Below are positions 1-64,000 of a stretch of DNA of 64,000 bases, in pieces. Origin of the DNA: Amycolatopsis lurida (GTDB taxonomy: Bacteria; Actinomycetota; Actinomycetes; Mycobacteriales; Pseudonocardiaceae). Every line of letters starts with the position of its first letter. Within the stretch, counting starts at the first letter, position 1. The stretch is taken from positions 5,115,501-5,179,500 of the forward strand of contig NZ_FNTA01000004.1 in NCBI RefSeq assembly GCF_900105055.1, written 5' to 3'. The notes beneath the pieces were generated by a model. That model was not told the DNA's origin and searched no databases. It saw only the letters and a list, made by a program, of their open reading frames with translations. The position numbers were made by a program, and so were the translations under genes.

Positions 1-216
1 CGTCGGAGTGTTGGCGCAATGCCCGGCCGTGACCGCCCATTGGGGCGCGATGAGCACCGCCCCGCACCGGTGTCCGTCCGGGCGGGGCGAGTCGTACTGG
101 AGCGAGACCATGAAGTCGTAGGGCCGGGTGGACTCGGTGCCGCCGATGACGGCCGACGCGGGGGCCGCCGTGGCCGTCATCATGGCCAGCGCGAGCGCGA
201 GGGATCGGATTCGCAT
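1..216 (-). CDS. Secreted trypsin-like (S1 family) serine protease, N-terminal fragment
   Basis: Only the first 72 codons are in the window; the gene continues past the left edge. The ATG at 216 begins a signal peptide: basic start MRIR, hydrophobic core, and an ASA-type cleavage site near residue 22. The mature part begins VIGGTEST, matching the I-x-G-G activation end of S1 proteases. Residues 62-67 read VTAGHC, the block carrying the catalytic histidine (His66), with Cys51 and Cys67 placed like the usual His-loop disulfide. The Asp and Ser of the triad lie outside. Likely an exported protease. Nothing upstream indicates regulation; the next gene is divergent, starting at 390. Confidence 0.85.
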   Translation of the reverse strand, partial: MRIRSLALALAMMTATAAPASAVIGGTESTRPYDFMVSLQYDSPRPDGHRCGAVLIAPQWAVTAGHCANTPT

Positions 217-389
217 ACCGATCACGCTGGCCGGTCCGTGTCCGCGGAACTCGATGAGCGCGTAACAGTTCCGTGCCCGCCCTGGCTGGTACTGCCGGAC
301 CCAGGCTGAACAGACCGTGCCATCTCCGGGCGGGGCCCGGTTTTCTGGACTCGTCACCTCGTGAATGAGTCCACTTAGGAGAAAAAGAA

Positions 390-1148
390 ATGTCGAACTC
401 GCACGCGAACAGGGTCGCCGTCGTCACCGGAGCGTCCAGCGGCATCGGCGAGGCGGCCGCTCGGCGGCTCGCCGCCTCCGGTGCTTCGGTCGCGCTGATC
501 GCCCGCCGGGCGGACCGGTTGGAAACGCTGGCCAAGGAGATCGAGCGCGACGGCGGTACCGCGCTCGTGCTCGCCGCCGACGTCGCCGACGCCGCGGCGA
601 TGCGGGCCGCGGCGGCCGAGGTCGAAGCGAAACTGGGCCGCGCGGACCTCTTGTTCAACAACGCCGGCGTGATGCTGGCCGCGCCGATCGACGAACTCGC
701 CACCGACGACTGGCAGCGCATGATCGACGTCAACATGACGGGCCTGATGAACGCGATCGGGGCGTTCGTCCCGCATCTCGTCGCTTCGGCGGACGAGAAG
801 GGCGTCGCGGACCTGGTGAACACCTCGTCCATCGGCGCGCAGGCCATCTTCCCGTCCTTCGCCGTGTACGTCGCCTCGAAGGCTTACGTGACGCACCTGT
901 CGAAGAACCTTCGCGCCGACCTCGGGCCGAAGGGCGTGCGGGTCGCGGCGATCGAGCCGGGCCTGGTCGAGACCGAACTGCAGGGTCATGTCACCGACGC
1001 CGGCGCTCTGCAGTGGCTGGACGGCGTGCGGGAGTCGCTGACCTGGCTGAAGCCCGAGGACATCGCCGAGACCGTGGCGTTCCTGACCTCGCTACCGGCT
1101 CGGGTGAACCTTCAGCAGGTCACCGTCATGCCCACGGCGCAGGTCTGA
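390..1148 (+). CDS. Short-chain dehydrogenase/reductase (SDR)
   Basis: A 252-residue classical SDR, the normal length for the family, predicted to be a cytosolic NAD(P)-dependent oxidoreductase. Visible motifs: cofactor-binding TGASSGIG at residues 13-20, NNAG at 90-93, the catalytic serine in NTSSIGA (about 146-147), and Tyr160-x3-Lys164 in YVASK. A purine-rich Shine-Dalgarno (AGGAGAAA) sits just upstream of the ATG. The substrate cannot be read from sequence. Its stop codon abuts that of the convergent TetR gene, which makes that regulator a possible but unproven controller. Confidence 0.9.
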   Translation: MSNSHANRVAVVTGASSGIGEAAARRLAASGASVALIARRADRLETLAKEIERDGGTALVLAADVADAAAMRAAAAEVEAKLGRADLLFNNAGVMLAAPIDELATDDWQRMIDVNMTGLMNAIGAFVPHLVASADEKGVADLVNTSSIGAQAIFPSFAVYVASKAYVTHLSKNLRADLGPKGVRVAAIEPGLVETELQGHVTDAGALQWLDGVRESLTWLKPEDIAETVAFLTSLPARVNLQQVTVMPTAQV

Positions 1149-1685
1149 TCACGGGAACAGGATCCGGGCGATCGCGCGGGCGGCGGTGTCCGGATCCTCG
1201 AGGAGCTCGGCACGAAGTGCGCCGGTGAGCCACAGGTTCGCGAAGCCGTGCATCAACGACCACGCGGCGACGCCCGCCATCGCGTCGTCGCTCACCGACG
1301 ACGCGCCGCTGGTCAGCAAGGCTCCCGCGCGGTCACGAGCGGCGGCCAGCGCGGCGTCGTCCGCGCGGTGGAGTTCGGGGCGGAACATCACCTCGAAATG
1401 CGCGCGATGCTCGATCGCGAAGCGCACGTAAGCCACCCCGACCTCGACGAAACCGCGATCGCCCTCGGCCGCGAGCGCGTCCGCGAGCAGGTCGAAGCCC
1501 TCGGCCGCCAGCGCGGTCAGCACCCCGGCCTTGTCGCCGAAGTGGTGCATCGGCCCGGCGTGCGAGACCCCCGCGCGCCGGGCGAGGTCGCGGAGGCTGA
1601 CCCCGGCCGGGCCGTGTTCGGTGATGGCCGCGACGGCGGCGTCGAGCACGGCCCGGCGGAGGTCGCCGTGGTGGTACGGACTCAT
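1149..1685 (-). CDS. TetR-family transcriptional repressor
   Basis: A 178-residue protein from the ATG at 1685 (MSPYHHGDLRR, a common TetR opening); upstream in-frame starts at 1703 and 1721 would run into the palindromic operator. The N-terminal helix-turn-helix is clear: SLRDLARRAGVSHAGPMHHF followed by DKAGVLTAL. The C-terminal two thirds is the variable ligand-binding and dimer domain, so the ligand is unknown. It is divergent from the DoxX-like gene at 1772, and a perfect 10-bp inverted repeat sits in the shared promoter, so autoregulation and control of that neighbour are likely. It faces the SDR gene tail to tail. Confidence 0.88.
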   Translation of the reverse strand: MSPYHHGDLRRAVLDAAVAAITEHGPAGVSLRDLARRAGVSHAGPMHHFGDKAGVLTALAAEGFDLLADALAAEGDRGFVEVGVAYVRFAIEHRAHFEVMFRPELHRADDAALAAARDRAGALLTSGASSVSDDAMAGVAAWSLMHGFANLWLTGALRAELLEDPDTAARAIARILFP

Positions 1686-1703
1686 GCCGATGAATCTAGT
1701 CAT

Positions 1704-1736
1704 TGACAAGATGGCCCGCAACGGCGCATCTTGTCA
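1704..1736. promoter_or_regulatory. Probable TetR operator in a divergent promoter
   Basis: Perfect inverted repeat TGACAAGATG (1704-1713) and CATCTTGTCA (1727-1736) with a 13-bp spacer. It lies between the TetR start (1685) and the DoxX-like start (1772). A consensus-like -35 TTGACA at 1703-1708 on the + strand overlaps the left arm, with CATCTT at 1727-1732 as a weak -10 at 18 bp spacing. Symmetry and position fit repressor binding over both promoters; the assignment to this TetR protein is inference. Confidence 0.75.
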
Positions 1737-1771
1737 GTGGAAAGATTCGCTGCTGCTCGGAAGGCATGGTC

Positions 1772-2260
1772 ATGGATCCCGGTCTCGCGCCCGTTCTGAT
1801 GCTGATCGCCGTCACGGCGACGTTGTTCCTGCTGGGCGTCTTCGGCGTCCAGCGGTTCAAGCCCTGGCCCGTCGCGGTGCGTGGTGGTGTCGCGGCACTG
1901 TTCGTCACCACCGGTCTCGCGCATTTCATCGGCATGCGCGAGGAACTCATCGCGATGGTGCCGCCCGCGCTGCCCGCCCCGGGACTGCTGGTCACCGTCA
2001 CCGGCGTCCTGGAACTCGTGGGTGCGGCGGGCGTGTTGTGGTCGCGCACGGCGCCGTGGGCGTCCGCCGGGCTGACGCTGTTGTTGCTGGGGATGTTCCC
2101 GGCGAACGTGTACAAGGCACTGCACGGGCCGGTGACTTCGACGATGGACGAACTCGTGCCGCGGAGCCTGATGCAGGTGGTGTTCCTCGCCGCGACGGTG
2201 TCGCTGGTGGTGTATTACGCGCGTACTCCGGACAGACCCTTTGCCCAAAGGAGACCTTAA
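1772..2260 (+). CDS. DoxX-like small integral membrane protein
   Basis: 162 residues with four hydrophobic segments (about residues 6-24, 36-52, 66-88 and 127-146), and the pattern GVAALFVTTGLAHF typical of DoxX/DoxD-like proteins. Start chosen at 1772 because GGAAGG at 1759-1764 gives normal spacing; the ATG at 1766 would be only one base from it. The function of this branch is not established; relatives are membrane proteins sometimes linked to redox stress. It is probably the main target of the divergent TetR repressor. Confidence 0.75.
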   Translation: MDPGLAPVLMLIAVTATLFLLGVFGVQRFKPWPVAVRGGVAALFVTTGLAHFIGMREELIAMVPPALPAPGLLVTVTGVLELVGAAGVLWSRTAPWASAGLTLLLLGMFPANVYKALHGPVTSTMDELVPRSLMQVVFLAATVSLVVYYARTPDRPFAQRRP

Positions 2261-2311
2261 GTCTTTCCCAAGTTCGGGCCCCGCTCTCGGGAACGGCACT
2301 ACTCTCTGAGA

Positions 2312-2473
2312 ATGAAGATCTCATTGTGGATCGGATTCTGTGGGCTGTGCATCCTCGCCGGGCACATGCTTCTCGGTGCGGTCGGTCTCGTACTGCTGAT
2401 GAGCTGTCTCCCGGCGGGGCGCGAACACGAATCCGGTGACAGAAAAGGGAAAACGTCCGCGCGGCTGGCCTGA
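2312..2473 (+). CDS. Small membrane-anchored or lipoprotein-like peptide, 53 aa
   Basis: ATG at 2312, stop at 2471-2473. The sequence has an almost continuous hydrophobic stretch (about residues 4-33) ending in LLMSCLPAG, which could be a lipobox (LMSC), followed by a charged tail rich in Glu, Arg and Lys. No strong Shine-Dalgarno is seen and no family is recognised. It ends just before the convergent membrane-protein gene at 2476. It may be a real small secreted or anchored peptide, or a chance open frame. Confidence 0.35.
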   Translation: MKISLWIGFCGLCILAGHMLLGAVGLVLLMSCLPAGREHESGDRKGKTSARLA

Positions 2474-2475
2474 CG

Positions 2476-3183
2476 TCAGCCCAGTGTGCTCGCGAAGGCG
2501 AGCGCGCCCAGAACCGGAACGGTGATCGCGGTGAGCATCATCGTCCGGCGGCTCGGTTTGGGACTTTCCAGTAATGCCCGGATACCGGCCGGAATCAACG
2601 CGACACAAAGCCCGGCGGTGCCGATGATCGACACGAATTCGGTACCTTTCAGAACGCCGAGTGGCAGAAGTCCCATCGTCGCCAGCCCGATCGACCCGAC
2701 GACGCCGAGCACTTTCGCCCGATAAGCGGCGAAGGCGAGGACGTACCAGCCGAACATGATCGTGAACGACAGAAAACTGAACAGATGCAGGTCCTGATAC
2801 GACTCGCTGACCACGCCCTCGGCGAATCCGGCGCCGCGGCGTTCGGCGAGTCCCAGCGCCGCCTGATCGATCCCGGCATGGAAGGTCCGCCCGAAGAGTC
2901 CGAAGAGGACGAACAGCCCACCCCAGGCGGCCAACGCCGGCCTGGTACGGCCGATTCTCGTGGCGAGCGCGACGATCGCGGGCCACAGCACGACATTGCC
3001 GGCCAGGAAACACGTGTACGCGGCGGTCATCAGCGCGGGATGCTCGCTCATCGCCCTGAGCTGGCTCGGGAAGAAGAAGTCGAAGCGCGCCCGCAGCAGC
3101 GTCCCGATGAGCAACAAGACCGGGCCGAGGACCATCGAGACCGCGGCGACGCGGCGGCCGGGGAAGACGTAGTCGGTTTCCAT
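2476..3183 (-). CDS. Hypothetical multi-pass membrane protein
   Basis: 235 residues from the ATG at 3183 (METDYVFPG). An in-frame extension to 3318 is Pro/Arg/Ser-rich and looks non-coding, so the shorter start is used. About six to seven hydrophobic helices alternate with short loops. A polar segment near the middle (RTFHAGIDQAALGLAERRG) is followed by SYQDLHLFSFLSF. No recognised family and no adjacent partner gene on this strand. A predicted inner-membrane protein of unknown role. Confidence 0.7.
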   Translation of the reverse strand: METDYVFPGRRVAAVSMVLGPVLLLIGTLLRARFDFFFPSQLRAMSEHPALMTAAYTCFLAGNVVLWPAIVALATRIGRTRPALAAWGGLFVLFGLFGRTFHAGIDQAALGLAERRGAGFAEGVVSESYQDLHLFSFLSFTIMFGWYVLAFAAYRAKVLGVVGSIGLATMGLLPLGVLKGTEFVSIIGTAGLCVALIPAGIRALLESPKPSRRTMMLTAITVPVLGALAFASTLG

Positions 3184-3341
3184 ACCCGGTGAGCCTGCCG
3201 ATCGCGGTGATGGTGCGGATCGGATCACGGTCCGGTCTTCGGGCTCAGCCCGTGGGTGGAGTCTTGGGGTTCTGGAGGGGACTGGTCGGGTTTCGGCTGG
3301 AAGCGGGGCGGGTGGCAATCTCGCCGTGGCATGGGCGGGTG

Positions 3342-3882
3342 GTTGCCGCTTTTCGGCGAGGTTGCTGGGACTCGGGCTGTACTCGCATCAGAGGGCGTGG
3401 ACGGGCTGTCTCCGTCTTTTGGCTGGGTGCGGGGGTGTGTGTCGACAATTCGGCAACTGACGAGCGCTCCCGCCGCATACGGTGCTGTTGCTGCTGGTGG
3501 GCGCCCGTGTAGTTCGGCACCTGGGAGACCTCTGGGGCGTGACTGGGCCGTCGCCGTTTCCTGGCGAGGGGTGGGGCGGGTGGTGACAATCCCGGCACTG
3601 GCGAGCGCGTCACCGTGCTGGCAGGGCTGTCGCCGGTTTCCGGCAACGCTGTTGGCGCCCGGACTGCGATCGCCCCCTGGACGGGGGCCGTTGCCGGTTT
3701 TGGTCAGGGCGAGGTGTCTTGTTGCCGCATGGCTGAGTTGTTGTCGTTTTCCGGCAACGCGGTTGCCGGCCACCGCCCGAATGCGGCATCGCCGGTTTCC
3801 GGCAGGTGATGGTGTGTGGCGGCAGCCCCAGGCGCTCGGGGAACTCACCGCCCGGTGGGGATTGTTGCCGTTTTCTGGCGAC
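3342..3882. repeat. Cluster of short hairpin repeats, consensus GTYGCCG-TTTTC-CGGCRAC
   Basis: The stretch 3184-3887 holds no convincing gene; open frames on all frames are low-complexity. It contains a recurring 18-19 bp hairpin, best copies at 3342-3360, 3550-3568, 3629-3647, 3690-3707, 3740-3758, 3788-3805 and 3864-3882, plus a weak one near 3406-3426. Each has a GCCG arm, a T-rich loop and a CGGC arm. Larger patches also recur: a GACAAT...GGCA..TG.CGAGCGC block appears near 3440 and 3588. Two more copies lie on the far side of the HNH gene. This looks like a dispersed palindromic repeat family. Confidence 0.7.
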
Positions 3883-3887
3883 AGTGC

Positions 3888-5189
3888 TCAGAACGGTGGC
3901 GGTTGGTCGGCTGGTGGCCGGGGTTGGTGGAGCGGCGGAGGCGTGCTGTCGTAGGCCTGGCCGGTGGGGGTGATGATGGTGAGGGTGCCGTCCGATGCGA
4001 ACTGGTAGGTCCAGCCAGGTTCGTCTTTCAAGCGGTGGTCGCGGCGGCAGAGATCGATCAGTTCGGTGTCGGCGGTGTGACCGCCGTGCTGCCACGGCAG
4101 CGAGTGGTCGAGGTCGCAGGCTTGGGCGGGGCGGTGGCAGCCGGGTCTTCGGCATTCCCGGTCTCGCACCCGCACGAACTCGTCCAGCCCCGCTGTCGGC
4201 CGATAGCGGTCCCGGCCGAGATCGAGTACTTGCCCGGAGAGCGGGTCGGTGATGATCCGCCGCAGCACCGTGTTCTCACCGCGGGCGATGTGGCGGGCCA
4301 AGCCCGCGGGAACAGCACCGTGCCCGGCCAGCTCTGCCGGCTCGTCGTTCAGGCCGAGATAGGTGAACAGATCCATGTACAGAAACACCTCGCTGCGTTC
4401 ACTCGCACCACCCTGGCCACCAAGGAGGAGAACGAGAGCGACATCGGCACGCAACTGGTCCAAAGTACGGCTCTCGCCACCGGTTTTCAGGGCTCGCGCT
4501 TCACGGTCGATGCGCTGGTAGGCGGCGGCCGCCTTCTCGGCAGGAGCGTCTTCGACCTCGATCGAGGCGACCCCGGTTTCGCCGTGGCGCAACGTGAGAC
4601 GACGGCCGTCCCGATGCCCCTCGGCCCGCCTGCCCGCACCGTCCGGATCGATGGTGTTCGCCGCGTGATTGGCGGCTTTGCGGATCTGGCCGGGGTTCTT
4701 GTCCGCGATCCGGTCCTCCAGGACCGCGTCAACAGCGCGCGCGTCGGTATCCGACAGCCACGCGGTGGCCGCGGCGACCTTCATCGCACCGAAGCCGCCG
4801 AGTTTCCCTTGGTCCATCAACCCGAGGGTGCGGGGCAGGCGGGTGGTCAACGCGTCGGCTGCGGCGACCACCGCACCCGCGTGATTGTCCACAAAGGACA
4901 ATGCGAACGCCACCTCCTGAACAACGCTGCGGGCGCCGGAACGGTGCCGGTTCAGCTGCGCCACAGCCCGGAACCGGATCGCTTCCAGCCGTGCGATCCC
5001 CGCCGACGCCGCCTGCGCGACAGCGACGGAATCCTTGTCGTCCAAGGAATCCACCACATCGTTCACCGGGGCCAGCACGGCCGGGTCGGTGAGATTTTCC
5101 AGAAGCGCCACAGGCGCGGAATGAGTGTCCACCTCACGAACATACGACTCGCCACCGACAAATCCCGGCCCCGCGGACACGGAGGGCAT
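3888..5189 (-). CDS. DUF222 / 13E12-repeat family protein with C-terminal HNH endonuclease domain
   Basis: 433 residues. Residues about 30-320 form the helical DUF222 region; the C-terminus carries a zinc/HNH module, CRRPGCHRPAQACDLDH then HGG, LCRRDHRLKD, with paired Cys and the HNH histidines intact. The tail is proline-rich. Proteins of this type are abundant in actinobacteria; in mycobacteria they sit inside REP13E12 elements. Biochemical function is unproven; a DNA nicking or cleaving role is inferred from the HNH fold. The ATG at 5189 touches one hairpin repeat; a GTG about 17 codons later is an alternative start. Hairpin repeats flank the gene on both sides. Confidence 0.85.
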   Translation of the reverse strand: MPSVSAGPGFVGGESYVREVDTHSAPVALLENLTDPAVLAPVNDVVDSLDDKDSVAVAQAASAGIARLEAIRFRAVAQLNRHRSGARSVVQEVAFALSFVDNHAGAVVAAADALTTRLPRTLGLMDQGKLGGFGAMKVAAATAWLSDTDARAVDAVLEDRIADKNPGQIRKAANHAANTIDPDGAGRRAEGHRDGRRLTLRHGETGVASIEVEDAPAEKAAAAYQRIDREARALKTGGESRTLDQLRADVALVLLLGGQGGASERSEVFLYMDLFTYLGLNDEPAELAGHGAVPAGLARHIARGENTVLRRIITDPLSGQVLDLGRDRYRPTAGLDEFVRVRDRECRRPGCHRPAQACDLDHSLPWQHGGHTADTELIDLCRRDHRLKDEPGWTYQFASDGTLTIITPTGQAYDSTPPPLHQPRPPADQPPPF

Positions 5190-5307
5190 CGCCGATTTTC
5201 GGCGACCAAGCCTCGGTCGGGCAAGCGAGGCTCGGTAGAAGAGCTACGCCGGCCGACAAGGCATCTCGACCTCCGAAGGTTCTATGGCATTGCCGTTTCC
5301 CGGCGAA
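5188..5307. repeat. Two further hairpin repeats on the upstream side of the HNH gene
   Basis: Copies ATCGCCGATTTTCGGCGAC (5188-5206) and ATTGCCGTTTCCCGGCGAA (5289-5307) match the family found at 3342-3882. The first overlaps the HNH gene start codon. Together with the downstream cluster they bracket the gene, which argues for a link between the repeat and this gene, though chance neighbourhood cannot be excluded. Confidence 0.6.
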
Positions 5308-5316
5308 ACCCGAACA

Positions 5317-5358
5317 CCGCTGTTCGGTGCCCGGCCAAGACCGGGCACCGAACAGTGG
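5317..5358. terminator. Strong stem-loop terminator, 15-bp perfect stem
   Basis: CTGTTCGGTGCCCGG (5320-5334) pairs perfectly with 5341-5355 around a six-base loop (CCAAGA); the pairing extends three bases further with one G-U. It lies just downstream of the DUF4394 gene stop (5370) on the minus strand and has no clear U-tract, as is common in actinobacteria. Confidence 0.75.
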
Positions 5359-5369
5359 CGTTCCCCGCC

Positions 5370-6224
5370 TCAGTTGGTATCGAGTGCGACGGCGATATCC
5401 CCGATCGGCAAGGGGAATTCGCCGACCTTGGTCGCCGCGCCGGTCAGCAGATTGACCGTGTGGAAGGTCGACGGGCCGGAGGCCGGGTTGAGCACGGCGA
5501 ACGCGCTCACTGAACTCGTCTTGCCGTTGGTCAGGTCGCTGTAGATGTCGAAGCCCGCGATCGGGCCGGTGTCGACGCCGAGCGCGCCGGTCGGGCTGAG
5601 GAGTCCGGCGTTGGCGGGTGACTGGATGAGCACCTGGTCGGTGGCCGTGCCGATGTCGAAGAGCGTGGTCGCGGTGTCGGGGTTGAGGTCGTTGTTCGTG
5701 TAGGCGGCGGCCGTGACGCCCCTGGTCGGCCCGCCGGCGGGTGGCGTGGTCAGGATGGTGTCTTCGACCGTGACGTGGTCGGCGAGGTTGTGCCGCAGGT
5801 TCTGGCCGTAGTCGCTGATCACCCGCAGCCGATCGGCGGCCGGGTTGAAGTCGACGCCGAAGTTCGTGCCGTACAAAGGAACACTCAGTTGCGAGACTTT
5901 CGTGACGATGACGTCCGCTGCCGCGGGCGGGAATTTGATCGTGTAGATACAGCCTTTCTCGCCCACGCCGTACAACAAACCGTTCTGTACCCGGAAATCG
6001 ATCCCGATCAGACGGGGCTCCCCGCAGGTGAGGCCCTGTACGACCCGGACCCAGTCGAGGACATGGGGCTGGGCGGTGGTGAAGGTGGCCATCAGCTTGC
6101 CGTCCGACGAGATCGCGAACGCCCGCGGCGTGGCCGCCTGTGCCGAGCCGGCGCTCGCGGTCCCGACGACGAGCGCCGCCGTGGTGGCCGCCGCGATCAT
6201 GGCCTTCATGAGTCGTGCCCTCAT
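5370..6224 (-). CDS. Secreted DUF4394-domain protein
   Basis: 284 residues from the ATG at 6224, which has CTCCCC (6231-6236, i.e. GGGGAG on the coding strand) at six bases. The N-terminus (MRARLMKAMIAAATTAALVV) is a signal peptide with an AxA-like site near SAQAA. The rest follows the DUF4394 pattern: GIDFRVQNGLLYGVG near the start, FNPAADRLRVISDYGQNLR in the middle, and a C-terminal GxLYxV-like beta repeat. Such proteins probably form a beta-propeller; activity is unknown. Exported, monocistronic, followed by a strong hairpin terminator. Confidence 0.85.
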   Translation of the reverse strand: MRARLMKAMIAAATTAALVVGTASAGSAQAATPRAFAISSDGKLMATFTTAQPHVLDWVRVVQGLTCGEPRLIGIDFRVQNGLLYGVGEKGCIYTIKFPPAAADVIVTKVSQLSVPLYGTNFGVDFNPAADRLRVISDYGQNLRHNLADHVTVEDTILTTPPAGGPTRGVTAAAYTNNDLNPDTATTLFDIGTATDQVLIQSPANAGLLSPTGALGVDTGPIAGFDIYSDLTNGKTSSVSAFAVLNPASGPSTFHTVNLLTGAATKVGEFPLPIGDIAVALDTN

Positions 6225-6352
6225 CCGTACTCCCCTCAGCGGAAACTGTGCGAGCACAAGCTATTCGGCGGCACTGGACGGGCATTGGACGTCGGTTGGA
6301 TCCGGCGTCCGGCGGCTTGCGGGCAGTGGGTACCGACGGAACAGTGTGAGTG

Positions 6353-6775
6353 ATGACGGCCAAGAAAATCCTTGCCTGCTCGGCGGTCCTCTGCGCCGGT
6401 TTCGCGATCACCACACCGGCCGAGGCGCACGCGGCCCCGGACTGCGCTTCCGGCGTCAAGGTCATCAAGCCGGTGGTGCTCGAAGACCCGGGGAGGTGGA
6501 CCTACACGTTCGACCTTTCGTGGTGCGCGGACGGCGGGACGATCAGCTGGGCCGAGCCGTCGGTGACGGCGCGGGTGCACAGTCCGGCCTGTCGCTGGGT
6601 CGGCCGGATCGAGGAGTCGCTGACGAAAACACCGGACAAGGCGTGGAGCGCGTTCGACATGAGCGAGTTCTCCTGCCGGGACGGCGCGGGCAAGGAGCAC
6701 GGCGTCAACCCGTGGGTCGTCGTCACGTTCCATCCGGCGGGCGCGTACGACACCAGCAGCGACATCGCGGCTTAA
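6353..6775 (+). CDS. Small secreted hypothetical protein with four cysteines
   Basis: 140 residues. Residues 1-28 are a signal peptide (TAKKILACSAVLCAGF core, cleavage near EAHA-AP). The mature part has four cysteines (contexts PDCAS, SWCADG, PACRW, FSCRD), which would allow two disulfides, and a beta-rich look. No family recognised. The ATG at 6353 is used; a GTG one codon earlier is possible. Its 3' end overlaps that of the convergent AfsR-like gene by 4 bp. It is divergent from the secreted DUF4394 gene. Confidence 0.7.
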   Translation: MTAKKILACSAVLCAGFAITTPAEAHAAPDCASGVKVIKPVVLEDPGRWTYTFDLSWCADGGTISWAEPSVTARVHSPACRWVGRIEESLTKTPDKAWSAFDMSEFSCRDGAGKEHGVNPWVVVTFHPAGAYDTSSDIAA

Positions 6776-9700
6776 GTCCGGCGAATTGCTTCGATCGTGG
6801 CCGCCGCCCGTTTCCGCAACGCGCCATACCCCGCCCGCTCGGCCAGGGCGAGCGCCCGGCGGGCCTGCCCGAGGTCGCCGGTCGCGGTGGCGAGCCCGAT
6901 GATCGCGTCGACCTCGGGGTACCGGTCGCCGGTCTCCCGCAGCAGGGTCACCGCCTGCCGGTACCGGCGGACGGCGTCCTGCCGGTGCCCCACGCGCTGA
7001 TGCACGCCCGCGAGCGCGACGAGCGCCTCGCCCTCACCCCGCGGCTCACCGGTCTCCCGCGCGAGCCGCAGCCCTTCGCGCGCGTGGTCGAGCGCGTCGG
7101 TGAGACGGCCGAGATCGCAGTACACCGAGGCGAGCCTGCCGAGCGTTTCCGCTTCCCCGGCCCGGTTCCCCGCCTCTCGATGCAGCGCGAGGGCCTTGGC
7201 GAGCAGGCTGGCCGCCTCGCCGGCCCGGCCGCGGGCCTGGTGCGCCTGCCCGAGGTTGGACAGGTTGATCGCCTCCCCGTAGCGGGAGCCGATTTCGCGA
7301 TACCGGCGCAGCGCCTGGCCGTACTGCCTCGCCGCACCGGGCAGATCGCCCATCTCCCAGTGGACGAGCCCCAGATTGCCCAGCGCGACGGCTTCCCCGG
7401 CCGGGCTTCCGGCGCGTCTGCTCAGCTCCAGACCCCGGGAGAACCGCACCGCCGCGGCCGGGAGCCGCCCCGACTGCCAGTACACGCAGCCGAGGTTGCC
7501 CAGCACCGCGGCCTGCGCCTCTACCCATCCGGCCCGCCGGGCGAGCACGAGCGCGCCGGTGTGCTCCCGGACGGCCTCCCGGTACCGCCCTTGGCGAAAA
7601 CCCAAGTCCGCCAAGCTGAACCGGGCGGACACACGGGCGCGGAGATCGCCGTCTTCCTCGGCGGCGGACAACGCCGCCGCGGCGGCCGCCCGCCACTCCA
7701 CTTGCCGTGACGACATCCAGAAATAGCCGCGCAGGGCGTCGGCCAGCAGCCAGGCCACCGGACGCGGACCGGTCCGCGCCGCGTCCTCGACGACGGCGAC
7801 GAGGTTGCCCAGTTCGGCTTCCAGCCATTCCGCCGCGTTCTCCTTGGCCCCGGCGGGAACCGGGCCGTCCGGCACGGACAGCGGGAAACGGAACATGTGC
7901 GGGTAAACGATTTTCGCCGCCTGGTCGGCTCCACGCAGATACCACTCGTGCAGGCGGCGCCGGGCGGATCCGGTCTCGGCCGGGGATTCCCGCAGGCGAT
8001 CGGCGGCATAACGGCGGAGCAGGTCGTGGAAGTGGTAGCGGTCCGGCGCGTGTTGTTCGACGAGATGCGCGCTCGCGAGGGTGTCCAGCATCGGGCCCGC
8101 CCGTTCTTCGCCGGTCAGGATCTCGACCGCTTCGACGCCGATGTCGTTGCCCGGCACCAGGCTCAGCAGCCGGAACAACCGGCGCGTGGCGGTGGGCAAG
8201 GCCGCGTACGACAGATCGAAGGCGGTCCGGACGGCGATCTGCTCGTCGCCCGGCACGGCCAGCGCGGCGAGCAGATTGCCTTTGCGCAGCTCGATGGCGT
8301 AGTCCTCGATGCCGCTACCGGGATCTTCGGCCAGGTTCGCCGCGGCGATCCTCAGCGCCAGCGGCAGATACGCGCACAGCCCGGCCACCTCGGCGGCCGC
8401 TGCGTATTCGGCTCGGACCCAGTCGGCACCGAGCACACGCGCGAGCAGTTCCAGCGCCTCGCCGGGTTCGAGCATGCCCAGCGTGAGCCGCCGGGCGCCG
8501 TGGAGGGCGACCAGCCCGGCCATCCGGTCCCTGGCGGTGACCAGCACGAGGCATCCCGGCCCGGCGGGCAGCAGCGGCCGGACCTGATCGACGTCCACGG
8601 CGTTGTCCAGTACCACCAGCGCCTTCCGGTCGGTCATCAGCGTCCGGTACAGCGCGGACGCGGTCTCCGTGTCCGCGGGCAGGCGTTCGGCGGGGACGTC
8701 CAGCGCGGCCAGGAACCGGGTGAGCACTTCGAGCGCCGTCGCGGGCGCTCCGGCGGAATGGCCGCGCAGATTCGCGTAGAACTGCCCGTCCGGGAACCGG
8801 TCCTTCACGCGGTGACCCCAGTGCACGGCCAACGCGGTCTTCCCGGCCCCCGCGGGCCCGGTGACGGCCGCCAGTGCCACGGCGCCGCCGGAGTTCCCGG
8901 CCCGTGGCATCAGTTGGTCCAAAATGGACAGTTCGAGTATCCGGCCGGTGAACCCGGACGGTTCGGCGGGCAACTGCCGGGGAACGCGGGCGGCCGGGCG
9001 CGGATCCGGAAGCGGTTCCCCGTCTTCGAGCAGCGCGGCATGCGCCGCGGCGAGTTCCGGCCCGGGTTCGACGCCCAGTTCCTCGACGAGCCGCTCGCGA
9101 ACCTCCTGGAAGAGCCGGAAAGCCGTCGCCCGCTGGCCCGTGGCGTGGTACGCGCGGATCAACCGGGCCTGTGCGGGCTCGTCCAGCGGCTGGTCCGCCG
9201 CGGCTTCGGCCAATTCGGTCACTACGTCGTCGGCGGCGCCGATCGCGAGCATGGCGTCGCCGTAGCGGGCGAGCAGCGCGCGGCGTTCCGCGAGTAACGC
9301 CATGACCTTCGGATGCGTTGCGAGCGAAGGGATATCGGCCAGTGGCCTGCCACGCCACCAGCGCAGGGCCTCGCCGAACAACGCCGCGGCACGGCCGCTC
9401 TCTCCGTCGCGCTGGGCGTCGTTCGCCTCGGCGACAAGCCCGCGCACGTGGGGCAGGTCGATCTCGACGGCGTCCCAGCGCACCGCGTAGCCACCGCCGA
9501 CATGCGGCAGGATCTCGCTCCCGGACCGCGACGGACGGCCGGGTTCCAGCAGCCGCCGCAGGTGTTTGACGTGCGTCTGGAGCACGTTCACCGCGCTGCG
9601 CGGCGGTCGTTCGCCCCACAGCGCGTCGAGCAGTTCCTGCTTGGACATCGCCTCGCCACCGGCGAGCACCAGCAACCCCAGGACGGCACGGCGACCCGGT

Positions 9701-9807
9701 GGGCCGAGGTCGACTTCCTTCCCGGCCAGCCAGACGCGCAGCGAGCCCAGTACCTGGATCCGCACAGCCACCGGCAGGAACGTAGCGAGCGGTCCCGCGC
9801 CGCACAA
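6772..9807 (-). CDS. AfsR/SARP-like transcriptional regulator with NB-ARC and TPR domains
   Basis: A 1011-residue multi-domain regulator. About residues 16-110: OmpR-like winged helix of SARP proteins (LGPPGRRAVLGLLVL, VNVLQTHVKHLRRLLEP). About 115-260: bacterial transcriptional activation domain. About 285-560: NB-ARC ATPase with Walker A GPAGAGKT (317-324) and Walker B-like LVVLDNA. About 690-1010: a run of TPR repeats with the pattern LGNLG-x-VYW and GEAxxLGxLA. This matches AfsR, a global activator of antibiotic regulators in Streptomyces; the target here is unknown. GTG codons at 9771 or 9765 are alternative starts. It lies 51 bp downstream of jetC on the same strand and may be read through from it. 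Confidence 0.88.
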   Translation of the reverse strand: MCGAGPLATFLPVAVRIQVLGSLRVWLAGKEVDLGPPGRRAVLGLLVLAGGEAMSKQELLDALWGERPPRSAVNVLQTHVKHLRRLLEPGRPSRSGSEILPHVGGGYAVRWDAVEIDLPHVRGLVAEANDAQRDGESGRAAALFGEALRWWRGRPLADIPSLATHPKVMALLAERRALLARYGDAMLAIGAADDVVTELAEAAADQPLDEPAQARLIRAYHATGQRATAFRLFQEVRERLVEELGVEPGPELAAAHAALLEDGEPLPDPRPAARVPRQLPAEPSGFTGRILELSILDQLMPRAGNSGGAVALAAVTGPAGAGKTALAVHWGHRVKDRFPDGQFYANLRGHSAGAPATALEVLTRFLAALDVPAERLPADTETASALYRTLMTDRKALVVLDNAVDVDQVRPLLPAGPGCLVLVTARDRMAGLVALHGARRLTLGMLEPGEALELLARVLGADWVRAEYAAAAEVAGLCAYLPLALRIAAANLAEDPGSGIEDYAIELRKGNLLAALAVPGDEQIAVRTAFDLSYAALPTATRRLFRLLSLVPGNDIGVEAVEILTGEERAGPMLDTLASAHLVEQHAPDRYHFHDLLRRYAADRLRESPAETGSARRRLHEWYLRGADQAAKIVYPHMFRFPLSVPDGPVPAGAKENAAEWLEAELGNLVAVVEDAARTGPRPVAWLLADALRGYFWMSSRQVEWRAAAAAALSAAEEDGDLRARVSARFSLADLGFRQGRYREAVREHTGALVLARRAGWVEAQAAVLGNLGCVYWQSGRLPAAAVRFSRGLELSRRAGSPAGEAVALGNLGLVHWEMGDLPGAARQYGQALRRYREIGSRYGEAINLSNLGQAHQARGRAGEAASLLAKALALHREAGNRAGEAETLGRLASVYCDLGRLTDALDHAREGLRLARETGEPRGEGEALVALAGVHQRVGHRQDAVRRYRQAVTLLRETGDRYPEVDAIIGLATATGDLGQARRALALAERAGYGALRKRAAATIEAIRRT

Positions 9808-9858
9808 GGACGAACGGCGGAAAGAACCCCGCTGCGCCCGGCTTTGGGGCCGCTCAGG

Positions 9859-12800
9859 CTAATGCCCCGCGGGCGCGAGGTCGTGACCGTTCCAGGTGAA
9901 CCGGGCCGTGGTGACCGCGTCGTCACCGTCGCCGCCGGTGATGAGCTGGTGGATTCCGACGCCGCCGAGTTCGGCGTAGGTGCACCATTCGTGGTCCGAC
10001 GTCAGCATCAGGTCCAGGTCGAGTTCGGACAGCAGGCCGAACACCTGCCCCCGGTTGGTGGTGTCGACGCCGACGAACACCTCGTCGAGCAGGATGACCC
10101 TCGGTGCTTCGGGCGCGGCCTGGTAGTGCGCGGCGACGGCGGCGAACAGCGGCAGATGCAGCGCGATCGCCTTCTCCCCACCGGAAAGCGCGCCGTGCAG
10201 TTTCTTGGTCAGCAGCTGCCATCCCGCGCCGTTCGCGCGGTCCACCTTGACCACGAACCGGTGCCAGGACGTGTAGTCGAAGACCTGCGCGAGCTGCTGT
10301 TCCCAGCTGGTCGCCGTGTCGTCCGCCTTCGCCTGTTCGACGCGTTCCCGGAAGAACTTGTGCAGGGACGCGCGATCCTCGGCGGTCAGCTGATCCGGAT
10401 CCTTCAGCAGCAGATCCCGCGCGGTCTTGGTGCCCGGCGGCAGATCGGGGGAGACCTGCCAGACCAGCCGGACGGCGACCCTGGACGCGGTCCGCACGCG
10501 TTCCAGCCGCGCGTTCATGCCGTCGACGAGGTCGTTGGCCTGCCGGATCCGGGCCGCGAGATGGCGGCGCGTGTCGCCGGTCAGCGTCTTGTCGAACAGG
10601 TCGCTTTCCCGGTCGGTGATCTCGTGCCTGCTCTGTTCCGCTTCCGCGTAGAGGATCTTCAGCAGTTCGGCCGCGCCGACCCGCAGCCCGTCGACGACGG
10701 CGGTGAAGATCTGGACGTCCTCGTCGGTCTCCAGATCGAGTTCCGCCCGCGAGCTGAGAGTGTTCCGGCAGGTGTGCACGGCCTCGGAGAGCCGGTGCAG
10801 CGCCTCGCCGAGGTTCCTCGGCGCGTGTGGCACGGACGGCCACGCCGCGGCCACCAGCCGCGCCGTTTCGAGCGCCGACCGCACCCCGTCGGAGGCGGAC
10901 AGGGTGGCCTGGAACTTCGGCAGATCCTCGATCCCGCCGTCGGCGGGGAAGACGCCGGTCGCGAGCTTCCGGAACCGGTGCGCGGCCGCGTCCTGCTTCT
11001 TGGCGGCGTCCTCGCGGGCCCGTGCGTCGGTCGTGCGGCGGACGCCGAGCGCGCCCAACGACACCGCGAGCTCCTTGGCGTCGGCGTTCGCGGCGCGGAG
11101 TTCGCCCGAGAGTTCACGCAGTTTCGTGCGAAGCCCCTCGATTTCGGCGAGCACCTCGCGCTGACCGCTGCCCGCGGTTCCTTCGATCGCTTCGAGCATC
11201 GCCGTGAGCTTGACGCGTTCGGCCTCCGCCTCGGAAGCCTCGTCCTCGCGCCGGGCCGCGTTCGCCTCCGACCGGTCCGCCTGTTCGGCGCACAGCTCGG
11301 CCCGTTGGGTCGCGGTGAGCAGGTTCCCGTGCTCGTACAACCAGTTCTCGCCCTGGTCGGAGTAGGTGCGCAGGGCCGGGGCGAGCGCGGCCAGCGGCGC
11401 GCGTTCGGAGGGCAGCCCGCTCTCCGACGCCTGGGCGGTCAGCTCGTGCAGCGCGGTCTTCGCCTCGATCTCCAGCGCGGAGACGGCGGTCTCCAAGTGC
11501 CGGACGGCGGCGTCGGCGGCGGTCAACTCGGCCTCGGCCGCGGTCAGTTCTCCCGTCGCGGCAAAGAGATCTTCGTGACTGGGGCGGGCGGCGCGTTCGA
11601 TCTTGATCAGCTCGCGCCTGCCGCGCAGCGCGGCCAGCTCACTCTCCAGCTCGGCGATGGTCTTCTCGCGGAGAGAGATTTTGTCCCGCAGTCCGGCGAT
11701 CCGGCGCTCCCGCGCGCGAAGGCGGACGGGCGCGCCGATGTACGCCGGGGCGTCCTTCGCCCAGCTGCCCGACAGGCCGCCCATCCGCCAGGCGCCGTCC
11801 GCCCCGATCGCGGCGGGCCCGGCGGGGAGCGTGTCGTCGAAGGCGATCACTTCCAGGATCCGGCGGATCTTCGCCGGGGAAAGCTCCGCGTCGGGTTCGG
11901 GTACGAGGACGTCGGCGAGTGACCTGCCGGTGGCCACCGGCAGCGTCCCGGTCTCCGCGAGCACGTCGTGTCCGTCGACGACGCCGTGGGAGTTCACCCA
12001 GGCGTCCAGCAGGCCGGCGCCTTCGAGCGCGGCCTCGATCCCCGCCCGGGCGCTTTCCGGGACCGTGCCCGCGAAATCGACCAGGCGCCACAGCGGCGCG
12101 CCGCTCATCTCGGTGCGGTCCGTCGTGCGGGTGCGCGGCGGTTCGGGCGTGAGGACGTCCTCCGTTTCGAGCACGCCGGCCTCGACGAGGAGTTCGTCGT
12201 GCTCGGCGCGCGCGGTGGCCAGCGCGGCACCGGTCGCCGTCTCCCGCCGGACGATGTCTTCGAGCACCGTCTCGGCGACGACGCCGAGCCTGCTCACCAG
12301 CGAAACCTCCGCCTCGGCATCCCGGACGACCGCTTCCACGTCGGGGAACCGCAGCTCGCGGCAGCCGATCGCCCATTCGGCGAGCCGGGTGCGCAGATCG
12401 CTCAGCGCGAGTTCCCGCGTCGCCGTCGTGAGGTCCAGCCGCTCCTGCGCGGCCGAGAAATCCGACCGCGCGCGGTCGAGATCCGCCTCGGCCGCGTGAC
12501 GCCGCCCGACCGCGAGTTCGTGCCTGTCCAGCGCCCGGCCGAGCGTTTCGACCTGGTCGCGCTTGCCGCGGACGGCGGCCTGCAGCAACGGACGGAGCCG
12601 GGCCGGTTCACCCAGCCCGGCGACGAGTTCGTCGTGCACCCCGGCCAGGTTCGCGCGGGTCGCGGCGGCACGGACCTCGGTCTCCAGCGAGCGCACGAGA
12701 TCGGCCTGCCGTTTCGCGACCTGCTTCGCCGCCCGTGAACGCTCCTCGTCGGCGTCCGCCTCGGCACGGAGCCGATCCGCGTCCGCGCGCAGTGCTTCCG

Positions 12801-13842
12801 CCTTTTCGCGCGTGGACAGGGCCCGTTGCCGCAGCTTGTCGAGCTCCTGGCCCTTGCGGTACGACTCGGATTCGGTCAGCCCGGACAGGCGGGCTTCGGT
12901 CTCCTCGACGTCCTTTTCGAGCTTCGCCGCCCGTTCCTCGGCGGCTTCCTTCTTCGCGGCGACCTCGTCGTACTCCTCCGCCGAACGGCGGGCGGCCGCG
13001 GCGAGTTCGTCGAGTTCGGTGGTCGCGGCGATGAGGTTCGCGGCGCCCGCGCGCAGCACACGCTGGGCGTAGGTCTTCTGCCGCGCGGCGAGCGCGCGGG
13101 TCGCGTCGACTTCGGTCTCCAGCGAGCCCAGCCGTTCGCGTTGCGCGTCGAGCCGCTCGAAACCCTCGGCGAGATCCGCGATCTCCTGCTGCCCCAACGG
13201 AGGAAGCGCGCGGGAGAGCAGATTGGACAGCAGGCTCGGGTCGAGCCGCTGCGAGAGCTTGGGCATCCGCAGCTGGAGCAGCGCGGTGATCAGCGCGTCG
13301 TAGCGCTGTTCGCTCAAGGTGGGGAACAGTTTCGCGCGGATCGCCGCGCGGTACTCGGCCGCGCCGTCGTGCACGGTGCCGTGGTCGCCGAGGGCTTCCT
13401 CCAGCGCGTTCTTGGTCAGCGGCTGGCCTGCCTCGTTGACCAGCGGCAAACCGTCGCCCACGCGCAGATCGGTGGTGAAGAAGTCGGCGTGCACCGTGCT
13501 GGTGTGCGTGCTGGCCTGAAGCCGCGCGCCGCAGGTGAACCATTTCTCGCCCGCCATGCCGAATTCGAGCCAGACGTACCCGACGCGGGTGGCGCCGGAA
13601 GCGCCCTCGCCCATCAGGTTCCAGTGCATGCTGCGTTCGCTGGTGCCGAAGGTCGACAGCCGGTTGGCGCGCAGGCTCGCGTCGAACAGGAACGGCAGCA
13701 GCAGCTCCAGCGCCTTCGACTTCCCGCTCCCGTTGGGCCCGCGCAACAGCAGGCGCCCGTCGTGGAACTCGAAGATCTCGTCGTAGTAGCGCCAGATGTT
13801 GAGAATGCCCGCACGGGAGGGCATCCACCTCGTCACGGTCAC
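9859..13842 (-). CDS. jetC: Wadjet JetC-like SMC-family ATPase (TIGR02680)
   Basis: About 1327 residues from the GTG at 13842, which overlaps the jetB stop (GTGA); a longer in-frame reading upstream is spurious. The N-terminus carries GPNGSGKS at residues 35-42 (Walker A). The middle third or more is Glu/Ala/Arg-rich coiled coil in two arms around a hinge-like segment (the MSGAPLWRLVDF to GSWAKDAPAYIGAP region). The C-terminus has the ABC signature LSGGEKAIALHLPLF, Walker B VILLDEVF and the D-loop. This is the MukB/SMC-like motor of Wadjet systems, which extrude DNA loops and recognise small circular plasmids. Here it is the last gene of a jetABC operon; no JetD nuclease follows. Confidence 0.9.
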   Translation of the reverse strand: MTVTRWMPSRAGILNIWRYYDEIFEFHDGRLLLRGPNGSGKSKALELLLPFLFDASLRANRLSTFGTSERSMHWNLMGEGASGATRVGYVWLEFGMAGEKWFTCGARLQASTHTSTVHADFFTTDLRVGDGLPLVNEAGQPLTKNALEEALGDHGTVHDGAAEYRAAIRAKLFPTLSEQRYDALITALLQLRMPKLSQRLDPSLLSNLLSRALPPLGQQEIADLAEGFERLDAQRERLGSLETEVDATRALAARQKTYAQRVLRAGAANLIAATTELDELAAAARRSAEEYDEVAAKKEAAEERAAKLEKDVEETEARLSGLTESESYRKGQELDKLRQRALSTREKAEALRADADRLRAEADADEERSRAAKQVAKRQADLVRSLETEVRAAATRANLAGVHDELVAGLGEPARLRPLLQAAVRGKRDQVETLGRALDRHELAVGRRHAAEADLDRARSDFSAAQERLDLTTATRELALSDLRTRLAEWAIGCRELRFPDVEAVVRDAEAEVSLVSRLGVVAETVLEDIVRRETATGAALATARAEHDELLVEAGVLETEDVLTPEPPRTRTTDRTEMSGAPLWRLVDFAGTVPESARAGIEAALEGAGLLDAWVNSHGVVDGHDVLAETGTLPVATGRSLADVLVPEPDAELSPAKIRRILEVIAFDDTLPAGPAAIGADGAWRMGGLSGSWAKDAPAYIGAPVRLRARERRIAGLRDKISLREKTIAELESELAALRGRRELIKIERAARPSHEDLFAATGELTAAEAELTAADAAVRHLETAVSALEIEAKTALHELTAQASESGLPSERAPLAALAPALRTYSDQGENWLYEHGNLLTATQRAELCAEQADRSEANAARREDEASEAEAERVKLTAMLEAIEGTAGSGQREVLAEIEGLRTKLRELSGELRAANADAKELAVSLGALGVRRTTDARAREDAAKKQDAAAHRFRKLATGVFPADGGIEDLPKFQATLSASDGVRSALETARLVAAAWPSVPHAPRNLGEALHRLSEAVHTCRNTLSSRAELDLETDEDVQIFTAVVDGLRVGAAELLKILYAEAEQSRHEITDRESDLFDKTLTGDTRRHLAARIRQANDLVDGMNARLERVRTASRVAVRLVWQVSPDLPPGTKTARDLLLKDPDQLTAEDRASLHKFFRERVEQAKADDTATSWEQQLAQVFDYTSWHRFVVKVDRANGAGWQLLTKKLHGALSGGEKAIALHLPLFAAVAAHYQAAPEAPRVILLDEVFVGVDTTNRGQVFGLLSELDLDLMLTSDHEWCTYAELGGVGIHQLITGGDGDDAVTTARFTWNGHDLAPAGH

Positions 13843-15059
13843 GGCGCCTCCTCGGTGCGGTCGGTGTACCTCGCGGCGGCCGGGAGCGGCCGGACGAGTT
13901 CGGCTTCGGTGCGGATCAGGCCGAAGCCGGTCAGCACGGCGAGCGCGTCGACGGTCAGCCGCCGCACACCGTCCTTGCCCCGGTACGTCTTGGCCCAGCG
14001 CGGGAAGCGTTTCAGCAGCTTGGCGGTGGCCTTCTGCAGGTAATCGGTGGTCCTCGGCTCGTCGAGCGCGTCGAGCAGGAGGAGCGCGGCGACCTTGGCG
14101 TTGCTGCCGTCGTCCGGGAACCGCTCGTCGGTGGCCAGCCCGTCGACGTCGACGAGCAGCACCCCCTCCGCGCGTTCTTCGAGGACGAAACCGCCTTGCT
14201 CCGCGGCTCGCCGCAGCAACTGGCGTCCGGTCGGCGTCCCGAGGTACGCGCGCTCTTCCGCGGTCAGTTCGGCGAAGTACAGCACCGGGTCGTCGACCAG
14301 ACGGCGGAAGACCGTGTGCCGGAGCCACAGGTTCCGCTGGACGTCCGACGCGCTCGGCGTGTCCTCGTGGCGGCCCGACGAGAGGCCGTAGCGCTGCTCG
14401 TGCGACACCGCCTCCAGCAGTTCCTCGAACCGCAGCGCGACGTCGTCGGCGGGCACGGCCAGCTGCGACGGTCCGACCGGCGCGGCGAGCAACCGCAGCA
14501 ACAGGGTCGCGTCCACCCGGAACAGCACCTTCGCCGCCGGATCGTCCACAAAGGACTCCGGATCGCCGTCGGCGGCTTCGAGGACGCCGTAGGACTCCAG
14601 CAGCTTGAGGACGTCCACGAAGGCGAGGCGCTCCGCCCTGGTGGCGACGTCGAAGGTGGTGACGAGATCGTCGGCGGCGCTCGCCTGCGCGACGCGGCCG
14701 GCGAGCAGGCCGATGGTGGTCACCGGCACGGTCAGCAGTTCGGCGGCCACCACGCACAGCAGGACGTAGCGGCGGCGGTCGAACGCGGCGCGCCCGGAGC
14801 GCAGCCGCCTCGCCGGACGCGTGGGATCGGTGGCCGCGCGGACCTTGACCAGCCGCGCGTAGCCGAGCCGCGGTTCGACGGTGAGCGTCCAGCCGCAGTA
14901 GTAGTCGAACCACTGCCGGATGGGCTCGCGGCGGCGGCGGATGAGGTCGAAGGTCTCGGGGGAGCCGCGTTCGCCGATCAACGGGGTGGCCAGCAGGGCC
15001 CGGATCCCGCGCGCGACCTCTTCGCGCTCCGCGATGACCAGTTGGTTGGTGAGGCTCAC
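13839..15059 (-). CDS. jetB: Wadjet JetB-like protein (TIGR02678 / DUF2398)
   Basis: 406 residues from the GTG at 15059, coupled to the jetA stop by a GTGA overlap; the longer upstream reading is rejected. Typical features of TIGR02678: N-terminal EREEVARGIRALLATPLI, a RREPIRQWFDYYCGW block, a DxxRYVLLCVVAAEL helix and a C-terminal FPRWAKTYRGKDGVRRLTVDAL. It corresponds to the MukE/kite-like subunit that bridges the SMC heads. The four-base overlaps on both sides indicate one polycistronic mRNA and stoichiometric complex formation. Confidence 0.88.
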   Translation of the reverse strand: MSLTNQLVIAEREEVARGIRALLATPLIGERGSPETFDLIRRRREPIRQWFDYYCGWTLTVEPRLGYARLVKVRAATDPTRPARRLRSGRAAFDRRRYVLLCVVAAELLTVPVTTIGLLAGRVAQASAADDLVTTFDVATRAERLAFVDVLKLLESYGVLEAADGDPESFVDDPAAKVLFRVDATLLLRLLAAPVGPSQLAVPADDVALRFEELLEAVSHEQRYGLSSGRHEDTPSASDVQRNLWLRHTVFRRLVDDPVLYFAELTAEERAYLGTPTGRQLLRRAAEQGGFVLEERAEGVLLVDVDGLATDERFPDDGSNAKVAALLLLDALDEPRTTDYLQKATAKLLKRFPRWAKTYRGKDGVRRLTVDALAVLTGFGLIRTEAELVRPLPAAARYTDRTEEAP

Positions 15060-16549
15060 GCACCGCCTCCGGCCGTACTGATCTCGATCTCGTAGTCGGG
15101 GCCCCGGAAGACACCGCTCGTGGTGGTCAGGCGCGCGACCGCGCCGTTCTGCGGCGGCCGCAGGACGATCTCGATCTGGCCGTCGGACGTCGTGCTCCGC
15201 CGGGTGCCGTCCGCGCCGACGGCACTGCCCAGCGCTTGACCCAGCAGGTCGAGCAGCCGCTCGAAAACGCTGTGGTCCAGCTTCTCGAACGCCGAAAGCC
15301 GCACGACGCCGCCGGTGTCGAGCATGTTCCACGCCGCTTCGAGTTCGGCGCGCTCCGCGATCGCCTGCTGGACCCGTGCCGCCCTGATCGCGCTGACGTC
15401 GCGGACCCGTCCGGTCCTGGTGAACCGCTCGGTGCGGCCCGCGGAGCGCAGCAGTTCCGACACCTCGACCGGCGGCGCGTCGAGCCACGACGCCGTCGTG
15501 CTGACCACTTCCGGATCCGCGTGGGCGAGATGCGCGTGCCGCGCGGAGCTCAGCCCGAACATCGTGGACCACAGGCGGTGCAGGTCCTCCTGCGCCGGGA
15601 CGACGGTGAACCATCGCGCCAGCTCGCGGAAATCCGCGACCGCGCTGCTCGCGCGCCGCCTCGATTCGGTGATCCGGTCCAGGACCTGGAGAAGCGTGAT
15701 GATCGCCCGCCGCGCGAGGCGATGAAGGTCCTCGACCCGCGGCGTCGCCCCGTCCTCGGGCAGGAACCACGCGCGAAGGCCGTCCCAGCGCGCCTTGCGG
15801 ACGTCGATCCAGCGCGCATCGGGGTTCGGCAGCGACGCTCCGTTGAGCGCCCGCCGGTGCACCCGCTCGACGCCGTGGTCGTCGATCTCCTTGATCCGGG
15901 TGGCGATCGTGTGCGTGTGATGCTCCAGGTCGTTCAGGAACTCCTGCAGATACGTGACCGTGGCCGCCTTGACCTCGTGGAACGTCGCGAGGTCGGCTTC
16001 GGCGTGCAGGAGGCGCTGGAGGTCGCCGTTGAAGCGTTTGGTGTTGTCGCGGAACGCTTCGAGGTGGCTCTCGACCTCGGTGAGCGTGCTGAACACACGC
16101 CGGTCCGTGCCGTCTTCGAGCTGCTTCGCGAGCTCGCCGAGCCGCTCACCCAGCGCCTCGAGCGTCGCCGTCTGGAGCGCCCCGGACGCGTTGAGCACCT
16201 CGTTCGCACGGACCACCCCCGCGTACGCCGCTTCGCCCTGCCGGCTGAGCGAGTACTGGAGGTTGCGGCGCTCGTACTCCGACGCGGTCCGATAGTCGCC
16301 CGCGTGGCTCTGGACGACGTCGAGGTGGCCTTGGCTCCTCAGCTGGTCCAGCGCTTTGACGAGGTCTTCGTCGTCCAGCGTCTCCAGCCAGCCGACCTCG
16401 CGCAGCCTCGTGCGGACGTCGTCGATCCCGAGCGCCGTCTCGAGCCGCTCGTTCGCCTCGCCGAAGGCGTGCAGGATCGCCAGGGGGAGCCCGGATCTGC
16501 TGCCGTCGGTGAAACGGAACATCTCGGGCGGAACACGGATCGGATCCAT
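15056..16549 (-). CDS. jetA: Wadjet JetA-like protein (TIGR02677 / DUF2397)
   Basis: 497 residues, with GGAGG placed well before the ATG at 16549. Family features: N-terminal winged-helix-like part (LETALGIDDVRTRLREVGWLE), a central helical region with RRNLQYSLSRQGEAAYAGV, and a C-terminal arginine-rich part. It matches the kleisin (MukF-like) subunit of Wadjet type III sets made of DUF2397, DUF2398, an SMC protein and a DUF2399/TOPRIM nuclease. First gene of the operon. About 85 bp separate it from the upstream lipoprotein gene on the same strand. Confidence 0.88.
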   Translation of the reverse strand: MDPIRVPPEMFRFTDGSRSGLPLAILHAFGEANERLETALGIDDVRTRLREVGWLETLDDEDLVKALDQLRSQGHLDVVQSHAGDYRTASEYERRNLQYSLSRQGEAAYAGVVRANEVLNASGALQTATLEALGERLGELAKQLEDGTDRRVFSTLTEVESHLEAFRDNTKRFNGDLQRLLHAEADLATFHEVKAATVTYLQEFLNDLEHHTHTIATRIKEIDDHGVERVHRRALNGASLPNPDARWIDVRKARWDGLRAWFLPEDGATPRVEDLHRLARRAIITLLQVLDRITESRRRASSAVADFRELARWFTVVPAQEDLHRLWSTMFGLSSARHAHLAHADPEVVSTTASWLDAPPVEVSELLRSAGRTERFTRTGRVRDVSAIRAARVQQAIAERAELEAAWNMLDTGGVVRLSAFEKLDHSVFERLLDLLGQALGSAVGADGTRRSTTSDGQIEIVLRPPQNGAVARLTTTSGVFRGPDYEIEISTAGGGA

Positions 16550-16636
16550 GCGTCCTCCGGCGGCTGGTGCGTGGAGCTACACGTTAGGGGGTCACCCAGG
16601 CGAGTTCGAATGGCCCATCTTTTTCACGCAGAGTGC

Positions 16637-16963
16637 TCACGTCGTGAACATCTCGAGGCGCACTGTGGTCCCCTCGACGGTGACCTTGCGGTAGACGTGG
16701 CGACCGTCGACGACCCGGTCGTCCTCCAGGTCACCGGGCGCGAAGTTCGACGCTTCGAGCAGCTTGGGCACGTCCTCCGCCGGAAGGGTGAGGATGACGA
16801 CGTATCTCGAGTCGATGCCGCGGTCGTACTGCGTCTCCAGCACCTTGCCGCTCGACGGCATGGAGATCCCGCCGAACCGGAAGGCGTCTTCCGGTGTCGG
16901 GCTTGGCGGGGTCGTCGCACAGCCTGCGAGAAGGAGGGCAAGGACCGCGAGCAGGGTTTTCAC
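16637..16963 (-). CDS. Small lipoprotein
   Basis: 108 residues. MKTLLAVLALLLAGC is a classic lipoprotein signal with lipobox LAGC (Cys15), followed by a Thr/Pro/Ser linker and a compact domain of about 85 residues with charged beta-like segments (KVLETQYDRGIDSRYVVILT). No known family. Predicted to be anchored on the outer face of the membrane. It is upstream of and co-directional with the jet operon, but with its own spacing, so a functional link is uncertain. Confidence 0.75.
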   Translation of the reverse strand: MKTLLAVLALLLAGCATTPPSPTPEDAFRFGGISMPSSGKVLETQYDRGIDSRYVVILTLPAEDVPKLLEASNFAPGDLEDDRVVDGRHVYRKVTVEGTTVRLEMFTT

Positions 16964-17071
16964 CTACCGTGAGACGCACGGTGGACGTAAGCGTTCCGTC
17001 ACACTCGGACGGGGATGACAGGGACGGTGCGACACGTTGTACTGGGTGTCAACGACCGAAGGAGATCCACA

Positions 17072-17566
17072 GTGACGGAAAAGGCTGTTCTCGCGGGCGG
17101 CTGCTTCTGGGGTATGCAGGACCTGTTCCGCCGGCACCCCGGGGTCGTCTCCACCAGGGTCGGCTACACCGGCGGCGACGTGCCGAACGCGACCTACCGC
17201 AACCACGGCTCGCACGCCGAAGGCATCGAGATCGTCTTCGACCCGGCGCAGCTCTCGTACCGGCAGATCCTGGAGTTCTTCTTCCAGATCCACGACCCGA
17301 CGACCCGCAACCGCCAGGGCAACGACATCGGCACGAGCTACCGGTCGGCGATCTTCTACACCGACGACAAGCAGAAGCAGGTCGCCGAGCAGACGATCGC
17401 GGACGTCGACGCCTCCGGCAAGTGGCCGGGCAAGGTCGTCACCGAGGTGACCCAGGCCGGTGACTTCTGGGAAGCCGAACCGGAGCACCAGGACTACCTG
17501 GAGCGCATCCCGAACGGCTACACCTGCCACTACGTGCGGCCGGAATGGCAGCTCGGCGAGCGCTGA
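17072..17566 (+). CDS. msrA: Peptide methionine sulfoxide reductase MsrA
   Basis: 164 residues from the GTG at 17072, chosen because AAGGAGA lies seven bases upstream. The catalytic motif GGCFWG is at residues 9-14, and the family blocks [41 protein letters not shown] and the C-terminal [10 protein letters not shown] are present. MsrA reduces methionine-S-sulfoxide with thioredoxin; the second Cys near the C-terminus is a plausible resolving cysteine. Cytosolic oxidative-stress repair enzyme. The MOSC gene overlaps its 3' end. Confidence 0.95.
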
Positions 17567-18015
17567 TCGTCGCGCTGCACGTCTCTTCGGTGCATGCGTA
17601 CGAGGGCCGTCCCTCCTCGGGGCCGCGCCCTGATCCGTCCCCGGTCTCGCGCGACCATGTCGAGGTTCGCGCGGGACTGGGGCTGGTGGGGGACCGGTAC
17701 TTCAACCACCCCGCGCATCGTTCCGCCGCGGTCACGCTGTTCTCCGCGTCCGTGCCTGGTGATCCGCTGCTGGCTAGGCGGAACATCGTGCTTTCGGGGT
17801 TCGACGTCGATGCTCTGCCGCGGGGTTCGGTGGTGGCTTTGGACTCGGGCGACGGTCCGGTGCGCTTCGAGGTCCACCGGCCCGCGAATCCCTGCGCTTG
17901 GATGGACGTCGTCTACCCTCGCGGGACTTTCGCCGCTTTGCGGGGCCGCGGCGGGAAGCGGTGCGAGCCACTGGACGACGGCGTCTTACGCGTTGGGCCG
18001 GTAGAGATCTACTAG
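17545..18015 (+). CDS. MOSC-domain protein
   Basis: 156 residues. The recognisable parts are [20 protein letters not shown] and NPCAWMD, the last holding the conserved cysteine of MOSC domains (molybdenum cofactor sulfurase C-terminal type), which are proposed to carry sulfur or bind the cofactor. It starts inside msrA (22-bp overlap), which suggests translational coupling. The exact start is uncertain because the first residues are not conserved-looking. Its 3' end overlaps the convergent TetR gene by 30 bp. Confidence 0.8.
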
Positions 18016-18564
18016 GCCCCTTTTGATCTGTTCCGTTGTCATGCTTTGCCGCTGGTAGGCGTACTGCGCCGCCGCCAGTGGCGCGAGCAGCGCGTCGGCC
18101 CTGAAATGCGCGTCCGTTTCCGGCTCGATTTCGCTGATCAACGCGACCAGGTGACTGTGGTGCAGCCGGTACGCGCCGGTCACGAACCGGGCCATCGGCG
18201 TCTCGGTCTCCGCGACCATCAGCAGCTCGCCATGAGTCTCGAGCCTGTCGACGTACCTTTCGAGAAACGCCCCGAGCCTCTCGGCTGCCGGCGCTCCGGG
18301 CCCCAGTGGCGGCGGCCCGCTGATGAACGCCTCCTGGAACTCGCGCTCGTTCTCGTCGAGCAGCGCCTGCGCCAACGCGCCCTTGTCCGGGAACCGGCGA
18401 TACACGGTCCCGATCCCGACGCCCGCCTCCGCCGCGACCTCGTCCAACGCGAGCCCGTCGATCCCTTTGGCCGCAACGAGCTTGGCCGCCGCGCGGACGA
18501 TCTTCTGCCGGTTGCGAGCCGCGTCCGCCCGCTCTATCGGCCCGGAGCCTGCGATGGGAAGCAC
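17986..18564 (-). CDS. TetR-family transcriptional regulator
   Basis: 192 residues. The HTH is clear: KIVRAAAKLVAAKGIDGLAL, DEVAAEAGVGIGTVYRRFPDK. The C-terminal part (ETHGELLMVAETETPMARF and following) is the effector domain seen in TetR proteins that often neighbour oxidoreductase or cupin genes. It is divergent from the cupin gene at 18643, and two copies of a 20-bp palindromic site lie in the shared region, so repression of that gene and of itself is likely. Confidence 0.88.
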   Translation of the reverse strand: MLPIAGSGPIERADAARNRQKIVRAAAKLVAAKGIDGLALDEVAAEAGVGIGTVYRRFPDKGALAQALLDENEREFQEAFISGPPPLGPGAPAAERLGAFLERYVDRLETHGELLMVAETETPMARFVTGAYRLHHSHLVALISEIEPETDAHFRADALLAPLAAAQYAYQRQSMTTEQIKRGLVDLYRPNA

Positions 18565-18586
18565 TCGGTCAGCCTAACCGGTGGAC

Positions 18587-18630
18587 AAGTGGAACTTTCT
18601 CCAGTTAACTAAGTGGAAGAACTTCCACTT
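18587..18630. promoter_or_regulatory. Tandem TetR operator sites
   Basis: A perfect palindrome AAGTGGAAG-AA-CTTCCACTT at 18611-18630, and 24 bp upstream an imperfect copy beginning AAGTGGAA at 18587 (14 of 20 bases match). The perfect copy ends directly at the AAGGAG Shine-Dalgarno of the cupin gene, so binding would block both transcription start and ribosome access. Confidence 0.75.
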
Positions 18631-18642
18631 AAGGAGATGCGG

Positions 18643-19029
18643 ATGCCCGTCGAACACTTCACCAGCGACGACGCTTCGACCTGGTTCCAGCGGCTCGACC
18701 AGCAGATCTTCCTGGCCGACGTCCTCGCGCAAGACAGCGGCGCGGCCATGTCCGTCGGCTTCGCCCGCTACGGGAAGGGCGAGAAGAACCCGTGGAAGAT
18801 GACCTACGACGAGACCCTCGTCATCACTTCGGGCGTCTTCACTGTCGAGGGCCCTTCGGGTTCGGTGACGGCTCGCGCGGGCGAGGTGATCTATCTGCGG
18901 GCGGGGACCGAGCTCATCTACGTGGCCGATGAGGACACGGAACTGGTCTATGTCACCTATCCGCATTGGTTGGCGGCTACGGAATCTTCAGCCGAAGCCC
19001 ATCGCCTCGACGACTTCCACAAGGCCTGA
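18643..19029 (+). CDS. Cupin-domain protein (EutQ-like)
   Basis: 128 residues from the ATG at 18643 (AAGGAG at 18631-18636 gives six-base spacing; the ATG at 18637 is too close). A single cupin fold is visible: GFARYGKGEKNPWKMTYDETLVI, then GEVIYLRAGTELIYVADEDTELVYVTYP. It resembles the EutQ-type cupins. The metal-binding histidine set is weak, so enzymatic activity is uncertain. Probably controlled by the divergent TetR protein. Confidence 0.78.
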   Translation: MPVEHFTSDDASTWFQRLDQQIFLADVLAQDSGAAMSVGFARYGKGEKNPWKMTYDETLVITSGVFTVEGPSGSVTARAGEVIYLRAGTELIYVADEDTELVYVTYPHWLAATESSAEAHRLDDFHKA

Positions 19030-19173
19030 AGTTTCGAAAATCGTGGTATCGGTCGCTGTTTCTTGCGGATTCATATGATTTCGACACCCGCTTGGCGTAC
19101 CTGGAATACCTGATCCGAGCTTGTGACCCATTGCTATCCTGCGGCGTACGTTGATCGCCGGAGGGGGTTCGGA

Positions 19174-19893
19174 ATGAGGAAGAAAACGAAAGCAAGCGGC
19201 CCTCCTCCGTGGACCCAACGCGACGAGGTGCTGCGCTACACCTGCTATCTCGCGGCCATGCTGGCGGGCGGCCACGATCTCAGTCAGACGCCCGAAGTGC
19301 TCGCTCCCTTTCCGGCGGTCAACGCCGATGACGAACGGCTGTGGGCGGTAGGGCAATTCATTCTGTCCGACTTTCGAGCGCTGGGCGACGGGAGCTGGCA
19401 AGTCAATACGCCGATGGTCTTCGGTACTGGAGCGGTGGGGCTGGGTTTGGTCGCCGGCTCGCTGATCGGTGGCGCCGTCGCCAAGTCTCGGGCACGTACG
19501 GCCGCGCAGGCGGCTGCGGTGCCCCGATGGGTGCCGATGACCCGGGGTTCCCTCTATGTCAGCAGTTACGGCTTCTACATGTACACGCCACAGGTGCTCA
19601 GGTGGCACTGGAGCGCTATCACCTCGGCGAGCATCGTGGCCCCGGCGACTTTGCATTTCACGGGGGAGAGCACCCAAGGCCCCATTTCGCGGCTTCTGCA
19701 GTCGGACTATGCGGAGCTGGTGTTCGTCAGCTGGGCGCTCGATCAGCATCGGCAGCATCCGCAACTGGTGACGGGTGGCTGGCTGCCGCAAGGCTGGCTC
19801 CACCACGCCGATTTCCACGGCAGGCAACCTGACGCGGTTCCAGGGCTCCTGCCCGCTTTGCCGTCGGCGGAAACTTCGGTGACTGCCGACTGA
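19174..19893 (+). CDS. Hypothetical protein with one membrane segment
   Basis: 239 residues from the ATG at 19174, which has GGAGGGGG nearby. A Gly/Ala-rich hydrophobic segment (TGAVGLGLVAGSLIGGAVA, about residues 88-106) is flanked by polar domains. The C-terminal part has many aromatics (LYVSSYGFYMYTPQVLRWHW) suggesting a PH-like or sensor fold; no family is recognised. It precedes the WXG-like gene by about 60 bp on the same strand and may belong to that locus. Confidence 0.65.
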   Translation: MRKKTKASGPPPWTQRDEVLRYTCYLAAMLAGGHDLSQTPEVLAPFPAVNADDERLWAVGQFILSDFRALGDGSWQVNTPMVFGTGAVGLGLVAGSLIGGAVAKSRARTAAQAAAVPRWVPMTRGSLYVSSYGFYMYTPQVLRWHWSAITSASIVAPATLHFTGESTQGPISRLLQSDYAELVFVSWALDQHRQHPQLVTGGWLPQGWLHHADFHGRQPDAVPGLLPALPSAETSVTAD

Positions 19894-19952
19894 ATCGAAC
19901 CCTTGAACCTCTCAAACAGGACAAGTAGCCTCAAATCGAGGGGGAGGGGTAA

Positions 19953-20249
19953 ATGACGGGGTTCGAAGCTGATCCAAAAGCCCTGCGCGACGCGGCCGAT
20001 CAGGCCAAACGAGCCGCGGGAATCGTTCGCGAGCTGGATCTGGAACGCGTGGCGGCGCTTTCCGGCGCATTGACCGGAAGCGAGTCGGCGAAGACCGCCG
20101 CCGAGCTCGGTCCACATTGGGAGAACTCGATCGGTGTCTGGGCGAAGGGGGTGGATTCCTACGCGGCATCGCTGACCACCGCCGCGACCGCGTACCGGGT
20201 TCGGGACGACGCCGGTGAACAGGAATTCGACGGGACAGGTGGTCGATGA
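19953..20249 (+). CDS. WXG100/EspC-like small ESX-type protein
   Basis: 98 residues with GAGGGGGAGGGG just upstream. Helical composition, with HWENSIGVWAKGVDSYAASL in the second half, fits the helix-turn-helix small proteins exported by type VII systems. An exact WXG is not present (W-E-N and W-A-K instead), so it is grouped by size, composition and context. It overlaps the next gene by 4 bp (ATGA), as WXG-like partners often do with their large effector. Confidence 0.65.
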   Translation: MTGFEADPKALRDAADQAKRAAGIVRELDLERVAALSGALTGSESAKTAAELGPHWENSIGVWAKGVDSYAASLTTAATAYRVRDDAGEQEFDGTGGR

Positions 20250-21426
20250 TGGTCACGTGGGCCGATGTCAGCCAATGGAAGGCTGATGGGGTAGGACAGA
20301 TCGGTGACCACTTGGCCGCGCAGAACCGCCAGGTGCTCGGGTTGCAGGACGAGATCGACGGTGCCAAGCCCGTCGGTTGGGCCGGGGAAGCAGCGGACGC
20401 GGCGGCCGAGAACCTTCGCGCCCGATGCCAGGAACTCGAGGATCTGGCGGCGCGCTTGTCCGCGGCCGTGAAGATCATCGACGACACGGAGCAGGCTGTG
20501 CGCGATCTGGTGCGCAGCGTCGAGACGACCGAGGACTTCGCCGCCAAGAACGGTTTCCGGATCGACAACGGCAAGGTCGTCGAGACCGAGGAAGCCACCG
20601 GGTTTCTCTCCAGCGTGCTCCTGCAAGTCGAGGTGGAAGCCATCCTGGCCCGCGCCGGCCAGATCGACACCGAACTGAACTCCGTGCTCAAGCGCATCAT
20701 GGCAGGCGAGATCGGTGACGCCGGCGCGACAACCTTGGCTGCGGCCGCCGCGGCAGGCGAAGACCGCATCGCCGACGAACAACGGCATCGAGATCTCCTG
20801 GCGAAATACCAGGTCAAGACAGACGGCACGACTGTGTGGCCGAGCGGCTTGACCGGCTGGCTCGCGGAACGGGCGGGTTTCTCGAAGGAGAAGATCACCC
20901 AGTCCGAAGCCAAGTTGCTCGACGACCTGCAAATGCGCAAGGGCTTGCTCGGGCTCAAGGAATTCGCTGACATCCGGCAGGACGCCCTGCACGTCGCCGA
21001 AGGCAAGTTCGAGGGCAAAGGCCTGACCGACGGCCACGCCGACGCGTTCCGTCACCTTATTGGAACGCGATGATGACGCAGCGGTACGGAGAAGAATGGG
21101 CCCGCGACTTCGCCACCGCGCACGAGCGGAACCCGAGCAGCCACCATGTCCCGGTGGCCATGGACCTGCACAACAACGAAGTCGGCCGCGCGATCGCCCG
21201 GGCCAACCCGGACGCCAGTCCCGAGCAGATGGCGACCCTGATCGAACAAGCCGTCAAGGACGGCAAAATGGTGGTCCTCGACAAGAACGACACACTGGTA
21301 TCGTCCAACGAATCGCCTCCAGGCGAGACCCGCGAAACCAAGAACAAGCCTTGGCCCACGGACAATCCGGGGCGCAACGACGACCACGACCCCGGCGACC
21401 CGTCGGCGTATCCGGACCAATACTGA
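20246..21426 (+). pseudogene. Type VII-type effector with DUF6973-like C-terminus, split by a one-base frameshift
   Basis: Two frames make one protein of about 393 residues. The first (20246-21073, 275 aa) has a helical LXG/WXG-like N-terminus (VTWADVSQWKADGVGQIG, then long amphipathic helices) and ends DGHADAFRHLIGTR. The second (through 21426) resumes WNAMMTQRYGEEWARDFATAHERNP and AMDLHNNEVGRAIA. In intact relatives as I know them, DAFRH is followed by a two-residue segment and then WNA. One base is missing around 21059-21061: W (21061) sits one frame off from HL. The acidic Pro-rich end looks like a normal C-terminus. It may be a true pseudogene, a sequencing error or recoded. The second half alone could start at ATG 21070. 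Confidence 0.75.
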
Positions 21427-21428
21427 CC

Positions 21429-21875
21429 ATGCGCTTGATAGTGACTCTGCTCGCCCTGCTCGCCTTCATGGCGGGCTGTGGCCCGAGCACCCCAGGAGTG
21501 ACAGTGGAATTCGACGAAGGTCTCGAAAAGGCGATCGGCGATCTCGCCAGGACAGACGGCTCGCGACCGCTCAAGGAGCTGGCACCCGGCGACTGGACGT
21601 CGGTGCACATACTCACCGGCCCCGCTTCAGGCGCGCGAATCGAACGCGAGCTCGGCAGGCCCGTCACCGTCGAGGGCGATGGCACGCACAGCGGGGACTA
21701 CGTTCAGGACGGCAATCTGCTGGTGTTCGACCGGGACGGTGCCACCACTCGGATGGTCAGCCTCGGCACTCTCGCCGCTCTCGGTGAGGGGAAGTATCGG
21801 GCCGATGTCGTGCTGCGGGCGCAGGGTGGGGCGATCACGATGACGGACCCGGACGGGCGTCCCGCAGGCGGCTGA
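21429..21875 (+). CDS. Lipoprotein, possible partner of the preceding effector
   Basis: 148 residues from the ATG at 21429, two bases after the preceding stop. MRLIVTLLALLAFMAGC is a lipoprotein signal with Cys17. The rest is a small soluble domain with no family match. Its place directly behind an effector-like gene suggests an immunity or accessory role, but that is only positional inference. Confidence 0.65.
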   Translation: MRLIVTLLALLAFMAGCGPSTPGVTVEFDEGLEKAIGDLARTDGSRPLKELAPGDWTSVHILTGPASGARIERELGRPVTVEGDGTHSGDYVQDGNLLVFDRDGATTRMVSLGTLAALGEGKYRADVVLRAQGGAITMTDPDGRPAGG

Positions 21876-22586
21876 TCAGAGCGCGTCAGGGTTCGGAAGC
21901 CAAACCGCGACTTCGGTCAGCACATCGAGATCAGTGTTGTCGAGGTGGCCGTTCATAATCTCCGCTTCCGCCACAGTCACCACACGGCCGTCTCGACAGG
22001 AGTCGAAGTGGTGTCCGGTGAAGCGGACGTCGGCCAGATTCAGCGCCGTGGGGGCCAGCGGTTTTATGTCGCCGTTTCCATGTACCCTTTCCACTCGCTC
22101 GAAGGCCGTTGCGTCGGCTCGGTCGTGAAAAGAGACCCAGACGACCGAGATCGCCGCGGTGTTGCCGCGGTCATCGCCGACCAGCAGCAGAGATCGGGTG
22201 AGCGACTCACATGGTGTGCGCAGGAGGAATTCCCGGACCTTGTCAGTGGACGCAGCAAGGCATTTGACATCGCTCTTCAGGGTTTTCTTGATTGATCGCA
22301 AGCCAAGACGATTCCATGCCTCGTCCGCTCTCCCTTTCTTGGCGGACTTCTTGCCTGCATTCTTGCGAGTGTTCAGATCGCGTGAGAAGGCACTGTCGAC
22401 CGCGGTGCCGCTTCCGGTTGCTCCGCCGCCGATGCTGATCGCTCCGGTGGTGCCCCCCGCGACAACGAGAACGAATGCGGTCGCCGCGACAAGCGTTCCC
22501 GTGCCCTTGCCTTTTCCCGGATCCGAACCGCCGCCCGCCCCGCCGATTCGTCGGCCCACTATTCCACCCTCCGCGACCATGGTCAC
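21876..22586 (-). CDS. Hypothetical membrane-anchored protein
   Basis: 236 residues (ATG at 22586, or 22580). A Gly-rich cytosolic start, a single transmembrane segment (LVAATAFVLVVAGGTTGAIS, about residues 32-51), then an exported domain with cysteines in VKCLAAS, RTPCESLTR and DSCRDG. No family recognised. It is tail to tail with the lipoprotein gene (stops at 21875 and 21876) and starts about 70 bp from the tRNA gene. Confidence 0.65.
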   Translation of the reverse strand: MTMVAEGGIVGRRIGGAGGGSDPGKGKGTGTLVAATAFVLVVAGGTTGAISIGGGATGSGTAVDSAFSRDLNTRKNAGKKSAKKGRADEAWNRLGLRSIKKTLKSDVKCLAASTDKVREFLLRTPCESLTRSLLLVGDDRGNTAAISVVWVSFHDRADATAFERVERVHGNGDIKPLAPTALNLADVRFTGHHFDSCRDGRVVTVAEAEIMNGHLDNTDLDVLTEVAVWLPNPDAL

Positions 22587-22656
22587 GTTCCCGAAGAGAG
22601 GCTATGTAAGAGGAAGCCGTCTGGCTGCCGCCGATCGGGCAATCAGTTCAGCGATG

Positions 22657-22729
22657 TGCCCCCGGCAGGATTCGAACCTGCGACACCCGCTTTAGGAGAG
22701 CGGTGCTCTATCCCCTGAGCTACGAGGGC
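22657..22729 (-). tRNA. tRNA-Arg, anticodon CCT
   Basis: Read on the minus strand: acceptor GCCCTCG pairs with CGGGGGC (one G-T wobble), the D-arm contains AGCTCAGGGGATAGAGC, the anticodon stem CCGCT/AGCGG holds loop CTCCTAA with anticodon CCT, and the T-arm is GCAGG-TTCGAAT-CCTGC. 73 bases without encoded CCA; discriminator A. It reads AGG codons. No integrated element is attached to it in this window. Confidence 0.95.
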
Positions 22730-23100
22730 ATGTACTGCCACGCGCAGCCTACCGGGTGGCCGGAGCCGCCCGAGCGCGAGGTCGCAAGTCACACCCGGGC
22801 GGAGCAGCGGCCGGCTCGGTGAAACCCCCGAATGCCCCGAACGGCGGTTGCCCAAGAGCCCGCAAGCGGGCATGTGGCCGAACCGCGACACTGGCCGCTC
22901 AGTGACACTCGACCTGCGGATCCATCCAGGAGCAGCGACACTCAAGCCCGGCAAACCAGGGTCTGAATCGAGCGCTAGATCGACACAGATGACCCGCGCG
23001 GGTCACTCGTCCGTGTCTGGTTTCGAAACCCTGAACAACAGTAGGTAATCTTCGTTAACGGGACGCGAGACGCCGCTCCCCCGGCTGCCGGAGGGCTTCG
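22730..23100. other. Intergenic region without a recognisable gene
   Basis: About 370 bp between the tRNA and the response regulator. Frames here are short and lack Shine-Dalgarno sites. It should hold the tRNA promoter (minus strand) and the promoter of the response regulator; GGAGGG lies just before the TTG start at 23101. No clear repeats or RNA element seen. Confidence 0.5.
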
Positions 23101-23754
23101 TTGATCAAGCTCATGTTCGCCGACGACGAGGAACTGGTCCGTTCGGGCCTGCGTGCCATGATGTCGGGCGCTGCCGATATCGAGATCGTGGGCGAGGCGA
23201 GCGACGGGAGATCAGCGGTCGAGGTCGCCCGGCGGTACCACCCCGACGTCGCGTTGCTCGACATCAAGATGCGGGCGCCTGACGACGGCATTCGCGCGCT
23301 GCGGGCCATCCTCGCGCTGCCGGATCCGCCGACCGTGGCCATGTTGACCACGTTCGACATCGACGACTACGTCAGTCTCGCGCTCAGGCTCGGGGCCAAC
23401 GGCTTCCTCCTGAAGGACATCGACCCGGCGGCGCTGCTCAGGGCCGTGCGCGATCTCGCCCGCGGCGGCGCGGTGCTCGACCCTGGTGTCGCGGCGCGCA
23501 TGGTGCAGTCGCATCGGGACGAGCAGCGGGCCGCGCAGCCGGCGCGCAAGCTGCTCGCGTCGCTGTCCGACCGGGAGCGTGAGGTCGTCGGGCTGATCGG
23601 GCAGGGGCTGTCCAACGCGGAGATCGGCGGGCGCCTTCACCTGTCCGAGGCCACGGTCAAGGGTTACGTCTCGGCCGTCCTGTCCAAGATCGGCGCGGCG
23701 AACCGGGTGCAGGCCGCGCTGCTGGCCTACCGCGGTGGCCTGCTCGACCAGTAA
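23101..23754 (+). CDS. Orphan NarL/LuxR-type response regulator
   Basis: 217 residues from a TTG start at 23101 with GGAGGG upstream. The receiver domain (1-120) has the acidic cluster ADDEE, phospho-acceptor Asp54 in LLDIKM, and the conserved Thr and Lys (MLTTFD, LLKDID). The C-terminal LuxR HTH is SDREREVVGLIGQGLSNAEIGGRLHLSEATVKGYVS. No histidine kinase gene is adjacent; the next gene, overlapping by one base, encodes a membrane channel-like protein. The partner kinase must lie elsewhere. Confidence 0.88.
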   Translation: MIKLMFADDEELVRSGLRAMMSGAADIEIVGEASDGRSAVEVARRYHPDVALLDIKMRAPDDGIRALRAILALPDPPTVAMLTTFDIDDYVSLALRLGANGFLLKDIDPAALLRAVRDLARGGAVLDPGVAARMVQSHRDEQRAAQPARKLLASLSDREREVVGLIGQGLSNAEIGGRLHLSEATVKGYVSAVLSKIGAANRVQAALLAYRGGLLDQ

Positions 23755-24368
23755 TGATCCTCACCGCGCTCGAGTTCCTCGGCTTGATCGCGTTCGCGGC
23801 TTCGGGGGCGCTCGCGGCGGTGCGGTCCAGGTTGGACGTCTTCGGGGTGGTCGTCGTCGGATTGACGACCGCGCTCGGTGGCGGGGTCATCCGTGACGTC
23901 CTGCTCGGGATCACGCCGCCCACGACGCTGCGGACCTGGCCGTATCTCGCGGTGTGCGGCGGCACGGCGCTGGTCGTGTTCGTCTTCCATCCGCAGATCG
24001 CGAAGCTGCGGCGTGCCGTCCTGCTGGCCGACGCGCTCGGGCTCGGGGTGTTCGCGACGGCGGGGACCACCATCGCGTTGAACGCGGGCGCCACTCCCTA
24101 CGCGGCGTGCCTGATCGGCATGACGACGGGTATCGGTGGCGGCGCTGTGCGTGACCTTCTGCTGCGGGAAATCCCGCTCGTGCTGCGGAAGGAGATCTAC
24201 GCGGTCGCGGCGCTCGCGGGGGCCGTGCTCGTCGTGATCGGTCACGCTCTGCGACTGCCGCCGGGGGCGGTGACGCTGGTAGCAGCCGCCGCCGTGGTGG
24301 GGGTCCGGATGCTCGCTTTGTGGCGGAGATGGAACGCACCTGTTGCGAAAGGACCCGAGACCGGCTGA
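23754..24368 (+). CDS. TRIC-family (UPF0126) membrane protein, putative cation channel
   Basis: 204 residues with about seven hydrophobic helices and the internal duplication diagnostic for this family: GLTTALGGGVIRDVLLG near residue 36 and GMTTGIGGGAVRDLLL near 122. Bacterial TRIC homologues form trimeric monovalent-cation channels. The ATG overlaps the preceding response-regulator stop (TAATG), so the two are probably co-translated; whether the regulator controls it is unknown. Confidence 0.9.
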   Translation: MILTALEFLGLIAFAASGALAAVRSRLDVFGVVVVGLTTALGGGVIRDVLLGITPPTTLRTWPYLAVCGGTALVVFVFHPQIAKLRRAVLLADALGLGVFATAGTTIALNAGATPYAACLIGMTTGIGGGAVRDLLLREIPLVLRKEIYAVAALAGAVLVVIGHALRLPPGAVTLVAAAAVVGVRMLALWRRWNAPVAKGPETG

Positions 24369-24413
24369 AACGTCTTCCGGATCGCCGGATTTCCTTTGTT
24401 GGTTCTGTGTGTG

Positions 24414-24432
24414 TTCTTAGGCGAGTCTCAGC
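24414..24432 (+). promoter_or_regulatory. Candidate MprA box upstream of mprA
   Basis: Two 8-bp direct repeats, TTCTTAGG (24414-24421) and GTCTCAGC (24425-24432), 11 bp apart (one helical turn), 22 bp before the mprA start. A closely similar tandem repeat lies before the pepD-like gene. MprA in mycobacteria is known to bind loosely conserved tandem 8-bp direct repeats and to autoregulate. Confidence 0.55.
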
Positions 24433-24453
24433 ACTCTGCGTAAGACTGTCGCC

Positions 24454-25146
24454 ATGCGCATCCTCGTAGTGGACGACGACAGGGCCGTCCGTGAATCACT
24501 CAGGCGATCCCTTGAGTTCAACGGCTACCAGGTGGAGCTGGCCGGGGACGGCGCGCAGGCCCTTGAAGCGATCATCGCCAACAGACCCGACGCGATGGTG
24601 CTGGACGTGATGATGCCGCGGCTCGACGGCCTGGAAGTCGCCCGGCGGCTGCGAAGCACCGGAGACGACCTGCCGATTCTCGTCCTCACCGCGCGGGACA
24701 CCGTCTCCGACCGGGTGTCCGGCCTCGACGCCGGCGCCGACGACTACTTGCCGAAGCCCTTCGCGCTCGAAGAGCTTCTCGCGCGCCTTCGCGCGCTTCT
24801 GCGCCGGGCGGTCCCGGATCCGCAGGCCGCACAGAACGCCGAGGTCCTCTCGTTCGCGGACCTCACCTTGGACCCGGGGACGCGCGAGGTGCGCCGGGCT
24901 GGGCGGGAGATCAGTCTCACGAGGACCGAATTCGCCCTGCTGGAGCTGTTCCTCTCCTACCCGAAGCACGTTCTGACCCGCAGCCGGATCCTGGAGGAAG
25001 TGTGGGGATACGACTTCCCGACGTCGGGCAACGCGCTGGAGGTCTACGTCGGTTACTTGCGCCGAAAGACCGAGGCTGGGAACGAACCGAGGCTGATCCA
25101 CACGGTGCGGGGAGTGGGCTACGTGCTGAGGGAAACCCCGCCGTGA
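24454..25146 (+). CDS. mprA: MprA-like OmpR-family response regulator
   Basis: 230 residues. Receiver domain with DDD at 7-9 and phospho-acceptor Asp51 in VLDVMMP; winged-helix DNA-binding domain about 130-228 ([41 protein letters not shown]). Close in pattern to mycobacterial MprA, the regulator of the envelope-stress response. mprB follows with a 4-bp overlap, and the conserved neighbour pepD lies about 3 kb downstream, which supports the name. Probably autoregulated through the direct repeats at 24414-24432. Confidence 0.88.
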
Positions 25147-26567
25147 CCGAACCGGTCCCGGTCGTCGACGTGTCCGAAAAGGATCCGCGCGGCGACCGCT
25201 GGAGCACGCGACGCTTCTCGCTCCGCGGCCGGGTTACGTTGCTCGCGGCCGCTTCGGTGGCGGGCGCGGTGGCGTTGGTGTCCCTCGGTGCTTATCTCGT
25301 CGTGAAGGACAACCTCTACCAGCAGGTGGACGACAACCTGCTCGCCCGCGCGCAGGCCGCGGTCGATTCGCCGCAGGTGCAGACCGAGTTGCAGCAGGTG
25401 CCCGGCGCCTTCCTGGCCAGCGCGGACCTGCAGATCGGCCAGCTGACGGTCGGCGAAAAGATCCGGCTGACCTTCCCGCAGTCCGGCAGCCGCCCGCCGT
25501 ACGGCGCGGACGAGATCGCGGTCGCCACCGGCGACAAGGCGTTCTCCCTGCGCACCGACCCGAAGACCGACAGCCGCGTCGTCGCCCTCCCGCAGGGGGA
25601 CGGCCAGGCGATGGTGCTCGCCCAGTCGCTCGGGCCGACGAAGCGCACCCTGAACGAGCTTTCCGTGGTCCTGTTCCTGATCGGCGGCGCCGGGATCCTG
25701 GTCGCCGCGGCCGCGGGAACGGCCGTCGCGAGAGCGGGCCTACGGCCGGTCGATAGACTCACGTCGGCGGCGGAACGCGTCGCCACCACGGGTGATCTGC
25801 GCCCGATCCCGGTCAGCGGCGACGACGAACTCGCCCGCCTCACCCAGACTTTCAACACGATGCTGGGCACGGTCGCCGAATCGCAGGAACGGCAACGGCA
25901 ACTCGTCGCCGACGCGGGCCACGAACTCCGCACCCCGCTGACGTCGCTCCGCACCAACCTGGAGCTGCTCCTGTCCGCGAGCAGGCCGGGCGCGCGGACG
26001 CTGTCCGACGAGGACCGCAGCGACATCGAGGCCGACATCCGCGGCCAGCTCGACGAGCTGACCCAGCTGATCGGCGACCTCGTCGAACTGGCGCGCCAGG
26101 ACGAGCCGCGGATCGAGCACGAGCGGGTCGAGATGGTCGACGTCGTCGAGCGCGCGCTGGACAGGGCGCGTCGCCGCGCGGGCGAGATCGAATTCGACGT
26201 CTCGCTCCAGCCGTGGGTCCTGACCGGTGACACGAGCGCGCTGGAACGCGCGGTGCTGAATCTGCTGGACAACGCGGTGAAGTTCTCGCCGGAAGGATCG
26301 ACGGTCGGGGTCCGGCTGTACCCGATCGGCGACGGCACCGCGGTGCTCGAAGTCGAAGACTCCGGGCCGGGGATCGCCGACGAGGACCTGCCGAAGGTGT
26401 TCGACCGCTTCTACCGCTCGTCGGAGGCGCGGACGCTGCCCGGTTCCGGGCTCGGTCTCGCCATCGTCCAGCACGCGGCGCAGCGGCACGGCGGCGACGT
26501 CTACGCGGGCCGCGCGGCCACCGGTGGCGCGCTGATGACCTTGCGGCTCCCGGGAGCTCCCGCCTGA
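25143..26567 (+). CDS. mprB: MprB-like sensor histidine kinase
   Basis: 474 residues from the GTG at 25143 overlapping the mprA stop. Transmembrane helices at about 32-54 and 174-196 enclose an extracytoplasmic sensor domain of about 120 residues. Then HAMP (about 198-250), HisKA with His260 in [20 protein letters not shown], and an ATPase domain with N box [11 protein letters not shown]1 DSGPGIA and G2 GSGLGLAIV. It phosphorylates MprA in response to envelope stress in mycobacteria; the signal here is inferred to be similar. Confidence 0.9.
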
Positions 26568-26589
26568 CAGGTGATTACTCTGACGGGTG

Positions 26590-27108
26590 ATGAGCACCGA
26601 GAACGCGCCTGAGCTGCCGCCCCGCCGTCTGCTGTGGACACTGCTGGTGGCCGCGGTGCTGCTGGCCGCCGACCAGCTGACCAAATGGTGGGCCGTCGAC
26701 GCCCTCACCGACCGGGCGCCGATCCCGGTGATCGGCGACTTCATCCGGTTCCGGCTGCTCTACAACCCGGGCGCGGCGTTCTCGCTGGGCGCCGGCTCCA
26801 CCTGGATCTTCGCGATCCTGGCGGCGGCCGCGGTGGTCGCGCTGCTGTGGATCTCCCGGAAGGTCCGTTCGGCGGGCTGGGCGATCTCGCTCGGGCTGCT
26901 GCTCGGTGGCGCGACGACGCATCTGGGTGACCGTTTGTTCCGCGAGCCCGGCTTCGCGCGCGGCCACGTCGTCGACTTCATCGACTACAACGGCTGGTTC
27001 GTCGGGAACGTCGCCGACATCGCGCTGTTCTTCGGCGCCGTCTCGCTTTTCGTGCTGAGTTTCCGCGGTGTCCCGATCGAGGGTGTCAAGGAGACGGCGG
27101 AGGAGTAA
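26590..27108 (+). CDS. lspA: Lipoprotein signal peptidase (signal peptidase II)
   Basis: About 172 residues with four transmembrane helices. The family motifs are present: NPGAAFSLG, the catalytic region GGATTHLGDRLFR, then VVDFIDY and NVADIALFFG; the catalytic aspartates are those in GDR and VAD. It removes signal peptides from prolipoproteins in the cytoplasmic membrane. ATG at 26590 is chosen (GTG at 26587 is also possible). It follows mprB by about 20 bp, likely in the same transcript, and overlaps the convergent VOC gene by 23 bp. Confidence 0.93.
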   Translation: MSTENAPELPPRRLLWTLLVAAVLLAADQLTKWWAVDALTDRAPIPVIGDFIRFRLLYNPGAAFSLGAGSTWIFAILAAAAVVALLWISRKVRSAGWAISLGLLLGGATTHLGDRLFREPGFARGHVVDFIDYNGWFVGNVADIALFFGAVSLFVLSFRGVPIEGVKETAEE

Positions 27109-27478
27109 CGAGGCAGAACTCGTTCCCTTCCGGATCCGCGAGCACGACGAGCCCGTCTTCGGGACGCGCGAGTACGCGCGCACCCAAGAAAACGAGGCGT
27201 TCGACGTCGTCTCCGGTCAGGTCCAGGTGCACCCGGTTCTTGACGACCTTGGATTCCGGGACCAAATTGAAGAAGAGCCGCGGTCCCGACGGCGCTTCGA
27301 CCAGGACCGAAGGATCGTCCTCGGGGCCCGAAAATCCCAGCGAACGAAGGCGATCAAGCTCTTCTTCGTCATAGGGTGCGACCTCGTAGCCGTCGAGCAC
27401 GGACGCCCAGAAACGGGCGAGCGAAGCCGGATGACGGCAGTCGAAGACGATGTCGCGAAGCCTGGCCATGGCCCTCAT
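27086..27478 (-). CDS. Glyoxalase/VOC-fold protein
   Basis: About 130 residues starting MRAMARLRDIVFDCRHP (ATG 27478; ATG 27469 is equally possible). Features of the VOC (vicinal oxygen chelate) fold: DCRHPASLARFWASVLDGYEV, a central FFNLVPESKVVKNRVHLDLT and a C-terminal LADPEGNEFCLV. This pattern is common in small actinobacterial glyoxalase-like proteins, some of which bind drugs or metals; the substrate is unknown. Its start region faces the DeoR gene; its end overlaps lspA. Confidence 0.82.
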   Translation of the reverse strand: MRAMARLRDIVFDCRHPASLARFWASVLDGYEVAPYDEEELDRLRSLGFSGPEDDPSVLVEAPSGPRLFFNLVPESKVVKNRVHLDLTGDDVERLVFLGARVLARPEDGLVVLADPEGNEFCLVTPPPSP

Positions 27479-27562
27479 GGTGGCAGGGTGCTCAGCTCGT
27501 CTCGCCATGTTTGATCGTGTAGGATTTTGTGTAGTTGATCCAGTGTGGTTATCGGAGGCTTC

Positions 27563-28363
27563 GTGCTCGCGCGGCAACGACAGGCGGTGATCCTCGAGGA
27601 GGCGCGCCGGACCGGCGCGGTCCGGGTCAGCGATCTCGTCGCGAGGCTCGGCGTCTCCGATATGACGGTGCGCCGCGACCTCGACGTGCTCGCCGGCCGC
27701 GGACTGGTCGAGAAGGTCTACGGCGGCGCCACCTCCGTCGTCGGCAAGAGCACCGACGAGCCCGGGTTCGAGGCCAAATCCGTGCGCCAGCGCGCGCAGA
27801 AGGAGGCCATCGCCGCCCTCGCCGCCGGGCTGGTCCGGCCGGGCACCGCGATCGGTATCTCCGCGGGCACCACCACGTGGACGCTGGCGAGGGCGCTCGA
27901 CGAGGTCCCTGGCCTGACGATCGTCACGAACTCCATCCAGGTCGCCGACGTGCTGCGCGGCGTGAACCAGCCGGATCGCACGGTGGTCCTCACCGGCGGC
28001 GTCCGCACCCCGTCGGACGCGCTGGTCGGGCCGGTCGCCGTGCAGAGCCTGCGGTCGCTGCACCTGGACCTCGTCTTCCTCGGCGTGCACGGGATGGCCG
28101 AGGGGCCCGGGTTCACCACACCGAACCTGACCGAATCCGAGACCGACCGCGCGCTGGTCGAAGCGGGCCGCAAGCTGGTCGTGCTGGCCGACCACACCAA
28201 ATGGGGCATCGTCGGCATCTCCACGATCGCCGGGCTCGAAGAGGCCGACGTCGTCGTCTCGGACGACGGTTTGTCCGACAAGGCAAGGGAAACGCTCACC
28301 GAGCAGGCGGGTGAGCTGATGATCGCCGAAACAGGAGAGGCGGCAGAAGCCGAAGAAGCGTGA
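27563..28363 (+). CDS. DeoR-family transcriptional regulator
   Basis: 266 residues from the GTG at 27563 with GGAGG at 27554-27558. N-terminal DeoR HTH: ARQRQAVILEEARRTGAVRV, DLVARLGVSDMTVRRDLDVL. The C-terminal sugar-phosphate-isomerase-like sensor (residues about 75-240) has ISAGTTTWTLARAL and VVLADHTKWG. DeoR proteins usually repress sugar-metabolism genes and respond to phosphosugars. No sugar operon is adjacent, so the regulon is not evident. Confidence 0.9.
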   Translation: MLARQRQAVILEEARRTGAVRVSDLVARLGVSDMTVRRDLDVLAGRGLVEKVYGGATSVVGKSTDEPGFEAKSVRQRAQKEAIAALAAGLVRPGTAIGISAGTTTWTLARALDEVPGLTIVTNSIQVADVLRGVNQPDRTVVLTGGVRTPSDALVGPVAVQSLRSLHLDLVFLGVHGMAEGPGFTTPNLTESETDRALVEAGRKLVVLADHTKWGIVGISTIAGLEEADVVVSDDGLSDKARETLTEQAGELMIAETGEAAEAEEA

Positions 28364-28410
28364 AGTCGACGGCCGGGGACGCCATACTCATGTGCGATGC
28401 ACAGCTTTGG

Positions 28411-28428
28411 CTCAGGAACTTCTCAGGA
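28411..28428 (+). promoter_or_regulatory. Candidate MprA box upstream of the pepD-like gene
   Basis: CTCAGGA occurs twice, at 28411-28417 and 28422-28428, exactly 11 bp apart, 21 bp before the protease start. It matches the layout of the repeat before mprA. In mycobacteria, pepD is a direct target of MprA. Confidence 0.6.
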
Positions 28429-28448
28429 CCATCCCGCAAGGTGAAGAC

Positions 28449-29867
28449 ATGACCGAGAACGACCCCAGCGGCCAGGACGCCGAGAAGGCGCGGCCCGCCG
28501 GCGCTCAGCCGGACGCGGAGCAGAGCGCGAGCTGGGCGGCCCAGCCCACGTCGCAGCAGCCTGACGCGACCGGCCTCGGCGGCCATGCCACTCCGCACAC
28601 CGGAGCGCAGCAGGCCTACAACCCGTGGGCTCCCCAGTCGCAGACTCAGACTCAGCAAGCGCCCGCCCAGGAGCACCACACCCCGGGCCAGTACACCCAG
28701 GGACACCAGATCCCCGGCCAGCAGACGCCGTTCACCCAGCCGGGGCCGTCGATGTACGCGGTCCCGCAGCAGCGGCAGGCGCAGAAGTCCACGCCGGGCA
28801 AGCTGCTCGCCGGTGTCGCGGCGATCGCGCTGGTCGTCGGCGGTGTCGCGGGTGGCACGGTCGGCTACCTGACCGGTGACGCGTCCGGCGGCTCTTCCGT
28901 GAACGCGCTCGACGCGCCGAAGCCGGCCCAACAGACGGGCAATCTGCCCGCTGGTTCCGTCGAGGCGGTGGCACAGAAGCTGTCGCCGAGCGTCGTGGAG
29001 CTCCAGGTGTCCGGGCGATCGGGCGCGGGTGAGGGATCCGGCTTCGTGCTCAGCACCGACGGCTACGTGCTGACCAACAACCACGTCGTCGAGGTCGCCG
29101 CCGGTGGCGGGCAGATCCAGGCGGTGTTCCAGGACGGCAAGAAGGGGACGGCGACCGTCGTCGGCCGTGACCCGACGACCGATATCGCCGTGGTGAAGGT
29201 CAGCGGCGTCAGCGGCCTGACCCCGGTGGAACTCGGCCGCTCCGACGATCTGCGCGTCGGGCAGCCGGTGGTCGCCATCGGTTCGCCGTTCGAACTGACG
29301 GGCACGGTCACCTCGGGCATCGTCAGCGCGCTGAACCGGCCGGTGAGCGCCGGCGGCAACGGCGACCAGACCACGGTGATGTCGGCGGTGCAGACCGACG
29401 CGGCGATCAACCCCGGCAACTCCGGCGGCCCGCTCGCGAACATGGCGGGCCAGGTCATCGGCATCAACTCGGCGATCTACAGCCCGAAGTCCGCGCAGGG
29501 CCAGGGCGGCGAGAGCGGCGGCAACGTCGGCATCGGCTTCGCGATCCCGATCGACCAGGCGCGCCGCACGGCCGACGACATCATCAACACCGGCCAGGCG
29601 ACGCAGACCTTCATCGGCGCGCGAGTGCAGACGGCGCCGACCGGCGGAGCGCAGCTCGGGGAGATCTCGCCGGGCAGCCCCGCCGAGAAGGCGGGCCTCA
29701 AATCCGGTGACGTCGTGACGAAGCTGGACGACCGCTCGATCCCCAACGCGGACGCGCTCGTCGCCGAGATCCGCACCCGGGCGCCGAACGACAAGGTGAA
29801 GTTCACGCTCAGCGGGGACAAGGTCATCGAGGTGACCCTCGGCGGGCAGCCCGTCACCCCGAACTAG
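28449..29867 (+). CDS. pepD: PepD/HtrA-type membrane-anchored serine protease with PDZ domain
   Basis: 472 residues. A long Gln/Pro-rich cytosolic tail (1-112) precedes one transmembrane helix (about 117-141), then an extracytoplasmic trypsin-like domain with catalytic His212 (TNNHVVE), Asp245 (TTDIAVVK) and Ser325 (GNSGGPL), and a C-terminal PDZ domain (about 370-465; GEISPGSPAEKAGLKSGDVV). This is the HtrA architecture of mycobacterial PepD, a quality-control protease of the envelope-stress response. The GGTVGYLTGD linker follows the membrane. Likely MprA-regulated; followed by two terminators. Confidence 0.92.
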   Translation: MTENDPSGQDAEKARPAGAQPDAEQSASWAAQPTSQQPDATGLGGHATPHTGAQQAYNPWAPQSQTQTQQAPAQEHHTPGQYTQGHQIPGQQTPFTQPGPSMYAVPQQRQAQKSTPGKLLAGVAAIALVVGGVAGGTVGYLTGDASGGSSVNALDAPKPAQQTGNLPAGSVEAVAQKLSPSVVELQVSGRSGAGEGSGFVLSTDGYVLTNNHVVEVAAGGGQIQAVFQDGKKGTATVVGRDPTTDIAVVKVSGVSGLTPVELGRSDDLRVGQPVVAIGSPFELTGTVTSGIVSALNRPVSAGGNGDQTTVMSAVQTDAAINPGNSGGPLANMAGQVIGINSAIYSPKSAQGQGGESGGNVGIGFAIPIDQARRTADDIINTGQATQTFIGARVQTAPTGGAQLGEISPGSPAEKAGLKSGDVVTKLDDRSIPNADALVAEIRTRAPNDKVKFTLSGDKVIEVTLGGQPVTPN

Positions 29868-29881
29868 CCCTTCCAGAAACG

Positions 29882-29904
29882 CTCGGCCGCAGTGCGCGGC
29901 CGAG
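29882..29904 (+). terminator. Stem-loop after the pepD-like gene
   Basis: CTCGGCCGC (29882-29890) pairs with GCGGCCGAG (29896-29904) around a five-base loop, 15 bp after the stop. No U-tract. Confidence 0.6.
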
Positions 29905-29945
29905 ACCAGCTCCGGCTCGAACCCCCAGCGGGCCGGACCCCAAGA

Positions 29946-29986
29946 GGCCACGCGCGACCGGCTGCCAATCCCGGTCGCGCGTGGCC
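29946..29986. terminator. Strong stem-loop, 16-bp perfect stem
   Basis: GGCCACGCGCGACCGG (29946-29961) pairs perfectly with 29971-29986 around a nine-base loop, followed by CCTTTC. It lies between convergent genes and can serve either strand. Confidence 0.75.
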
Positions 29987-29990
29987 CCTT

Positions 29991-30440
29991 TCAGTCTCGT
30001 GAGTGGTAAGGACGGTTAGAACCGTCCTTACCGCTCACGAGACGCTTCCAGAAGACGGCCACGAGCACGCCGAGCCAGACGACCGCCAGGCTCACGAGCA
30101 GGCCGGTGACGGTGTCGGCGTCGTGCAGGCCCGGGTTCCGGGCGGCGCCGAAAGGCCGCCACAGCAACGGGAACGCGAGCAGCGTCAGCACACCGGTGAG
30201 CACCGCGCCCGTCGTGACCGGCGTCTTCCAGCGTTCCGGGAGGAACCTGCTCAGGGCGAATCCCACGGCGCCGACCAGCGGCGCGATTAGCAGGTCGTGC
30301 GCCAGCGGGCCGCCGACCAGCCACCCGAGGGTCCCGAGGACGTCCGGGCGCAGCGGGAAGGCGTACTCCGAGAACAGCACGGCGCCCCACGCGAGCGCGG
30401 CGAGGCCGGGCAGGAAAAGCAGTAGCCGCATCGTCTTCAC
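29991..30440 (-). CDS. Small membrane protein, last gene of the oxidoreductase operon
   Basis: 149 residues from the GTG at 30440, which overlaps the preceding stop (GTGA). Four hydrophobic helices (LLLFLPGLAALAWGAVLF, LIAPLVGAVGFAL, TTGAVLTGVLTLLAFPLLW, GLLVSLAVVWLGVLVAVFW). The C-terminal residues SGKDGSNRPYHSRD are encoded by the 48-bp palindrome, so the original end may have been replaced. No family recognised; a membrane partner of the molybdopterin protein is a reasonable guess from the tight coupling. Confidence 0.65.
   Translation of the reverse strand: MKTMRLLLFLPGLAALAWGAVLFSEYAFPLRPDVLGTLGWLVGGPLAHDLLIAPLVGAVGFALSRFLPERWKTPVTTGAVLTGVLTLLAFPLLWRPFGAARNPGLHDADTVTGLLVSLAVVWLGVLVAVFWKRLVSGKDGSNRPYHSRD
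29995..30042. repeat. 48-bp near-perfect palindrome
   Basis: Arms of 23 bp (29995-30017 and 30020-30042) centred on AG, with a single non-Watson-Crick (T-G) position. The arm reads TCTCGTGAG-T-GGTAAGGACGGTT. It covers the last codons of the minus-strand membrane protein gene. It has the look of a dispersed palindromic element rather than a plain terminator, although it could also stop transcription. Confidence 0.7.
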
Positions 30441-31504
30441 AGCGTCTCCAAGCGGGTGACCCATTTCGTCTGCAGGACGCCGGGCCGGTTCGGGGCGATG
30501 ATGCGGCACGGGAAGCCGTGGTCGGCGTCGAGCACTTCACCGTTGAGTTCCAGCGCCAGCAGGGTGAGGTCGTCCGCGGTGTGCTCGCCGGGGAGATCGC
30601 TGATGCCGTAAAGCCCGGCCTTCTCCAGCGAGAACACGCGGACCGGAGCGCCCGGGGTGCTTCCGGCGTGCCGCAACAACTCCGGTAGGGAGACGCCGCT
30701 CCAGCGCGCGGATTCGCTCCATCCTTCGACGCACGCGATCGGCAGCTCGGCCGAAGTTCGCGGGAGGGCACGGAGTTCTTCCAGCGAATAGACCTTCGTG
30801 CCATTCGGGGTCACCACCGAAAGCCGCCAGCCGGGGTCGTTCACCGCGCCCAGGACGCCCGCCGCCGCGGCGGTCCGGTTCACCGGCAGGCCTTGCGGCC
30901 CCTTGTCACTGCGCCACGAAAGGCCGGAAACTCCGCGCAGCGAAGGAACCGTGGCCCCGGCCGTCGCCACGACGCCGACGCCCGCGGCCAGCCAGGTCGT
31001 GCGGAGGAAGGCGCGCCGTGAGGGGTCCGGCCTCCGAGTGAGCGAGCGGCGGACGATGGGGAGTTTCACCGCGACGTGCACCAGGATCGAACCGATCGCC
31101 ACCCACGCGACCGCGTAGTGCACCTGCGGGAAATAGAACGTCCACGGATAGTTCTGCGCGACGTTGAACAGGCCGGTGACGAGTTCGAAGAAGGCGGCCG
31201 CGGACAGCAACAGGATCGACAGGCGTTCGAGCGCGTGCGGCAGGGAACGGATCACCGGACGCTCGAACAGTTTCGGGTAGACACTCCACAGTTTGGCCAG
31301 CAGCAAGGGAATCGACGCGATACCGGAGATCACGTGCGTGCCCTGTGTGACCCGGTACAACCAGACCGGGCGGCTCGGCCAGCCGAACCACGACGGCGGA
31401 TGCTGGATGAGATGACTGATCAGTCCGGTGACGAAGCACAGCGTGAACGTGACGGCGAGCGCGAGCCCGATCCGCGACGTCACCCGCTCCGAAGGGGTGT
31501 TCAT
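30437..31504 (-). CDS. Molybdopterin-dependent oxidoreductase with N-terminal cytochrome b-like membrane domain
   Basis: 355 residues from the ATG at 31504 (overlapping the upstream gene's stop). About residues 10-160 hold four transmembrane helices with histidines (LISHLIQHPPSW, THVISG, VHYAVAW, LVHVAVK) like di-heme cytochrome b. A short RR-containing linker (RRAFLRTTWLAAG) precedes the oxidoreductase molybdopterin domain: LPIACVEGWSESARWSGVSLPELL has the conserved cysteine (IACVEGW) that ligates molybdenum in the sulfite-oxidase/YedY family, and DHGFPCRIIAPNRPGVLQTKWV follows. Predicted extracytoplasmic redox enzyme; substrate unknown. Confidence 0.87.
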   Translation of the reverse strand: MNTPSERVTSRIGLALAVTFTLCFVTGLISHLIQHPPSWFGWPSRPVWLYRVTQGTHVISGIASIPLLLAKLWSVYPKLFERPVIRSLPHALERLSILLLSAAAFFELVTGLFNVAQNYPWTFYFPQVHYAVAWVAIGSILVHVAVKLPIVRRSLTRRPDPSRRAFLRTTWLAAGVGVVATAGATVPSLRGVSGLSWRSDKGPQGLPVNRTAAAAGVLGAVNDPGWRLSVVTPNGTKVYSLEELRALPRTSAELPIACVEGWSESARWSGVSLPELLRHAGSTPGAPVRVFSLEKAGLYGISDLPGEHTADDLTLLALELNGEVLDADHGFPCRIIAPNRPGVLQTKWVTRLETL

Positions 31505-32109
31505 GCTTTCTCCAGGCAGGCGAACCAGCGGTGGCCGTGGCTGGTGGACCACGCGACGCGGAAGGCGGTGCGGGCGGCGAGGTCCGCGATCGCCTCGACG
31601 CCGACCCAAGCCCAGGTGAACCAGGCGCCGTCGTCGGGACGCAACCGGACCCGGTCCTGGCGGAGTCCGCGGCCCGGCGGGTCGAGTTCGACGAGCACCG
31701 TCCCGCCGTCGGTGATCAGTTCCGCCATCCGGGCGAGGAGACGGTGCGGATCGCCGCCGATGCCGATGTTCCCGTCGGCGAGCAGGGCATGCCGCCAGCG
31801 CCCTTCGCCGGGGAGCCGGTCGAACACGTCCCGGTGGAGCGCGGCGGCGCCACGGGCTTGGGTGAGCCGCACGGCGGTGGCCGAAATGTCGACGCCGAGC
31901 GAGGCGACGCCGCGTTCGGTCAGCGCGGCGGTCAGCCTGCCGGGCCCGCAGCCGACGTCGAGGGTCGGGCCGTCACAGGCGGCGAGGAGGACGTCGTCGC
32001 CTTCGCAGGGGATGGCGGTCCAGCGGTCGACCGGCAGGTCGACGCGTTCCCCGGTCGCCAGTTCCAGCCAGCAGCGGTGGCCGAGCAGGCCGCGGTCGAA
32101 GGCGGTCAC
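31501..32109 (-). CDS. Class I SAM-dependent methyltransferase
   Basis: 202 residues from the GTG at 32109, overlapping the upstream stop. The SAM-binding motif I is TLDVGCGPGRLTAAL (about residues 49-63), followed by SLGVDISATAV (motif II) and the Asp-containing HALLADGNIGIGG block. Acceptor unknown. It is the third gene of a five-gene operon in which each stop overlaps the next start. Confidence 0.85.
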   Translation of the reverse strand: MTAFDRGLLGHRCWLELATGERVDLPVDRWTAIPCEGDDVLLAACDGPTLDVGCGPGRLTAALTERGVASLGVDISATAVRLTQARGAAALHRDVFDRLPGEGRWRHALLADGNIGIGGDPHRLLARMAELITDGGTVLVELDPPGRGLRQDRVRLRPDDGAWFTWAWVGVEAIADLAARTAFRVAWSTSHGHRWFACLEKA

Positions 32110-32750
32110 CGGACTTCGGCCACCACTCGGGCGAACCGGCCGTGCGGAGCCGCCGCGGCGACCCGGTGCGCGTCCGGGACAGTGTCCACATCGGACAGTT
32201 TGGGCAGGATGCCGGGATGTAGTCCGATGTCGGCCAGTGCGCGCAGGGTCTGCCTTCCGGTGTCGTCCCGCGACATCGGAACCCCGGCGAGAACCTTGGC
32301 GTGCAACGGATCCTTGAGGCCCAGCGCCCACCAGCCGCCGTCCTCGGCAAGCCCGAGGACGGAGTCTTCGGGCCGGTCGGCGGCGTCGGCCAGGAGCGCC
32401 GGGGTGACTTGCGGGGTGTCCATCCCGATCTGCAGCACCGGTTCCCCCGGACGGGGCGCGTCGGCGTGGGCGTTGACGAGCCGCGTGTCGAACCCTTCCC
32501 CGCGCTGGGAGATCACCGCCGTTTTTCGGAGCACTGAAGCGATTTCCGCGCCGCGGGTGGCCCTGCCGAGTTCGCCGGTCATGGCGACGACCACGCGTGC
32601 CTTCGGGGTCAGGAGGGCGGCTTCGAGGGTGTCGAGCAGGGACGCCGCCGCGATCTCGGCGGCCTGCTCCGGCGTCGCGGGTGGGCACAGGCGCGTCTTC
32701 GCGAAACCGGGCACGGGCGCCTTGGCGACGATCAGCAGGCAGAAGGTCAT
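32106..32750 (-). CDS. TIGR04282/DUF2064 glycosyltransferase-like protein
   Basis: 214 residues. MTFCLLIVAKAPVPGFAKTRLCP is the hallmark start of the TIGR04282 family (a nucleotide-sugar-transferase fold like MobA/CofC); QIGMDTPQVTPALL and GLAEDGGWWALGL are the conserved sugar-nucleotide blocks. Substrate not known. In many actinobacteria it sits beside a family 2 glycosyltransferase, as here, which suggests one short pathway. Confidence 0.85.
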   Translation of the reverse strand: MTFCLLIVAKAPVPGFAKTRLCPPATPEQAAEIAAASLLDTLEAALLTPKARVVVAMTGELGRATRGAEIASVLRKTAVISQRGEGFDTRLVNAHADAPRPGEPVLQIGMDTPQVTPALLADAADRPEDSVLGLAEDGGWWALGLKDPLHAKVLAGVPMSRDDTGRQTLRALADIGLHPGILPKLSDVDTVPDAHRVAAAAPHGRFARVVAEVR

Positions 32751-33412
32751 CGGCTCAGTACCCGCCCAAAATCCCGCGCCGCGCGGAGCGTTCCCCGCAG
32801 CGAGCCGGAGACCTTCGACTTGGTGCCTTTGGCGCGTTCGCCGTAGGACACGTCGAACTCGGTGACCCGCCAGCCCGCCCGCCTCGCCTTGATCAGCAGT
32901 TCGAGCGGGTAGCCGAAGGCGCGATCGGTGACGTCGAGATCGAGCAGCGCCCGCCGCCGGACGGCTCGCAGCGGTGCGATGTCGCGGACCGGCAATCCCT
33001 TGTACCGCAAGAGCGACGAGATCACGGCGTTGCCGGCTCTCGCGTGCCACGGCCAGACGCCGGGACCGGTCGGCATCCGCCGCCCGACCGTCAGATCGGC
33101 GTCGGCGAGGCCGCCGACCAGCATCGGCAGTTCGGCGAGGTCGAGGGAACCGTCGGCGTCGGCGAAGCAGACGACGTCCGCCGTGGCCGCCTCCAGCCCC
33201 GTGTGCACCGCGGCGCCGTAGCCGCGCCGGGGTTCGTGGACGACCTTCGCCCCGAGCCCGGCCGCGATTTCGGCGGACCCGTCCGTGGAGCCGTTGTCGA
33301 CCACGATCGCCCGATACCGCTCGGGCAGGGCCGCCAGCACCCCGGGGAGGGCGCCGGCCTCGTCGAGACAGGGGAGCACGACGTCAACCTGGTCATCGTT
33401 CACGCAACGCAC
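32747..33412 (-). CDS. Family 2 glycosyltransferase
   Basis: About 221 residues starting at a GTG (33412; a GTG three codons on is possible). GT-A fold motifs: VDVVLPCLDEAGALPGVL, AIVVDNGSTDGS, the metal-binding DADGSLD (DxD-like) and VTEFDVSYGERAKGTKSK. Soluble, cytosolic. First gene of the operon running to 29991; its promoter must lie in the roughly 120 bp before the divergent gene at 33535. Confidence 0.88.
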   Translation of the reverse strand: MRCVNDDQVDVVLPCLDEAGALPGVLAALPERYRAIVVDNGSTDGSAEIAAGLGAKVVHEPRRGYGAAVHTGLEAATADVVCFADADGSLDLAELPMLVGGLADADLTVGRRMPTGPGVWPWHARAGNAVISSLLRYKGLPVRDIAPLRAVRRRALLDLDVTDRAFGYPLELLIKARRAGWRVTEFDVSYGERAKGTKSKVSGSLRGTLRAARDFGRVLSR

Positions 33413-33534
33413 GTTAAGTCCGGGGTGGACGGACGAAAACCCTTGCGCTGCTTACCGAATTCTGACGTCGGGGCAGTTCTTACCGAGTTCTGACGGACCG
33501 TGCCGCCAGGCCGCCGGGCAGCGGAAACGCGGTT

Positions 33535-34887
33535 ATGGTGCCGGTGATGTCCACTGTCACCGCCCCTTCCCGCACCGGCCGCCGGGCCGATCTGATCGCC
33601 GTGGGGCTGGCGATGCTCGTGGTCGCCGCCGCGATCGCGGTCGGCCTCCACTACAACCGGCCCGGTTCCGGCGTGGTGATCTACGCCTTCGCGCCACCGC
33701 TGTTCGGGTTGTGGCTGCCGCATGTGGGTCCGGGATCGGTGGCCGCGGTCGTGCTCGCGCTCCTGGTCGTCACCAAAGGTCCCTTGCTCGCCGCCCGGCT
33801 GAGCTGGCGTCCGCTGCTCGCGCTCGGCTACGTGACCGCGCTGGCGTGGACGTTCTCGCTGGCGATGATCGACGGGTGGACGCGCGGATTCACCGGCAGG
33901 CTCGCCACGGAACACGAGTACCTGCACGAGGTCCCGGGGATCACCGACATCCCGAAGATGCTGGGCGAGTTCTCCTCGCGCATCCTGGATTTCCAGCCGG
34001 ACTCGTGGACGACGCACGTTTCCGGGCATCCACCGGGAGCGACGCTGGTCTTCGTCTGGCTCGACCGGCTCGGTCTGCAGGGCGGCGCGTGGGCCTCGAC
34101 GGTCGTGGTGCTGGTCGGCTGTCTCGCGGTGGTCGCGGTGCCGGTGACGCTCTCCGCGCTGGGCAGGCAGGACGCCGCGAGGACGGTCCTGCCGTTCGCG
34201 GTCCTGACCCCGGGCGCGATCTGGATCGGGGTGTCCGCCGACGGTCTCTTCGCCGGTGTCACGGCGACCGGGATCGCGCTGCTCGCGCTCGCCACGCGAC
34301 GGCGGATCCTCGCGCTCCCCGGTGGCCTGCTGCTCGGGTTCGGGCTCTTCCTCTCCTACGGTCTCGTGCTGCTCGGCGTGATCGTGCTCGCCGTCGTCGT
34401 TTTGACCCGCGAGTGGCGGATCCTCTTGACGGCCACGGTGGGGGTGGCCGTGGTCGTCGCGTCGTTCGCGCTGGCCGGGTTCTGGTGGCTGGACGGCTAT
34501 CACCTGGTGGTCGAGCGCTACTACCAGGGCATCGCGACCCTGCGCCCGTACTCCTACTGGGTGTGGGCGGATATCGCGGCGGTGCTGATCGCGCTCGGCC
34601 CGGCCGTGATCGCCGGGACGCGGCGAGCCGGCGCGGAGTTCCTCGCCGAGCCGAAACGGTCGTTCGGCGAGCCAGTCACGCTGATCGTACTGGCCGCGGT
34701 GCTGACGATCGCCTTCGCCGACCTGTCCGGCCTGTCGAAGGCGGAGGTCGAACGCATCTGGCTACCGTTCGAGGTGTGGCTGCTGCCCGCGGTGGCGCTG
34801 CTGCCGTCGAAGGGGCGGCGGTGGTGGCTCGCCGCGTCGGCGGCCACGGCGCTGATGGTGAACCATCTGGTGCTGACGAGCTGGTGA
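33535..34887 (+). CDS. Polytopic membrane protein, probable GT-C-like glycosyltransferase
   Basis: 450 residues (start 33535; ATG 33547 is an alternative) with at least ten transmembrane helices. The first large loop holds EHEYLHEVPGITDIPKMLGEFSSRILDFQPDSWTTHVSGHPPGATLVF, an acidic, His-containing region of the type found in polyprenyl-phosphate sugar-using GT-C enzymes. The divergent glycosyltransferase operon supports a role in envelope glycan assembly. Identification is by topology and context only. Confidence 0.6.
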   Translation: MVPVMSTVTAPSRTGRRADLIAVGLAMLVVAAAIAVGLHYNRPGSGVVIYAFAPPLFGLWLPHVGPGSVAAVVLALLVVTKGPLLAARLSWRPLLALGYVTALAWTFSLAMIDGWTRGFTGRLATEHEYLHEVPGITDIPKMLGEFSSRILDFQPDSWTTHVSGHPPGATLVFVWLDRLGLQGGAWASTVVVLVGCLAVVAVPVTLSALGRQDAARTVLPFAVLTPGAIWIGVSADGLFAGVTATGIALLALATRRRILALPGGLLLGFGLFLSYGLVLLGVIVLAVVVLTREWRILLTATVGVAVVVASFALAGFWWLDGYHLVVERYYQGIATLRPYSYWVWADIAAVLIALGPAVIAGTRRAGAEFLAEPKRSFGEPVTLIVLAAVLTIAFADLSGLSKAEVERIWLPFEVWLLPAVALLPSKGRRWWLAASAATALMVNHLVLTSW

Positions 34888-35072
34888 GTTCCTGTTGGCG
34901 GAGCCGCGACGAATTCGGAAAGGTGACAATACGCGTGAACCCGCCCGGCCGAAGGCCCCGCTATCGCGGTGGCAGGGCGCCCTCGCGGTCCGACGTGAGT
35001 TGCTCGACCAGGCAGCGTCCTGCCGACGTCGATCGCGGCCGCGGGTTCACTGACAGACGATGAGGTGGCTGC

Positions 35073-35771
35073 ATGACAGAGCAAGGGCGGGTGCTCGTCG
35101 TCGACGACGACGAGACCGTGCGGGACGTCGTCCGGAGGTACCTGGAGGTCGCGGGCTTCGAAGTCGACGTCGCCGGTGACGGCACCGAGGGGCTCCGGCT
35201 GTTCTCGGCGACCGGGCCGGATCTCGTGGTCCTCGACGTCATGATGCCGGGGCTCAACGGGCTCGAGGTGTGCCGCCGCCTGCGGCAGGTGAGCCAGGTG
35301 CCGGTCGTGATGCTGACCGCGCTCGGCGAGGAGGAGAACCGGATCGCCGGGCTCCAGCTCGGCGCCGACGACTATGTCACGAAACCGTTCAGCCCCAAGG
35401 AACTCGCGTTGCGCGTGGCGTCGGTCCTGCGGCGGGCACGGATGCCGCGGCCCGAACCGGCGGCGCGCGTGATCACCGACGGCGACCTCGCGTTGCAGAT
35501 GTCCGCGCGGCAGGCGGCCCTCGGTGGCGTGGAACTTCCCCTGACCAGCCGGGAATTCGATCTGCTCGCGTTCTTCCTCACCCATCCCGGGGTGGCGTTC
35601 TCCCGCGCCGACCTGCTGGAGAAGGTCTGGGGCTGGGACTTCGGCGACCAGTCCACGGTGACCGTCCACGTGAGACGGTTGCGGGAGAAGATCGAGAAGA
35701 ATCCGGCGAAACCCGTCCGCGTCGCCACCGTGTGGGGCGTGGGCTACCGGTATGACCCGGTGCGGCGATGA
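35073..35771 (+). CDS. OmpR-family response regulator
   Basis: 232 residues. Acidic pocket VVDDDE, phospho-acceptor Asp55 in VVLDVMMPG, and Lys in [10 protein letters not shown]; winged helix with [30 protein letters not shown] and VWGVGYRY. Forms a two-component pair with the kinase that overlaps it by 4 bp. The next gene encodes an exported serine hydrolase, a possible target. Confidence 0.92.
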
Positions 35772-36817
35772 TCGGCTCCGGTGAGTCGTTCGGCGAGATG
35801 CTGGCGCACGCCTGGCATATCCTGCCGTTCGCGCTGATGTTCGCGTTGCCGGTGATGCTGCTCGGCGGTTTGGCGCTGTACCTGCTCCGGCGCGGTTCGC
35901 TGGCCAGCACGATGACGATCCTCGTGCTGATCCCGGTGCTCGCGACGCTGATCGCCGTGCTCGGGATCAGCGGGTTCATGTTCACCCCCGCGCTGACCAC
36001 GATGACGCTGGTCTGTGTGCTGGTCGCGCTGGTGATCGTGCCGACGGCGCTCGTGTTCGGCCGCGCGATCGCGCGCCGCAGCGTGTGGGAACGGGAGGCG
36101 CGGGAACGGGAGCGCGCGGCCGAGGCGTCGCGACGCGAACTGGTCGCGTGGATCAGCCACGACCTGCGAAGCCCGCTGGCCGGGATCCAGGCGATGGCCG
36201 AGGCCGTCGCGGACGGCGTCGTCGCCGACCCGATCGAGGTCACCGGCTACGCGCGGCGGATCAGCGGCGAGACCACGCGACTGTCCGGCATGGTCGGCGA
36301 CCTGTTCGAGCTCTCGCGGATCACCGCGGGCGCGCTCCAGCTGACCATGGCCGCCGTGCCGCTGCGCGATGTCGTGAGCGACGCCGTCGCCGCGCAAGCG
36401 CCGCTCGCCGAGCAGAAACGCGTGCGGATGATCGAATACGCCGAAGTGTGGCCGGTCGTCTCGGGCAGCGACCCGGAACTGGCGCGGATCGTGCGCAACC
36501 TGGTGTCCAACGCCGTGCGGCACACACCGCCGGACGGGACGGTCGCGGTCCAGATCGGCATCGACGGAGGCGAGGCGCTGCTCGCGGTCTCCGACGGCTG
36601 CGGCGGGATCCCCGACGACGAGATCGGGCGGGTCTTCGACGTCGCGTTCCGCGGGACGACGGCGCGCACCCCCGAGCGCGGCGGGCTGGCGAGCGGCGGC
36701 GGGCTGGGGCTGGCGATCGCGAAAGGCCTTGTCGAAGCCCATCGCGGCCGCATCGGCGTCCGGAACGACGGGCCCGGCTGCCGGTTCGAGGTCCGGCTTC
36801 CGCTCGCCATGCCCTGA
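35768..36817 (+). CDS. Sensor histidine kinase lacking a large extracytoplasmic domain
   Basis: 349 residues. Three hydrophobic helices in the first 100 residues with very short loops, so sensing is probably within the membrane. HisKA with His131 in [17 protein letters not shown]; ATPase domain with N box [19 protein letters not shown] and [12 protein letters not shown]. The N-box and G motifs are intact, so it should be active. Co-translated with the response regulator at 35073. Confidence 0.9.
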
Positions 36818-36871
36818 CCGTGTCAGCGGCGTGTCACCGCGGTGTCAGCGCGGGCCGCGATCGTTGCCGCC

Positions 36872-38038
36872 ATGACGACTTCAGCGAGCACATTCTTCCG
36901 GCGGGCGGGGATCACCGCGGTGGCGGCCGCGCTGCTGGCCGGGGTCATGCCCGGCGTGGCCGCCGCGGACAGCGGACGGGACCGCCCGGATCTGCGGGCG
37001 ATGGTCGAGGAGATCGCCGGCTCCGGTTTCGCCGGGGCGCAGCTGCGGGTGCACGACGCGCGGGGTGACTGGACCGGCAGCGCGGGGGTGCGCGAGCTGG
37101 GCTCGGCCGCCAAGCCGCCGACGAACGGGCGGTTCAGGATCGGCAGCAACACCAAGACCTTCGTGTCCACCGTCGTGCTGCAGCTGGTGGGGGAGGGCAA
37201 GGTCGGCCTGGACGCGCCGGTGGCCGGGTATCTGCCCGAGTTCGGCCTCGACCGGCGGATCACCGTGCGGATGCTGTTGCAGCACACCAGCGGTCTGGTG
37301 GACTACACCGGCGCGATCCGGCCGGACGGCACCGTGGTGCCGGGAATCCCCTTGATGGGTAAGGAATTCCTGGACAATCGCTACCACACGTACCGGCCGG
37401 AGGAGCTGGTGCGGTTCGGGCTGTCCAAGCCGCCGCTGTTCGAGCCGGGAACGGACTGGACCTACACGAACATCAACTACGTCCTGGCCGGACTGGTGAT
37501 CGAGAAGGTCGCAGACCGCCCCTACGGCGACGAGCTCCAGCGGCGGATCCTGCGGCCGCTCGGACTGCGGGACACCCTCGTACCGGGCACGTGGCCGGGT
37601 ATCCCCGGGCCGCACGCGCATGGCTACTACCGCTACGAAGAGAAGCCCGGGCAGTGGAAGACGGTCGACATCACGAACCAGAACCCGTCCTGGGCGTCGA
37701 GCGCCGGTGAACTGATCTCGACCACCAAGGACCTCCACATGTTCTTCTCCGCGCTGCTGGGCGGAAAGCTCCTGCCCGCCCCGCTGCTCGCCGAGATGCG
37801 CAAACCGCATCCGAAGGGCGGCTACGGACTTGGCCTGTACGTCCAGGAAGCGAGCTGCGGCACCGTCCTGAAGGGCATGGGCGGATTCCACGGCTACGGG
37901 ACGCTGATGGCCAGTACCCCGGATGGCAGCAGGACCTACGAGCTGTCCATGACCTACGGGGACTCCGCGGCCGATCTGGGGCAGGCCTACTACAAGGCGG
38001 ATCAGCTGCTCACCGACAAGGTGCTCTGCGGCAAGTAG
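36872..38038 (+). CDS. Exported serine hydrolase of the class C beta-lactamase / DD-peptidase fold
   Basis: 388 residues from the ATG at 36872. A signal peptide (AGITAVAAALLAGVMPGVAAA) is followed by the penicilloyl-serine transferase fold: SxxK as SNTK, the YxN box as YTNINY, and a C-terminal HxG (FHGYG). Probably a D-alanyl-D-alanine carboxypeptidase or esterase acting on cell wall or a drug; DD-peptidase activity is inferred from motifs. It lies 54 bp after the kinase gene on the same strand and is probably co-regulated. Confidence 0.85.
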   Translation: MTTSASTFFRRAGITAVAAALLAGVMPGVAAADSGRDRPDLRAMVEEIAGSGFAGAQLRVHDARGDWTGSAGVRELGSAAKPPTNGRFRIGSNTKTFVSTVVLQLVGEGKVGLDAPVAGYLPEFGLDRRITVRMLLQHTSGLVDYTGAIRPDGTVVPGIPLMGKEFLDNRYHTYRPEELVRFGLSKPPLFEPGTDWTYTNINYVLAGLVIEKVADRPYGDELQRRILRPLGLRDTLVPGTWPGIPGPHAHGYYRYEEKPGQWKTVDITNQNPSWASSAGELISTTKDLHMFFSALLGGKLLPAPLLAEMRKPHPKGGYGLGLYVQEASCGTVLKGMGGFHGYGTLMASTPDGSRTYELSMTYGDSAADLGQAYYKADQLLTDKVLCGK

Positions 38039-38039
38039 C

Positions 38040-38843
38040 TCAGAGCCGCAGGAATCCCATGTCCGGGAAGTGGGCCGGCGCGATGATCGCGCCGGTCTCT
38101 TCCGCTTCCGCGAGGAACCGCTGCCGGGTGCGGAGCGCGAGTTCCGGGTCGACGTCGCCGAGGAAGCCCACTCGCGTGTCCGTCAGCTGCGCGGGCGTGT
38201 GCAAGACGTCGCCGAGCAGCAGCAGGCGCTCGTCGTCCGCGGTGATGTCGAGGACGTAGTGGCCGGGCGTGTGACCGGGGGCGTGCCGCGCCACGATCCC
38301 GGGCGCGATCTCGACGACGTCGCCGCTGATCGCCTCGGTCAGTCCCGCGCCGCGGGCGGCCTCCATGCCGACACGGCTCCATTCGCCCGTCCCGGCCGGC
38401 GCGATCAAGGCGTCCCAGTCGAGTTGGCCGAAGACGACCTGAGCACTGGGGAAGGTCAGGTCGCCTTCGGGGGCGATCCAGCCGATGTGGTCGTTGTGCA
38501 GGTGTGTGAGGAAGACGGTGTCGATCTCGTCGACCGGGCAGCCCGCCTTGTCCAGCGCGGCGGCGAGGTCGCCGCCCGCCCCCATCGGCGGGGTGGGGTC
38601 GCCCTTGGCGGGCGTCATCCCCGGCGGGAAGGCGAATTCGCGCGGGCCGAGGCCGGTGTCGACGAGGATGGTGCGGCCGTGGCCGCGGATCAGGTACGCG
38701 CCGGTGGGGACGTGCACGGTACCGTCCTCGTCGAAGACGTCCGGGTGGGCTTCGGGGTCGAGACCCGGGAAGAACGCGAGCGGCAGCCTGATCAGACCGT
38801 CCCCGATCGCTTCGATCTCGATGTCTCCGACGGTGATGCCCAC
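38040..38843 (-). CDS. Metallo-beta-lactamase fold hydrolase
   Basis: 267 residues from the GTG at 38843, which has GGGGG upstream; there is no in-frame ATG nearby. Zinc motif HLHNDHIGW (HxHxDH), then HAPGHTPGHY, LLLGDVLH and a C-terminal PAHF supply the remaining ligands. Resembles the AHL-lactonase/N-acyl hydrolase branch; substrate not assigned. Its stop lies immediately after the convergent serine hydrolase stop. Confidence 0.87.
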   Translation of the reverse strand: MGITVGDIEIEAIGDGLIRLPLAFFPGLDPEAHPDVFDEDGTVHVPTGAYLIRGHGRTILVDTGLGPREFAFPPGMTPAKGDPTPPMGAGGDLAAALDKAGCPVDEIDTVFLTHLHNDHIGWIAPEGDLTFPSAQVVFGQLDWDALIAPAGTGEWSRVGMEAARGAGLTEAISGDVVEIAPGIVARHAPGHTPGHYVLDITADDERLLLLGDVLHTPAQLTDTRVGFLGDVDPELALRTRQRFLAEAEETGAIIAPAHFPDMGFLRL

Positions 38844-38913
38844 CAAAACCCCCAAAAAGTCGATTCCGCTGCCGGGAACGACAACTCGTCGGGGGCCCGG
38901 TCTGTTCCCGGTT

Positions 38914-39975
38914 TCAGAGACCGACCGGTTCCCGCAGCTCAGCGGTGGCGAATCCGGCGATGCCCTCGGCGAACCCGGTTCGCGCGGTGAAGCCGAGCAG
39001 CCGCCGGGCGCGGGCCGGGTCGGCGACGACATGCCGGACGTCCGCCGGCCGGGCACCCCCGGCGATCTTCGGAGCCGGTCCGCCGCAGGCCTTCGCGAGT
39101 TCCTCGGCGAGTTCGCCGACGGAGTGGGGTCGCCCGGAACAGATGTTCAGCGGGGTCAGGTCACCTTCGGGCCCGTCAGTGCGCAGCGCCAGGATGTTCG
39201 CCCTCGCCACGTCGTGGACGTGCACGAAGTCGCGCTGCTGTTTCCCGTCCTCCAGCACGATCGGCGCCTCACCGCGCAAAAGCGAGGACCGGAACAACGA
39301 CGCGACGCCCGCGTACGGGGTGTTCTGCGGCATCCGCGGCCCGTAGACGTTGTGGTAGCGCAAAGCCCAGACCGTTCCGCCGGTTTGCCGAGCCCATGCC
39401 GCCGCCAGATGTTCCTGCGCGAGCTTCGTGGCCGCGTAGGTGCTTCGCGGCCGCAGCGGCGCGTCCTCGGGGACCAGCCGCCAGTCGAGTTCGGCGCCGC
39501 AGGCCGCGCACGCGGGCTCGAAGCAGCCGGCGTCCACATCGGACTGTTTCCGCGGCGACGGCGGCACGATCCCGTGGATGGGACATGCGTAGCGGCCTTC
39601 GCCGTAGACGACCATCGACGAGGCGAGCACCAGCTTCCGGACTCCGGCCCGGTGCATCGCGGCGAGCAGGACCGCGGTCCCGTAGTCGTTGTTCAACGCG
39701 TACGACGGCGCGTCGGACGGATCGACGCCGTGTCCGACGACGGCCGCCTGGTGACAGACCGCGTCGACGCCGTCCAGCAGCTCGGCGACCAGCTCCGTGT
39801 CGGTGACGTCGCCACGCAGGAACCGGTGGCGGCCGGTGTACCCGGGCGGTCGCGACGAACCGTGCGCGGTGCTCAGGAGGTTGTCGAGGACCACCACCTT
39901 GTCGCCTCGGTCGGACAGCAGGTCGGCGATGTGGGAGCCGATGAACCCGGCCCCGCCGGTTACCAGTGTTCGCAC
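38914..39975 (-). CDS. NAD-dependent epimerase/dehydratase with Cys-rich insertion
   Basis: 353 residues. Rossmann motif VTGGAGFIGSH at residues 5-15, catalytic Tyr-x3-Lys as YAATK, and late DFVHVHDVARA. Between the SSMVVYGEG segment and the YAATK helix sits an unusual insertion with cysteines in YACPIHG and CFEPACAACG, which looks like a zinc-ribbon. A nucleotide-sugar 4-epimerase or dehydratase is likely, feeding the glycosyltransferase genes nearby, but the exact sugar cannot be read. Confidence 0.88.
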   Translation of the reverse strand: MRTLVTGGAGFIGSHIADLLSDRGDKVVVLDNLLSTAHGSSRPPGYTGRHRFLRGDVTDTELVAELLDGVDAVCHQAAVVGHGVDPSDAPSYALNNDYGTAVLLAAMHRAGVRKLVLASSMVVYGEGRYACPIHGIVPPSPRKQSDVDAGCFEPACAACGAELDWRLVPEDAPLRPRSTYAATKLAQEHLAAAWARQTGGTVWALRYHNVYGPRMPQNTPYAGVASLFRSSLLRGEAPIVLEDGKQQRDFVHVHDVARANILALRTDGPEGDLTPLNICSGRPHSVGELAEELAKACGGPAPKIAGGARPADVRHVVADPARARRLLGFTARTGFAEGIAGFATAELREPVGL

Positions 39976-40103
39976 CGTTCCGAAGCTAAGGGCGATCGAC
40001 GGCGGCGGCGCCGGATCGCGGGCTCATGTCAGGGAATCGTCACAAGTCGTGGCCCTCGGCACCGCGGGAGCGAAGATCGACGGAAACCGGATACGGTGTG
40101 CCT

Positions 40104-40604
40104 ATGGAACGGAGCGCACAACGGCTGGGCCGCGCACTGGTGGTCATCGTGGACGATCGGGTCGCCCACGGCGAACACGAGGACAACACGGGACCGCTGG
40201 TCACGGAGCTGCTCGAAGAGGCCGGGTTCATCGTCGACGGCGTCGTCGTGGTCGAGGCCGAGACGGCCGCGATCCGCAACGCGCTCAACACCGCGGTGAT
40301 CGGCGGTGCCGACCTGGTGATCACCGTCGGCGGCACCGGGGTCTCCCCGCGCGACCGCACCCCCGACGCGACGGCCGGTGTGCTCGACCGCCCGATCCCG
40401 GGCATCGGCGAAGCGCTGCGCGCGTCCGGCCTGGCCGCCGGCGCGGTGGACGCGGGCATCTCCCGCGGGCTCGTCGGCGTCTCCGGCAGCACGCTGGTGG
40501 TCAACCTCGCGGGTTCCCGCGCGGCGGTCCGCGACGGCATGGCGACGCTCTCGTCGCTGGTGCCGTACGTGATCGACGAGCTGTCCGGGCTCGAAGAGGC
40601 CTAG
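40104..40604 (+). CDS. moaB: MoaB/Mog-type molybdopterin biosynthesis protein
   Basis: 166 residues from the ATG at 40104. The molybdopterin-binding fold is marked by HEDNTGPLVTELLEEAGF, the signature TVGGTGVSPRDRTPDAT and a C-terminal LAGSRAAVRDGM. The Mog/MoaB family adenylates molybdopterin before metal insertion. It stands next to mscL in the same relation as M. tuberculosis moaB2, and could supply cofactor to the molybdopterin oxidoreductase at 30437, which is inference. Confidence 0.9.
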   Translation: MERSAQRLGRALVVIVDDRVAHGEHEDNTGPLVTELLEEAGFIVDGVVVVEAETAAIRNALNTAVIGGADLVITVGGTGVSPRDRTPDATAGVLDRPIPGIGEALRASGLAAGAVDAGISRGLVGVSGSTLVVNLAGSRAAVRDGMATLSSLVPYVIDELSGLEEA

Positions 40605-40623
40605 TTTTCAGAGGGCCTGGCCT

Positions 40624-40908
40624 TCAGGCCTGGTTCTTCGGGGCGGGTCCGGGTTCGGTCCCGGGCTCGCCCTTTTTGTCCTGGTGCAGCACCCCTTCCA
40701 CCTTTTCGGTGACCTGGCCGATCTTGTGCTCGAACCGGCCGCCGGTGACCTTGTTCGCCCCGGCCGACGCCGCCGAGACACCCTTGGCCGCGACGTCGCC
40801 CGCCTTCTCGGCCAGCGGCCCGGCCTTCTCGCGGACCTCGCCCGCGACCTCTTCCGCTTTGTGGATGGCCTGCGCGGCCAGCCCTTTCGCTTTGTCGACG
40901 ATGCTCAT
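40624..40908 (-). CDS. MT0933/Rv0909-like antitoxin-family protein
   Basis: 94 residues from the ATG at 40908. Low-complexity helical sequence with KAKGLAAQAIHKAEEVAGEV, KAGDVAAKG and TGGRFEHKIGQVTEKVEG, matching the pattern of the small MT0933-like (Rv0909) antitoxin family, where the GGKYxxKI block is typical. A Lys/Pro-rich tail follows. No toxin-like gene lies beside it, so a free-standing or non-antitoxin role is possible. Confidence 0.65.
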   Translation of the reverse strand: MSIVDKAKGLAAQAIHKAEEVAGEVREKAGPLAEKAGDVAAKGVSAASAGANKVTGGRFEHKIGQVTEKVEGVLHQDKKGEPGTEPGPAPKNQA

Positions 40909-40963
40909 GCGCTGATGGTCCCACCGGCGGGCGGCCCCCGCGACCGGTGCGAAAATGGGTGTC

Positions 40964-41137
40964 ATGCCAGGTGAAGACGAGGACAAGCGTTCCTCCGCGG
41001 CGGAGAAACGGCGGGCCGACGAGATCTTCGGCGACGTCCTGCCGGACACGACCTCCGACGAGCGAGAGCCGGGGCAGCGCTCCCCGGACTCCGACTCGTG
41101 GTTCCTGGAGAACCGGCCGCCTCACCACGACCGGTGA
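40964..41137 (+). CDS. Conserved small acidic protein
   Basis: 57 residues (ATG 40964; ATG 40955 also in frame). Highly charged: EDEDKRSSAAEKRRADEIFGDVLP and a C-terminal WFLENRPPHHDR. The DEIFGDVLP and ENRPPHH ends look like those of small actinobacterial proteins of unknown function. It is divergent from the antitoxin-like gene and ends 6 bp before the mscL stop. Confidence 0.6.
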   Translation: MPGEDEDKRSSAAEKRRADEIFGDVLPDTTSDEREPGQRSPDSDSWFLENRPPHHDR

Positions 41138-41143
41138 TCCGGA

Positions 41144-41548
41144 TCAGCTCGCGCGGTTCTGCTGCGCGCGCAGCAGGTCGCGGATCTCGGTGAGCAGTTC
41201 GACGTCGGTCGGCTCCGCGGGGCCCGCCTCTTCACCGCGCTTGCGCCGCTCCTGGACGTGCTTGACCGGCAGCACGATCACGAAGTAGACGACGGCCGCC
41301 ACGATGACGAAGTTGATCGCCGCGTTGATCACGCCGCCGAAATCCATGAACGTCGAGTCGTTCGCACTGAGGATGTTGAAGCCCAGCCCCTTGGCGGCGT
41401 CCGAACCGCCGATGGCGTTGATCAGCGGTTTGATCAGGCCGTTCGTGAAGGCCGTGACGATCGCCGTGAACGCGGCGCCGATGACCACCGCGACCGCCAG
41501 GTCGACGACGTTCCCGCGCATCAGGAAGTCCTTGAAGCCCTTGATCAA
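41144..41548 (-). CDS. mscL: Large-conductance mechanosensitive channel MscL
   Basis: 134 residues. A TTG at 41548 is preferred: it gives LIKGFKDFLMRGNVVDLAVAVVIG, the standard MscL start, with GAGGAG six bases upstream; a GTG at 41566 would add six residues. Two membrane helices flank the periplasmic loop, and the C-terminal helix (ELLTEIRDLLRAQQ) is typical. It releases turgor on hypo-osmotic shock. The family-level identity is certain. Confidence 0.93.
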   Translation of the reverse strand: MIKGFKDFLMRGNVVDLAVAVVIGAAFTAIVTAFTNGLIKPLINAIGGSDAAKGLGFNILSANDSTFMDFGGVINAAINFVIVAAVVYFVIVLPVKHVQERRKRGEEAGPAEPTDVELLTEIRDLLRAQQNRAS

Positions 41549-41641
41549 GACGCTCTCCTCTTTCACCTGGGACGGTTCGCCGACCGTCCCTTTTCCGTAC
41601 CGGGGGGACGCAGGCGCCCGCCGCCACAGGGCAGGCGCGAG

Positions 41642-42283
41642 CTAGCGGAGGGTAACCGTTATGGACCGTTCCAGCGAGGTGGCCGCGACCCGTGTCGCGA
41701 TCGCGGACGGCAGGGAAAGCAGCACCAAAGGTCCCTTGCTCCCGGCACCGGAGGCCTTCGGATCACGAGTGCCCTGATCGCCGACCGCCGCCACGACGGC
41801 CGCGCTGGCCAGCACAGACGCCTCGTGCCCCGCTTCGGTGGCCGCGACGACGTCGACCCGACGCCCCGGCCTGAGCAGCTCCGCGACACCGGCGTCGGCG
41901 AGCCTCACCGGGACAGTCGAACTCTCGGGATCACCCGATCCGGGGATGCCCGCGTCCAGCAGACGGACGTCCGTCAATGGTTCACCCGCCCGCGCCGCAC
42001 CGACGAGCATCCGTCCCTCCACCGAGGACGGCAGGCCGGTGGCGCCCTGTGGACGGACGTCGTCCGGGAGGTCGACGAGGCTGACGTCCTCGGCGCGGAG
42101 CACTGAGCCTGCCGGGAGGTCGCGGGCGGAGACGACGGTCGCGGTGCCGGGCGTGCCGCGGGCGGACGCGGGCAGGAACAGCGTGATCAGGCCGCTGAGC
42201 AGCAGGGACAGGGCCAGCCAGCGGCGGAGCAGCCGGGCGGGCCTGCCCTGGAGTCTTCGCGGGACGGGCAGATGATGGAGCAC
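41642..42283 (-). CDS. SAF-domain protein, CpaB/RcpC-like
   Basis: 213 residues. An N-terminal membrane helix (WLALSLLLSGLITLFLP) is followed by an SAF domain: VVSARDLPAGSVLRAEDVSLVDLP and GRMLVGAARAGEPLTDVRLL, then a C-terminal beta-rich region (VPVRLADAGVAELLRPGRRVDVVA). This resembles the Flp-pilus assembly protein CpaB, but no tad genes are nearby. Probably anchored with the domain outside. About 93 bp from mscL on the same strand. Confidence 0.8.
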   Translation of the reverse strand: MLHHLPVPRRLQGRPARLLRRWLALSLLLSGLITLFLPASARGTPGTATVVSARDLPAGSVLRAEDVSLVDLPDDVRPQGATGLPSSVEGRMLVGAARAGEPLTDVRLLDAGIPGSGDPESSTVPVRLADAGVAELLRPGRRVDVVAATEAGHEASVLASAAVVAAVGDQGTRDPKASGAGSKGPLVLLSLPSAIATRVAATSLERSITVTLR

Positions 42284-42351
42284 GGGATTCCCCCTCGTCG
42301 ATCGGTGATGATCTCGACGTTAGGGGCGGGCGCGCTGCCTTGGAAAGAACG

Positions 42352-42379
42352 AAAACCCCCGGCTGTGGATAACCGGGGG
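42352..42379 (-). terminator. Rho-independent terminator of the ruc-like gene
   Basis: On the minus strand, CCCCCGG and CCGGGGG pair around a 10-base loop (arms at 42356-42362 and 42373-42379), followed by a TTTT run (42352-42355). It lies 21 bp after the ruc-like stop. Confidence 0.75.
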
Positions 42380-42399
42380 CCTGTGGACAACTCGGGACG

Positions 42400-42711
42400 T
42401 CAGGAAGCGGCGGCGGCCGTTTTCGTCGTACCCGTGGACGAGGATGCGGCGCTCTTGGTCTCCGACTTGGACTCGGTCTTCGACTCCGACTTGGTCTCGG
42501 TCTTGGCCGGGGCCGAGGTCGTGTTGGCCTTCGAGTCGCGCGAATCGTTGCGGTAGAAACCGCTGCCCTTGAAGACCACGCCGACCGAGCTGAAGACCTT
42601 GCGAAGCGGGCCCGAGCACTGCGGGCACACGGTCAAGCTCGCGTCGGAGAACGACTGCACGGCCTCGAAAGCGTGGTCGCATTCCTTGCAGGCGTATTGG
42701 TAGGTGGGCAC
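42400..42711 (-). CDS. ruc: FmdB-family zinc-ribbon protein, Ruc-like redox-regulated chaperone
   Basis: 103 residues from the GTG at 42711 with AAGGAG at the right distance; an in-frame ATG further up is rejected. N-terminal zinc ribbon: PTYQYACKECDHAF and CPQCSG (two CxxC pairs), then RKVFSSVGVVFKGSGFYRND. The C-terminal half is a disordered Lys/Ser/Thr/Glu-rich tail. The arrangement is the same as M. tuberculosis Rv0991c (Ruc), an HrcA-controlled, redox-regulated chaperone. The CIRCE element upstream supports the assignment. The AICE is inserted just beyond this promoter. Confidence 0.82.
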   Translation of the reverse strand: MPTYQYACKECDHAFEAVQSFSDASLTVCPQCSGPLRKVFSSVGVVFKGSGFYRNDSRDSKANTTSAPAKTETKSESKTESKSETKSAASSSTGTTKTAAAAS

Positions 42712-42728
42712 TGCTGCTCCTTCGTGCA

Positions 42729-42755
42729 TTGGCACTCAGCCGACAAGAGTGCTAA
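42729..42755 (-). promoter_or_regulatory. CIRCE element (HrcA operator)
   Basis: TTGGCACTC (42729-42737), nine bases, GAGTGCTAA (42747-42755). The consensus is TTAGCACTC-N9-GAGTGCTAA, so only one base differs. It sits between the promoter and start of the ruc-like gene, as expected for heat-stress repression by HrcA. Confidence 0.85.
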
Positions 42756-42829
42756 CGCCTAACGGTACCGGGGCATTCCGCCGCAGGTCAAACAAGGTTT
42801 CCCAAGGTCACATGAGGACCTGGTCACGC
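42740..42829. repeat. attL candidate: 90-bp direct repeat, left copy
   Basis: Matches 54871-54960 at 84 of 90 positions. The longest identical stretch is 24 bp (42782-42805). It overlaps the ruc promoter and the right arm of the CIRCE element. Mismatches cluster on both sides of the 24-bp core, as expected when att halves come from chromosome and element. Confidence 0.8.
42762..42791 (-). promoter_or_regulatory. Putative promoter of the ruc-like gene
   Basis: On the minus strand TTGACC (42786-42791) and TACCGT (42762-42767) with 18-bp spacing. The transcript would begin at or in the CIRCE element. The same two boxes occur in the right-hand att repeat. Confidence 0.55.
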
Positions 42830-42831
42830 CC

Positions 42832-42853
42832 TCTGTTCCGTACCTGTTCCGTG
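42832..42853. repeat. 22-bp direct repeat, left copy (possible integrase arm site)
   Basis: Contains CTGTTCCGTACCTGTTCCGT and is identical over 22 bp to 54699-54720. It is two tandem copies of a 10-bp unit with GTTCCG. It lies just inside the left att repeat; the right copy lies between integrase and the right att repeat. Position suits arm-type binding sites. Confidence 0.6.
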
Positions 42854-43629
42854 CCGGACCGAGATCGGCTCTGGTCCAGGGTACGAGCCGTCATGAGCTG
42901 GGCGGTCTCCGAGCGTGCTGCCTGACGGCCTCGCCTTCCTGCTCCGTGCTCACTCTGGCGGCCTCTCCGGCTGCCCCGTGTGCCTGTTTGCTCCGCTTCC
43001 CTCGCCCCCGCCATCTCTAGCGCCGGGTCGGTCGTGTCAAGGCACGCTTTCCCGCCTTGATGCGGGCGGGCCGGTGTTAGACGCTGAGAAGCGAGGGACC
43101 ACCTGGTGACCACTGCGCGTCGGCTGGGTGGGTCGGGTGATCTGGTCGTGTGGCTCCTGGGTCTCCGTCGTCGTTGGCGGCGCGCTGCGGGTGCTGCCCT
43201 GCGGCGGGCTCGCCCGGCGGCGCCTGCCGGAGCGGAGCGGGAGGCCGGCGTCGCCTCCTGGGCGTAGCCCGCCGGACGGGCGGTGACCCGCGCGCCGCCA
43301 ACGGCGGCGCCTTGATCCCATAGAGCCAAATTCGGCAAGGCTACGAGAGCGTTCTACAGTGTCCCGAATGTCCGGAGAAAGACGCGAATCTGTCACGCGG
43401 CCATTACGGTGTGGTCACAGTTCTTAGTAAGGTGTTGCAGTCCGAACGGGACGACACTGCCGCCTGTGTCGCTCTACCTGCACATCAAGTGCTTGTGGGC
43501 AAGGTGACCTGGGTGTCGACGGTGCTGCATCCGACAGTCATCATGCAGTTTAAAGGTGGTTTACGGCAAGTTTTGTACCTATCCTAGCTTGTGACTGCAT
43601 GCTAAGGGCTACTGACAGGGGTGTAAGAG
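42854..43629. other. Non-coding left end of the AICE with hairpins
   Basis: No convincing gene: the open frames here are Arg/Pro/Ser-rich and lack start signals. The segment has GC-rich inverted repeats, for example GCGCCGCC (43292-43299) with GGCGGCGC (43303-43310) around three bases. From about 43320 base composition drops sharply towards the AT-rich cargo gene start. It could hold transfer or replication sites; that is unproven. Confidence 0.5.
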
Positions 43630-45054
43630 ATGTTGCTCCGCTTTCGGGTGGCCAACCATCGATCGATCAGGGACGAGCAAGAGCTCTCGCTCGTGGCAGT
43701 GCCGCGTCAAGGCGCTGAGGGGTCGGCAGACAAGGTTGTTCCTCCTGCCGTGCGAGTAGCGGCAATATATGGGCCAAACGCTTCGGGTAAGTCGAGTGTA
43801 ATAAGCGCGATGTACTATATGATCGTTGCGCTTAGGGACTCTTATCGATCATGGGATCCGTCTAACGAGATTCCGCGCCAACCTTTTTTGCTCAATATTC
43901 ACTCGCGCAAACAGCCGAGCCTATTTGAAGTTGACTTTCTTATTGATGATGTTAGATATAACTATGGCTTCGAGCTTGACTCGCATAAAATTCTGTCCGA
44001 GTGGCTCTTCTCGTACCCGTACGGCAAGAAGCGTGCGCTCTTTGAGCGGTCTGAGGGAAACCATTTTCGATTTGGTCGCAGTTTAAGGGGTGAGAATTCT
44101 ACAACCGCCCGCCTGACAAGGCCAAACGCACTTTTCCTATCTGTGGCAGCCACGACGGCGCATGAGGTTCTGACTCCGGTATTTGATTACCTTACAAGGT
44201 CAATAGTGTATGCGGACAGTACGCATAATCAGGAGACTTCGAGGCTGCATTGGCTTAGGGATAAGCTCGCTGACCCAGAATTTGCTCGTGATGTCGGCGA
44301 CATGCTGCGGCTTGCAGATCTTGGCCTAGTCGGAATCGAACTAGTTCCGGATGCAAATTTTGCAGATCTGCCTCACCCTGAAGATGGTGAATCTGATGAG
44401 CCCTTCTCGACTATCGAACTTGATTTCGGTGACTTCGCTCAGACTCCTAAGGGGGCAGTCGAGGCGCTGAAGAAATTTGTAAGCGTATCGGGTGGCAGGA
44501 TACGAACGAGTCGAATGAAAATTGAGCTACTTCATTCGGCCGAAGATCCAGAGTCTAGATTTTCTGTGCCACTTTCGCAGGAAAGTGCGGGGACTAGGTC
44601 GTGGCTTTCGCTTGCTGGGCGCATTCTATTCGCGCTGCGATACGGAGAGGCTTTGATTGTTGATGAGATTGACGCAAGTCTTCATCCTAGATTGAGTGCC
44701 ACGCTGATTCACATCTTTAAAGATGAAGAGTTCAACAGGTATGGCGCTCAGTTAATATTCACTACTCATGATGTAACCTTCTTGGGTGGCCTTGTTGACG
44801 ATAACCTCCTCTCTCGTGACGAGGTATGGTTTACTGAAAAGGATCACTACGGTGCAACCTCGCTCTATTCGCTAGTCGAATTTAAGCCACGGAAGGCTGA
44901 AAATATAGAGCGAGGTTATATGCAGGGTCGATATGGCGCCTTACCAATTATTGATGTGCATCAGATCAAAAAGGTTCTATCACGCATAGCATGGCCCGAC
45001 CGCGATGACTATATGAAGGCTGGTCACCGCGGAGGTGCGCGTGTCGAGTCGTAG
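43630..45054 (+). CDS. AAA15-family (RloA-like) ATPase, predicted defence protein
   Basis: 474 residues. MLLRFRVANHRSIRDEQELSL is the typical start of AAA15/OLD-like ATPases; Walker A GPNASGKSS at about residues 48-56; SAGTRSWLSLAGR resembles the ABC signature region, Walker B ALIVDEIDASLHP and the switch TTHD. COG1106-like proteins of this type work with a TOPRIM partner in antiphage systems such as PARIS. The gene is AT-rich and uses many codons rare in the host, so it was recently acquired. It overlaps the RloB-like gene by 14 bp. Confidence 0.88.
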   Translation: MLLRFRVANHRSIRDEQELSLVAVPRQGAEGSADKVVPPAVRVAAIYGPNASGKSSVISAMYYMIVALRDSYRSWDPSNEIPRQPFLLNIHSRKQPSLFEVDFLIDDVRYNYGFELDSHKILSEWLFSYPYGKKRALFERSEGNHFRFGRSLRGENSTTARLTRPNALFLSVAATTAHEVLTPVFDYLTRSIVYADSTHNQETSRLHWLRDKLADPEFARDVGDMLRLADLGLVGIELVPDANFADLPHPEDGESDEPFSTIELDFGDFAQTPKGAVEALKKFVSVSGGRIRTSRMKIELLHSAEDPESRFSVPLSQESAGTRSWLSLAGRILFALRYGEALIVDEIDASLHPRLSATLIHIFKDEEFNRYGAQLIFTTHDVTFLGGLVDDNLLSRDEVWFTEKDHYGATSLYSLVEFKPRKAENIERGYMQGRYGALPIIDVHQIKKVLSRIAWPDRDDYMKAGHRGGARVES

Positions 45055-45685
45055 AAGTCCGGGAAAGCGTGGCGATGACCTCTCAAGAAGAAGCGGATTT
45101 CGTAATCGCAAACCTCGCATACTTATTGTGTGCGAAGGCAAGAAGACTGAGCATCAGTACTTTAGCAGGATTGCGGCCTTCTTTCGTGCAAGCTCCGTGA
45201 ATGTTGCAACTTGTGATATTGAGGGGATGGGAAAGGATCCTGTTAGTGTAGTGAAGCGCGCTATTGAAAAGCGTGACAAAGCTGCTAAGAATGTGGATGA
45301 GAAGTATAGTCAGGTCTGGTGCGTAGTCGATGTCGACGAGCACAAAAACCTTGAAGATGCTTTGCTGTTAGCAAAGCAAAATCGTATCGGCGTCGTGGTT
45401 TCAAACCCCTGTTTTGAAATTTGGGCACTTTGGCACTATGAAGATCATAATGCGCATATCACGACGAAGGCGGTGCAGCGGAAACTAAAGCGTTGGATAC
45501 CAGAATACGATAAGGATCTTCCGGGGAACTTCCCGTATGCTAATTGTGATGAAGCGAAGAAGCGTGCGGTAGCTCGGCAGAAAAATACCGAAGGCTCGAT
45601 TAGTCAAAACCCTGGTTCGGCCGCATGGCTTGTCGTGGACGCTGTGAAAAGAGCAAAGTCCTTCAACTTCAAGCAGCGTCGGTAG
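45041..45685 (+). CDS. RloB-like TOPRIM-fold protein, partner of the AAA15 ATPase
   Basis: 214 residues from the GTG at 45041 (GGAGG five bases upstream; the GTG at 45035 is too close). After a basic start, ILIVCEGKKTEHQYF carries the TOPRIM-like glutamate and WCVVDVDEHK the DxD motif; NPCFEIWALWHYE is the RloB hallmark. Such proteins are candidate nucleases unleashed by the ATPase partner upon infection. Low GC like its neighbour. Overlap and shared composition indicate a two-gene unit moved together. Confidence 0.85.
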   Translation: MSSRRSPGKRGDDLSRRSGFRNRKPRILIVCEGKKTEHQYFSRIAAFFRASSVNVATCDIEGMGKDPVSVVKRAIEKRDKAAKNVDEKYSQVWCVVDVDEHKNLEDALLLAKQNRIGVVVSNPCFEIWALWHYEDHNAHITTKAVQRKLKRWIPEYDKDLPGNFPYANCDEAKKRAVARQKNTEGSISQNPGSAAWLVVDAVKRAKSFNFKQRR

Positions 45686-45777
45686 CTCGCTGACTACTTG
45701 TAGTTCGTTACTAGATGCGTCCGGAATACCGATGGGCTTACTTGAGAGGGTCTTGCTGCGGTCGATACCGTAAACGA

Positions 45778-46338
45778 GTGGAGCTAACAACATGGGCCGG
45801 TGAGTTAGCGGCTAGACGTCTCAGTCAGAGGTTGCCGCGCCGGTGGGCGCATGTCCAGGGGGTTTGTCGGCGGGTGCGAGCGGCAGGTCGATTGTTCGCC
45901 CCGACAGACGCGGACTTGCTCGCTGCGGCTGGGCTGGTACATGACATTGGATACGCGCCGGAGCTGGTGGATACAGGGCTGCACTCGCTAGACGGTGCGC
46001 GATACTTGAGGTCGGTTGAAGCTCCGCAGCGGCTGTGTGCGTTAGTGGCACACCACTCAGCGGCCTATCTCGAAGCAGGCTTACGCGGGTTGGGCGATGA
46101 GCTGGCTGATTGGGCTGACGAGCGGACGGCGCTAAGAGACGCACTTTGGTGGGCTGACATGACCACTTCGCCAGATGGAGACGTGGTCAGCTTCGAGGAG
46201 CGTGTGATCGAGATCCGGCAGCGCTATGGACCGGATGAGGTCGTGTCGAGGTGTGTCCAACTGGCGCGACAGGAGTTAGAAGGTGCGATCAATCGGACGG
46301 AAGATCGGTTGTGGGAGGCAGGTGTCGACTATGTGTAG
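45778..46338 (+). CDS. HD-domain protein
   Basis: 186 residues from the GTG at 45778 (an earlier start at 45715 encodes an unlikely Cys/Arg-rich extension). The motif GLVHDIGYAP contains the HD pair, with upstream His in RRWAHVQGV and downstream AHHSAAYLEAG supplying other metal ligands. A phosphohydrolase is predicted. HD proteins of this kind recur in AICEs next to Nudix genes. Its 3' end overlaps the Nudix gene by 10 bp tail to tail. Confidence 0.75.
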   Translation: MELTTWAGELAARRLSQRLPRRWAHVQGVCRRVRAAGRLFAPTDADLLAAAGLVHDIGYAPELVDTGLHSLDGARYLRSVEAPQRLCALVAHHSAAYLEAGLRGLGDELADWADERTALRDALWWADMTTSPDGDVVSFEERVIEIRQRYGPDEVVSRCVQLARQELEGAINRTEDRLWEAGVDYV

Positions 46339-46802
46339 AACGGCTGGTCAAGACCCTCGAAGCCGCGGGCGATCCTGAGCTGGATGGCGGGGTGAATGTT
46401 GAGGTCGTCCAGCTCAGCTGGTTCGACCCACAGAACCTCTTTGCTCTCGCTGCTCGTGCGCAGCTCGCCGGAGACCGGCCGAGCGCGGAAGCAGAGCGAG
46501 AACTCCTGACGGACCTCGCCGTCGTCGTACTCGATGACGTAGCCGGGGTCGGAGAAGATCCCGATGAAGCCGGTGACCTCGACGACCAGGCCGGTCTCTT
46601 CCTGGACTTCACGGACCACTGCCTGGGTCACCGACTCGCCGAACTCCTGCCCGCCACCGGGGATGGCGTACCGGTCGTTGTCGGTGCGCCGGATCATCAG
46701 CAGCCGGCGGCCAGCCTTGTCCAGGACAAACGCGCTGACGGCGACCCTTAGTGAGTTCGCCTTTGGCGCGTTCGGTTCGTGGTAGTGGTCTCGGCGTGCC
46801 AT
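46329..46802 (-). CDS. Nudix hydrolase
   Basis: 157 residues. A full Nudix box GGGQEFGESVTQAVVREVQEETGLV (G-x5-E-x7-REVxEETG) is at about residues 49-71. In pSAM2 a Nudix-motif protein (Pif) blocks redundant transfer into cells that already hold the element; this gene's position in the AICE makes a similar role plausible but unproven. It is close to, and on the same strand as, the DNA-binding regulator upstream. Confidence 0.85.
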   Translation of the reverse strand: MARRDHYHEPNAPKANSLRVAVSAFVLDKAGRRLLMIRRTDNDRYAIPGGGQEFGESVTQAVVREVQEETGLVVEVTGFIGIFSDPGYVIEYDDGEVRQEFSLCFRARPVSGELRTSSESKEVLWVEPAELDDLNIHPAIQLRIARGFEGLDQPFYT

Positions 46803-46812
46803 AGCTCCTTGC

Positions 46813-47697
46813 TTACCAGGTCAGCGGCTTGGCGGCACTCCAGACGGTCTCGAAGCTCTCCATGTAGGTCTCGAACATGTCGCCCTTTGGCGTGTGTCGG
46901 ATGTGCAGCGCGGGGGCATGCGCACCCGGGAGTCCGTACACGTGTGTGTTGATGACCATTTCATGGTCGAACCGGAACACCGAGTTGTAGAGCGTGGCTG
47001 TGTGCAGCCGTGCTTCTATGCCGGGTACGCCATCGAGCGGACGCAGGAACGCTAGGGCATTGCGGATGCGAGCGGAGACGGTGCGCGCGTCAAGCTGTTC
47101 TTCTTTGCTGCGCTTGGTGGCCTCGTCTGCTTCAGGATCGCCAAACAGGAGTCGGATCTTGGCTCCTTCGCTGGCTTTTTGCCTGATCTGCTTCGCAAAA
47201 GTGGGTCGCTCGACGAGAAACAGGGCGGCCAGGCACAGAATGTCGATGCGTTCACAGCAGTTGTCTAGTAACCGGGTCCATAGGTTGGCCGGGATTGCAC
47301 TGCGGTGGGGGAAAACCTCGAAGACTTCCGGGTTGCCGTTCGGCTCCATTGCGGAGCTCGGCGGGGTCGCGGTTTCGGTTGTTGGAGACGTGTGCGGTTC
47401 GGGTACGAACTCGATTCCACCATCATGTAACTCAAAGAGCTGTTCGGCCTGCCAGCCGGGAAGCATTGCTTCAAGGATTCGGCAGTGGTCGGCGTAGGGC
47501 AGGCCGACGAGTTCTCCGGATAGCCATCGGTAGAACTGGGCTTTGCTGGGAAAGCTGCCCCTGAGGCTCTTGTCGATCTTCTCGGCCACCTTGTCGTACT
47601 CGCGGCAGAACGCGCGGTAGCTCTGCAAGTGTCGTCCTCTGAGCAGGACTTTGAGGACGATCGGCCGGGCTTCCTGAGCTGCGGTGTCGGGGCTCAT
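46813..47697 (-). CDS. AICE DNA-binding regulator with C-terminal DUF5919-like domain
   Basis: 294 residues. The N-terminal about 85 residues are helical with SKAQFYRWLSGELVGLPYADHCRILEAMLPGW, an XRE-like arrangement common to actinobacterial AICE regulators. A Pro/Thr linker follows, and the C-terminal domain (IDILCLAALFLVERPTFAKQI, KIRLLFGDPEADEA) is of the PLD-like DUF5919 type. It probably controls the element, reading leftwards from a promoter that carries GAGAC repeats shared with the rightward gene at 47859. Confidence 0.75.
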   Translation of the reverse strand: MSPDTAAQEARPIVLKVLLRGRHLQSYRAFCREYDKVAEKIDKSLRGSFPSKAQFYRWLSGELVGLPYADHCRILEAMLPGWQAEQLFELHDGGIEFVPEPHTSPTTETATPPSSAMEPNGNPEVFEVFPHRSAIPANLWTRLLDNCCERIDILCLAALFLVERPTFAKQIRQKASEGAKIRLLFGDPEADEATKRSKEEQLDARTVSARIRNALAFLRPLDGVPGIEARLHTATLYNSVFRFDHEMVINTHVYGLPGAHAPALHIRHTPKGDMFETYMESFETVWSAAKPLTW

Positions 47698-47715
47698 GAG
47701 ACCAAGCTAGCACGG

Positions 47716-47772
47716 GAGACGAGACAAGACGAGACAAGGTGAGTGCGAGACGCTGTGAGGCGAGACCGAGAC
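47716..47772. promoter_or_regulatory. GAGAC repeat cluster in the divergent AICE promoter
   Basis: Six copies of GAGAC on the + strand starting at 47716, 47721, 47731, 47747, 47762 and 47768, between the regulator start (47697) and the Pra-like gene (47859). Some spacings are near half or full helical turns. Likely operators for the regulator or binding sites that switch the element on. Confidence 0.55.
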
Positions 47773-47858
47773 GGTGTCGTGACGGGACACTCATTTGGCC
47801 GATTGTTGTAGGTACGCCGGTAAAGGCGTATCCGACAAGCGGGAAGGTTCAACACGAT

Positions 47859-48329
47859 ATGGCGATCGAAAAGGGCATCCGATTCAGCGTTGAGCACGAC
47901 GATGCGTTTCCCCAGGGGCTGGTGATGGTGGGCGAGGTGTCGCCGGACAACGAGTATCAGTCGCGTGAGGACAAGGCGCAGGGGCGCCCGGTGCGGCAGC
48001 GAATCGACGAGACCACTGGAAAGCGGCAGTGGAAGTTCATGGCGACGGACCTCGGGGAGACGAAAGCGAAGCGCGCTTCGTTTGAGATCACGCTGTTGGC
48101 CGATGTGCAGCCTGTGCCGACGACGGCTGAGGTGATGCCGGGAATGCGGCCTGTGGAGCTGGACGGGCTGACGGCAGAGCCGAAGGTGACCGGGCAAGGT
48201 GAGTTCAAGTACCTGTCCTACGTGTTCCGCGCGACCGGGTTCAAGGCGGCGGCGAGTGGCGCGGGCTCGGCCTCGGGCGGGAAGGCGCCTCGGTCGACGG
48301 CGGGTGAGTCCTCGGCCAAGGCCGCGTGA
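47859..48329 (+). CDS. Pra-like AICE replication/integration/excision activator
   Basis: 156 residues from the ATG at 47859. Sequence KGIRFSVEHDDAFPQGLVMVGEVSPDNEYQSREDK, PTTAEVMPGMRPVELDGLT and GQGEFKYLSYVFRATGF follows the pattern of proteins annotated as plasmid replication, integration and excision activators in AICEs (pSAM2 Pra type). Ser/Ala/Gly-rich tail. First gene of the rightward backbone operon, downstream of the GAGAC repeats. Family assignment is from memory of the pattern, hence moderate. Confidence 0.6.
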   Translation: MAIEKGIRFSVEHDDAFPQGLVMVGEVSPDNEYQSREDKAQGRPVRQRIDETTGKRQWKFMATDLGETKAKRASFEITLLADVQPVPTTAEVMPGMRPVELDGLTAEPKVTGQGEFKYLSYVFRATGFKAAASGAGSASGGKAPRSTAGESSAKAA

Positions 48330-48362
48330 CGGCACTGACTTCTACAGGGAAGCGATGTCGTG

Positions 48363-48872
48363 ATGCCGAACAAGCAGGTGTCAGCGTGGGAGGCGGCTTA
48401 CCGCGCCTATCGGGACGCGTCGGACGCGGATGCGCGGTCGCGGGGTGCGAATCCGGATGTGGCGCGGGAGATGGCAGCGGCGTCGCGGGCGGTCGCTCAG
48501 GCATGGCGTGCTCTGGCTGGTGATCATGACCAGCCGTGGTGGGTGGTCGCTGCCGTGGGGTCGGCTGCGCAGGCGTTCGAGGAGCAGGCGCGTGTGTGGG
48601 AGCGCAGGGCGGGAGGTGACGAGTATGCGGGAGGCGCTCAGTTCTACATGGGTGATGAGTCCGTGGGACGAGGTGACGGTGGAGGAGACTGGTTCGGGTC
48701 CGGGATCGCCCCCGGTGCTGGTGCTGTCGGGCACGGCGGGATTGCTGACGATCCGCCCGCCCGAACATCGCGGCGGCTGGCCGGACCGGGCGGCCTTCCT
48801 TCGCCGACTCCGCGATTGCGCGGACGAACTGGCGGCACTGCTCGAAAGCCGCGCACGGAACGGGGCCTGTGA
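48363..48872 (+). CDS. AICE hypothetical protein with probable run-on C-terminus
   Basis: 169 residues. The first about 85 (KQVSAWEAAYRAYRDASDADARSRGANPDVAREMAAASRA then VAQAWRALAG) have strong high-GC third codon positions and look real. Beyond about 48620 that bias moves to the +1 frame, where the next gene starts (48625), so the Gly/Arg/Pro-rich remainder is probably run-on sequence after loss of a stop or a small frameshift. Function unknown. Confidence 0.55.
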   Translation: MPNKQVSAWEAAYRAYRDASDADARSRGANPDVAREMAAASRAVAQAWRALAGDHDQPWWVVAAVGSAAQAFEEQARVWERRAGGDEYAGGAQFYMGDESVGRGDGGGDWFGSGIAPGAGAVGHGGIADDPPARTSRRLAGPGGLPSPTPRLRGRTGGTARKPRTERGL

Positions 48873-48888
48873 TGGCGACCCCGGGTAG
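48625..48888 (+). CDS. AICE small hypothetical protein
   Basis: 87 residues from the ATG at 48625 with GGGAGGTGA just upstream. GC-rich third codon positions throughout support it. Features: SSTWVMSPWDEVTVEETG, a hydrophobic VLVLSGTAGLLTIRPPEHRGGWPDRAAFLRRLRDCADELAALLE. No known family. It overlaps the preceding frame by about 250 bp and the next gene by 17 bp. Confidence 0.65.
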   Translation: MREALSSTWVMSPWDEVTVEETGSGPGSPPVLVLSGTAGLLTIRPPEHRGGWPDRAAFLRRLRDCADELAALLESRARNGACDGDPG

Positions 48889-49129
48889 GAATGAGCCGCA
48901 AACACTCAAGGATGCACACAACATCGCGGCGGCCACTCGACCTCAGCCTGGCGCGAGTCTCGCAACGTGGCTGAAATGGCGGAAGGCCAACGCAAAGATG
49001 TACCGCGCGGTGTCCGATGTGGACCGTTTCCATCATCACGAACTGCGGTACTGGGTCGCGCACGAGGACAGCGAAGCGGAGGCACTGACGGCGCAGATCG
49101 CTAAGGAAAAGACGGAAGGCCGCTCATGA
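48872..49129 (+). CDS. AICE small hypothetical protein
   Basis: 85 residues from the ATG at 48872 (a GTG one codon earlier is possible). Contains ATWLKWRKANAKMYRAVSDVDRFHHHELRYWVAHEDSEAEA, Arg/His-rich and helical. Resembles other AICE small proteins of unknown role. Overlaps the next gene by 4 bp (ATGA). Confidence 0.65.
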   Translation: MATPGRNEPQTLKDAHNIAAATRPQPGASLATWLKWRKANAKMYRAVSDVDRFHHHELRYWVAHEDSEAEALTAQIAKEKTEGRS

Positions 49130-49434
49130 CACTTGACCGGGAGGTGGTCGCTGACCTTGTCGACCGTTATGTGAATGAAGGCAGAACGATCGAGGGCCTG
49201 GCCGCGCAGTATCAGTTCAGCTATCGGGCGGTCCGTATCGCTCTCCTGGGGGCAGGAGTCACGCTCCGTCCCCCAAAGATCCCGCTGCCACCAACGCCTC
49301 CGGGAATGGTCAACGCCTACAACGCTGGCCGTTCGATCCGGCAACTGGCTGCCATGCATGGCATGAGTTATTGCCAGACCCGGCGGGTTCTGCTGGCTGA
49401 GGGGGTTCAGCTTCGCCCGCGCGGTCGGCAGTAG
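49126..49434 (+). CDS. Small HTH DNA-binding protein
   Basis: 102 residues with two tandem HTH-like units: YVNEGRTIEGLAAQYQFSYRAVRIALLGAGVTLRP and AYNAGRSIRQLAAMHGMSYCQTRRVLLAEGVQLRP. The internal repeat is clear and matches small helix-turn-helix proteins of actinobacterial plasmids. It could regulate the transfer/replication operon that starts after a structured 170-bp gap. Confidence 0.75.
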   Translation: MTLDREVVADLVDRYVNEGRTIEGLAAQYQFSYRAVRIALLGAGVTLRPPKIPLPPTPPGMVNAYNAGRSIRQLAAMHGMSYCQTRRVLLAEGVQLRPRGRQ

Positions 49435-49483
49435 AAAGCTGGCGGTAAACAACAGACGAAAATCGATATAGAAACAAGAAACG

Positions 49484-49583
49484 CACGTGGGACGTGTGGC
49501 GAACAAACACGTCCCCACGTGGCTAAAAGTGTCCCTAAAAACGCAGAACCGGCCGTCTGGCTACCAACCTAAACCGGTTCTGC
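49484..49583 (+). promoter_or_regulatory. Two inverted repeats before the transfer/replication operon
   Basis: Between 49435 and 49607 no gene is seen, and base composition is lower in GC. CACGTGGGACGTGT (49484-49497) pairs with 49507-49521 (one bulge). GCAGAACCGG (49543-49552) pairs with CCGGTTCTGC (49574-49583). They could be operators, a terminator/attenuator or a transfer site for the following operon. Confidence 0.5.
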
Positions 49584-49607
49584 GCCTGTCCACTGGAGCA
49601 GTGAACA

Positions 49608-49787
49608 ATGACGAAGATAAATGACGGCACACAGTGCGAGTCAACGGGGGTCACCCGAACGCGCTGTCCGGAATGCAAACGGTTCGCTCGGCTGCTGCCG
49701 GGTGAGGAGAAGTGCTCCCCGTGCATGGGGATGCTGCCGCTGCCGATCGTGGTTCCCGCCGCTGGTAAGCGGGGTGGTCGGCGATGA
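49608..49787 (+). CDS. Small zinc-ribbon protein of the AICE
   Basis: 59 residues from the ATG at 49608, with GGAG before it. Two cysteine pairs: RCPECKRFARLL and KCSPCMGMLPLP, a likely zinc knuckle. Basic C-terminus. The stop overlaps the TraSA start (ATGA), so it is the first gene of the transfer/replication operon. Role unknown; not seen in standard families. Confidence 0.65.
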   Translation: MTKINDGTQCESTGVTRTRCPECKRFARLLPGEEKCSPCMGMLPLPIVVPAAGKRGGRR

Positions 49788-51367
49788 ACGCACAAGAGAT
49801 CATGGCCACCCTTGTCGTGGGTGGCGGCCTGGCGGTGGTGCTGTGGGTGCTGGCCAAGGTCGGTCGTGTCCTGGCGAGTGTGTTCGAGGCGCTGGCCGCG
49901 TTGGCGGTGCTCGGCGTGGCGCTGTGGGGCCTGCTGCGGGCGGTCGGCTGGGCTGTTCGGCAACTCGTCACGCGCTGGCGAACCTGCCTGGCACTGCTGG
50001 GATTGTGGGCCTGGTGCACGGTGTTGGGCTGGGTGTCTCTCGTCGTCACGGTCGGCGTGCTGGCGGTCGTGCTGCTGGCGTGGTGGCGGCTCGACGCGGT
50101 CGGCTATGACCAGTGGTGCGGGCGGTGGCTGCGGGCGTGGTGGCTGCGTTGGGCGCTCTACGGTCGAAAGCTCGCCGGTTGGCTGCACGCCTGCGGGCTG
50201 ACGGTCCGGGACGACGCGATTCCCGTTGATGTGACGGTGAACCTGGTGTCCCGACGTCGTCGGCGTGAGGCGGTCGCGAAGGCTCGTCAGGCGTCCGGGG
50301 TGGCGGTGCCGAAACTGCTGTCGGTCCGCTCGGGTCCGTCGTGGGATGAGGTCCGCGTGCGGCTGGTTCCGGGTCAGAAACCGGAAGACTTCGACGAGGT
50401 CGCGCGGGAGCTGGCGGTGGCGCGCAAGGTGTCCCGCTGTCAGGTGCGGGAGCTTGAGCCGGATGTGGTGTCCATCGACTTCATGCGGCGGGATCTGCTC
50501 GACGCGGCGGTGACGTGCCTGCCGGTTCCGGAGATGGTGTCCGTGGACGGTTCGGGGGTGGATCTGCGGGCGGTCTATGCGGGTTCGACCGAGTACGGCA
50601 CGCCGTGGACGCTGCCGCTGGTCGGTGGTGGGGCGCACACGCTTGTGGCTGGTGCGTCGGGGTCGGGGAAGGGCTCGGTCCTGTGGGCTCCGCTGGTGTC
50701 GGCTGCGGCACCGATCCGCGCCGGTCTCATCCGGGTGTCCGGGATCGACCCGAAGGCGGTCGAACTTGCCTATGGGCGCGGGATCTTCGCCCGCTACGGG
50801 GTGTCCGGCAAGGAAGCGCTGGAAGTCCTGGACGCGCTGATGGAGGAGCTGGAGAACCGGAAGCGCGTCTTCGCCGGGAACACTCGTCAGGTCCCGGTCT
50901 CGACGGAGTATCCGGTGGAGCTGCTGGAGTTCGACGAGATCGGCGCTCTGACCCGCTACACCGACCGCAAGACCCGTGACGCGATCGTGGAACGGGTGGC
51001 GATCCTGACCACGCAGGGGCGGGCGCTCGGGTTCGCGGTCCGGGGCTATGTCCAGGAGCCGACCAAGGAAACCGTTCCGGTGCGGGAGCTGTTCACTCGC
51101 CGTATCTGCCTGCGGGTGACCGCGAAGAGTCAGGTCCCGATGGTCCTCGGGGACGGCGCGTACGAGCGTGGGGCGTGGGCGAACCGGATTCCGGAGTCGG
51201 CGGCCGGTGTCGGCTACGTCTGGGGCGAGGGCATCCGCGAACCCCTGCGTGTGCGGGCCGGGTGGGTTCCGGACCAGACCATCAAGCACCTGGAGCACTA
51301 CGTCACCAACGGCGGCGCCTCGGTGATCCACCTGTCAGACCGGCGCGGCGAGAGGGGGACGGCATGA
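49784..51367 (+). CDS. traSA: FtsK/SpoIIIE-type conjugal transfer translocase (TraSA/TraB-like)
   Basis: 527 residues. Membrane segments in the first about 110 residues (VVGGGLAVVLWVLAKV, LALLGLWAWCTVLGWVSLVV, VGVLAVVLLAWW), then a cytosolic motor with Walker A GASGSGKGS (290-298) and Walker B-like VELLEFDEIGAL. It pumps double-stranded DNA between mycelial cells in AICE transfer. It lies between the zinc peptide and the Rep gene, with start-stop overlaps on both sides. Confidence 0.88.
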   Translation: MNAQEIMATLVVGGGLAVVLWVLAKVGRVLASVFEALAALAVLGVALWGLLRAVGWAVRQLVTRWRTCLALLGLWAWCTVLGWVSLVVTVGVLAVVLLAWWRLDAVGYDQWCGRWLRAWWLRWALYGRKLAGWLHACGLTVRDDAIPVDVTVNLVSRRRRREAVAKARQASGVAVPKLLSVRSGPSWDEVRVRLVPGQKPEDFDEVARELAVARKVSRCQVRELEPDVVSIDFMRRDLLDAAVTCLPVPEMVSVDGSGVDLRAVYAGSTEYGTPWTLPLVGGGAHTLVAGASGSGKGSVLWAPLVSAAAPIRAGLIRVSGIDPKAVELAYGRGIFARYGVSGKEALEVLDALMEELENRKRVFAGNTRQVPVSTEYPVELLEFDEIGALTRYTDRKTRDAIVERVAILTTQGRALGFAVRGYVQEPTKETVPVRELFTRRICLRVTAKSQVPMVLGDGAYERGAWANRIPESAAGVGYVWGEGIREPLRVRAGWVPDQTIKHLEHYVTNGGASVIHLSDRRGERGTA

Positions 51368-53034
51368 CCAGCACAACCACAAATCCCCAGGTCGAAGCAG
51401 GTGCGGTTGCCCGGCCGGCACCCCCGAATGGAGTAGGGATCAAGGTAAGCCGCGGGGCGCTCTCTGCGGAGGTCGTGAAGGCCACTGCGGAGAAGCACGG
51501 CGTGTGTGTTCGGCCGTTCACGATGGAGGTCGGGGACACCGAAACCGGCGAGATCCGCTACGTGCCCGTGCCCTGTGGTTCGACGGTCGAATCGGTGTGC
51601 CTTCCCTGTGCTCGCAAGGCAAAGGCGCTCCGGCAGGCGCAGTGCCGTGAGGGCTGGCACTTGACCGAGGAACCCGTCATCGAACGGGAAAACCCGTCGG
51701 AGACGCAAACGGAGTTGCTGGAGTTCCGGGCTGATCTGGCGGCGCACTACCGGGACGCTGTGGCGGCCGGTGATGAGGTCGAAGTGGAGGAGCTGCGCGC
51801 GGAGGTCGCGTCGGTGGATGAGGAGTTGCGGGCGTCCGGGATGACGGGTCGCCTGCCTGCTCTCGACGTCCCGGAGAAGCGTCCGGTGAAGCGGTCCACG
51901 AAGCGGCGGCAGGACGCACCGAACCTGCCACGCCGCAAGGTCGCCAAGACCACCGTGGGCCGTGAGTACGCGGGGAAGTTCCGGCCGTCGATGTTCGTCA
52001 CGCTCACCTGTGACACCTACGGCCCCGTGCGGTCCGATGGTTCGCCGGTGAACCCGTCGACGTATGACTACCGGCGGGCGGCTCGGGACGCGGTGCACTT
52101 CTCGGCGCTGGTGGACCGGTGGTGGCAGAACCTGCGGCGCGTGGTCGGCTGGGATGTGCAGTACTTCGCCACCGTGGAGCCCCAGCGGCGGGCGGCTCCG
52201 CACCTGCACACCGCGCTCCGTGGCTCCATCTCTCATGAGGTCATCAGGATGGTCACGGAGGCCACCTATCACCAGGTGTGGTGGCCCAACCATGACGAGA
52301 TCGTCTACACCGACCGGGAACCGTTGTGGGACATGGATTCCCGCTCCTTTGTGGACCCGGATACGCGGGAACCTCTGCCGTCGTTCGACGAAGCTCGGGA
52401 GGCGGTGGAGGAACCCGCGCACGTCGTCACGTTCGGCCGTCAGGTGCACTCCAAGGGCATCCTGGGCGGCACGGAAGAATCCGGCCGTCACATCGGCTAT
52501 CTCACCAAGTACCTGACCAAGTCCACGGGTGAGGTGGTCGAGGCCGATTCTGCGGCGCAGCGGGATCACCACGACCGGTTGCACGCGGAGCTGTCGGTGA
52601 CCCCGTGTTCGCCTCGGTGCGCGGTGTGGCTGCTGTACGGCATCAACCCCCAGGGAGCCAACGGAAAGACCGTCCCTGGACGCTGCAAGGGCCGTGCTCA
52701 CCGCCGAACGACGCTCGGACTGCCGGGGCGGCGAGTGCTGGTGTCCCGCAAGTGGTCGGGCAAGACCGTGGCCGATCACAAGGCGGACCGGAAGGGCTTC
52801 GTCCTGGACGCGCTGGCCGCTGTCGGGATCACCAAGGAACAACCCGAACCTGACCGGTTCGTCTGGCGCAAGGTCGAACCTGGCGACACCCATTGCCCGC
52901 CACGGGATCACCTCGTGATGCGCGCCATCTCCGAACGGATCACCTGGAGAGCGGAGTACGACCGAGCGCTACTCGCTGCACAAGGGCCACCTAGCGACCG
53001 TCCGGAAACTTCGGCAACTCCGCTAGCGGCCTGA
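51364..53034 (+). CDS. repSA: RepSA-type rolling-circle replication initiator
   Basis: 556 residues from the ATG at 51364 (overlap with traSA). Motif 1: MFVTLTCDTYG; HUH motif PHLHTALRG with His280 and His282; catalytic tyrosines in GYLTKYLTKS (Tyr379 and Tyr383). An N-terminal cysteine cluster (VPCGSTVESVCLPCARKAKAL, then QC) may bind zinc. Homologous to pSAM2 RepSA, which nicks the double-strand origin to start replication of the excised element. Confidence 0.9.
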   Translation: MTSTTTNPQVEAGAVARPAPPNGVGIKVSRGALSAEVVKATAEKHGVCVRPFTMEVGDTETGEIRYVPVPCGSTVESVCLPCARKAKALRQAQCREGWHLTEEPVIERENPSETQTELLEFRADLAAHYRDAVAAGDEVEVEELRAEVASVDEELRASGMTGRLPALDVPEKRPVKRSTKRRQDAPNLPRRKVAKTTVGREYAGKFRPSMFVTLTCDTYGPVRSDGSPVNPSTYDYRRAARDAVHFSALVDRWWQNLRRVVGWDVQYFATVEPQRRAAPHLHTALRGSISHEVIRMVTEATYHQVWWPNHDEIVYTDREPLWDMDSRSFVDPDTREPLPSFDEAREAVEEPAHVVTFGRQVHSKGILGGTEESGRHIGYLTKYLTKSTGEVVEADSAAQRDHHDRLHAELSVTPCSPRCAVWLLYGINPQGANGKTVPGRCKGRAHRRTTLGLPGRRVLVSRKWSGKTVADHKADRKGFVLDALAAVGITKEQPEPDRFVWRKVEPGDTHCPPRDHLVMRAISERITWRAEYDRALLAAQGPPSDRPETSATPLAA

Positions 53035-53047
53035 ATTGGGGGACAAC

Positions 53048-53251
53048 ATGAACAACCACGCGATTCAGCTAGAAACTCTTCTCAGCACACCGGAGCTGTG
53101 CAAGTTCCTGGGTATTAGTCGAGACACCTTGTACGAGTGGCGGGAGATCAACACGGCGCCTCCGGCTATCAAGCTGCCTAACGGTCACCTTCGCTTTTCG
53201 CTCACGGCGGTGCGAGAGTGGCTGAACGGCAGGCAGGAGCGTGCGGCATGA
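53048..53251 (+). CDS. xis: Excisionase Xis
   Basis: 67 residues from the ATG at 53048 (GGGGGA upstream). Winged HTH of the MerR-like excisionase type: TPELCKFLGISRDTLYEWREI and PNGHLRFSLTAVREWLNGR. It bends att DNA with integrase during excision. Its stop overlaps the integrase start (ATGA). Confidence 0.88.
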   Translation: MNNHAIQLETLLSTPELCKFLGISRDTLYEWREINTAPPAIKLPNGHLRFSLTAVREWLNGRQERAA

Positions 53252-54636
53252 AACCGACGCGCCAAGTCCGGCTGTGGGAGATCAAGACCATGCCGCCGGA
53301 CAAGAAGACCGGCAAGAAGCGTCGGCGGCCTTACGGTGTCCGCTGGATCACGGCGGGCAAAGAACACTCGGAATGGTTTGCCACCAAGGCATTGGCGAAG
53401 GCTGAACTGTCCAAGCTTCAGCAGGCTATGAATCGTGGCGAAGCCTTCGACATTGAGACCGGACTACCCGAATCGATCTACCGGGAGGAACGATCTCCGA
53501 CGTTGCTGCGGGTGGCGCGTGAGTACCTTGCGCAGGTCTGGCCGGACATGTCGCCTCGCTCACGTGATCGGCTCGTAGATGGCCTTGCTGTTGCTGTACA
53601 AGGGTTTCTGTCCGATGAACCGGGGATTGAACCGGCCTTGGTGCGGCGTGCGCTGACAACGTTTGTGCTGCCGCCTGAGGTTTCCCGGGTTGAGCCGTCG
53701 GACGAGATTCGAGACGTAGCGGCCTGGCTTGAGGGTCACTCGCGGAAGGTGGGTGACCTTGCGAGTGAAGACGGGATCTTGGAGCTTGGGCGGGCGCTTC
53801 GACGGAAGCTCGATGGTCGGCAGGCGGCTACGCGGACAGTCGACACCCGTAAGAGCGCGGTGCTTCCGGCTCTCGACTTCGCCGAGCGGCGTGGCTACCT
53901 CGGAGGGAATCCGCTGTCTGGGGTGAAGTTGGTTCACTTCGGTAGTGAGCGAGAGGTTGACCCTGGAGTGGTCGTGAACCCGGTCCAGGCTCGAGAGTTG
54001 CTGACTGCGGTCACCTACGTTCGCCCGCGCGGCGGGAACCGGTCGTGGCGGCCCTTCTTCGCCACGCTCTACTACGCCGCGCTTCGGCCTGGTGAGGCTC
54101 GCTTTCTTGCTGACGTGCATTGCAAGCTGCCCCAGTCGGGTTGGGGTGAGTTGGTCCTGCCGAGTTCCCTAGGGAGTTCCGCCGCGCGGTACAGCGACGA
54201 CGGCGAGACGTACCAGGTTCGATCGTTGAAGCACCGTCCGGAGGAACATCGGCGAACCGTCCCGATCCCTCCGGTACTTGTTCGGATCTTGTCCGAGTAC
54301 ATCGACAGGGAGGGCCTGGCGGCGGATGGTCGGCTGTTCCGAACCAGCGAGGGCGGTCCGATCAGCCAGTCTTCTTACAGCGACATTTGGAGGTTGGTCC
54401 GGCCGCTGGCGCTGCTGCCGGGAGAGGTCGCCTCGCCGCTGGCCGCTCGGCCGTACGACCTTCGCCATGCGGCGGTCTCGTCGTGGATCGCTGCGGGTGT
54501 CGCTCTGCCTGACGTCGCGGAGCGAGCTGGGCACACGGTCGACATGCTGACGAAGATCTACGCGAAGTTCGTCCACGGGACGCGAGACGCCGCGAATCGC
54601 CGGATCGAAGGCTTCCTGGACGATGGCGGCGAGTAG
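53248..54636 (+). CDS. int: Tyrosine-type site-specific integrase
   Basis: 462 residues from the ATG at 53248. Basic N-terminal arm-binding part (KPTRQVRLWEIK, KKTGKKRRRPYGVRW), core-binding domain, then the catalytic domain with Arg in YYAALRPGEARF, the HRRTVPIPP region, the RHAAVSSW box and Tyr438 in TKIYAKFVHG. It integrates and, with Xis, excises the AICE. The att site lies within 250 bp downstream, as usual for this family. Confidence 0.92.
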   Translation: MKPTRQVRLWEIKTMPPDKKTGKKRRRPYGVRWITAGKEHSEWFATKALAKAELSKLQQAMNRGEAFDIETGLPESIYREERSPTLLRVAREYLAQVWPDMSPRSRDRLVDGLAVAVQGFLSDEPGIEPALVRRALTTFVLPPEVSRVEPSDEIRDVAAWLEGHSRKVGDLASEDGILELGRALRRKLDGRQAATRTVDTRKSAVLPALDFAERRGYLGGNPLSGVKLVHFGSEREVDPGVVVNPVQARELLTAVTYVRPRGGNRSWRPFFATLYYAALRPGEARFLADVHCKLPQSGWGELVLPSSLGSSAARYSDDGETYQVRSLKHRPEEHRRTVPIPPVLVRILSEYIDREGLAADGRLFRTSEGGPISQSSYSDIWRLVRPLALLPGEVASPLAARPYDLRHAAVSSWIAAGVALPDVAERAGHTVDMLTKIYAKFVHGTRDAANRRIEGFLDDGGE

Positions 54637-54647
54637 CGAGCTAGAGT

Positions 54648-54688
54648 GGATATGCCCTCGGACAAACACCAGGTCCGGGGGCATATCC
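54648..54688 (+). terminator. Stem-loop terminator after the integrase
   Basis: GGATATGCCCTCGGAC (54648-54663) pairs with 54673-54688 (one G-T) around a nine-base loop, 12 bp after the integrase stop. Confidence 0.7.
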
Positions 54689-54698
54689 GCGTTCCGGA

Positions 54699-54720
54699 TC
54701 TGTTCCGTACCTGTTCCGTG
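54699..54720. repeat. 22-bp direct repeat, right copy (possible integrase arm site)
   Basis: Identical over 22 bp to 42832-42853. A third weaker GTTCCG unit precedes it (54691). It lies between the integrase terminator and the right att repeat. Confidence 0.6.
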
Positions 54721-54870
54721 GACGCCACCAAGCCGCCGGAGACAGTCACAGACGGTGCCAGACGCTGATACTTCGGCAACGGGGCGCTTCTGTTGCGAGA
54801 CAAGGAAATGTGCCCTGAACCTGCTGGGCGGGCGGTCGCAGAGTGTAACTGGATTTTCGTCGGGACTCTG

Positions 54871-54960
54871 CCGACAAGAGTGCTAACGCCCTACGGTACC
54901 GGGGCATTCCGACGCAGGTCAAACAAGGTTTCCCAACGTCACATGACGGCCTGGTCACGC
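54871..54960. repeat. attR candidate: 90-bp direct repeat, right copy
   Basis: 84 of 90 positions match 42740-42829; identical core at 54913-54936. It keeps the -35/-10 boxes of the ruc promoter (on the minus strand) and one arm of the CIRCE element, but the other arm is degraded (GGGACTC in place of GGCACTC, with further changes) and no gene follows. Between 54721 and 54870 nothing gene-like is seen. Confidence 0.8.
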
Positions 54961-55084
54961 GGTTCGTCCCGTACCTCTTCCCCGCCGGGCGCGGCCAGGG
55001 ATGTGATGTGGCCGACCGAGCGAGAGTTGATCTTCACTGGCGTGGGATGTGGTGTTGCGAGTCCGGCTGCGGTGAGATGACCGC

Positions 55085-55393
55085 ATGAGGTCGCACGACG
55101 AGTTCGAGGGGGCGGCGGAACTCGGGCAACTGAGAGAAGCCATGTACTCACTGCCCGTGATCGAGCAGGCCAAGGGCATGTTCATGGTGTTGCGTACGTG
55201 GGGGCCCGATGAAGCCTTCGAAGCGCTCGTGGACATCTCTCAGCACACGAACGTGAAGCTGCACGACGTAGCGGCGGTAGTGGTAGCCGCGGGTAGCGGC
55301 AGCGGGGCGTCCGGGCTTGATCCGCGCGTGTACGACCGCGTTCTCGCAGAGGTCAGGCCGTTCTTCGGCGGACTGTCCGAGGGCAGTGCGTAG
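55085..55393 (+). CDS. ANTAR-domain RNA-binding regulator
   Basis: 102 residues. LREAMYSLPVIEQAKGMFMVLRTWGPDEAFEALVDISQHTNVKLHDVAAVVV is an ANTAR domain with the conserved three-helix pattern; no GAF or receiver domain is attached. ANTAR proteins bind two-hexaloop RNA leaders and stop terminators forming. First gene of normal chromosome after the AICE. No target leader is recognised here. Confidence 0.85.
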   Translation: MRSHDEFEGAAELGQLREAMYSLPVIEQAKGMFMVLRTWGPDEAFEALVDISQHTNVKLHDVAAVVVAAGSGSGASGLDPRVYDRVLAEVRPFFGGLSEGSA

Positions 55394-55516
55394 CTCGCCA
55401 GTTTGCGGACCACAGGCTCGTGTGGACGACTCCCAAGCTGTAGTGGTACAAGGGTTGGGATAGCTGTTTCGGTTCAACCAGTAGCCGGGCAGCTATCCCG
55501 TCGTGAGCCTGCTGCG

Positions 55517-56767
55517 ATGTCTACGATCGTGGCCGTGACGTGGACCGACCGCGTGGACCGGTGGACGCGCACACACCCGCTCGTCTTGGACGTCCTTTTC
55601 GCCCTGGCCGTCGCGGCACTGCTGGGGCCGCCTTCGCTCGACATCCTCCTGGTGGCCGATTCCCCGGCCTGGGTGCTGTGGGTGGCCGGCCTTTGCGGAT
55701 GCGCGGTGCTCGCTGGCGTCGCGGTGCGGCGGATCGCCACCGTGCCCGCGTTCGCCGCCGCCGGACTCGCGATGGCGGTGACCGTCGCGTTGCCGAACAC
55801 GGTGGTCCGGCCCGCGCCATTGGGGCTGGCCAGTGACGGCGACAGCATGGAGATCCCGCTGTTCTTTCTCCCGGCGTCAGCGGCCTATCTGGTGCTCCTG
55901 TACGCCGTCGCCGCGCGCCGCCCGCGGCGCGAGAGCCTGCTCGCCCTCGGGATCAGCGTGCTCGGCGCGTTGCTGTGCACCGCTCGGACGGCGACGGCCT
56001 ACGGCGCGCTCCCCGCGGGGTGGCTCACGCTGCTACTGGCCGTTCTCGCACTGGTCGCGGCGGTGGCGGGCACCTGGGCCGTCGGCCGGTTCCGGTTCGA
56101 CCGGCGGCGGCGCCTCGCCGACGAGGCCGCGGAAGCCGCCGAGCGTGCCGCGGCCGGCGAACGACAGCGCATCGCCCGCGACATGCACGACATCGTCGCC
56201 CATTCACTGGCGGTCATCGTGCGTCAGGCCGAAGGCGGCTCCGCCATCGCCTCCCGAGCGCCGGACCGCGCGGCGCAGGCGCTTTCCGTCATCGCCGGGA
56301 CCGCCCGCGAGGCGCTGGCCGACATGCGGGACACGCTGCGGGTGTTGCAGGAGACCGAGCCGCGGCCCTCGCTCGCCGGGATCCCGGCGTTGGTGGACCG
56401 GGTCCGCGCGACGGGCGTCGATGTCCGGCTGACCGAGCGAGGGCGGCCCGGCGCGCTGACGGCGAGCGCCGCCATGGCCGCGTACCGGCTGGTCCAGGAG
56501 GGTTTGACCAACAGCGTCAAGCACGCGGGCCCCCGCACGGGTGTCTCTGTCACGATCACGCACACTCCGCAGGCGTCGGTGTTCGTCGTCGAGGACGACG
56601 GAGCCGGCGCCGGCGAACGGCCGTCGCTTCCCGGCACGGGCGCCGGCCTGAGTGGCGTCCGGGACCGCGTGCGCGCCGCGGGCGGTACGTTCGAGGCCGG
56701 TCCGGTCGACGGCGGTTTCAAGGTGCGCGCGGAGTTCCGCGTCGGCGAACAGGGAGCTTCGAGATGA
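55517..56767 (+). CDS. NarL-system sensor histidine kinase
   Basis: 416 residues from the ATG at 55517. Five to six membrane helices in the first about 190 residues without a large outer domain, then HisKA_3 with His224 in ERQRIARDMHDIVAHSLAVIV, and a compact HATPase (LVQEGLTNSVKHAG, VEDDGAGAGE, GTGAGLSGVRDRV). The tail overlaps the response-regulator gene by 4 bp. Signal unknown. Confidence 0.88.
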   Translation: MSTIVAVTWTDRVDRWTRTHPLVLDVLFALAVAALLGPPSLDILLVADSPAWVLWVAGLCGCAVLAGVAVRRIATVPAFAAAGLAMAVTVALPNTVVRPAPLGLASDGDSMEIPLFFLPASAAYLVLLYAVAARRPRRESLLALGISVLGALLCTARTATAYGALPAGWLTLLLAVLALVAAVAGTWAVGRFRFDRRRRLADEAAEAAERAAAGERQRIARDMHDIVAHSLAVIVRQAEGGSAIASRAPDRAAQALSVIAGTAREALADMRDTLRVLQETEPRPSLAGIPALVDRVRATGVDVRLTERGRPGALTASAAMAAYRLVQEGLTNSVKHAGPRTGVSVTITHTPQASVFVVEDDGAGAGERPSLPGTGAGLSGVRDRVRAAGGTFEAGPVDGGFKVRAEFRVGEQGASR

Positions 56768-57408
56768 CGATCGACGTGGCACTGGTCGACGACCAGGAAC
56801 TGGTCCGGACCGGCTTGGCCATGGTCGTCGACGCGACCGACGACATCCGGATCGTCGTCCAGGCCGCCGATGGCGTGGAGGCGGTCTCGAAGCTCGCCGA
56901 GACCAAGGTCGACGTCGTGCTGATGGACGTCCAGATGCCGCGGATGGACGGGGTCGAGGCCACCGGAGTGGTCGCCGCCCGCGAGAACGCGCCCAAGGTG
57001 ATCCTGCTGACGACGTTCGACCTCGACGAGTACGCCATCGCCGGTCTGCGCGCCGGCGCGAGCGGGTTCCTGCTCAAGGACGCTTCGGCCGGCGAGGTGC
57101 TGCACGCCATCCGCGCCGTCCATGCCGGCGATGCCGTGATCGCGCGCTCCACGACCCGGCGCATGCTGGATCAGCTCGCGGTCGCACGCGACACTTCTTC
57201 GTTGCTGAAGCGGCTCACCGCGCGCGAACGCGACGTGTTGCTCGAGATCGCGCAGGGATACTCCAACGCCGAGACCGCGCAGCGGCTCTTCCTCTCCGAA
57301 GCCACGGTCAAAACGCACGTCGGTCATCTGCTCGCCAAGCTCGAGGTCCGTGACCGGGTGCAGGCGGTGATCTTCGCGTACGAGAACGGACTCGTGCGTC
57401 CGAGCTGA
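56764..57408 (+). CDS. NarL/LuxR-type response regulator
   Basis: 214 residues. Phospho-acceptor Asp55 (VVLMDVQMPRMDG), Thr/Lys pair (LLTTFD, LLKDAS) and LuxR HTH (TARERDVLLEIAQGYSNAET, LFLSEATVKTHVGHLLAKL). Forms the output of the kinase it overlaps. Confidence 0.92.
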   Translation: MTIDVALVDDQELVRTGLAMVVDATDDIRIVVQAADGVEAVSKLAETKVDVVLMDVQMPRMDGVEATGVVAARENAPKVILLTTFDLDEYAIAGLRAGASGFLLKDASAGEVLHAIRAVHAGDAVIARSTTRRMLDQLAVARDTSSLLKRLTARERDVLLEIAQGYSNAETAQRLFLSEATVKTHVGHLLAKLEVRDRVQAVIFAYENGLVRPS

Positions 57409-57482
57409 GCCGATCTCATCATTTCGGTGGAGGTACCGGCGACCTCAGGGCGAGGATTCCCGCCGAACAGGCGAGCAGCCTG

Positions 57483-57941
57483 ATGCGCATGACGACAACA
57501 GACACAACCGCCGAAGCGACCATCACCCGCGCCCGGTGGCGCGACCCTGCCACCTGGGGCGGGATTCTCGCGCTGGGCGGCGGCCTCTTCCACACCGTCG
57601 TCGCCGGCTTCATGCGCCAGGACGTCTGGGCGCGGATCTTCGACGAAGGATTCTTCAACACGGTCACGCTGGACCCCACGCCCGACCGGCTGCCCATGGC
57701 CGAGGCGTTCTGGCTCAGCCCTGGCAGTTTCGGGGTGCCGCTGCTTCTGCTCGGCGGGCTGGTGCTCCGGCACACGCGGCGCGGCGAACGCGTGCCCGCC
57801 TGGCTGGGCTCGGGCGTCCTCGCGTGGGCGGTCCTGCTCGGACTGCTGGGCGGTTTCGACGCCGGAACGATCGCCCTGCTGCTCGTCGGCTCGCTTTTTC
57901 TGGCAGGAGCCCGGCGCGGTCGTGGAATCATGAACGAATGA
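57483..57941 (+). CDS. Hypothetical membrane protein
   Basis: 152 residues with four hydrophobic helices; contexts TWGGILALGGGLFHTVVAGF, GSFGVPLLLLGGLVLRHTRR, GVLAWAVLLGLLGGF and GTIALLLVGSLFLAG. Resembles small DUF6463-like membrane proteins. 4-bp overlap with the decarboxylase gene suggests co-translation, perhaps under the preceding two-component system. Confidence 0.68.
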   Translation: MRMTTTDTTAEATITRARWRDPATWGGILALGGGLFHTVVAGFMRQDVWARIFDEGFFNTVTLDPTPDRLPMAEAFWLSPGSFGVPLLLLGGLVLRHTRRGERVPAWLGSGVLAWAVLLGLLGGFDAGTIALLLVGSLFLAGARRGRGIMNE

Positions 57942-59302
57942 CCGAACTGGGGGATCTGCTGGCCGATGTCGCCGCCCGTGTCACCCGTTACCGCGAAAGC
58001 GTCGCCGACGTCCCGGTCTTTCCCGAAGACACGACGGGCGTCCGGGAGAAGCTCGGCGACCTGCCCGAGAAACCCGCCGCGCCCGCCGACGTGATCCGGC
58101 GGCTGGCCGACGCCGTCGAGCCGGCGCTGGTGGCGAACACCGGGCCGAGGTACTTCGGTTTCGTCACCGGTGGCGCGCTGGACGCCGCGACGGCGGCCGA
58201 CATGCTGGCGACCGGCTGGGACCAGCCCGCGTTCAACAAGATCACCTCACCGGCCGCCGCGATCGTCGAGGAGGTGGCGGGCGAATGGCTCAAGGACGTC
58301 CTCGGCCTGCCGTCCGGCGCCTCGTTCGGTTTCGTGACCGGCGGGCAGGGCGCGAACACGGTCGGCCTCGCCGCCGCCCGGCATCACGTCCTGGCGCGGG
58401 CCGGGTGGGACGTCGAGCGCCGCGGGTTGCACGGGGCGCCGCCGCTGCCGGTCGTCGCCAGTGAGGAGCGGCACGCGACGATCGACCGATCGCTCCGCTT
58501 GCTCGGCCTGGGCACGGACGCGGTCAGGCCGGTGCGCGCGGACGGCCAAGGCGCCATCGACATCGCCGATCTCGAACGGAAGCTCGACGGGCCCGCAATC
58601 GTTTGCCTCCAGGCCGGGAACGTGAACACGGGCGCGTTCGACGACGTCGCCGCGGCGACGGAGATCGCCCACCGTCATGGAGCTTGGGTGCACGTCGACG
58701 GCGCGTTCGGGCTCTGGGCGGCCGCCGCCCCCTCACTCCGACGGCTGACCACGGGGCTGGCGAAGGCCGACTCCTGGGCGGTCGACGGGCACAAGTGGCT
58801 CAACGTGCCCTACGACTGCGGGTACGCCTTCTGTGCCCATCCCGAGTCGCACCGGGCCGCGATGGCGCTCACCGCCGCGTACCTGACCGGCCAGGGGGAG
58901 GGTGGGGTGCGGGCGCCGAGCGACTTCGTGCCGGAATCCTCCCGCCGGGCGCGAGGGTTCGCGACGTGGGCGGCGCTCAGCGAACTCGGCCGCTCGGGGA
59001 TCGCCGAGCTGATCGACCGGTGCTGTGCGCTGGCCAGGAGGTTCGCCGAGAAACTCGATGCGTGCGAAGGCGTCACCGTCGTGAACGACGTGGTGCTGAA
59101 CCAGGTGCTCGTCAGCTTCGGCGACGACACGGACCGGGTCGTCGAGGCCCTTCAGCGTTCCGGCGAATGCTGGATGGGCGCGACCACCTGGCACGGCATG
59201 CGCCTGATGCGCGTCTCCGTGTCCAACTGGAGCACGACCGAAGCGGACGTCGACCGCAGTGTCGCCGCGATCGAGGCGATCAGGAATCGAGAAGCGTCGT
59301 GA
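57938..59302 (+). CDS. PLP-dependent decarboxylase/aminotransferase class V-like enzyme
   Basis: 454 residues from the ATG at 57938. Group II decarboxylase fold: FGFVTGGQGANTVGLAAARH, HVDGAFGLWAAA (PLP-binding Asp) and DSWAVDGHKWLNVPYDCG with the lysine that forms the Schiff base (Lys286). Resembles glutamate or aromatic-amino-acid decarboxylases; the substrate is not evident. Overlaps the membrane protein gene by 4 bp. Confidence 0.87.
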   Translation: MTELGDLLADVAARVTRYRESVADVPVFPEDTTGVREKLGDLPEKPAAPADVIRRLADAVEPALVANTGPRYFGFVTGGALDAATAADMLATGWDQPAFNKITSPAAAIVEEVAGEWLKDVLGLPSGASFGFVTGGQGANTVGLAAARHHVLARAGWDVERRGLHGAPPLPVVASEERHATIDRSLRLLGLGTDAVRPVRADGQGAIDIADLERKLDGPAIVCLQAGNVNTGAFDDVAAATEIAHRHGAWVHVDGAFGLWAAAAPSLRRLTTGLAKADSWAVDGHKWLNVPYDCGYAFCAHPESHRAAMALTAAYLTGQGEGGVRAPSDFVPESSRRARGFATWAALSELGRSGIAELIDRCCALARRFAEKLDACEGVTVVNDVVLNQVLVSFGDDTDRVVEALQRSGECWMGATTWHGMRLMRVSVSNWSTTEADVDRSVAAIEAIRNREAS

Positions 59303-59327
59303 ACCGGCCTCACCTAGCGTGACCGTC

Positions 59328-59735
59328 ATGGACATCGCCATTCACGGGAGCTTCCTCCCGCAGACCGACCCCGAAGCCGCACTGGCCTTCTACCGCGACA
59401 CCCTCGGCTTCGAGGTGCGCAACGACGTCGGCTACGACGGCATGCGCTGGATCACCGTCGGCCCGCCGGGACAGGCGGTGTCGATCGTGCTGCACCCGCC
59501 CGCCGTCGACCCGGGTATCACCGAGGACGAACGCCGCGTCATCGGCGAGATGATGGCCAAGGGCACCTACGCGAGCATCCTGTTCTCCTCCGACGATCTC
59601 GACGGTCTCTTCAAGCACCTGCAGGAGTCGGGCGCCGAGGTCATCCAGGAGCCCACCGACCAGCCGTACGGCCTGCGTGACGGCGCCGTCCGCGACCCGT
59701 CGGGGAACTTGATCCGTATCCAGCAGCGCGTCTGA
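59328..59735 (+). CDS. VOC-family protein
   Basis: 135 residues from the ATG at 59328. Glyoxalase-like pattern: PEAALAFYRDTLGFEVRNDVGYDGMRWITVG and YGLRDGAVRDPSGNLIRIQ, with the C-terminal Glu position replaced. Metal ligands are only partly conserved. Its stop is three bases from the convergent regulator gene. Confidence 0.83.
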   Translation: MDIAIHGSFLPQTDPEAALAFYRDTLGFEVRNDVGYDGMRWITVGPPGQAVSIVLHPPAVDPGITEDERRVIGEMMAKGTYASILFSSDDLDGLFKHLQESGAEVIQEPTDQPYGLRDGAVRDPSGNLIRIQQRV

Positions 59736-59737
59736 GC

Positions 59738-60295
59738 TCACCGGGTGCGGGCGCGGACGTGGACCCGTTCGCCCTGTTCGCCGAACAGGCTGAGCACCTC
59801 GACCCGCCCGCGGCCGGTGGCGCCGAACCAGTGCGGCGTCCGGCAGTCGAACTCGGCGGCCTCGCCCGCGCCGAGCACGACGTCTTGGTCGCCGAGCACG
59901 AGCCGGAGCCTGCCCCGCAGCACGTAGAGCCACTCGCGTCCGCCGTGCGTTCGCGGATGGGGTTCGTCGTCGCTCGCCGGAATCGTCATCTTGTAGGCGC
60001 GGGGCCCGTCCTCGTGCCGGGTGAGCGGGATGAGAACCCGGCCGTCCGCGGGTGCTTCGAGCACTCTCGGTGAGAAGACGATCTCGTCGACGCGCAGGCC
60101 CAGCGCGGCGATCACCGGCAGCAGCAGTTCGAGGCTCGGTTTGCGCTGCCCGGATTCGAGACGGGACAGGGTGCTGGTGGAGATGCCGGTGGCGCGGCTG
60201 AGTTCCACGAGCGTGGTGCCCTTCTTCTCGCGGGCGCGGCGCAACCGGGGCGCGATCTGTTCGATCGCCGCGGTGACGGTGGGTTGGCTCTCCAT
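59738..60295 (-). CDS. XRE-family regulator with C-terminal cupin
   Basis: 185 residues. HTH: APRLRRAREKKGTTLVELSRATGISTSTLSRLESG; C-terminal cupin: PRTHGGREWLYVLRGRLRLVLGDQDVVLGAGEAAEF. Such proteins sense small molecules and repress nearby genes. It is divergent from an MFS exporter with a palindrome between them, so it is the probable repressor of that exporter. Confidence 0.9.
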   Translation of the reverse strand: MESQPTVTAAIEQIAPRLRRAREKKGTTLVELSRATGISTSTLSRLESGQRKPSLELLLPVIAALGLRVDEIVFSPRVLEAPADGRVLIPLTRHEDGPRAYKMTIPASDDEPHPRTHGGREWLYVLRGRLRLVLGDQDVVLGAGEAAEFDCRTPHWFGATGRGRVEVLSLFGEQGERVHVRARTR

Positions 60296-60324
60296 GCCGC
60301 CAGCTCAGCATCTCGTCCCGATTC

Positions 60325-60342
60325 CGGCAAAGTTCTTTGCCG
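60325..60342. promoter_or_regulatory. Perfect 18-bp palindrome, probable operator of the XRE-cupin regulator
   Basis: CGGCAAAG-TT-CTTTGCCG at 60325-60342, midway between the regulator start (60295) and exporter start (60373). A wider GCCGCCAGC / GCTGGCGGC pair (60297-60305 and 60364-60372) frames it. Confidence 0.75.
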
Positions 60343-60372
60343 AAACAGCCAGAATCTTCCGATGCTGGCGGC

Positions 60373-61533
60373 ATGATCGAGACGAAACGCCTTCCCGCCG
60401 GGGTCTACCTCCTGGCTTTCAGCCTGTTCGCGATGGGGAGCGCCGAGTTCCTGATGGCCGGCGTCCTGCCCGCGGCCGCCGCCGATCTCGGCGTCTCCCT
60501 GTCGTCCGCGGGCGCGCTCATCACCGCGTTCGCCCTCGGGGTCGTCCTCGGCGGCCCGCCGTTCGCCGTGCTGAGCCTGAAGTGGCCGCGGCGGACGGCC
60601 TTGCTGACCACGCAGGCCGTCTTCGCCGCCGCCATCGCGGTCGGCCTGCTCGCCGACGACTACTGGATCCTCCTGGTCACCAGGTTCCTCGCCGGTCTCG
60701 CCTACGCCGGTTTCTTCGCCGTCGCCGCCGTGACCGCGATCAGCCTGGTGACACCCGACCGCAACGCCCGTGCCTCGGGGGTCGTCGTCGCCGGGCTCAG
60801 TGTCGCCATGGTGGCCGGGGGACCGGCGGGCACCCTGCTGAGCAACCTCACCGACTGGACCGGCGGCTTCTGGGGTGTCGTCGCGCTCACCGCACTGGGT
60901 GTGGTCGCCTGTGCCGTCGGCCTGCCTGCCACCACGTCCGCCGCCCCGAGCCTTTCGGGTGAACTGCGCGCCATGCGGACGCCGCGCCTCTGGGGCGTTT
61001 ACGCGGTCACCATCCTCAGTACGGCCGCGTACATGGTGTCCTTCAACTACCTGGCGGCGATGCTCGCGGACGTCTTGCCCGCGGTCTGGATCCCCGCGGT
61101 CCTCGCGCTGTTCGGGACCGGCGCCTTCGCCGGACTGTCGCTCGGCGGCCGGATCTCGGATCGTCGTCCGCACCACGCGCTGCTGGGCGGCGGCGCCGGT
61201 ATCGCGGTCTTTTCGGTACTGCTCGCGCTTTTCGCGACTTCCGCCTGGGTGGTCGTGCCGACGGTGTTCCTGCTGGGTGTCGCGGCCTTTGTGCTCAATC
61301 CGGCGCTCTACGGGCGGGTCTTCACGATCGCCGCTTCCGCTCCGACCCTCGCCGGCGCGACCACGGTCTCGGCGTTCCAGCTGGGCATCAGCCTCACCCC
61401 GGCCTTCGCCGCCGGGGCGCTGAATCTGGGGGCCTCGCTGACCGCGATCCCGTGGATCGGCGCGGCGCTGGCGCTGGCCACGATCCCGCTGGTCCTCCTC
61501 GATCGCTCGCGTGATCGCATGCTCACTTGCTAG
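60373..61533 (+). CDS. MFS efflux transporter
   Basis: 386 residues with about 12 membrane helices. FSLFAMGSAEFLMAGVLPAAAADLGVS is the typical opening of the DHA1/AraJ-Cmr type drug exporters, followed by FLAGLAYAGFFAVAAVTAIS. Likely exports a small hydrophobic compound. Probably controlled by the divergent XRE-cupin regulator. Its 3' end overlaps the operator-like repeats of the next gene. Confidence 0.87.
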   Translation: MIETKRLPAGVYLLAFSLFAMGSAEFLMAGVLPAAAADLGVSLSSAGALITAFALGVVLGGPPFAVLSLKWPRRTALLTTQAVFAAAIAVGLLADDYWILLVTRFLAGLAYAGFFAVAAVTAISLVTPDRNARASGVVVAGLSVAMVAGGPAGTLLSNLTDWTGGFWGVVALTALGVVACAVGLPATTSAAPSLSGELRAMRTPRLWGVYAVTILSTAAYMVSFNYLAAMLADVLPAVWIPAVLALFGTGAFAGLSLGGRISDRRPHHALLGGGAGIAVFSVLLALFATSAWVVVPTVFLLGVAAFVLNPALYGRVFTIAASAPTLAGATTVSAFQLGISLTPAFAAGALNLGASLTAIPWIGAALALATIPLVLLDRSRDRMLTC

Positions 61534-61544
61534 CATGCGAGCAT
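61519..61544. promoter_or_regulatory. Repeat cluster over the start of the RHH gene
   Basis: Tandem 8-mers GCTAGCAT (61529-61536) and GCGAGCAT (61537-61544), with an inverted copy ATGCTCAC (61519-61526). The last tandem copy includes the first two bases of the ATG at 61543. Ribbon-helix-helix proteins bind such short repeats, so autoregulation is likely. Confidence 0.55.
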
Positions 61545-61704
61545 GGCTGAGGTCACCAAGCGGCAATTCAACGTCTACCTGCCGAACGACCTCATCAAGC
61601 GGGTGAAGCACGCGTCCGTCGACGCCGACGAGTCGCTCTCGTCGTTCGTCGAACGGGTGCTGGAGGAGTACCTGCTGCGGACCAGTGAGGAACGTGAGCG
61701 ATGA
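61543..61704 (+). CDS. Ribbon-helix-helix (Arc/CopG-like) DNA-binding protein
   Basis: 53 residues. KRQFNVYLPNDLIKRVKHAS is the beta-strand and first helix; SLSSFVERVLEEYLL the second. The stop overlaps the next start (ATGA at 61701-61704). RHH proteins are repressors and often antitoxins; here no toxin follows, but a VOC protein and an MFS exporter do, so a local repressor role is likely. Confidence 0.78.
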   Translation: MAEVTKRQFNVYLPNDLIKRVKHASVDADESLSSFVERVLEEYLLRTSEERER

Positions 61705-62048
61705 AGGTCATGCCGATCCGCTACAGCGCGGACGTCGAGGCGATGACGCGGTTCTACGAGGCGCTCGGCCTCGGCACCGGGCCCGTGTCGCGGCCCGGCG
61801 GCTGGGTCGAGATGCCCGCCGCGGGCGGGATGCTGGCCATCCACCGGTCCTCCGGCGACGACGTCGGCCGTTGCGAGCTGGCGTTCGAGGCCGAGGAACC
61901 GTTGGAGGAGGTCGCGGAACGCCTGCGGGCGGCCGGGTTCGAGCCGGGACCGCCGATGGACGAAGGTTTCGGTCACTCGATGCGCGTCCAGGACCCGGAC
62001 GGGGTGTGGGTGCAGCTCAACCTGTACGACCGCGACCTCTACACGTGA
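61701..62048 (+). CDS. VOC-family protein
   Basis: 115 residues. Glyoxalase/bleomycin-resistance-like: RYSADVEAMTRFYEALGLGTG, MLAIHRSSGDD, and the C-terminal GHSMRVQDPDGVWVQLNLYD. Small drug-binding or lyase proteins of this fold often accompany exporters. Overlaps the RHH gene and the MFS gene by 4 bp each. Confidence 0.83.
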   Translation: MKVMPIRYSADVEAMTRFYEALGLGTGPVSRPGGWVEMPAAGGMLAIHRSSGDDVGRCELAFEAEEPLEEVAERLRAAGFEPGPPMDEGFGHSMRVQDPDGVWVQLNLYDRDLYT

Positions 62049-63304
62049 CCGAGACCCGGCGCGCGGGGCCGCTGTTCCTCGCGGTGGGCATCGTCGCGCT
62101 CGAGTTCGCGGCGGCAGTCACCGGTTTCGTCGCTTCCAGCCTGCTGCCGATCGTCGCCGCCGATCTCGACGCGAGGAACGATCTCGGGCTCCTGATCGCC
62201 GGCTCGACACTGGGGTTGTTCGTCGCGCTTCCCTTGGCGAGCCGCGTTCTCGGCAGGCTGGGGCCGCGCGGCACGCTCGCCGCCGGGATGGCCGCGTACC
62301 TCGGCGGGCTGCTCCTGGCCGCGACGGCGAGGACGGCGTGGATGTTCGCCCTCGGCCAGTTCTCCGCCGGGCTGGCCAGCGGGCTGTTGGCGATTTTCGG
62401 CATCAGCTCGGCGATCCGGCATCTCGACGACCGGTTGCGGATCCGCGTGGTCGCGGCGGCCTCGGCGATGTGGATCGTGCCCGCACTGGTCGGCCCGGCC
62501 GCGACCCTCGGCCTGGAACAGCTCGTCGGCTGGCGGTGGACCCTGCTGGTCCCGGTGCCGTTCGTCCTTTTCGGACGATTGCTGGTCGTGCGCGCCGCCC
62601 GCGGCGAACCGTCCACAGAGGACGGGCAGCGGCCGCTCGCGAAGACACTGACGGTACCGCTGGGAGCGGCGCTCGTCGTGTTCAGCGGGGGTTCCTGGCC
62701 GCTCGCGCTCGCCGGGGCGGCGATCACCGTCGCCGGGATGATCGCGATCCTGCCGGCGGGGACCGCGCGGCTCCGGCCGGGAACCCCCGCCGCGCTCGGC
62801 GCGATGGTGCTGTTCGCCATCGGTTATTTCGGCGCGGACAGTCTCATCACCGTGCTCCTGACGAGCGGGTTCGGGGTGAGCCTCGGGCAGGCGGCGATCG
62901 TCCTGAGCGCCGCCCCGCTCGGCTGGGCGGTGACGAGCCTGGTGGCCGCCAAGTTCACGTCGGCCCGCTTTCCCGTCGTGGGCTTGGGCATGACCGCGCT
63001 CGGCACCGCCGTCTTGACCTTCGGCGGTTCGTTCGCCACGGCTCTCGCCGCCTGGGCCGTCGCCGGGATCGGCGTCGGACTCGCTTATCCCGGCCTGTAC
63101 ATCAGAGCCACCACCGCGGGTTCGAGCGGTTTCACCGCCGCGGAACTGGCGACCGCCGTCATCACCGCGGAATGCGTCGGGCAGCTGCTGGGCCGGGCCG
63201 TCGGTGGCGCGTTGAGCTCCTCCGGCACCGGCTTGTTCGCCTCGTACGCCCTTTTCGCGGCCTCGCTGGCGGCCGCCGCCTACGCCGCGGCCCGCCGGGA
63301 ATGA
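62045..63304 (+). CDS. MFS transporter
   Basis: 419 residues from the GTG at 62045. Twelve to fourteen predicted helices; SAGLASGLLAIFGISSAIRHLDD and SSLLPIVAADLDARNDLGLLIAGSTLG in the N-terminal half are MFS-like. Likely an exporter. With the RHH and VOC genes it forms a three-gene overlapping operon that looks like a small-molecule resistance cassette. Confidence 0.83.
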   Translation: MTETRRAGPLFLAVGIVALEFAAAVTGFVASSLLPIVAADLDARNDLGLLIAGSTLGLFVALPLASRVLGRLGPRGTLAAGMAAYLGGLLLAATARTAWMFALGQFSAGLASGLLAIFGISSAIRHLDDRLRIRVVAAASAMWIVPALVGPAATLGLEQLVGWRWTLLVPVPFVLFGRLLVVRAARGEPSTEDGQRPLAKTLTVPLGAALVVFSGGSWPLALAGAAITVAGMIAILPAGTARLRPGTPAALGAMVLFAIGYFGADSLITVLLTSGFGVSLGQAAIVLSAAPLGWAVTSLVAAKFTSARFPVVGLGMTALGTAVLTFGGSFATALAAWAVAGIGVGLAYPGLYIRATTAGSSGFTAAELATAVITAECVGQLLGRAVGGALSSSGTGLFASYALFAASLAAAAYAAARRE

Positions 63305-63305
63305 A

Positions 63306-64000
63306 TCAGCTGGCTCGAAGATGGCGCCACGGCTCGATCATCGAACGCCTGCCCATCAGCGTGCCCAGCGCGTCCAGCGCCTGCGACAGTTCCTGAAGAT
63401 CCTCGGTCACCAGCGCCTGCGGCCCGTCGCAGAGTGCCTCCTCCGGGTGCGGATGCACGTCCACGAGCACGCCGTCGGCGCCGACGGCGATCGCGGCCCG
63501 GCTCAGCGGCAGCACGAGATCACGGCGACCGCCGGAATGCGACGGGTCGATCATCACCGGCAGATGCGAAAGACGCTGGACCACCGGCACCGCCGACACG
63601 TCGAGCGTGTTGCGCGTCGAGGTCTCGAAGGTCCGGATCCCGCGCTCGCACAACACGATGTCGAGACAGCCGCGCTGCGCGATGTACTCGGCCGCCATCA
63701 GCCATTCCTCGATGGTGGAGTTCATCCCGCGTTTGAGCAGCACCGGTTTCCCGGCCCGGCCCGCCGCCTGCAGCAGCCCGAAGTTCTGCATGTTCCGGGT
63801 GCCGATCTGCAGCATGTCGGCGTACTCGGCGACCATGTCGACGTCGTGCGGCGCCACCACTTCGGTGACCACCGGGAGCCCGGTCTCTGCTCGGACGTCG
63901 GCCAGAATCCGGAGCCCGAGTTCCCCGAGCCCCTGGAAGGCGTACGGCGACGTCCTGGGCTTGAAGGCGCCGCCGCGGAGGAGAGTGGCACCCGCTTTCT
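63306..64000 (-). CDS. Class I DAHP synthase (3-deoxy-7-phosphoheptulonate synthase), 3' part
   Basis: The reading frame enters from the right edge (first complete codons give KAGATLLRGGAFKPRTSPY) and ends at 63306. Motifs of the AroA-beta/KDO8P-like DAHP synthase: GGAFKPRTSPYAFQGLG, VVTEVVAPHD, QIGTRNMQNFGLL, PVLLKRGM, LCERGIRTFE and MIDPSHSGGRR with the metal-binding residues. It catalyses the first step of the shikimate pathway. The start is outside the window. A paralogue serving a natural-product pathway is possible. Confidence 0.9.
   Translation of the reverse strand, partial: KAGATLLRGGAFKPRTSPYAFQGLGELGLRILADVRAETGLPVVTEVVAPHDVDMVAEYADMLQIGTRNMQNFGLLQAAGRAGKPVLLKRGMNSTIEEWLMAAEYIAQRGCLDIVLCERGIRTFETSTRNTLDVSAVPVVQRLSHLPVMIDPSHSGGRRDLVLPLSRAAIAVGADGVLVDVHPHPEEALCDGPQALVTEDLQELSQALDALGTLMGRRSMIEPWRHLRAS

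Follow-up and report, generated by a model that had tools for sequence, protein, structure and literature searches.

What is an overlapping pair of genes for an ATPase and an RloB-family protein, with a composition close to half GC, doing in the DNA of a high-GC actinomycete? The pair lies in a stretch of 64,000 nucleotides from Amycolatopsis lurida (hereafter the window) and is read here, with a probability of about 70%, as an abortive-infection module of the AbiL type, picked up by an AICE as exchangeable cargo, in which a sensor ATPase would control a TOPRIM-type nuclease. The broader statement, that the pair is a defence module of AbiL type, is very probable.

A gene pair of foreign composition within an AICE

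The two genes are as follows:

43630 to 45054, forward strand: abiLi-type gene, encoding an OLD/ABC-type ATPase of 474 aa (Pfam AAA_21, PADLOC AbiLi)
45035 to 45685, forward strand: abiLii/rloB gene, encoding an RloB-family TOPRIM-like nuclease candidate of 216 aa as listed (Pfam RloB, PADLOC AbiLii)

In the ORF list the two frames overlap by 20 nt. A GTG at 45041, located 5 nt downstream of a GGAGG, leaves an overlap of 14 nt with the ATPase gene and is a likelier start for rloB than 45035. The initial annotation had put the composition of the genes at about half GC by eye, and the measured values bear this out: GC is 0.501 in the ATPase gene, 0.487 in rloB, and 0.495 in both together, versus 0.680 in the 64-kb window, 0.651 in the remainder of the element, and 0.694 outside the element. 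Likewise, GC3 is 0.49 in both genes, versus 0.72–0.85 in the genes for Int, RepSA, and FtsK, and the six lowest-GC windows of 2056 bp in the 64 kb (100-bp steps) all overlap the pair. It is thus confirmed that this is a real overlapping ATPase and RloB pair of foreign composition.

The location at the left end of a mobile element, also proposed initially, holds as well, as the pair occupies the left end of an AICE of the RepSA type, 12 kb in length, with the following features:

42731 to 42857, forward strand: left attachment repeat, with a CIRCE-like inverted repeat (42729 to 42755), upstream of an fmdB-type gene
45778 to 46338, forward strand: mdp-like HD-domain phosphohydrolase gene, the right edge of the cargo slot (Pfam HD, 1.8e-8)
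46329 to 46802, reverse strand: nud-like NUDIX hydrolase (Pfam NUDIX, 3.5e-20)
46813 to 47697, reverse strand: DUF5919 protein (Pfam DUF5919, 1.3e-5)
49784 to 51367, forward strand: FtsK/SpoIIIE-type transfer gene (Pfam, 5.8e-10)
51364 to 53034, forward strand: repSA-type replication initiator (Pfam RepSA, 2.9e-98)
53036 to 53251, forward strand: excisionase-like HTH_17 protein (Pfam, 1.4e-12)
53218 to 54636, forward strand: tyrosine integrase (Pfam Phage_integrase, 5.3e-6; 26.8 bits, below the 27.1-bit cut-off)
54862 to 54988, forward strand: right attachment repeat, 87% identical to the left one

The start of the HD gene at 45778 was set by homology with locus L212, the longest ORF beginning at 45715. 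The element is bounded by the direct repeat of 127 nt, uninterrupted (empty) integration sites are seen in relatives, and it is classified as an AICE by its RepSA, FtsK/SpoIIIE, and integrase/xis genes, its attachment repeats, and these empty sites. The inverted repeat was recognized by what we take to be the CIRCE consensus. Integration at a tRNA gene was considered and rejected, as the single tRNA found in the window lies at 22656–22729 and the attachment repeat is intergenic, upstream of the fmdB-type gene. An Rfam scan of the element returned no matches.

According to the passages of PMC3218068 that deal with them, AICEs of the pSAM2 class hold a cluster of the genes mdp, nud, and xre. The window element has in common with this class the RepSA, the FtsK-type transfer, the xis and int genes, and the order mdp-nud-xre, in which the DUF5919 protein is, judging from gene order, probably the xre partner; it differs in integrating at an intergenic, CIRCE-containing site.

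A foreign composition is also what would be seen if the pair were decaying or neutral cargo, currently without function. This is very improbable, however, given that both frames are intact and overlapping and that the key ATPase residues and the TOPRIM-like acids are retained.

The two proteins and their relatives

The ATPase matches Pfam AAA_21 (9e-37) and the PADLOC model for AbiLi (5.2e-93). It had been annotated as an AAA15 ATPase, of which the ATPase assignment stands and the AAA_15 class does not, since this family scores 31.9 bits, below its cut-off of 32.1; by the curated cut-offs, the protein belongs to AAA_21. In an alignment of 69 rows, the conserved motifs are a Walker A (GPNASGKS, 48–55), S319xGT, D345-E346, and H380. 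The structure model (pLDDT 88.5) matches Rad50/SMC heads and PtuA, and profile searches retrieved PtuA (3e-9), AriA (7e-4), and the OLD protein of retron Eco8 (0.0015). Septu and the retron PtuAB systems differ from the window pair in their effector, which is an HNH nuclease.

The second protein matches Pfam RloB (PF13707, 2.7e-40) and the PADLOC model for AbiLii (2.3e-26). All 74 gathered RloB sequences, the window protein included, match both models, an agreement that is partly by construction because the set was gathered with an RloB profile. The initial proposal of an abortive-infection system is plausible. The pair shares with the AbiL plasmid system of Lactococcus lactis a two-gene operon of ATPase and RloB-family protein; the prototype is located on a plasmid and the window pair on an AICE, and the likeness rests on the models rather than on the prototype sequences.

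This organization is strongly conserved. In 86 of 92 RloB loci (window included), rloB is immediately preceded by the ATPase gene in the same orientation, and the median distance between the ATPase stop codon and the first residue matched by the RloB profile is -4 nt; fragments or cuts at contig ends are possibly among the six loci without the ATPase gene. The same order is kept in 17 of 18 viral contigs and, among a diverse set of 80 genome loci, in 79, so that the pair is conserved together, as the initial annotation required of it. The pair is present on viral contigs, and also on plasmids and in the record of a P2-like Klebsiella phage, in which the ATP-binding protein adjoins the RloB protein between the replication and portal genes.

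Whether RloB is a TOPRIM-type nuclease was approached through its residues and its fold. The family alignment shows conservation of E39, D99, S123-E128, and W130, and the TOPRIM-like acids E34/E39 and D99/D101 are present in the sequence and model of the window protein, E34 being Glu in 57 of 105 aligned rows and a gap in 18, and so not universal in the family. In the model (pLDDT 88.5), E34 follows strand 1 directly, and D99 follows strand 3. Alignment of the RloB profile with an OLD-TOPRIM profile places EG..TE and DxD in register (P 0.0037, with a low hhalign probability of 9%), and alignment with a DUF4435 profile built from four sequences gives the same acid register (P 0.0013, with a likewise low probability of 19%). 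Column-shuffled controls equalled the score in 0 of 100 cases for each of the two, and an unrelated control profile gave P 0.068 over 11 columns. The acids are therefore in place, whereas the fold was not confirmed by structure search: Foldseek with VIA-align returned generic Rossmann-like rows, with nothing at E≤0.001 and no TOPRIM chain among the matches listed. This outcome is not evidence against a TOPRIM fold.

The comparison with PARIS (AriA and AriB) made in the initial annotation is borne out at the level of design. According to passages of the literature on PARIS, both systems have an OLD/ABC ATPase and a separate TOPRIM-type effector, and both are located on mobile elements; the window ATPase, as a member of AAA_21 (9e-37), belongs to the families (AAA_15/AAA_21) to which the PARIS ATPase partner is assigned. 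In contrast, AriB is a DUF4435 protein and the window effector belongs to another Pfam family, RloB; DUF4435 (PF14491) is absent from the window protein (E≤0.1) and from the 14 families matched by the 74-sequence set. In different samples of genomes of the order, RloB was found in 42 of 397 and DUF4435 in 2 of 200 (one above the cut-off), which makes the PARIS effector family the rarer of the two in this bacterial order.

OLD nucleases, GajA of Gabija, and the OLD protein of retron Eco8 have a related ATPase and the same TOPRIM-like motif register, but they fuse ATPase and TOPRIM in one chain, while the window has two genes. Based on the OLD-type ATPase and this register, the effector could be a DNA-targeting nuclease of the OLD/Gabija kind that cuts phage DNA directly instead of host RNA. 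This is rather unlikely, as ATPase and effector are separate chains, like those of PARIS, and the alignment to DUF4435 is slightly better.

A possible mode of action

The pair corresponds to the catalogued AbiL system, homologs of which have been tested at the bench (PMC10440598, PMC3985639, in the passages concerned), and the claim that it has little or no experimental description is therefore too strong; among the literature matches listed for RloB and AbiL, these bench results were found and none on RloB biochemistry. Passages of PMC10440598, in which AbiL is described as a plasmid-borne Abi system, report that the RloB-type toxin TOPRIM_OLD D44 from Clostridium algidicarnis is toxic in Escherichia coli and is neutralized by the AAA antitoxin D29, the pair belonging to a set validated by toxicity neutralization. 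The D44:D29 pair has in common with the window pair an RloB-homologous toxin and an AAA ATPase; it is clostridial and known in those passages as a toxin-antitoxin pair, not as phage defence. In the relevant passages of PMC3985639, AbiLii from Fusobacterium nucleatum inhibits the growth of E. coli but its AbiLi has no neutralizing effect, and neither AbiLi nor AbiLii from L. lactis inhibits it.

According to the passages on PARIS in PMC9122126, single deletion of either gene is non-toxic. Together with the non-toxic L. lactis proteins and the failed neutralization in F. nucleatum, this means that a toxin-antitoxin logic need not apply. RloB as a toxic nuclease restrained by its ATPase is still moderately probable. 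The contrary bench results in the passages of PMC3985639 lowered the estimate for this restraint somewhat, and that for the main reading from about 75% to about 70%, and slightly raised that for a PARIS-like sensor.

Such a sensor would involve no toxin and antitoxin: each gene would be harmless alone, and a phage protein binding to the ATPase would trigger RloB. This possibility, less probable than restraint of a toxic RloB, draws on the identical two-gene architecture, the presence of AriA among the profile matches of the ATPase, the best profile alignment of RloB being that to DUF4435, and the non-toxic behaviour of the PARIS deletions and of the individual L. lactis proteins. However, the toxicity of the C. 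algidicarnis and F. nucleatum proteins in E. coli, the neutralization of the former by its AAA partner, and the assignment of the effector to RloB and not to DUF4435, in the window and in the 74-sequence set, argue against it.

In the preferred reading, an AbiL-type module with a controlled nuclease, the AbiLi ATPase would assemble as an oligomer and hold RloB (AbiLii) under control. A cue from a phage or plasmid, sensed by the ATPase, would release or activate RloB, which may then cut nucleic acid through a metal-dependent TOPRIM-type centre formed by E34/E39, D99/D101, and perhaps E128, and this cleavage would arrest the cell ahead of phage spread. By analogy with AriB of PARIS, the closest characterized logic, RNA (tRNA) is slightly favoured over DNA as the putative substrate.

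A box-marked cargo slot

While the gene pair itself is already catalogued, its location in a slot, which the initial annotation did not mention, is the newer result. The slot is defined by two further features:

43292 to 43338, forward strand: slot box, a GC hairpin followed by CTTGATCCCATAGAGCCAAATTCGGCAA, the left edge of the cargo slot
43339 to 45777, no strand: cargo tract of 50.1% GC, from the box to the HD gene

A sister AICE at the same integration site holds an unrelated ORF of 292 aa in place of the cargo tract, and conservation among related elements ends at the 3' end of the box. By nhmmer, 43 of 61 other loci have the box ahead of their HD gene, with no match on the opposite strand, and 18 of these 61 lack it at E≤1e-3; the count is not independent, since the same loci served for the iterative construction of the box model. 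Closer to independent is a pattern search with the 27-nt part, which was found in 47 of 60 genomes of the genus (backward control, 0). In related AICEs, an exchangeable low-GC slot is delimited on its left by the conserved hairpin-plus-27-nt box.

The 60 slot loci were hand-picked, and so non-random, from the best HD-gene matches listed, with some skipped and two coming from the same genome (G1081). Slot genes match PADLOC models in 13 of the 23 boxed loci scanned, a raw count and not an enrichment over a background rate, and have no such match in the other ten. The first batch consisted of 20 ORFs from 12 loci, with PADLOC matches up to 1e-5, and in the second the longest ORF was taken from each of 20 loci, out of 32 that had one, with matches up to 1e-10. 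L304, a near-copy of L305, was left out of the scan, and the count leaves out L250, L251, L322, and L329 (scanned ORF outside the box-mdp interval) and L261, L311, L314, L333, and L338 (no box). Some of the families matched are broad (AAA, methyltransferase, Fic), and both candidate and tested systems are included in PADLOC.

A specific tie between AbiL and the box was considered and rejected, as none of the 80 AbiL genome loci, with flanks of up to 6 kb, holds the box at E≤1e-3; AbiL is therefore one slot tenant among many. The box is also absent from L001–L092, loci that include little upstream DNA, L001 beginning past the box.

These tenants bear on whether the pair serves the AICE itself, by excluding or destabilizing competing AICEs or plasmids or by addicting the host, rather than acting against phages. 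The conjugative carrier would suit such a role, as would the nearby NUDIX gene, a relative in kind of Pif of pSAM2, linked to conjugal immunity in passages of PMC3218068. Nevertheless, it is quite unlikely, because the slot genes scanned in related elements frequently have matches in anti-phage families, known or candidate, and the pair also occurs on viral contigs, in a phage record, and on plasmids.

RepSA-type AICEs probably carry a dedicated, interchangeable defence slot, with the hairpin-plus-CTTGATCCC..TTCGGCA box on the left and, in mdp-nud-xre elements, mdp on the right, and with the cargo possibly swapped at the box by recombination or Rep activity. If the box marks such a slot, any gene directly 3' of it would therefore be a candidate defence gene, including those of the ten loci without a PADLOC match. 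Slot genes of this unmatched kind are found in L248 (738 aa), L257 (763 aa), L318 (882 aa), L332 (711 aa), and L245 (615 and 467 aa). The box is possibly the rolling-circle origin of the element, an idea that uses what we take to be the nick motif of the pC194 family. pSAM2 is assigned to that family in passages of the literature. Among the matches listed from the AICE-defence literature, a scope outside which most subscription journals fall, the slot is not described.

With the window pair, an AbiL carried by an AICE joins a family for which no solved relative was found at E≤10 when PDB sequences were searched with the RloB profile. The slot matters more than the pair: through a short DNA box, new defence genes may be found in a simple way in bacteria of high GC, and how the cargo of AICEs is exchanged becomes a testable question.

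An AbiL-type pair of foreign composition

Two overlapping genes are located at the left end of a RepSA AICE flanked by 127-nt repeats. The features considered here are the following:

42729-42857 and 54860-54988, attachment site copies, just upstream of an fmdB-type gene
43292-43338, box (hairpin plus 27-nt motif), left edge of the low-GC slot
43339-45777, cargo tract of the slot
43630-45054, + strand, AbiLi-type ATPase gene
45035-45685, + strand, RloB gene
45778-46338, + strand, mdp-like HD-domain phosphohydrolase gene (HD gene), right edge of the slot
46329-46802, - strand, NUDIX (nud-like) gene

The overlap described in the initial annotation amounts to 20 nt, and the second gene most likely starts at GTG 45041, with GGAGG 5 nt before it. 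The low GC content also noticed there was borne out (49.5% in the pair, against 65.1% in the remaining AICE and 68.0% across the window), and third-position GC is 49% versus 72-85% in three element genes; the composition of the pair is strongly foreign. The first protein is indeed an ATPase, although it matches AAA_21 (Pfam, 9e-37) and not the proposed AAA_15, which scores just under the cut-off. The second matches the RloB family as predicted (PF13707, 2.7e-40). PADLOC recognizes AbiLi (5e-93) and AbiLii (2e-26), and the pair is therefore filed as AbiL type.

The pair is a real finding and its reading as likely defence cargo is correct, but it cannot be regarded as having little or no experimental description, since it belongs to the known AbiL kind, homologues of which appear in bench tests in two studies (PMC10440598, PMC3985639). 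In the former, AAA antitoxins partner RloB homologues, HHpred links RloB with OLD_TOPRIM, and AbiL is mentioned as an abortive system carried on a plasmid; an RloB-type pair from C. algidicarnis is included among the AAA-neutralised pairs in toxicity-neutralisation tests (PMC10440598). The latter runs opposite for part of the AbiL family: AbiLi and AbiLii from L. lactis did not inhibit E. coli, while F. nucleatum AbiLii did and was not neutralised by its AbiLi (PMC3985639).

PF13707 is present in 10/296 phylum, 42/397 order and 35/394 class genomes, in overlapping samples. When every listed RloB place was taken, counting fragments of one gene once (92 loci), an AbiLi-type ATPase was found directly upstream on the same strand in 86, window included, in agreement with the expected co-occurrence. 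Pairing was observed in 79 of the 80 best-scoring genome loci, drawn from several phyla, and in 17 of 18 viral contigs; an ATP-binding protein also adjoins an RloB protein in the Klebsiella phage ST13-OXA48phi12.1 (Peduoviridae), flanked by the genes for the replication endonuclease and the portal. RloB is commoner in the host's order than DUF4435, the PARIS effector family (2/200 genomes, only one of which exceeds the cut-off).

The most likely mechanism of the pair is an ATPase controlling a TOPRIM-type nuclease. Residues E39, D99, S123-E128 and W130 are invariant in 74 RloB sequences, window included. The window protein also keeps E34, where the first TOPRIM acid would be expected, but this position is E in only 57/105 aligned rows (gap in 18). 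In the AlphaFold2 model (pLDDT 88.5), strands alternate with helices, and E34 and D99 are predicted directly after strands 1 and 3, respectively, consistent with the TOPRIM character initially ascribed to this protein. Profile comparison places EG..TE and DxD in register with OLD-TOPRIM (9 sequences, P 0.0037), and EG and DxD in register with DUF4435 (4 sequences, P 0.0013); column-shuffled versions of both profiles reached the real scores in 0/100 each, and for an unrelated control profile P was 0.068 across 11 columns. However, hhalign probabilities are low (9% and 19%, respectively), Foldseek and VIA-align on the model yielded no TOPRIM chain among the matches listed, and sequence search found no solved relative. 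Weighing register, shuffle controls and model against these results, a TOPRIM-type centre appears likely, but not proven.

The attachment site

A tRNA gene was ruled out as attachment site, which is instead the upstream region of the fmdB-type gene, with a CIRCE-like inverted repeat. Among 12 relatives compared, two hold an uninterrupted site: in L203 the match through ~42857 continues directly into that from 54862, and in L204 into matches from 54862-54960 and 55515 onward. In nine others the match covers the fmdB side plus the att copy, with no element match there, and downstream host sequence picks up only at 57233-57955. In the twelfth, L212 from genome G344, the site is occupied. The inverted repeat resembles CIRCE, the HrcA operator, differing from its consensus at one position in attL and in 12/12 relatives, and at three in attR. 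Integration would leave fmdB with a complete upstream region because the element brings a near-copy.

A box-marked exchangeable slot

The sister AICE of L212, inserted at the same site, shows 89% identity over 9.1 kb, but the tract from 43339 to ~45777 is exchanged for ~0.9 kb holding a 292-aa ORF that is unrelated. Sequence identity breaks off where the box ends on its 3' side; the box consists of a hairpin and then CTTGATCC(C/T)NTAGAG...TTCGGCA(A). Among 60 loci around HD-gene matches, hand-picked from the upper part of the matches listed (297 genomes searched), plus L212, 43/61 carry the box upstream of the HD gene, with 0 matches on the opposite strand. The slot is empty in eight of these (56-115 bp from box to HD gene) and filled in 35 (0.77-4.9 kb), and it is poorer in GC than the next 1.5 kb in 35/35 filled and 4/8 empty slots (Wilcoxon over all 43, p 4e-8). 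A cruder comparison that took no account of the box, between the 1.5 kb on each flank of the HD start, showed upstream GC lower by at least 5 points in 39/59 loci.

The DNA beside the box (43040-43339) is predicted to adopt a very stable single-strand fold (-97 kcal/mol, z -3.8; 0/200 shuffles as stable). The box is possibly a rolling-circle origin or a recombination site. Some elements with an empty slot carry low-GC ORFs left of the box (L251:2474-4729, which is nSTAND3 + Mrr, PDC-S73; L302; L329), which suggests a second cargo position.

PADLOC was run on 40 low-GC ORFs from 32 loci, and 17 of the 32 loci gave a match at the thresholds used (raw count). Restricting to the 23 loci with a scanned ORF between box and HD gene (L259 and L320 included, though their longest-ORF starts extend slightly past the box), 13 matched at E<=1e-10 (raw count).

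Slot tenants matched by PADLOC
L246: NsnABC
L252: Lamassu
L259: MTase + NsnA/GmrSD
L262: PD-Lambda-2_C
L301: MTase
L305: SoFic
L307: argonaute-associated REase
L313: DRT UG23
L315: LmuB
L320: PD-T4-4
L323: AriA/AbiLi-like ATPase
L334: CBASS 4TM effector
L339: HEC-03B

Left out were L261 (Lamassu), L311 (PifA) and L314 (DRT UG22), where no box was detected, and L251 (PDC-S73), matched outside the slot. PADLOC gave no match for the slot ORFs of the other ten (L212, L245, L248, L253, L257, L300, L310, L318, L321, L332). Six contain long low-GC ORFs that are candidates for undescribed defence genes (L245:1839-5083, L248:2598-4811, L257:2025-4313, L318:3170-5815, L332:3165-5297, L212:4774-5652), and a Pfam scan of those of L245, L248, L257 and L212 found no match.

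The box beyond the HD gene

The 27-nt pattern occurs in 47/60 genomes of the genus (backward control 0/60), with three copies in the window's own genome. In 20 of 82 listed boxes (the first 16, both other copies of the window genome, and one each from genomes G344 and G632), GC in the 1.5 kb directly 3' falls below that found 4-6 kb downstream in 20/20 (medians 0.526 vs 0.668); in these 20 the low-GC tract has no defined right edge. A RepSA gene lies downstream in 16/20 and a NUDIX gene nearby in 7/20, while an HD gene was detected near 0/20; therefore, the box is not confined to the mdp-type slot.

The mdp-nud-xre cluster is already known (PMC3218068), and so is a nuclease family associated with AICE genes as well as with defence genes (PMC11706625). 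Among the papers listed by searches on AICE defence, none described a box-marked slot, although a description may exist elsewhere. This exchangeable slot is a more original result than the AbiL pair, and its box extends among RepSA AICEs beyond those with the mdp-type slot.
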